DNA of 20,965 bases from a virus. Shown here one piece after another: positions 1 to 20,965 of this stretch. The notes beneath the pieces were generated by a model. The model worked only from the letters and a program-made list of their open reading frames with translations, had not been told where the DNA came from and ran no database searches. Each line of letters begins with the position of its first letter. The stretch's first letter is position 1. Location: the IMG/VR virus record IMGVR_UViG_3300031974_001484, positions 1 through 20,965 of that record, one strand, 5' to 3'. The translations under genes were made by a program, and so were the position numbers.

Positions 1-242
1 CTCAGACAGCCGCTCAAGACCTTAGAAAAGAGCGTGGAGAAACTGCTGTCGATAGCGCGGCAGGGGCTTCATCTGCTCAATCAACTATTGCTAACAAGTA
101 TTTCCCTAACCTTGACTACATGCTCGGCGGTAAAAGCCCGTATGTTGACCCTAATGCGGCGAAACTAGCTAAGTTGCAAGAAGAGAACAGGGACTTGCAA
201 AACAGGATAGATCGCCTTGGACTAAGCAACGGCGGGAAGTAG
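1..242 (+). CDS. C-terminal end of a virion protein gene, cut by the window edge
   Basis: Reading from base 3, an open frame runs to a TAG at 240-242 and gives the last 79 residues of a protein whose start lies outside the window. The visible part is polar, with a short aromatic stretch (NKYFPNLDYMLGGKSPYVD) and then a Leu/Glu/Gln/Asn-rich helix that looks like a short coiled coil. The next gene starts 8 bp downstream, so the two are probably co-transcribed. Its position before a 748-aa and a giant protein would fit an internal virion protein of the T7 gp14 type. That is inferred from gene order only; I see no diagnostic motif. Confidence 0.75.
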   Translation, partial: QTAAQDLRKERGETAVDSAAGASSAQSTIANKYFPNLDYMLGGKSPYVDPNAAKLAKLQEENRDLQNRIDRLGLSNGGK

Positions 243-250
243 GCAGATAA

Positions 251-2497
251 ATGGCAAAGTTTTTTCAAACTGCACAAAAGGCGTACAACGATACAGAAGA
301 CCGTATCTATCAGAAGCGCAAACAAAATCGAGAAGACTTTTTAGCCTACCGCAAGATGAAAGCGGAGATGGGCGAAGACGTAACTGCTGATGAGCTACAG
401 CAAATGCGGAGAAGCATTGCTGGTAGCGATGCCTTTTTCTTAAACCAGCTACCGCCAGGCCAAATGATGAGCCAGCTTGCTGACAGAACAAACGACAGAG
501 CTAGGGCTACGCGGCGCAAAGAAGATGCTGACGAAGTTGCTCGTCTCGAAAAAGAAAACGGCCTGTTCGACAACTTCGTAGGATACAACCTAGACGCTGG
601 CGACATCACAGACCAACAAGTTCTAAACAAGATGGAGCAGGACTTTATCAAGGGTTTCCCAGATAATCCAGAACTTGGCCGTCGTTTGTGGGATGCAAAC
701 AGTCAGCGTCTGTCAGATGTATTTAACACAAAGCAGAATGAAGCTGTAACCAATTATGCGGACACACAACTGAAGAATGTCACCTCAGTCGCAGATGCTG
801 AGAGCATAATGGATCAACAGAACGTGGCTCAATGGAAAAAAAACGCAGTCAGGAAAGTAATCGAAAGACGCCAAAACGACAGAGACAGCGCGGCTATAGC
901 CGCCGCTGACAAAGGTGTTGTGAACTACGATGGCGCTAAGTTACGGTTCTTGGATGACGAAGCATTGGGCAATATAGCAACTGAGATTATTGCAGGGGCG
1001 CAAGTACAGTTAGACCCAACTAGCCAAGATTATAAAACATTACACGCTCGCATAAAGGCTTCGCTTGTTTTAAGACAGCAACAAGCTGATTCGTCTCAAG
1101 CCGATACAGACAAAAGAGCCTTTGATCAGGCCATGAACTCCGCCGACAATCCATTTGTCCGCACTGTTCTAGCACAGGGATTTGACGACCAAGACTTGCT
1201 TGACGCATACAACTTGCAGGCGAAACAATACAATCAGCCGCTGGCGCAAACTGTTGAAGACCCGAACTTCAAGTTCTGGAAAGAAGTTGCAGAACGCACA
1301 GAGGGAATTGAGTACCAAGAGCGTTACAAAGACGCAGATACTAAAGCAGAAGCCGTAGCCTCTGCCGCTCTTGAAAAGGCTAAAGCCTCAATCAACGCTA
1401 TTGCAAATAGCCCTCTATTACCAGAGGGAAGTGCTGGACGTTACGCTATAGACTACTTAGTGCAAACTGGATACGTGTTCATGGGAGAGCCAAGTCAGGT
1501 TCTGCAAATGATGACAGAACAGTTTGGAGAGGATGGACTGGCAAACGCCGACCAAGCAGTGGGCGACCAGATTGTCAGCTTCCTAAAAGCACAAGGAGCC
1601 GCTGTACAGGAATCTGTATTCAAGCAAAGCATCAAGTCTGAGAACCACTCGCTCGTCATTCCGCCTGGCACAAACATAGACACCTACGTCCTAGAAGAGA
1701 TTGCAGATTACAAAGGTGACATGATACCGAGCCTAATTGCTGGGATGCTTGGTGACTTAAAGCTAGGTGCTTCTGACGCAGAGGTAGAAGCCGCACACCA
1801 GCAGTTGAGAGACTACCTTAAACTACATATAGAAAAAGATATACAGGTGGCAGTGAACTCTCGCGGAGCGTTTAGAGGTGCTGACATAGGAACTCCTCTT
1901 GAGCAGATGAAAAACGACGTTCTCGACGCACTTGAACTAGAGCTACTCAAGCCAGAGAACAGGCGGCCAAGGCCTCAAACGCTACCAAGTGGTTTGTTTG
2001 TTTTCTCAGGTGGAAACAAGTACGTGGCGCAAAACGGTGCAGGCCAGTACACAGACATCGAAGGAAACCCAGTTATCGTCGGCAGAACTTACGAGTTCAC
2101 CCCAGACAAACAGCTACGTCTGGTCGGTTCTGGCCCGTCAAGCACTCAACAGTTGCCTCAAGTATACGCTTCAGGACAGCGCTCCACGTTTGGCTACAGA
2201 GTTCCCACCCCCGCGATGGCAACCTTGGGAGACCAAATTGCCGCAGTCACGGATAGAACCAGCACTATCGCAGGCTTCACTCCTAACCCAGCTTACGGCT
2301 ATAGGGCTGGTGGGCCGTTTGACACAAGAGCCGATTGGGTTGCAAGTATTGTCAAGCAAATGGCGCAGGCATACAGAGAGCAGGGCGAGGATATAACTGA
2401 CAGAGAACTGTACCAAGCCCTTGGCTCACCACTTAGCGGCTCACGGAGACATGGATTAAACGGCTCGTTCTTTGATGATGATAAGAGAACTCCATAG
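251..2497 (+). CDS. Putative internal virion (ejection) protein, 748 aa, T7 gp15-like by position
   Basis: This is a 748-residue soluble protein with no signal peptide or clear membrane segment. The first ~110 residues are highly charged and helical (many K, R, E, D, Q), the middle is alpha-helical with Ala/Gln-rich stretches, and the region around residues 575-640 is richer in Gly, Val and Tyr and may be a small beta domain. The C-terminus is Gly/Ser/Arg-rich and ends in an acidic-basic tail. I do not recognise a named domain. Two facts suggest an ejection protein: its length is close to T7 gp15 (747 aa), and it lies directly before a giant gp16-like gene. The ATG at 251 lies 8 bp after the previous stop, with only a weak purine-rich site (around 234-246). 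Real coding is very likely; the role is inference from synteny. Confidence 0.8.
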   Translation: MAKFFQTAQKAYNDTEDRIYQKRKQNREDFLAYRKMKAEMGEDVTADELQQMRRSIAGSDAFFLNQLPPGQMMSQLADRTNDRARATRRKEDADEVARLEKENGLFDNFVGYNLDAGDITDQQVLNKMEQDFIKGFPDNPELGRRLWDANSQRLSDVFNTKQNEAVTNYADTQLKNVTSVADAESIMDQQNVAQWKKNAVRKVIERRQNDRDSAAIAAADKGVVNYDGAKLRFLDDEALGNIATEIIAGAQVQLDPTSQDYKTLHARIKASLVLRQQQADSSQADTDKRAFDQAMNSADNPFVRTVLAQGFDDQDLLDAYNLQAKQYNQPLAQTVEDPNFKFWKEVAERTEGIEYQERYKDADTKAEAVASAALEKAKASINAIANSPLLPEGSAGRYAIDYLVQTGYVFMGEPSQVLQMMTEQFGEDGLANADQAVGDQIVSFLKAQGAAVQESVFKQSIKSENHSLVIPPGTNIDTYVLEEIADYKGDMIPSLIAGMLGDLKLGASDAEVEAAHQQLRDYLKLHIEKDIQVAVNSRGAFRGADIGTPLEQMKNDVLDALELELLKPENRRPRPQTLPSGLFVFSGGNKYVAQNGAGQYTDIEGNPVIVGRTYEFTPDKQLRLVGSGPSSTQQLPQVYASGQRSTFGYRVPTPAMATLGDQIAAVTDRTSTIAGFTPNPAYGYRAGGPFDTRADWVASIVKQMAQAYREQGEDITDRELYQALGSPLSGSRRHGLNGSFFDDDKRTP

Positions 2498-2518
2498 GGA
2501 CGACTGACCTTAAACTAC

Positions 2519-2567
2519 GCGATACTCTAGTTGTACAAATTCAACACTGAGAAAACTGGAGTATCGC
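2519..2567 (+). promoter_or_regulatory. Stem-loop sequestering the ribosome binding site of the giant gene
   Basis: The arms GCGATACTCTAGTT (2519-2532) and AACTGGAGTATCGC (2554-2567) pair over 14 bp with a single G-U wobble and a 21-nt loop. The 3' arm contains GGAG (2558-2561), which is 7 nt before the GTG at 2569 and is the only Shine-Dalgarno in reach. The start codon lies one base after the stem. No U-run follows, so it is not a typical terminator. It could instead control translation, be an RNase III processing site as between T7 genes, or both. The rest of the gap (2498-2518) shows nothing recognisable. Confidence 0.7.
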
Positions 2568-2568
2568 A

Positions 2569-5500
2569 GTGCCGTATAAACATGAAGGATTAGCTAACCC
2601 TTTTGGCCAAGTGTCACCCGCTGACAACAACGAGGGTTACAACTCACAAGACTACTCTTCTAATCTAAACGAAGATACCGCCAAAAATTTGCTAGGAGAC
2701 AACAGGTTTCTAAAAGACCTGTATGACTACTATGGGCAAAGAGATGGCAAGTCTTTCAACAACGCAGACGAAGCTGTTGAGTACATGCTTAATGACAGGC
2801 GTTGGCGTAACAATAACACGATCTCAATAGGTCGAGACGTATACGACGCATACAACCAGACAGATGGTCAGACACGCAGACTGGCCCGCATCCAACAAGT
2901 ATATGACGCATTGCCGTTCGGCGTAGATGGTGCAATGGAAGCCATCGCCGAAACTGGCGCGGCTATGCTTGCTGACCCAATCAACTTAATTGGCTTTGGT
3001 GCTGGTGGGCAAGCCGCACGACTAGCCGCTGGCACAGCGGCCAAAGGCCTTTCCAAGCGAGAGATAACAAAACAAGCTATGGGCAAAGCCATTGCATCTG
3101 GTGCAAAAGGCGAAGCCGTAGCTTCTGGTATTGCAGAAGGCATCGCAGACATCGGTATCCAAAACCGTAACGTAGCTGTTGGCCTGCAAGACGAAGTTTC
3201 ACTACTTAGAGGTGCGGGAGCCGCCGCCTTTGGTGCAGTGACTGGTGGCGCTATGGGCGCTGGCATGGGTGCTTTAGGTGCTGTTGCGCCTAAGATACCT
3301 GGCGCAGACAAGATACCTTTACTTGGTCGCGCATTTGATGACACTACAGACGGTGCAAACCAGTTGTCAGCGGAAGGTTTGGCCCAGATCAGCGCTCGTA
3401 CTGGGCAAAACATGGATAGAAACTCTATCCGTCGTGGTTTGGCAGACAGGGCTGTAAGTCAATCTGGCCGTCAAATAGATGAGGGTCTCGTTGCAAGGCC
3501 TTCTGCTCGTGGGGACATGTTACCAGAAGGCGACGATGGCGACGAAGTAGATACAAGTGTTGCTCTGGAAAGTAATCTTAAGCGCACCAAAGAAGAACTG
3601 GAAACACGCTTAAAAGACATTCAAAACATGGTTGACGACGGAGACACTGTTGGCGCAGACAACGCTCGCCGCACAGTCGTCGCTCCGCTACAGCAAAAGA
3701 TTACACGTATTAAAAACATTATGGCATGGCCTCAGAACAGAGCCGCCGCACAAGCAAAAATAGATGCCGAACGCAGACGCATGGCAGAGGCTGGTGAAAA
3801 CCAAAGTGCTGAACTAGACCGCCTTAACAAGTCCTACGAAGAACAAGAGACTGATTATATACAGTTTGTTAATCAGGTTAAATCTGAAAAAGCCAGAGGT
3901 CAAAGCCAACTTACGGAAAGACTTGACACGTTCTTAGACGGACAGTCAGGAGAGCTTCTGGAAGATGCTGTGGAAATCGAGGGCGGCACTGTATCTCCTG
4001 GTATGCCGCAAGCACAGCGCATGACGCCTCTGAACCCACCAGAGGGGGATACTCCAACTCCACAAGAGTTGCGTCCACAACCCCCAGAGGAACCAGAGAC
4101 TGGCGACGTAGCGCAAGAGACTGTAGAACAGGTAGCACAAGAAGCCGAGCAAGCCCCAGAGGTAAGCCCAGACGAACGCATGACGCAAATCAATGCCCGT
4201 CTTGATGGCCGCAAGAAAGGTAGTATTGCGTATGAGCGTAAACGCCTTGAGCGTGAAATGGCTAACATGCCTGAGACAAATGAAGACGGCACTCCCAACC
4301 CAGAACGTCTTACCCTTCAGAACCGCCTTAACGAGATAGACAAAGAAGGCGTGGCTCTAAAAGAAGAGCAACAGTCACTCAACAATGCTCGTGCAGAAGA
4401 GCAACAACAGGCGGCTGACCAGCTTGCAAATGGCAACCCAGAGCAAGTTACTCAAGCACAGGTTTTAGAACAGCGTGTAAATGAACAGCCAGAAGTAGCG
4501 CCAACTGAGCCACCAGAGCCAGTTGTATCTGTGGACACACAGCTAAACGAGTTTATCGATACAGAGTTTGTTCCTTCTGTAAGAAACATTAAGAAAGAGT
4601 TTGCCGCTCTGGGTATGCGTAAAGAACAGTCAGACGCAATCGTCGGCGCTATGCCAAAAGGCAACAGCAAGGAAAACATTGAAGCACGTAGGGCTATATT
4701 TAGAGATACAGTCAACGTAGTCCGTGGCCAGAACGCATGGCAACAAATACTAAACAGGTCTTCTGGCAACGGAACCACTGATGAATTGTTCGACGAGAAC
4801 ATAGCCAAAGCACTGATAGAGGCTACAGTAGGAGAGGGTTTGCACCCACATGCTGACAGTGCTTTCCGTGAGTGGCGAGCTAGGTCTGTAGCCCGTTACG
4901 CTATGGACTTGGACAACGAGTTCATGGGTCTTGCCACAATACAAGACTTGCTAGACGTAACTCGCACCCGTCACGGCGAGGGTGAGTTCTACGACATGGT
5001 AGCCGAGTTCTGGGCTAACGCACAGAAAGGTATCCTACCATCACCAGACGATGGTATGCCGCAGTTTGTACGTCAACAGATCGCTACACTTCCGAAAGAG
5101 ATGCAAGTCGAATGGAACGCCTTTAGACAGGCGGCTGTCCGCAATCTTATGAAGACTGGCAAGCTGTCAGAAGCTAACGCCAAAAGACTAATCGCCACTC
5201 AGATTGATGCTATGCTTGACCGCTTCTTGCAGATGCAGGCGTATCAAGCGACAGACCTCAAAGGAAATGTGTACAGTGTGAAGCATCTTGCCACACGTAC
5301 AATGAAGGCCGTTGATGTCAACGAGCAGGCTATAAAAGACGGACACGGAGAACACATTGGCCGTGTCCAACAAAATCTACGCAATGTAACGACAGGCAAT
5401 GGTCGGGCTGGCTCTGGAAGAGACATTAGCTCACGCATGGTTGGCCGTGTGCAAAGCATCCTTGCTGGTACACACGAAGGAGGGTTTGGCGGCAGAACAT

Positions 5501-8500
5501 TTACTCAAATCCGCACAACTCGTGACGGCAAGAACTTTATATACAACGCATCTGAAAGTGCTAGACGCCTAAACGAAGAGGCGATGCTAAACGCCAACAA
5601 GTCTAAAGCAAGAGCCTTTGATGAGACATTGCGCGAGCGTAGCATAGAAGCCGCTGAACGTGCTAAAGACGAAGGCAGGCAGAATGTTCTTGATCCTAGA
5701 GACTTGGAGGACATACAGAAAGAACTGCGTAACGCAGAGGGCGCTGTTAAAAGAGCGCAGAAGCATTACGACGACGTAATCAACGAAGGTGCTACAAGCG
5801 ACGACCCGCAATACCTGAACGACTTGGACGAAGGTAGGGATGTACCAAATCAGGGCGAGCCAGAAGCAAAGACAAAGCTGGAAAATGCACAGGCACGTCT
5901 TGCTCAAGCAATACAAAACGTAAGAACAGTAGCAACCTTCCCAGATGATGCAGACCTCGACGTAGTTAAGGCCGCACTCAAAGACGTGTACGAGCCTTTG
6001 GTTTATACGGATAGAGCTACAGTTGTATCCAACAAAATTGAAGCTGACAGAATGTCTGCTGTGCGTCGCTACTACGAAGTAGAGGCAAGAGCAAAGGCTG
6101 TAAACAAAGACATAGCCATAGCCGAGCGTCAAGGCAACGCATCAAAAGCTGTAGAGCTAAAGAAAGAACGTGCGAAGCTAAACAAGCGTAAGAAAGAAAT
6201 GCTTGACCGCATGACCACTTCCGACAAGAAGCGGATAAAGGCAGATGATACACAGGCCGCTGTCAGAACACTGGCTAACTTGCATAGAGAGCTTCGTCGT
6301 GCAAGGTCTCAGGATGCTGAGACATCATCTGATGTTCCAGAGAGCGAACTTGTTAGAGAAGTGGAAGACGTATTTAACGTCAACCTCAGTGAAGACGATA
6401 TGGCGGCGGCTGAATACTACGCTAACCAAGAAGAGCTTGCGGCTCTTAGCTATCAGGAAATGCAGGGCGAGCTTGCACACTTGCAAGACAACAAAGCTGA
6501 TCTTGCGCCAGAAGAAGTTACCGCTGTAGCTAAAGAGATTGTCACTACAGCGCAAGAGAAGGTGCAATCTACAAAGCCTCAGACCCGTCCTAAAGGTGAG
6601 CCAGAGCCGCACATAGTCCAGATCGGAAGCCGTGCTTACAACATGGCAAAGGACGTTCAGTACCAGAAGGTATCTGGAGGCACTACTAAGTTCTTTGTAA
6701 ATCAAAGAGAGCTTGGCTCTGTACGTGAGTTCGTGGACGAGGATGGTAAAAAAGCCTACCAAATCATTCGTCGCAACGGCGACACTGTTACATCTGACAT
6801 GGCCTTTACTCGTAGTGAGTTGTACAAGAAGCTGGCCAAGTCGGTGAAGAAAGAACTTGATGAAGTTCTTTCTTCAAATAACGTAGTCGAAGAAAGATCA
6901 GTAGCAACTGTTCCGACAGAAATACCAGACTACCACAACACACAGCGCTACGCTGGCGTAGAAGACGCCCCACTTACTGTGACTTCATACGACCCTATCA
7001 CTGGTGCGTCTGAGCAAATACCAGTGCGTACAGGTTTGACACAAGATTTGATGCCTGAAGGCAAGATCATAGCGCTACAGATTACAGACCCCAAACACCC
7101 AGACTTCGGGAAGAACAAGGGCGTCCGTGTACTTAACCTGACAAGCAGAAAAGGGACGCCACCTCAGACTAACCTGAAACAGATCGTGGGCAACCTGAAG
7201 CCCGACCAGTTCGTAGTCGGTTCTACAAACGACGTAGATGCTAAAGGAAACCCAATCAAGTCAGGAACAGTCGCCGCAGTAAAGACGTTCCGCCCACTAG
7301 ACCCAGACGCTGAGTTTGTAACCATGAGTGGCGAGCGTTTGACTGGCCGCCAAGCTGGTGAGACAGAAAGCCTGTTACCACCAGAAGTTGTGGGTCTGGA
7401 AAGCTCTCCTCGCGCTAGAGAGAACAGAGCTATCAATGTCAAAGAGCTTGATAACATTGAGCTAAATGAACAAAACACTCCTCCTCTGTTGAAGCAGTTA
7501 GGTCTTCCAGAGAATGTACGCACAGTGGGTGACTTACAGCGTTTTGTCACAGACATGGAAGACGTAGAGTGGAGCAAGTTTAACAGCATCGAAGAGTTCG
7601 ATCAGTTCGCTGGTGCGTTAGAAGCTGGATATGATGCTATTGCAAAGTTCGCCCCTAATGGCGTTAAGCTACCTAACCAGTCCCGTGTACAGTCTTACAA
7701 GCAACTTAACGAAATGCTTTCTGGCAAGGACAGTAAAGAGATTGCAGAGATACTAACGGTATTCAACATGATCTCTGGCTCCAACAATAGGCAGGGTGCT
7801 TTGGTTGAGGGTGCTATGCCAGTGTTTGATAAGGCGGACAGATATGCCTTCAAACAACCTGGCCGCCACATGGCAGACGATGCCCAGACAAATACTATAC
7901 TTATTGGACAGTCTAATAAGCAGACTGATGCGATGAACTTCGCACATGAAATGGGGCATTGGGCTTACATGAACATGCTAACTCCTGCCGAACGCATGGA
8001 GTTTTGGCAGATAGCAAGAGGCTACGTAGGCGCTGACGGTGCAAACATAGACGCCCTGAAGAAAAAACTGCCAGGACTTAGCACTTCCGAAATACGTAGT
8101 CCGTCTGAGTTTTTTGCAAATCAGTTCGCTATATACGTAGCCAACCGCAGGCAAGCGGCACAAGGTAATTTACTGTCCAGACTGTTTAAGGATGTGGGCA
8201 GAAAAGCTGAAGGCTTGGTTCGTAGGCTTTTGGGTATGGATAACCCATTAGACGAACAGCTTGTTGAAATGTTTGACCGTATCATGCCTGATCCAAAGAT
8301 TGCTACAGATAGCGTAACTGCTGGTCGCCCGTTAAAGAACCAGTTTGAGACTATAGCCGCAAAAGGTGGAGGGAGTTCTGCGGCGAGAATGGCGGCTAAA
8401 CAGTTGCATGATCTGCGAGAGGTTCAGATAGAGCTTGAAGAAGCACTACGGGCTGGCGGCGCTGTTGGCCATGATGCTCGCATACTTGCCGACGTACTAG

Positions 8501-11500
8501 AGAAGGCCGCAAAGAGAGTATACGGGAAGTTTGGTGGCCGTCCTGGCGAGAAGACACACGCTAGTCGCACAGACGCAGACGGCAACGTAGTCTCTGGTGG
8601 CCTGCGGGTGACGATGCTCGACAGCTACAGAAACGGCAAGCCGCTTTACGATGCAAACAAAACTGACATTACCCTTCCAAACGGCAAGACAGTAAAACCC
8701 TTTAAGTACATGTCTAGCCGCATCGCTCGTGGTCGTATGCTTGCTCAATCTTACCGCATCATGCGCTTCCTTAACGACGAGAAGTTTACTAATGCGCTTA
8801 GTAGGCTTGACCAAGCAGAGCTTGTGGAAGATGAGTTGAGTGCAGAGTTGGCAAGGCTAATTGCCACTCAAGAAGACGGCGGACTTATGTCCATTCCAGA
8901 AGAGGTTGTCGCCAACATGAGCGATAACAGCGGTTCTTTAGCAAGTTCGTTTGAAACAGAGGCCGCCATTCTACGCTCAATCTCAGAGAAAACAGATGCA
9001 GATGGCAAGCTGTCAGCGCTTATGGTTCAGCAAGCCAACGATATGATTGTTGCTTTGGACAACGGCATAGATGAGTTTGTACGCATATACAACACAAACT
9101 TCAGAACTACAGACGGACTAGCGCCTCAAATAGATAAGGCTGGTCGTGTGTATAAAGGCGGCAATCTAGTCGCACAGAAATACGTGAAGCGTGTAGAGAA
9201 GAAGTCTAAAGACCTTGCTGTCAAAGTGGCTCAATCAATAAACAACGCAGAGACAGAGGTGTTTGGTAACGCATCTGTGGAAGACGTAAACCCAGTAACA
9301 TCTAGGTCTCCTAAAGAGATGACCAACCAAGAGATACTAAAACGTCTTGGCACAGACAGGTCTGATACGGCTCAAAACAGGGAGCTTAAACAAGAGCTTT
9401 GGTCTAGGGCAAAGGCATTGCCTGACGACCACGCCGTCGAAGCTACGCCAGAAATCGCCGCTTTCTACAGAGATGTAAACATTGAAGACAACGGCGCTGA
9501 TGCACTGGTCAGATTTGAGAAAGCACTAGACGAAGGCAACTACGACCTTGCGGAAGCGGCCATAAACTTCGTCGCCTTCTTGAAACGCAACCCAGTAGAG
9601 GTGAAGTCAAGCGTCGTCAACCGTGCCATCGACATTGAAACTGCACAACGCAGTACACCCGACACGCAGAACGGCATACCTGGCGATGCTCCTGCCGCAG
9701 TCAAAGAGGTTCTTACAAAGCTAACTCACAGAGACAAGAAGGTAGAGTATGTGTCTCGTACAATCATGTACCGTATGCTGAACCTTATGGGCAGAACGGC
9801 TACAGACTTGGTTGAGAACAAAACAACCTTTATGTCTGTAGAGGACTTGTACAGAATGTCAGGCAACCCAATGCCGCAAGGAACTCAAGCGGCATTTGCA
9901 GAGCCTGCAATCCTTAGTGGTCAAGCGTTTAACGATACCCGCAAACAACTAAGACAGTTCGCCATAGGCATCACTGGTGGGTCATCTGATCCGACTGATG
10001 TAATGCACGAGATAGGACACATGCTTAGTCGTGTAACCCTCGACGACGTTGACAGAGACCACATGCTTCAGGGTTACACGGAGGCTATTGAGAAGGGTGA
10101 TCGTAACGCACTAAGAATACAAGAAGCATATTCAAACTTAGCTTTAGATGAACCATACACAGAGCGTCAGATAGCGGAAGAGTGGTTCGTAGATGGCTTT
10201 GGCGAATGGATGACAGAGCGAGTAGCTAAAGGAAACCTGTTTGATGTGCGTCAAGGAGACGGCACGTTTGCAGACCTGACTGTCAAGGGATACTTAAGAC
10301 AGATTGCTGACAGGCTGTATGAGAGCGTTGCATACGTTCTAAACGGTATGATTGGTAGAAAGTCTGTTCGCCAGATGTACCGCCAGATGCTTTATCATGG
10401 CGATATGTTTGCTCGTAAGCGTTCTGAGAACCCAATTAAATCAGCCGTAAACACTCACGAGTATCCTGCTGTAAGCCCTGCGCTTGCAAAGCCATACGTG
10501 CGTCAAGTAATTGACAGCATGAGCAGAGAAAAGCAGTTACTACTTAGGGAGTTCTTGGGTGCTGGGCCAGACGAAGACTTAATGGACTTTGTTTCTTACC
10601 ATGGCACACCTGTACTAGATCAGTTTGATAGGTCTCGGAACCCCGACGTATACCTGATACCTAGTGAAGACGGATACCACGGGCCAGGTGTATACACATC
10701 AAGTAACCACAACTTCGCGGCTGGTTACGCTGACAGAACTCCTGCTGAAGCATATCGCAGACTGGCAGGAGACCTTGAGGGTGAGAAGCTAGAGCAAGCA
10801 GAAGGCATCATTAAGCAGATAGAAGAGGCTAACGAATGGCTTGAACATTCTCAGTGGATGGCAACTGTTGATGCACCGCAAGACAAGGTTTTGGATCGCG
10901 TTGCTCACCTGACCGCAAAACTGGAGACTGCTAAAGAAGCCTTTGCCAGACTTACTGGAAACAAAAAGATGGCAGGCGTACTGCCTATGTTTGTTCGTCG
11001 CAAGAACCATTTTGATGTCAGAACTAACAAGACCTTTAGCTACAGCACAGGCGAGCCTTCAGACGTACAGCCGTTGCTTGTTTCTGCACAAAAGCGTGGC
11101 TACATAACCGAACATCAGCATCAGTACATATCAGACTACATACGTGAGGGTGGTGTAGACGGCGGTTATTTCTACGACCTTATGACAAACGCTATGGCTA
11201 AGTACAGAGATGCGTATGGTCAAGCCCACAATCCTAAAAGCCATGCACATGCCGACCATGTATATGGTCGCAAGAGAATGGCGCAGTTCTTAAAGGACGA
11301 AGGGTACGAAGGTATCATTGGCGAGGCTGGGAATGACCCTAACATGCCAGAAATAATCACCTTCGACCCGAACCACATTAAGCATGTAGACGCAGACTTC
11401 TACGACAGCGACAGACGTGGAATGTACTACAGCGTTCTTGGTGAGCCAGGCACAGTTGCACCAGCAGGAAATGCATTAGAAGGCATGATGCTTTCGGGGA

Positions 11501-14178
11501 AACCAATCAACCTAGACGACATGGTTGGTATAAGCCGTCAGCTACAGGAGGCTGGCGTACCAGACTTGGTAGCACCGATACGGCGTATGGTTCGTAAGGA
11601 ACGACCAACTGCTGAAGACGTAGATGCTGTTAAAAAGAACTCTTCGATCTTCCACTTCTTTGCAGAGAATAGTGCAAGACTGAGAGACTACGGAGCAACT
11701 TGGCTAGGCGACTATATAAAACCACAGAATGGTACAGGCATATATGAACGCCACGACGTAGACTTAGCTGACAAGGTTATGCCTATATTCAACTCGCTCA
11801 AGCTACTGCCTGACAACAAGGGTTGGACAAAGCGTTGGGCAAGAAAGTCTTTGGCGTTCTTACCTAATAAGGTGACGTCAGGTGCTGACCTACAATCACA
11901 GCCGCAGTCTCACTCTCGCATACTCGGTGCAATCAGACGTGGGGAAGACGATGTGAGGAAGCTGAACCCACAGGAACAGCGCATTGCTCGCCAGATTATC
12001 GCGGCGTTTGAAGCTGAGAGAGAGCGTATGGTATCGATGAACATGCCAGTAGGCGATGCTCGTCGTGGGCCAGGCGACTACTATGTGCCGCAACAGTGGG
12101 ACATAGAGATCATAAGGCAAAATCCGTCAAAGGCTAAACAGGCATTTGCACAATTCTTCTTTGAGGAAAGCCGCAGGCCAGACTTTGAAGAGGCAACCTT
12201 GACCCCAGATCAGGCGCATAGAAAGTCAGAAGATTTTATCAACGGCCTTCTGGACACCGATGGAGAAATCTACGGGGACGACGTACTACGTCGTGCCGTC
12301 GGCGACCCATTCTATAATCGTGTCATTAACCTCCAGCCAGAGCAGTACGACTTTATGGATAGCTTCCTAGTCAACGATCTGGAAGGACTGCTATCAAGAT
12401 ACTTTGACAGCACGACACGTAAGATAGCACTAACAGAAAAGTTTGGGGTAGGTGGACACGGCTTCTCTTCATACATGACGACTGCAAGCCAAGGTGTGGA
12501 TGGTGCTGTTAAGACGTTGATGTCAAACAAGAAAGTTGTTTACAGATACAGACAGTACCAAGAAGAAGCACCTATAGAGCAGATGCTTGTACCAGCTTTG
12601 AAGATTGGTGAAGACAAGACTAAGCAGTTGATGGAAACATCTTTGCGTATGCTGAAATCAAAGGAAGCTACCGTTGACGAAGTTAAACGGATGATCCTGT
12701 CACACTATGATCCACAAGATCAGGCAGACCCCAATCTGCAAATACGTGTAGACAGCATTGTAAACGCTCTAAAGGATTTCCCAACAAGGCCGCCACAAGA
12801 CCAAGCTAGGATGTTGGCTGAAGACATGATCGACATTCTGAACAAGCGACCTCTTAGAAAGTTCTCAGAGAACCAAACCGCTTATAAGGTCTCAAGAAAC
12901 GTCAAGGCGTTTAACTCTATATCACTGCTTGGCTTTACAACCCTAACTTCTTTGGGTGATAAGGTTCTGCCGCTGATACGTTCTGGAAACATGAAAGCCT
13001 TTCTGAAGGCGCAGAAAAAATACTACAGCGATCCATCCTATCGTGCCGCCGCCAAGAACATTGGCGTTGGCATTGAGAACCTAATGCATGACCGCATGGT
13101 TCAGATGGCTGGTGAAGGTTCCCAGAAGCTACAAAACAGCTTCTTTAACTTCACACTACTAACTCCTTGGACAAACATGAACAGGGAGATAGCAGGCGTA
13201 GTGGGCTTTGAGGCCTTCAAGTCTGAGATAGCTAGAGCCAGAAGGCTTGCAACAACAGGCAGAAAGGATAGCAGAGCTTACGCAACAGCAGTTCGTTTCC
13301 TGACAAGGTATGGCCTAACTGGTGAAGGAGCGGAGATGGACTTCTTGAACATCAATGCACCAGAGCTTACAGACATACGTGAGACAGACATGCAGTCTAA
13401 CAAGGCTCTTAGGTATGCTCTTCTCAGGTTTACCAACGAAGCAATCTTTACGCCTAACCCTAATGACATACCGACATGGGCGCAGACCCCGTGGGGTTCT
13501 ATGTTCTTCCAGCTAAAGAGCTTCCAGTTAATGATGGCTCGTATGGGTAAGTACGTTCTCAGTGAGGCGTACAACGGAAACCCAATGCCAGCATTTTACT
13601 TAGCTACTGCTGGTGTTGGATTCGGCTGGATGAGTGCGGCGGCCAAAGACCACGTTCAATCTCGTGGTGGAGAAGACAATGAGCAGGCCGCATTAAGAGA
13701 GCGTCGCATAACTGATACCTCTTTCGACTGGATGGCCAAGGGCTTGGGAGTAAAAGAGGACAGCATGACTGACGAAGTTCTTGGGAACTACTTTGAAGGC
13801 TTGTTGGCTATAGGCGGTCTTGGGTTGTTTGCGGAGCTTCTGTACAACACGGCAGAGCAGGCAGACAACGCGGCATACGGCAAGGTTCGTATGGCTGGTG
13901 CAGTGTTCGGCCCATCGGTTGGCGTTGCTGAAGACTTCTACGACGTAGCCATAGCTGGGCCAGGCGGGTTCTTTGAAGACAAAGCGGCTCGTCGTCGTGA
14001 AGCTGTACGGTCAGTGATGGGCAGAGTGCCTATAGTCGGTGGCGTCAGAGGCTTCAAGGAAGGAGTGGTTGACGCTGTAGCTGGCGAGGCTGGGTCTGGA
14101 GGTAAGAGGAAACAGGCGAGCAAGTTTGGTAAGAGTTCTGGATTTGGGAGTAGCGGCTTCGGGAAGGATGGCTTCTAA
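2569..14178 (+). CDS. Giant polyvalent virion protein, 3869 aa: two HExxH peptidase motifs, an ADP-ribosyltransferase-like domain and a gp16-like position
   Basis: Start is GTG, supported by GGAG 7 nt upstream. Visible layout: Gly/Ala-rich hydrophobic stretches at ~125-165 and ~214-240; coiled coils at ~330-470, 530-640 and 1040-1260; a Pro/Glu/Gln-rich linker at ~474-535; a zinc-peptidase motif HEMGH at 1793-1797 with a likely third ligand E1847 in SEFFANQFA; a second motif HEIGH at 2480-2484 with E2537/E2538 in AEEWFVDGF. An ART-like domain spans 2677-2938: YHGT at 2677, GPGVYTS at 2705, E2928 and FDPNHIK at 2932, with a helical insertion. The last ~900 residues are mostly helical, with hydrophobic segments around 3655-3785, and end in a Lys/Gly/Phe tail. 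Phage polyvalent proteins combining such enzymes are known to enter cells with the DNA. Gene order suggests a T7 gp16-type ejection role, but I see no lysozyme or transglycosylase motif. Coding is certain; domain calls are by eye. Confidence 0.88.
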   Translation: MPYKHEGLANPFGQVSPADNNEGYNSQDYSSNLNEDTAKNLLGDNRFLKDLYDYYGQRDGKSFNNADEAVEYMLNDRRWRNNNTISIGRDVYDAYNQTDGQTRRLARIQQVYDALPFGVDGAMEAIAETGAAMLADPINLIGFGAGGQAARLAAGTAAKGLSKREITKQAMGKAIASGAKGEAVASGIAEGIADIGIQNRNVAVGLQDEVSLLRGAGAAAFGAVTGGAMGAGMGALGAVAPKIPGADKIPLLGRAFDDTTDGANQLSAEGLAQISARTGQNMDRNSIRRGLADRAVSQSGRQIDEGLVARPSARGDMLPEGDDGDEVDTSVALESNLKRTKEELETRLKDIQNMVDDGDTVGADNARRTVVAPLQQKITRIKNIMAWPQNRAAAQAKIDAERRRMAEAGENQSAELDRLNKSYEEQETDYIQFVNQVKSEKARGQSQLTERLDTFLDGQSGELLEDAVEIEGGTVSPGMPQAQRMTPLNPPEGDTPTPQELRPQPPEEPETGDVAQETVEQVAQEAEQAPEVSPDERMTQINARLDGRKKGSIAYERKRLEREMANMPETNEDGTPNPERLTLQNRLNEIDKEGVALKEEQQSLNNARAEEQQQAADQLANGNPEQVTQAQVLEQRVNEQPEVAPTEPPEPVVSVDTQLNEFIDTEFVPSVRNIKKEFAALGMRKEQSDAIVGAMPKGNSKENIEARRAIFRDTVNVVRGQNAWQQILNRSSGNGTTDELFDENIAKALIEATVGEGLHPHADSAFREWRARSVARYAMDLDNEFMGLATIQDLLDVTRTRHGEGEFYDMVAEFWANAQKGILPSPDDGMPQFVRQQIATLPKEMQVEWNAFRQAAVRNLMKTGKLSEANAKRLIATQIDAMLDRFLQMQAYQATDLKGNVYSVKHLATRTMKAVDVNEQAIKDGHGEHIGRVQQNLRNVTTGNGRAGSGRDISSRMVGRVQSILAGTHEGGFGGRTFTQIRTTRDGKNFIYNASESARRLNEEAMLNANKSKARAFDETLRERSIEAAERAKDEGRQNVLDPRDLEDIQKELRNAEGAVKRAQKHYDDVINEGATSDDPQYLNDLDEGRDVPNQGEPEAKTKLENAQARLAQAIQNVRTVATFPDDADLDVVKAALKDVYEPLVYTDRATVVSNKIEADRMSAVRRYYEVEARAKAVNKDIAIAERQGNASKAVELKKERAKLNKRKKEMLDRMTTSDKKRIKADDTQAAVRTLANLHRELRRARSQDAETSSDVPESELVREVEDVFNVNLSEDDMAAAEYYANQEELAALSYQEMQGELAHLQDNKADLAPEEVTAVAKEIVTTAQEKVQSTKPQTRPKGEPEPHIVQIGSRAYNMAKDVQYQKVSGGTTKFFVNQRELGSVREFVDEDGKKAYQIIRRNGDTVTSDMAFTRSELYKKLAKSVKKELDEVLSSNNVVEERSVATVPTEIPDYHNTQRYAGVEDAPLTVTSYDPITGASEQIPVRTGLTQDLMPEGKIIALQITDPKHPDFGKNKGVRVLNLTSRKGTPPQTNLKQIVGNLKPDQFVVGSTNDVDAKGNPIKSGTVAAVKTFRPLDPDAEFVTMSGERLTGRQAGETESLLPPEVVGLESSPRARENRAINVKELDNIELNEQNTPPLLKQLGLPENVRTVGDLQRFVTDMEDVEWSKFNSIEEFDQFAGALEAGYDAIAKFAPNGVKLPNQSRVQSYKQLNEMLSGKDSKEIAEILTVFNMISGSNNRQGALVEGAMPVFDKADRYAFKQPGRHMADDAQTNTILIGQSNKQTDAMNFAHEMGHWAYMNMLTPAERMEFWQIARGYVGADGANIDALKKKLPGLSTSEIRSPSEFFANQFAIYVANRRQAAQGNLLSRLFKDVGRKAEGLVRRLLGMDNPLDEQLVEMFDRIMPDPKIATDSVTAGRPLKNQFETIAAKGGGSSAARMAAKQLHDLREVQIELEEALRAGGAVGHDARILADVLEKAAKRVYGKFGGRPGEKTHASRTDADGNVVSGGLRVTMLDSYRNGKPLYDANKTDITLPNGKTVKPFKYMSSRIARGRMLAQSYRIMRFLNDEKFTNALSRLDQAELVEDELSAELARLIATQEDGGLMSIPEEVVANMSDNSGSLASSFETEAAILRSISEKTDADGKLSALMVQQANDMIVALDNGIDEFVRIYNTNFRTTDGLAPQIDKAGRVYKGGNLVAQKYVKRVEKKSKDLAVKVAQSINNAETEVFGNASVEDVNPVTSRSPKEMTNQEILKRLGTDRSDTAQNRELKQELWSRAKALPDDHAVEATPEIAAFYRDVNIEDNGADALVRFEKALDEGNYDLAEAAINFVAFLKRNPVEVKSSVVNRAIDIETAQRSTPDTQNGIPGDAPAAVKEVLTKLTHRDKKVEYVSRTIMYRMLNLMGRTATDLVENKTTFMSVEDLYRMSGNPMPQGTQAAFAEPAILSGQAFNDTRKQLRQFAIGITGGSSDPTDVMHEIGHMLSRVTLDDVDRDHMLQGYTEAIEKGDRNALRIQEAYSNLALDEPYTERQIAEEWFVDGFGEWMTERVAKGNLFDVRQGDGTFADLTVKGYLRQIADRLYESVAYVLNGMIGRKSVRQMYRQMLYHGDMFARKRSENPIKSAVNTHEYPAVSPALAKPYVRQVIDSMSREKQLLLREFLGAGPDEDLMDFVSYHGTPVLDQFDRSRNPDVYLIPSEDGYHGPGVYTSSNHNFAAGYADRTPAEAYRRLAGDLEGEKLEQAEGIIKQIEEANEWLEHSQWMATVDAPQDKVLDRVAHLTAKLETAKEAFARLTGNKKMAGVLPMFVRRKNHFDVRTNKTFSYSTGEPSDVQPLLVSAQKRGYITEHQHQYISDYIREGGVDGGYFYDLMTNAMAKYRDAYGQAHNPKSHAHADHVYGRKRMAQFLKDEGYEGIIGEAGNDPNMPEIITFDPNHIKHVDADFYDSDRRGMYYSVLGEPGTVAPAGNALEGMMLSGKPINLDDMVGISRQLQEAGVPDLVAPIRRMVRKERPTAEDVDAVKKNSSIFHFFAENSARLRDYGATWLGDYIKPQNGTGIYERHDVDLADKVMPIFNSLKLLPDNKGWTKRWARKSLAFLPNKVTSGADLQSQPQSHSRILGAIRRGEDDVRKLNPQEQRIARQIIAAFEAERERMVSMNMPVGDARRGPGDYYVPQQWDIEIIRQNPSKAKQAFAQFFFEESRRPDFEEATLTPDQAHRKSEDFINGLLDTDGEIYGDDVLRRAVGDPFYNRVINLQPEQYDFMDSFLVNDLEGLLSRYFDSTTRKIALTEKFGVGGHGFSSYMTTASQGVDGAVKTLMSNKKVVYRYRQYQEEAPIEQMLVPALKIGEDKTKQLMETSLRMLKSKEATVDEVKRMILSHYDPQDQADPNLQIRVDSIVNALKDFPTRPPQDQARMLAEDMIDILNKRPLRKFSENQTAYKVSRNVKAFNSISLLGFTTLTSLGDKVLPLIRSGNMKAFLKAQKKYYSDPSYRAAAKNIGVGIENLMHDRMVQMAGEGSQKLQNSFFNFTLLTPWTNMNREIAGVVGFEAFKSEIARARRLATTGRKDSRAYATAVRFLTRYGLTGEGAEMDFLNINAPELTDIRETDMQSNKALRYALLRFTNEAIFTPNPNDIPTWAQTPWGSMFFQLKSFQLMMARMGKYVLSEAYNGNPMPAFYLATAGVGFGWMSAAAKDHVQSRGGEDNEQAALRERRITDTSFDWMAKGLGVKEDSMTDEVLGNYFEGLLAIGGLGLFAELLYNTAEQADNAAYGKVRMAGAVFGPSVGVAEDFYDVAIAGPGGFFEDKAARRREAVRSVMGRVPIVGGVRGFKEGVVDAVAGEAGSGGKRKQASKFGKSSGFGSSGFGKDGF

Positions 14179-14390
14179 TGTTCAAGGCCGTTCTTCTTAT
14201 ATGTCTAATGGGCAAGCCTGAAGGGATGGAGAACTGTATAGAACTGCATGACCAGTGGGGGCCATACGAAACAAAAGAGTTATGCGTTAAACGCATATAC
14301 CAGATGGGGCCGTTTGTTCACCAGTACATGCCTGGTTTTGTTCCTAGGTCGTACAAGTGCATAAAACTTATGGACGGTAGGCTCACATGA
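14178..14390 (+). CDS. Small four-cysteine protein of unknown function (70 aa)
   Basis: The ATG overlaps the TAA of the giant gene (TAATG), and GGGAAGGA (14161-14168) is a good ribosome site about 9 nt upstream. The protein has a short hydrophobic N-terminus (residues 4-11) and four cysteines (C9, C20, C36, C61), with conserved-looking aromatic and proline residues (WGPYETKELC, MPGF). The hydrophobic stretch is too short for a convincing signal peptide. It resembles small proteins I recall from marine phage lysis regions, but I cannot name a function. Translational coupling to the giant gene and a 4-bp ATGA overlap with the next gene place it in the lysis cassette. Confidence 0.75.
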   Translation: MFKAVLLICLMGKPEGMENCIELHDQWGPYETKELCVKRIYQMGPFVHQYMPGFVPRSYKCIKLMDGRLT

Positions 14391-14614
14391 CGGATGTGAT
14401 ACTTAGCATACGTAGGTTTCTTGCCTTGAATATACTACCTCGCCTTATGATGCTGACCAGCACCGCCATGTCATGGCGCTGTGCTGAATGGTTTATGGCT
14501 TTGCCAGAGCCGACAGCCAGTCAGAGTGCTTTCGTTTCTGTTGTGATGGGCGTTATGACAGGTGTTTTTGGTATATGGATGGGACATGAAGGAAAAGGGG
14601 CCAATACAAAATAA
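14387..14614 (+). CDS. Holin-like small membrane protein (75 aa)
   Basis: The start overlaps the previous stop as ATGA. The N-terminal third (residues 4-27) is hydrophobic with interspersed Arg, and a clear transmembrane segment with small residues (Gly, Val, Met, Phe) spans about 47-66, ending in a short charged tail (GHEGKGANTK). Size, topology and position just before a GTA-type holin and an endolysin fit a holin, pinholin or holin regulator. No sequence-specific family motif is evident, so the role is inferred from context. A holin antagonist is an alternative, since a second holin candidate lies 140 bp downstream. Confidence 0.7.
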   Translation: MTDVILSIRRFLALNILPRLMMLTSTAMSWRCAEWFMALPEPTASQSAFVSVVMGVMTGVFGIWMGHEGKGANTK

Positions 14615-14786
14615 GCTGGATAACAACCAGTGTCCAAGATGTTACTGCAATCTGCCAGCGGTAGAGGTGCATGGACATATACAATGCCAAGTTTGCCACC
14701 TCTACATATCAGAGTGTTGCAACGGAGAAACAGGAGGAGAAACAGGAGAGACAGATGTTATCTGCACTAATCGGGCCAGTAAGTAG
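14586..14786 (+). CDS. Zinc-ribbon small protein (66 aa), overlapping both neighbours
   Basis: An ATG at 14586 gives 66 residues with a CPRC (16-19) and a CQVC (34-37) pair, separated by AVEVHGHIQ: a classic CxxC...CxxC zinc ribbon, followed by a CC pair (44-45) and an acidic Gly/Glu/Thr tail. An upstream in-frame ATG at 14562 would add eight residues, but would overlap the holin frame further and shows no better ribosome site. It overlaps the holin-like gene by 29 bp and the next holin by 32 bp, each in a different frame. The ribbon pattern is too regular to be a chance shadow. Function is unknown; it might bind nucleic acid or regulate lysis. Confidence 0.72.
   Translation: MKEKGPIQNKLDNNQCPRCYCNLPAVEVHGHIQCQVCHLYISECCNGETGGETGETDVICTNRASK
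14724..14748 (+). repeat. Tandem 12-bp repeat carrying duplicated ribosome binding sites
   Basis: GGAGAAACAGGA occurs twice back to back (14724-14735, 14736-14747). This yields AGGAGGAG at 14732-14739 and AGGAG at 14744-14748, the second 6 nt before the holin ATG at 14755. In the zinc-ribbon frame the same bases encode the repeated ETGG/ETGE tail. Confidence 0.8.
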
Positions 14787-15174
14787 TCTACTGGATAAGT
14801 TCATACCAGACGCTGACACCAAGCAGAAGTTGGCGCACGACATAGCGACGATGGCACAAAAACATGCCCACGAAGCGGCGATGGCACAAGTCGAAGCGAA
14901 CGTGGCACAAGCAAAGCACTCATCCATGTTCGTCGCTGGGGCTAGGCCAGCCATCATGTGGATATGTGCGCTCGGACTACTAACAAATTTCTTTCTACTT
15001 CCTTTGGCTGAGTGGGGTACGGCTATCTTTGCACCTGAAATTCCGATGCCAAAATTTGATCAACTACAATCAGGAGAGCTTATGACCCTAACTCTTTCAT
15101 TACTGGGTCTCGGCGGTATGAGAAGCTGGGAAAAATCTAAAGGCGTAGCCAGGAAGAACATGAAGGATGAGTGA
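14755..15174 (+). CDS. Holin of the GTA three-TM family (139 aa)
   Basis: The start at 14755 is chosen because AGGAG lies 6 nt upstream; an in-frame ATG at 14671 would add 28 residues that only mirror the zinc-ribbon gene. The protein begins with a short hydrophobic helix (2-13), then a long Ala/Gln/His/Lys helix (20-57), a strong transmembrane segment at ~65-87 (PAIMWICALGLLTNFFLL) and a second at ~108-122, ending in MRSWEKSKG. This layout matches the family first described for gene transfer agent release in Alphaproteobacteria (holin of 3TMs). It would permeabilise the inner membrane so that the endolysin encoded next can reach the wall. It overlaps the endolysin gene by 8 bp. Confidence 0.85.
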   Translation: MLSALIGPVSSLLDKFIPDADTKQKLAHDIATMAQKHAHEAAMAQVEANVAQAKHSSMFVAGARPAIMWICALGLLTNFFLLPLAEWGTAIFAPEIPMPKFDQLQSGELMTLTLSLLGLGGMRSWEKSKGVARKNMKDE

Positions 15175-15628
15175 CTTCAAGCTATCTGAACGTAGTCTCA
15201 GCAAGTTAGAGGGTGTAGACGAGCGCCTGAAGCTGGTTGTGCTTACAGCAATCAAGCACACCGACGTAGACTTCGGAGTAATCTGCGGACTACGAACAGA
15301 AGAAGAGCAGGCCGAGCTTTTCAAAAAGGGTGCGTCTCAGACCATGAAGTCTAAGCACTTAGAGGGCAAAGCTGTAGACCTCATGGCATACATCGGCTCT
15401 CGTGGTTCATGGGAACTTAACCTCTACGACAACATCGCTGACGCAATGAAGAAGGCGGCAAAGAAAGTTAAGGTTTCGATCCGTTGGGGGGCGGCTTGGC
15501 ACATACACAATATCGCTGAGTTCGATGGGACGATGGAGTGGGCCGCTTCAAGTTATATTGATGTACGTAGAGCAGAGGGAAAGCGTCCATTCATTGACGC
15601 TCCTCACTTTGAGATATGGGGTGACTGA
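15167..15628 (+). CDS. Endolysin, M15-family L,D-/D,D-peptidase (153 aa)
   Basis: A compact single-domain peptidase. The signature KSKHLEGKAVDL provides zinc ligands H64 and D71, and DAPHFEIW provides the third ligand H147. CGLRTEEEQAELF near residue 40 is the usual preceding strand and Arg motif. This is the M15C pattern of the T5 endolysin and VanY-like enzymes, which cleave peptidoglycan stem peptides (often the L-Ala-D-Glu bond). There is no signal peptide, so export depends on the holin just upstream. The length is typical for the family. Which bond is cut cannot be read from sequence. Confidence 0.92.
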   Translation: MSDFKLSERSLSKLEGVDERLKLVVLTAIKHTDVDFGVICGLRTEEEQAELFKKGASQTMKSKHLEGKAVDLMAYIGSRGSWELNLYDNIADAMKKAAKKVKVSIRWGAAWHIHNIAEFDGTMEWAASSYIDVRRAEGKRPFIDAPHFEIWGD

Positions 15629-15777
15629 TGCACGGCAAAGTAGTTCTGGGTATTCGCTCAGTTGGTAACATTAAAAAATCTGAACGTCCTACACGTTATG
15701 CAAAAGGGGGCAAGCAGGGGAACATGATGGTAAAGCCATGTCCATGCTTGACTAAGAATGGCGGCAAAAAAAAGTAA
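15628..15777 (+). CDS. Small basic protein with a PCPC motif (49 aa)
   Basis: A TGATG overlap couples this ATG to the endolysin stop, and a G-rich GGGGTGA lies just upstream. The 49-residue protein has a VVLGIRSVGNIKKSERP start, a basic Gly/Lys middle, a PCPC motif (37-40) and a KKK end. Its C-terminal 20 bases are shared with the next gene in another frame. No family is recognised. The coupling and its place in an unbroken chain of small frames support real coding. Function unknown. Confidence 0.6.
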   Translation: MHGKVVLGIRSVGNIKKSERPTRYAKGGKQGNMMVKPCPCLTKNGGKKK

Positions 15778-15913
15778 GAAGAAGGATGCTTGCTACAGCA
15801 AGGTAAAGGCTCGCTACAAGGTTTGGCCTAGTGCGTATGCATCAGGAGCCTTGGTCAAGTGCCGAAAAGTTGGTGCAAAAAATTGGGGCAATAAAAGCAG
15901 GAAGAAGAAGTAA
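15758..15913 (+). CDS. Small Lys-rich protein with a conserved-looking core (51 aa)
   Basis: An ATG at 15758 overlaps the previous gene by 20 bp and ends at a TAA that overlaps the next ATG. Eighteen of 51 residues are Lys or Arg. The core (KDACY, VKARYKVWPSAYASG, LVKCRKVGAKNWG) is a pattern I recall from many marine phages and some giant viruses, where it is an uncharacterised short protein. Two cysteines (C12, C35) could form a disulfide or bind metal. Charge and size would suit nucleic-acid binding or packaging, but that is a guess. The ribosome site is weak, so expression may rely on coupling. Confidence 0.72.
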   Translation: MAAKKSKKKDACYSKVKARYKVWPSAYASGALVKCRKVGAKNWGNKSRKKK

Positions 15914-16080
15914 TGGACAGCAACTGCAAGCAAGAAATATATAGGGATGCGGCGAAGTCTTTTGCCAAGCCCAAAGAACGCTTAAGCAAGAACAGGTCAA
16001 TGCACATTGCTAAGTATGTAAGCAGGGCTAATCAACGGAAGGTGTGTCAGCCTGTGAGCAAGAAAAAGAAGCTAGGGTAG
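15913..16080 (+). CDS. Small basic protein of unknown function (55 aa)
   Basis: TAATG overlap with the preceding gene; the purine-rich GGAAGAAGAAG just upstream can serve as ribosome site. The protein is 55 residues, Lys/Arg-rich, with two cysteines (C5, C46) and a KKKK cluster near the end. No domain is recognisable. Support comes from the coupled start, the gap of only 9 bp to the next gene, and a composition like its neighbours. Confidence 0.58.
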   Translation: MDSNCKQEIYRDAAKSFAKPKERLSKNRSMHIAKYVSRANQRKVCQPVSKKKKLG

Positions 16081-16089
16081 GAAGATGGT

Positions 16090-16539
16090 ATGGAGCCAGT
16101 TACTGCCGCTGTTGCGGCTTTCAGCGCACTAAAGGCGGGCGTTTCTGCTGGCAAAGAGATCACCTCTTTGGCAAAAGAGATCGGCTCGCTCTGGAACTCC
16201 ATAGATGAAATAAACAACGCACACAACAAGAAGAAGTCTAGTGTGTTTCGTAGTGTGGAGGAGGAAGCTCTCGACACCTTCATGGCCAAAAAGAAGGCCG
16301 AAGACATGGAGAACCAACTTAGAGAGATCATCATCTACAGCAGAGGTGTGGGCGCTTGGCAAGAACTTATAAGGCTACGTGCTAACATACGGAAGAAGAG
16401 ACAAGAGGAGGCCGCTAGAATACGCAAGAAACGACGAGAGATGATTGAGATAATCTTAATGTCAGGCGCAATAATTATAGGTATATCAGCGCTTCTCGTG
16501 TTTGCTTTGTTCTTGGTAAACAGACATGTCCAACAGTAG
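16090..16539 (+). CDS. Helical protein with a C-terminal membrane anchor (149 aa)
   Basis: The N-terminus (residues 3-35) is an Ala-rich amphipathic stretch (TAAVAAFSALKAGVSAGKE). A long charged helix follows, about 45-117, rich in Lys/Glu/Arg and probably coiled coil, and then a strong single transmembrane segment at ~119-143 with a short HVQQ tail. The opening residues and the ALDTFMAKKKAEDMENQLREII block look like a recurring phage protein family without assigned function. Close to the lysis genes it could be a membrane-anchored lysis accessory, but its anchor is C-terminal, unlike a typical i-spanin. AGGA (16079-16082) is 7 nt upstream of the ATG. Confidence 0.8.
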   Translation: MEPVTAAVAAFSALKAGVSAGKEITSLAKEIGSLWNSIDEINNAHNKKKSSVFRSVEEEALDTFMAKKKAEDMENQLREIIIYSRGVGAWQELIRLRANIRKKRQEEAARIRKKRREMIEIILMSGAIIIGISALLVFALFLVNRHVQQ

Positions 16540-16744
16540 CGATAGTTTAAGAAAGTGGTTCAGCCGCAACAATGGTAAGGGCTGGATAGACTGCAAGACT
16601 GGCAAAGCATGTGGTCGTCAAAAGGGTGAGAAGCGTAAAGGATACCCAGCTTGCCGCCCTACTAAAGCTCAATGCAATTCATCGGCTAGAAAGAAGACAG
16701 GCCCATCTAGGATAAGTTGGAAGAAAGCCACCAAGCGTCGATAG
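16526..16744 (+). CDS. Small basic four-cysteine protein (72 aa)
   Basis: Starts 14 bp inside the previous gene. The protein is strongly basic, with cysteines at 23, 29, 43 and 50 in GWIDCKTGKACGR and GYPACRPTKAQC, and ends in KKATKRR. This block resembles a short uncharacterised family I recall from marine phages and large algal viruses. The cysteine spacing could bind zinc. It is the last plus-strand gene; its final 38 bp are also the end of the dNMP kinase gene on the other strand. Function unknown. Confidence 0.75.
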   Translation: MSNSSDSLRKWFSRNNGKGWIDCKTGKACGRQKGEKRKGYPACRPTKAQCNSSARKKTGPSRISWKKATKRR

Positions 16745-17258
16745 CTCTAGTCAGCTTTTGTGCATCCCAATCTTCGTTGTTCAGAACTAAGTCGCCGTCG
16801 ATTGACTTGAGATCTATGGTATTCTCAGATGAGTGGCCCCCTTCTTTCCCGTCGTTGCGAAGCAATACGATCACCTGGCCGCTCAATTCCTTCACCGCTT
16901 TTAACTCGTTCGGAAACCTCAAGTCGTCTACTACTACGTTGTTGTTGATATTGAGGTTTTCTTCCACTATTTTTTTCCACCTCTTCAGCCATAAGTTCTC
17001 GCTGATAAGGGAGCGTCCCCACTCCGTTCCAAGACTTTGCATCGCCCATCGCGGTGTCTCTCCATCAAGAATATCGCAAGGCTCGTCCTTTAGCTCGCCT
17101 TCTATGTGTCGCTCATCAAGCCCCAAGCTACGCATCATATCTTTAATTGGCTTGGCAAACTTCACCTTTGCAAAGCCGTACTTTGCACAAAGCATATCTG
17201 CGGCCAAAGTCTTTCCAGACCCCAGCCTGCCAGCAAATCCTATAAGTTTAGGTCTCAT
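16707..17258 (-). CDS. Deoxynucleoside monophosphate kinase (183 aa)
   Basis: A P-loop kinase that would phosphorylate dNMPs to dNDPs for phage DNA synthesis, as T4 gene 1 does. Walker A is GRLGSGKT at residues 10-17. The lid/base-binding stretch ETPRWAMQSLGTEWGRSL (67-84) and VVVDDLRFPNE (108-118) are typical of phage dNMP kinases. The length (183 aa) is short compared with T4 gp1 (241 aa) but normal for small phage versions. It starts inside the preceding small gene (11-bp overlap), with TAGGGA about 6 nt upstream. It is the last gene of the leftward operon, and no terminator follows before it meets the convergent block. Confidence 0.87.
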   Translation of the reverse strand: MRPKLIGFAGRLGSGKTLAADMLCAKYGFAKVKFAKPIKDMMRSLGLDERHIEGELKDEPCDILDGETPRWAMQSLGTEWGRSLISENLWLKRWKKIVEENLNINNNVVVDDLRFPNELKAVKELSGQVIVLLRNDGKEGGHSSENTIDLKSIDGDLVLNNEDWDAQKLTRAIDAWWLSSNLS

Positions 17259-17454
17259 TGGTCATCCCTAACCTCACCTGTAGTAGTTCCGTTTGTAAGT
17301 GACGTAGCTTGTCTATAGCTTTTCGTCGCTCGACTATCAGAGGTACGTCGTCTCCAGCTTCCGTTCCGTAATAACCAAGCTCAAACTCGATGTCCTTTAT
17401 CCTGTCCCTGACCATAGTGATGCTATGCTCAAGGTTAATTTTCTTTTTGCTCAT
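17248..17454 (-). CDS. Small helical protein of unknown function (68 aa)
   Basis: A 68-residue, mostly helical protein with a basic N-terminus (MSKKKINLEHS) and two charged heptad-like stretches around a GYYGTEAGDDVP loop, suggesting a helical hairpin. No family is recognised. It overlaps the upstream gene by 20 bp and the dNMP kinase by 11 bp, with GAGG a few bases before the ATG. The chain of coupled frames with conserved spacing supports coding; function cannot be stated. Confidence 0.65.
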   Translation of the reverse strand: MSKKKINLEHSITMVRDRIKDIEFELGYYGTEAGDDVPLIVERRKAIDKLRHLQTELLQVRLGMTNET

Positions 17455-17656
17455 TGATGTGCCTCGCTTGCCTTATCAGTTCATCAAGTGATCTGTTGAG
17501 TTCTTCCTCTCTTTTCTTCCGTGCCTGACCCTGTTGCATAAACAGTACATCACTCGCCTCGGCACAGAGTTTCTTAAACTTCTGCGTAATCCACATATCG
17601 CCACAGCTAACTATCTCTGGCGGTATTGGGCCTTGCCATCCACTACGCTTTGGCAT
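17435..17656 (-). CDS. Small helical protein of unknown function (73 aa)
   Basis: Starts 14 bp inside the nuclease gene, with GAGGT 9 nt before the ATG. Residues 1-22 form a Pro/Trp-containing N-terminal part (KRSGWQGPIPPEIVSCGD) and residues 23-73 a long charged helix (many E, R, Q, K). No catalytic motif or membrane segment is visible. It lies between a nuclease and a kinase, so a role in DNA metabolism is possible but unsupported. Both ends overlap neighbours, typical of translational coupling. Confidence 0.65.
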   Translation of the reverse strand: MPKRSGWQGPIPPEIVSCGDMWITQKFKKLCAEASDVLFMQQGQARKKREEELNRSLDELIRQARHINEQKEN

Positions 17657-18434
17657 GTGGTTCGTACCTCACCCAATCCAAGCACTTTTCTGTACACCCC
17701 TTACTGCACGTCCACTCTGCGCTAGTAGTTGAGGCATGGCAGTTGCCACACGTCCGCATGTTTTTTTCTGGTTCAGCACCATGCCAACATGCGTCTCGCT
17801 TGAAGCAACCACGACATCGCCAGTCGGCTTCATCAATAGAAATTTTTTGGCCAAGTCCATTGATAATGTCCTCAACCTTTTGCTTCAGTGCGTTGTAAAA
17901 AAATATATCGAAGTCCACCCATTCGTGGTGGTAGTCGGATGTGTTCTTGTTGTAGCTAACTAGGACTGCTCTATCCATGCCAGCCAGCCCCATCAGGTAT
18001 TGCATCTGGGCGAAGTACATAGGGTGGCTATACTTGACGCCCTTCTTTGAGAACTCCTTGAACTTGTTATCGTTCATAGACTTGATCTCAACTATCGCCA
18101 TACCATCATCTGTTTCGACGATGCCATCCGCGTTACCCATACTGTTCCCGTGGTAGTCCGTGTACCGCCACTGCTTACCACTCATTGGGTCTTTGTCCAT
18201 GACATGGACACCAGCCTTTGCCATATCACCCAAGACAACGTATTCAATACGATGACCATCTCTAAAGATGCGCTTTAACTTGGGGTCTGGGGGTGTATCG
18301 GGGTAGCCCCTATGGCTGAAAGACAGCATGGCTGTACAGTCATGGCCAACAGAACTAGCGCCGATATATGATCTAGCCTTCTCGCGTTTATCTTTAGCGA
18401 AGTAGTCATCAATCAGTTTGGATATGTCTATCAT
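17643..18434 (-). CDS. Cas4/RecB-like PD-(D/E)XK nuclease with Fe-S-type cysteines and an extra zinc ribbon (263 aa)
   Basis: The nuclease core shows H61 in FRDGHRIE, D103 in GNADGIV and E116-x-K118 in AIVEIKS, the metal-binding set of the PD-(D/E)XK family; AQMQY (142-146) resembles the following helix motif. A single N-terminal cysteine (C33) together with C207-x2-C210-x5-C216 matches the 4Fe-4S arrangement of Cas4 and AddB-type nucleases. A further C229-x2-C232 and C243-x3-C247 (plus C251) at the C-terminus look like an added zinc ribbon. It probably processes DNA ends or resects one strand for recombination with the Sak4-like ATPase and SSB upstream. There are no cas genes or CRISPR repeats, so adaptation is unlikely. 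The start overlaps the methyltransferase stop (ATGA). Confidence 0.85.
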   Translation of the reverse strand: MIDISKLIDDYFAKDKREKARSYIGASSVGHDCTAMLSFSHRGYPDTPPDPKLKRIFRDGHRIEYVVLGDMAKAGVHVMDKDPMSGKQWRYTDYHGNSMGNADGIVETDDGMAIVEIKSMNDNKFKEFSKKGVKYSHPMYFAQMQYLMGLAGMDRAVLVSYNKNTSDYHHEWVDFDIFFYNALKQKVEDIINGLGQKISIDEADWRCRGCFKRDACWHGAEPEKNMRTCGNCHASTTSAEWTCSKGCTEKCLDWVRYEPHAKA

Positions 18435-19036
18435 GTCTTTTCCAGTACAAGAAAGTAAGCGTGAAACATACGTGCGTGTTTTTGAACACGCTTCGCCGCA
18501 CCGATCTGTTGGGGAACATTCATTCTGTGTTTTGCTGTGAGAATGAACATGTCTCTTAACCTAAATTTATTTTCACACCAGTTCACAACATTGATATGAG
18601 TGGGGTGCATCTTGTGATTATGTATGATGTCTTGGCACTTGAACACAAAGACACCTTTGGGTTGTAAAATTCTGTGAACTTCTGTGATTGTTTTTTTGTA
18701 GTGTTCTTCCAGTTCGTCGTACCGCCAATAACCGCCATACCTTTTGGACATCACCATGTCCCCATTCCCACTACGTCCATTGCGGACATAGGTCAGAAAG
18801 GGTGGATCAAACACAACTGAAGACAGGGAACAGTCCATCAATGGCAGTCTTGTACTGCAAGCCTGCATGACATCACTTGACTGAGGGTCTATGTCGTACC
18901 TAAGAGATGGCTTAGATACGTGCTTGTAAAAACTTCCGTTGCCGTAACTTATGTCGGCATCAAAAGACGACCTGTTCGTTAGCGTCAGGATGTTCCTTAA
19001 GATTTCGTTTTGATCATCTGATACTGACTTAATCAT
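18431..19036 (-). CDS. DNA methyltransferase with a DPPF motif (201 aa)
   Basis: A small class I SAM-dependent methyltransferase. DISYGNGSFYK (28-38) is a plausible SAM-binding motif I, RYDIDP (46-51) carries the acidic ribose ligand, and FDPPF (76-80) is the catalytic motif IV typical of N6-adenine or N4-cytosine DNA methylases. LQPKGVFVFKCQD and the C-terminal strand (HAYFLVLEKT) complete the fold. No restriction gene is present, so it is probably a solitary enzyme that protects or marks phage DNA. The target base and site cannot be read. There is no Shine-Dalgarno: the ATG lies 7 nt after a terminator stem, so initiation must be unusual, or expression is kept low. Confidence 0.82.
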   Translation of the reverse strand: MIKSVSDDQNEILRNILTLTNRSSFDADISYGNGSFYKHVSKPSLRYDIDPQSSDVMQACSTRLPLMDCSLSSVVFDPPFLTYVRNGRSGNGDMVMSKRYGGYWRYDELEEHYKKTITEVHRILQPKGVFVFKCQDIIHNHKMHPTHINVVNWCENKFRLRDMFILTAKHRMNVPQQIGAAKRVQKHARMFHAYFLVLEKT

Positions 19037-19043
19037 CGTAAAG

Positions 19044-19067
19044 AAGAGGGGGCTTTCGCCCCCTCTT
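19044..19067 (-). terminator. Strong hairpin terminator between the SSB and methyltransferase genes
   Basis: A perfect 10-bp stem, AAGAGGGGGC/GCCCCCTCTT, reads on the minus strand with a GAAA tetraloop (GNRA type) and is followed by the moderately U-rich CTTTACG. It lies 13 nt after the SSB-like stop codon and 7 nt before the methyltransferase ATG. It would cut most transcripts coming from the right edge and let a fraction through. Confidence 0.85.
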
Positions 19068-19080
19068 TCCCCACCAACAA

Positions 19081-19596
19081 CTAGAAAGGAACGTCGTCGT
19101 CGAGGCCGCTCTTCGCGGCTCCGTTCATCTGGTTGGCAACCGCCGCACCTAATGGGTTATTGATTGCTTCTGCATTGAACTCAGGGTTGATGCGCTTTGG
19201 ATCTTTATAAGAGGCGACCTTGTTGTTTGTCTTGCCGTTGTAGGTGTCCTCCTTCACATAGATACCTACCATCAGACCCTTTAGGACAGATAAGTTACCA
19301 TCAGGGAATGGGTTGTCTGGGTCAGGATGACCACCCCAATGACACAAAGACTTCAGTTGCGACAGCCCAATCTCAGCGTTCTTCGGGTGGTTAGGGTTGT
19401 GAACAATGATCCAGTCAGTGATAGTGCGTACACCATCAACCTCTCTCATAGACACAACCACTTGCTGTGCGCCAGTTGTCTTGGTCTCGCCTTTTACATC
19501 GGTGACTTCGACAACGTGGTTGCCAACAGGCAGGATGCTACCCCCACCAGATACCTCAATGTTCTTGAGGTTTAGATTATTGAATGTGAAACTCAT
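19081..19596 (-). CDS. SSB-like protein with an acidic tail, DUF669-type (171 aa)
   Basis: Residues ~1-120 look like a beta-rich single domain (VGNHVVEVTDVKGE, QQVVVSMREVDG, DWIIVHNP, GLSQLKSLC), resembling the phage DUF669 family that serves as single-strand DNA-binding protein. The last residues, DDDVPF, mimic the DDDIPF tip of bacterial SSB, which recruits partner enzymes. A Gly/Ala/Asn-rich linker joins the two. The gene overlaps the ATPase stop (ATGA) and has GGAG 7 nt upstream, implying high expression. Pairing with a Sak4-like ATPase is known in other phages, where the cognate SSB stimulates annealing. The exact family is by eye. Confidence 0.78.
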   Translation of the reverse strand: MSFTFNNLNLKNIEVSGGGSILPVGNHVVEVTDVKGETKTTGAQQVVVSMREVDGVRTITDWIIVHNPNHPKNAEIGLSQLKSLCHWGGHPDPDNPFPDGNLSVLKGLMVGIYVKEDTYNGKTNNKVASYKDPKRINPEFNAEAINNPLGAAVANQMNGAAKSGLDDDVPF

Positions 19597-20390
19597 GCTT
19601 CGCTCCTTTTTTCAAATTCTTCATCATCCATGTCCATCTTCTTAAATAGATTGACGATGTTTCCAGTTTGCTCGACTGCTCTCAGTCTTCGTTTTTCGTC
19701 CCTGACCTTGCCCTTCCAGCCGTTGTATTCTTCTGTGACGACGTACCGAATAACCTTACCTTCTCCTGCTGAGTGGGCGTCAGATGTATGACGAACCCCA
19801 CAGAACACGTTGTCGAAAATACCTGGAAGCTGTTGCTGTGCTTGCTTGCCAGCCACCATAGGCCAGTATTCAACATTGCCGTTGTCGTCCTGTCCTTCTT
19901 TAGCCAGAGCAGTTACAAGGAAGTGGCATGGCATATCACGCATAGCCTTACACGCACCGATCAGGTTCTTTGCGTGGTCGGAAAAAATCTGGAAGCCGTT
20001 TACTTGCTTGCCAGCTTTCTGTGCATCCGCTTCTGCGACCTTAGTCGCATGAGCCATGCTCATGTCACTGAGTTCAGTAAGGCTGTCGATGCCTATCCAC
20101 TTGTATTCACGACCTTTGAAGTCATCGGTACGCATCCACTTGAATATATCGACAAAGCTGTACTGATTTTTGTCAGGCTCGGACGGGTTGCCCCATGATG
20201 TGAACGGCAAGTAGTCAATACCAGCGTCACGAATTGAGCTAAGTCCGCTCTCACCTGACAAGATAAACCCATTACCAAAATGTTTTTGGTAGTGAATGAA
20301 CTGGGTTGTCTTTCCCCAGCCATGATGGCCATACAGCAACGTCTTTCTATACGATGTCGTATGGTCAGAAGTGTTTAGTGGTTGGAACAT
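19593..20390 (-). CDS. Sak4-like RecA-fold ATPase / single-strand annealing protein (265 aa)
   Basis: Walker A is GHHGWGKTT at 21-29, and Walker B is WIGIDSLTEL with D102. FILSGESGLSSI (42-53) and HFLVTALAKEGQDDNG further on match the phage AAA/RecA-core family often annotated as nucleotide-binding protein. In temperate phages the Sak4 members anneal complementary strands in cooperation with a neighbouring SSB. Here the SSB-like gene follows with a 4-bp overlap, and a nuclease lies further downstream, supporting a recombination or replication-repair role. The ATG overlaps the preceding stop (TAATG). A DNA-packaging or helicase-loading ATPase is less likely given the neighbours. Confidence 0.82.
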   Translation of the reverse strand: MFQPLNTSDHTTSYRKTLLYGHHGWGKTTQFIHYQKHFGNGFILSGESGLSSIRDAGIDYLPFTSWGNPSEPDKNQYSFVDIFKWMRTDDFKGREYKWIGIDSLTELSDMSMAHATKVAEADAQKAGKQVNGFQIFSDHAKNLIGACKAMRDMPCHFLVTALAKEGQDDNGNVEYWPMVAGKQAQQQLPGIFDNVFCGVRHTSDAHSAGEGKVIRYVVTEEYNGWKGKVRDEKRRLRAVEQTGNIVNLFKKMDMDDEEFEKRSEA

Positions 20391-20800
20391 TACCCAAGAC
20401 CCCCTGACTTTACTGTGATTTTTACTGTGCCACCCTTACGAGTAAGCGCTGGCAAAAGCTCTCGCTGTTGCTCGTCGTCGAGTGACTTGAATTTACGCTT
20501 GTCGATTGAGTAGGTGCGGCGCACGAACTCAGGCAGGCTGGTTGATGATGCGAAGATGGTCTCAAGAATTTCCTTGTCCCAAGTCCATCTCTCTTGTCGA
20601 TTGAGCGTGACCATGTAAGAGCCAGCTTGCTTATCAAATTCGCCAGCATCTGCTGGGAACTCTGCCTCAATCTTCATCTTTAGGGTTTCTGCTTTTTCAG
20701 ATAGGCGTTCTATCTCGGCGGCTATCTGACCGTATTGCTCGGCCAGTTTAGCTAGACCTTCAGCCTCGGTCTGCCGCTCATAATCTTCCCATGTTTCCAT
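20390..20800 (-). CDS. Coiled-coil protein associated with the recombination ATPase (136 aa)
   Basis: The N-terminal half (about 8-48) is an uninterrupted charged helix with Ala/Leu/Glu heptads, probably a coiled coil. The second half is a compact basic domain (MVTLNRQERWTWDKE, LPEFVRRTYSIDKRKFKSL, ALTRKGGTVKITVKSGG) with a beta-rich end. No named family is recognised, although similar proteins often precede Sak4-like genes in phages. GGAGAA (20806-20811) lies 5 nt before the ATG, making it the first gene after the leader. It may help load the ATPase or bind DNA; that is inference from position. Confidence 0.75.
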   Translation of the reverse strand: METWEDYERQTEAEGLAKLAEQYGQIAAEIERLSEKAETLKMKIEAEFPADAGEFDKQAGSYMVTLNRQERWTWDKEILETIFASSTSLPEFVRRTYSIDKRKFKSLDDEQQRELLPALTRKGGTVKITVKSGGLG

Positions 20801-20965
20801 ACAATTTCTCCGTATCAGTGTTGGTAGTGTGACTAGGAGGGAAGGGAGGAAACCAGATAAAGAAACCCCCTAGCCACCTCGTTACAATACCAAATACACA
20901 TCTAAACACAACTGTCTTATATGTGAGAAAATGTATGAAAACTAAGACAACGGTTGTGCCTAGAT
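20801..20965 (-). promoter_or_regulatory. Leader of the leftward operon
   Basis: The 165 bp before the first minus-strand gene carry no supportable frame. On the minus strand they include a possible weak promoter, TTGTGT (20907-20912 read in reverse) and TATTGT 16 nt further on. A polypyrimidine tract follows (20835-20852 on the plus strand is all purine), flanked by CTAGGAGG (20833-20840) and CCCCCTAG (20866-20873), which can pair over 8 bp with one G-U. The ribosome site GGAGAA ends it. A promoter is expected here by position, but none is strong by eye. Confidence 0.4.
20900..20965. repeat. Long imperfect inverted repeat at the right window edge
   Basis: ATCTAAACACAACTGTCTTA (20900-20919) is matched in reverse complement by 20943-20965, with two mismatches and a 3-base bulge: 18 paired bases around a 23-base AT-rich centre. 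The repeat reaches the last base of the window and could continue beyond it. Possible roles are an operator, a promoter-linked structure, or the terminator of an upstream gene. Confidence 0.7.

Follow-up and report, generated by a model that had tools for sequence, protein, structure and literature searches.

A giant, probably gp16-type ejection protein of marine phages with predicted zincin and ADP-ribosyltransferase domains

Short-tailed phages send ejection proteins into bacteria before their DNA, and the protein of 3869 residues described here resembles one of these at both of its ends. The window analyzed here is the whole of a 20,965-base virus record, in which positions 2569 to 14178 (+) form one frame that starts with GTG and is open over 3869 codons without an internal stop. 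An independent IMG/VR contig of 33.6 kb (L001) has this ORF with 99.95% identity, and the frame is therefore not an assembly slip. When the gene is set beside a relative that is 80% identical, synonymous differences reach saturation (0.63 to 0.82) and nonsynonymous differences are 0.09 to 0.19 in all regions compared; purifying selection on the gene is strong. The initial annotation placed it in the gp16 slot of an ejection-protein set and credited its product with two zinc-peptidase motifs and an ADP-ribosyltransferase (ART)-like domain. The best explanation, to which we assign a probability of about 0.6, is that a CRP-810-type marine phage encodes here a T7 gp16-type ejection protein with polyvalent-protein cargo; the protein is probably a syringe component carrying enzymes.

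Homology to T7 gp16 is found in the C-terminal core (residues 2990 to 3838; positions 11536 to 14082, +), which has one hydrophobic segment at residues 3451 to 3469 and three within residues 3673 to 3796. In relatives, the last ~400 to 850 residues match the T7 gp16 family, PHROG 342 (phrog_342), over profile positions 785 to 1210 with E values of 5.9e-22 at best to 2.1e-18; these matches include L057 (E 1.2e-19) and L067 (E 2.1e-18, across the last ~400 positions of the profile). The profile is reached by only 3 of 29 family members, and the window protein itself matches PHROGs 16310, 684, and 6958 only; T7 gp16 scores 1354.7 bits against PHROG 342. A 1005-aa protein of Escherichia phage TL-2011b (AEW24591), which matches no zincin or ART, provides the bridge: it matches PHROG 342 at an E value of 4.8e-210 and aligns with residues ~2990 to 3838 (hhalign, 99.8%). 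In the bridged alignment, MVMQFKSF of T7 stands opposite MFFQLKSF of the 3869-aa protein (FQLKSF, residues 3647 to 3652). When profiles were compared directly with those of five T7-group gp16 sequences, no match appeared without this bridge, and because the small gp16 profile finds nothing unless TL-2011b or the PHROG is interposed, the homology is remote. The AlphaFold model of residues 2640 to 3838 (mean pLDDT, 73.7) retrieved BFVD entries named “internal virion protein,” “internal core protein,” and “internal virion protein D” (E 3.6e-7 to 2e-4 over ~900 to 1000 columns), as well as polyvalent-domain proteins at an E value of 2.8e-45. Judged from these comparisons, the C-terminal core belongs with gp16 by remote and bridge-dependent homology. 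Apart from this shared region, including QFKSF/FQLKSF, the two proteins differ in length (1318 versus 3869 aa) and in the two zincins and the ART added here. The SLT transglycosylase of the T7 kind was not matched in the window protein or its relatives, while T7 gp16 was recovered at an E value of 1.7e-31. SLT is also missing from the P22 and Sf6 homologues (PMC8954989) and is thus not universal among gp16-like ejection proteins.

The N-terminal region (residues 25 to 250; 2641 to 3318, +) is likewise related to internal virion proteins. The first ~190 to 250 residues match the “internal virion protein D” of 16 Pelagibacter phage records in tblastn, and the region matches gp37 of HTVC019P with an HMM E value of 7e-41 (hhalign, 100%). 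The initial assignment to the gp16 slot is therefore upheld by homology of the protein itself at both termini. Hydropathy over the whole protein restricts hydrophobic segments to residues 125 to 239 (125 to 143 and 221 to 239) and 3451 to 3796. In T7 gp16, the same analysis gives segments at residues 319 to 408 and 1136 to 1269, plus one at 894, and TMH I and TMH II flank gp16-C, which is believed to lie in the host cytoplasm (PMC8954989). Both proteins have hydrophobic segments near both ends and a large part between them. Some of the matched PHROGs are named just “virion structural protein,” and a similarity to gp16 that is remote and bridge-dependent might reflect shared helical repeats only, in which case the protein would be another structural component, e.g., a tail or head decoration, that stays outside the cell. 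This is very improbable, as both ends are membrane-like and independently match internal virion proteins.

Gene order gives the context of the giant gene. Synteny with the CRP-810 structural block and a position upstream of the lysis genes place it among late virion genes, the latter being a holin (GTA_holin_3TM; 14671 to 15174, +; PF11351, E 2.4e-16) and an endolysin of the M15-type peptidase family (15167 to 15628, +; phrog_465, E 5.2e-49). The 748-aa gene in the gp15 slot (251 to 2497, +) is conserved in relatives, and its similarity to T7 gp15 is undetectable; the “ejection-protein set” of the initial annotation thus draws on the giant gene, gene order, and size, and its gp15 member is unconfirmed. 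Beyond the lysis genes, positions 17643 to 19036 (−) and 19593 to 20390 (−) hold divergent early-type genes for a Cas4-domain/YqaJ-like exonuclease, a DNA methyltransferase, and an AAA_24 ATPase.

Roseobacter phage CRP-810 is the isolated member of a marine phage family that was proposed recently and whose hosts include Roseobacter CHUG, SAR11, and sphingomonads (PMC11288001). The same source gives “internal virion protein D” as common to all subgroups of the family, and its available text contains no description of a giant gene. In the L001/L030 contig, the genes for capsid, tail, and GNAT proteins follow the order seen in CRP-810; the capsid protein of L030, a contig with the same giant gene, is 62% identical to that of CRP-810, and the portal protein of another relative (L036) is 70% identical. 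On synteny and capsid/portal homology, the phage of the giant gene belongs to the CRP-810-type family. The gene is not peculiar to the window, as a large family of CRP-810-type marine phages keeps it. Among 50,697 phage records, the enzyme block was found in CRP-810 only, at the sensitivity used, and 287 stretches in IMG/VR encode a relative of the C-terminal part; the family of the giant protein is widespread and for the most part undescribed. Relatives of the C-terminal core also occur in MAG contigs (L118, L119, L120, and L121) with Phycisphaerae, Neomarinimicrobiota, and Alpha- and Gammaproteobacteria labels, which could be prophages or mis-binned phage contigs.

CRP-810 itself (OR671924) has the same domain order and synteny, but its sequence is split over gp36 (N terminus), gp35 (zincins and ART), and gp34 (C terminus), annotated as internal virion protein D and two hypothetical proteins. 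The borders (in L003, at 15950 to 16250 for gp35/gp34 and 21950 to 22250 for gp36/gp35) resemble frameshifts when set against relatives with a continuous gene, such as L112, that between gp35 and gp34 being a short tandem duplication; real mutation and sequencing artefact are both possible. The split in another relative, L060, is a single in-frame stop. The three-gene arrangement was therefore rejected as evidence for natural module borders.

Complete and near-complete relatives are about 2,900 to 4,000 aa long and keep a single domain order: N-terminal region, spacer, zincin 1, zincin 2 region, ART region, and C-terminal core. Pfam and PHROG scans of the whole 3869-aa protein yielded nothing useful, so that segment scans were required, and an NCBIfam search gave no match. 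The part between the modules, initially described as largely unassigned, can be broken down to some extent. It comprises a charge-rich spacer that is weakly conserved (residues 250 to 1400; 3316 to 6768, +), defined by conservation profile and composition and with no family match in the whole-protein scan, and a predicted beta-rich region (residues ~1495 to 1595; 7051 to 7353, +) in the AlphaFold model of A5. It also holds a near-invariant THRD block (residues 2386 to 2389; 9724 to 9735, +), of which [TS]HR is kept in most relatives without the zincin 2 HExxH. The THR(D/E) block lies ~92 residues ahead of the second HExxH, is still present in many relatives from which zincin 2 and the ART histidine have gone, and is possibly a candidate processing site.

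HExxH occurs exactly twice in the protein, as HEMGH at residue 1793 and HEIGH at residue 2480, precisely where the initial annotation had put the two motifs. A shuffled protein of the same composition is expected to hold 0.05 HExxH, and at least two are found in 0.06% of shuffles; the frame with the two motifs and the ART is conserved across a large family of CRP-810-type marine phages and so is not a chance occurrence. Predicted zincin 1 (residues 1640 to 1925; 7486 to 8343, +) is supported by conservation, modeling, and hhalign, with HEMGHW at residues 1793 to 1798 (7945 to 7962) and E1847 (8107 to 8109) as the putative third ligand. Its AlphaFold model has a helix, three strands, the HExxH helix, and a Glu-bearing helix, the succession that defines the polyvalent MPTase core (PMC5512222). 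In an alignment of 62 relatives, some of them near-identical, the site is retained throughout (HExxH in 61 of 61 covering sequences; E1847 in 62 of 62). Between residues 1640 and 3000, 18 columns are at least 97% identical, and five of them belong to the zincin 1 site: H, E, H, W, and E.

Zincin 2 (residues 2350 to 2640; 9616 to 10488, +) has HEIGH at residues 2480 to 2484 (10006 to 10020) and a downstream E2538 (10180 to 10182). Its HExxH is kept in 36 of the 62 sequences, all 36 of which have E2538, and is missing from 26. The zincin 1 and zincin 2 profiles match over their whole length (hhalign, 96.4%; E 9e-10), indicating an internal duplication; zincin 2 is a duplicated copy, with its site intact in some lineages and degraded in others. 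Its state changes at least four times on an unrooted tree of 41 C-terminal cores. In its model, the HExxH and Glu helices are predicted with confidence (block pLDDT, 89 and 86), but the sheet is poorly formed. Two AlphaFold models of 1199 residues each were built, with the alignment row from a named phage record left out; searched whole with Foldseek against the PDB, both gave helical noise only and no match at an E value of ≤0.001, so that neither zincin nor the ART was recovered in this way. Pfam zincin matches (Reprolysin_3, M78, and ATLF) were all weak (E ≥0.012), and no Pfam MPTase model was matched; assignment to a Pfam peptidase family was dropped. The zinc-peptidase claim thus holds for the conserved HExxH and downstream Glu, which lie in the expected AlphaFold helices, but the two sites are a duplicated pair of unequal constraint.

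The predicted ART domain (residues 2640 to 2960; 10486 to 11448, +) is supported by PF18760, modeling, and conservation. When the segment from 2640 to 3838 was scanned, residues 2782 to 2942 matched Pfam ART-PolyVal (PF18760) at 33.1 bits (cutoff, 31.2; E 1.1e-7), which bears out the ART-like domain initially annotated; the match did not appear when the whole 3869-aa protein was scanned. ART-PolyVal is matched by 14 of 29 family members, with E values up to 0.01. The predicted site residues H2678, Y2709, and E2928 sit in predicted strands, and the site of the ART-PolyVal clade is described as H-Y-D (PMC5512222). Among the 62 relatives, the histidine is kept in 49 (missing in 13) and the tyrosine in 55. 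The third residue varies across relatives (E, D, Q, and others) and is E or D in 44 of the 49 His-keeping sequences if a one-residue shift is allowed. In a PDB profile search, most of the matches were to PARP domains, chiefly those of tankyrases; they were weak (E ~0.04 at best), with alignments at the H and Y motifs. By its predicted site, the ART is of the H-Y-E/D, PARP-like type. T4 Alt, an ejected ART of another clade (PMC5512222), has an R-S-E site and proved a poor comparator.

The ART histidine changes at least twice on the same unrooted tree, and we infer loss rather than gain for both zincin 2 and the ART. With zincin 1 invariant and the other two lost repeatedly, the delivery of several effectors, as initially suggested, does not hold throughout the family. 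The zincin 2 and ART regions are retained where HExxH and the ART histidine have gone, which together with the variable third ART residue would suit structural relics, zincin 2 and the ART now being a noncatalytic scaffold or tether and zincin 1 the sole enzyme. We consider this quite unlikely. The window lineage has HExxH, E2538, H2678, Y2709, and E2928 intact, nonsynonymous change is low, and all 36 relatives with the zincin 2 HExxH also keep both E2538 and the ART histidine, a coupling expected of functional sites.

As the constant feature of the family, zincin 1 could instead belong to a virion maturation protease, the zincins acting in assembly only by cutting a precursor into ejection proteins inside the procapsid, so that, with the possible exception of the ART, no enzyme would be delivered to the host. 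P1 DdrB is processed to ~76 kDa ahead of packaging, which is attributed to its own zincin, but the zincin-bearing N4 vRNAP is packaged unprocessed (PMC5512222) and is ejected (PMC12633501). Maturation also leaves the ART unexplained, and we regard it as an unlikely sole function.

On the preferred reading, that of a gp16-type ejection protein with polyvalent cargo, the protein would be packaged and ejected, and both ends would stay on or within the host inner membrane, where, like T7 gp16, they would make up the cytoplasmic end of the channel for DNA. The block between the ends, which faces the cytoplasm in T7, would present the two related zincins and the PARP-like ART. Zincin 1 would most likely cut its own polypeptide, releasing or activating segments either inside the head or once the protein has been ejected, and the ART would modify a host target by ADP-ribosylation as soon as infection begins. 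Conservation suggests that zincin 1 is likely the constant, self-processing enzyme of the family, and on the best reading zincin 2 and the ART would be optional effectors. Counting against this reading, a chain of 3869 residues has to thread a narrow tail. A more general proposal, which we put forward tentatively, is that gp16-type proteins serve as a delivery chassis with anchored ends and a variable enzyme block in the cytoplasm that the invariant zincin cuts loose, so that across a globally distributed family the podovirus-like channel may double as an effector injector.

Polyvalent proteins with MPTase and ART and giant ejected proteins from N4 are already known. The former, e.g., the N4-like RPP1 vRNAP with MPTase and ART (Iyer et al. 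2017, PMC5512222), are also giant multidomain products of late virion genes with a zincin-like MPTase and ART-PolyVal. In contrast, the backbone here is of the gp16 ejection type, and no RNA polymerase, methylase, or helicase was matched. No Pfam LPD domain was matched in the window protein or its relatives; the closest fold matches are named LPD-containing. N4 vRNAP gp50 (PMC12633501) is a good comparator for layout, being an ejected protein of ~3500 aa with a membrane-spanning N-terminal domain, an HExxH-bearing C1, and a large helical C-terminal domain. Unlike in gp50, no RNA polymerase domain was detected here, and profile similarity to any domain of the 3869-aa protein was not significant. 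Profile comparison with the N4 or RPP1 vRNAP gave no match, and no vRNAP PHROG is among the matches listed for the window protein or 13 relatives. The N terminus of CRP-810 gp36 (L003, 22066 to 23211) matched the N4 vRNAP PHROG at positions 295 to 593 (E 5.8e-5); homology was rejected, as profile comparison lends it no support.

We know of no description of a gp16-type ejection backbone with a constant zincin and a variable zincin 2 and ART. No paper in the collection searched pairs “polyvalent protein” with “ejection protein” or “internal virion protein,” and the terms “gp16,” “internal virion,” and “ejection” are absent from PMC5512222. The locus joins two separate literatures, on ejection proteins of short-tailed phages (gp16) and on polyvalent effector proteins. 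If the preferred reading is true, the inner-membrane component of the DNA channel would itself carry host-modifying enzymes in a marine phage family. The unequal fates of the two zincins and the ART lead to a clear prediction as to the essential activity, and with CRP-810 in culture, direct tests can be made of what its virions contain and of processing and injection. In L030, a short gene (10473 to 10940) within the structural module, between the tail-fiber-like and ejection genes, is 27% identical to the CRP-810 GNAT acetyltransferase, and its product might also be packaged.
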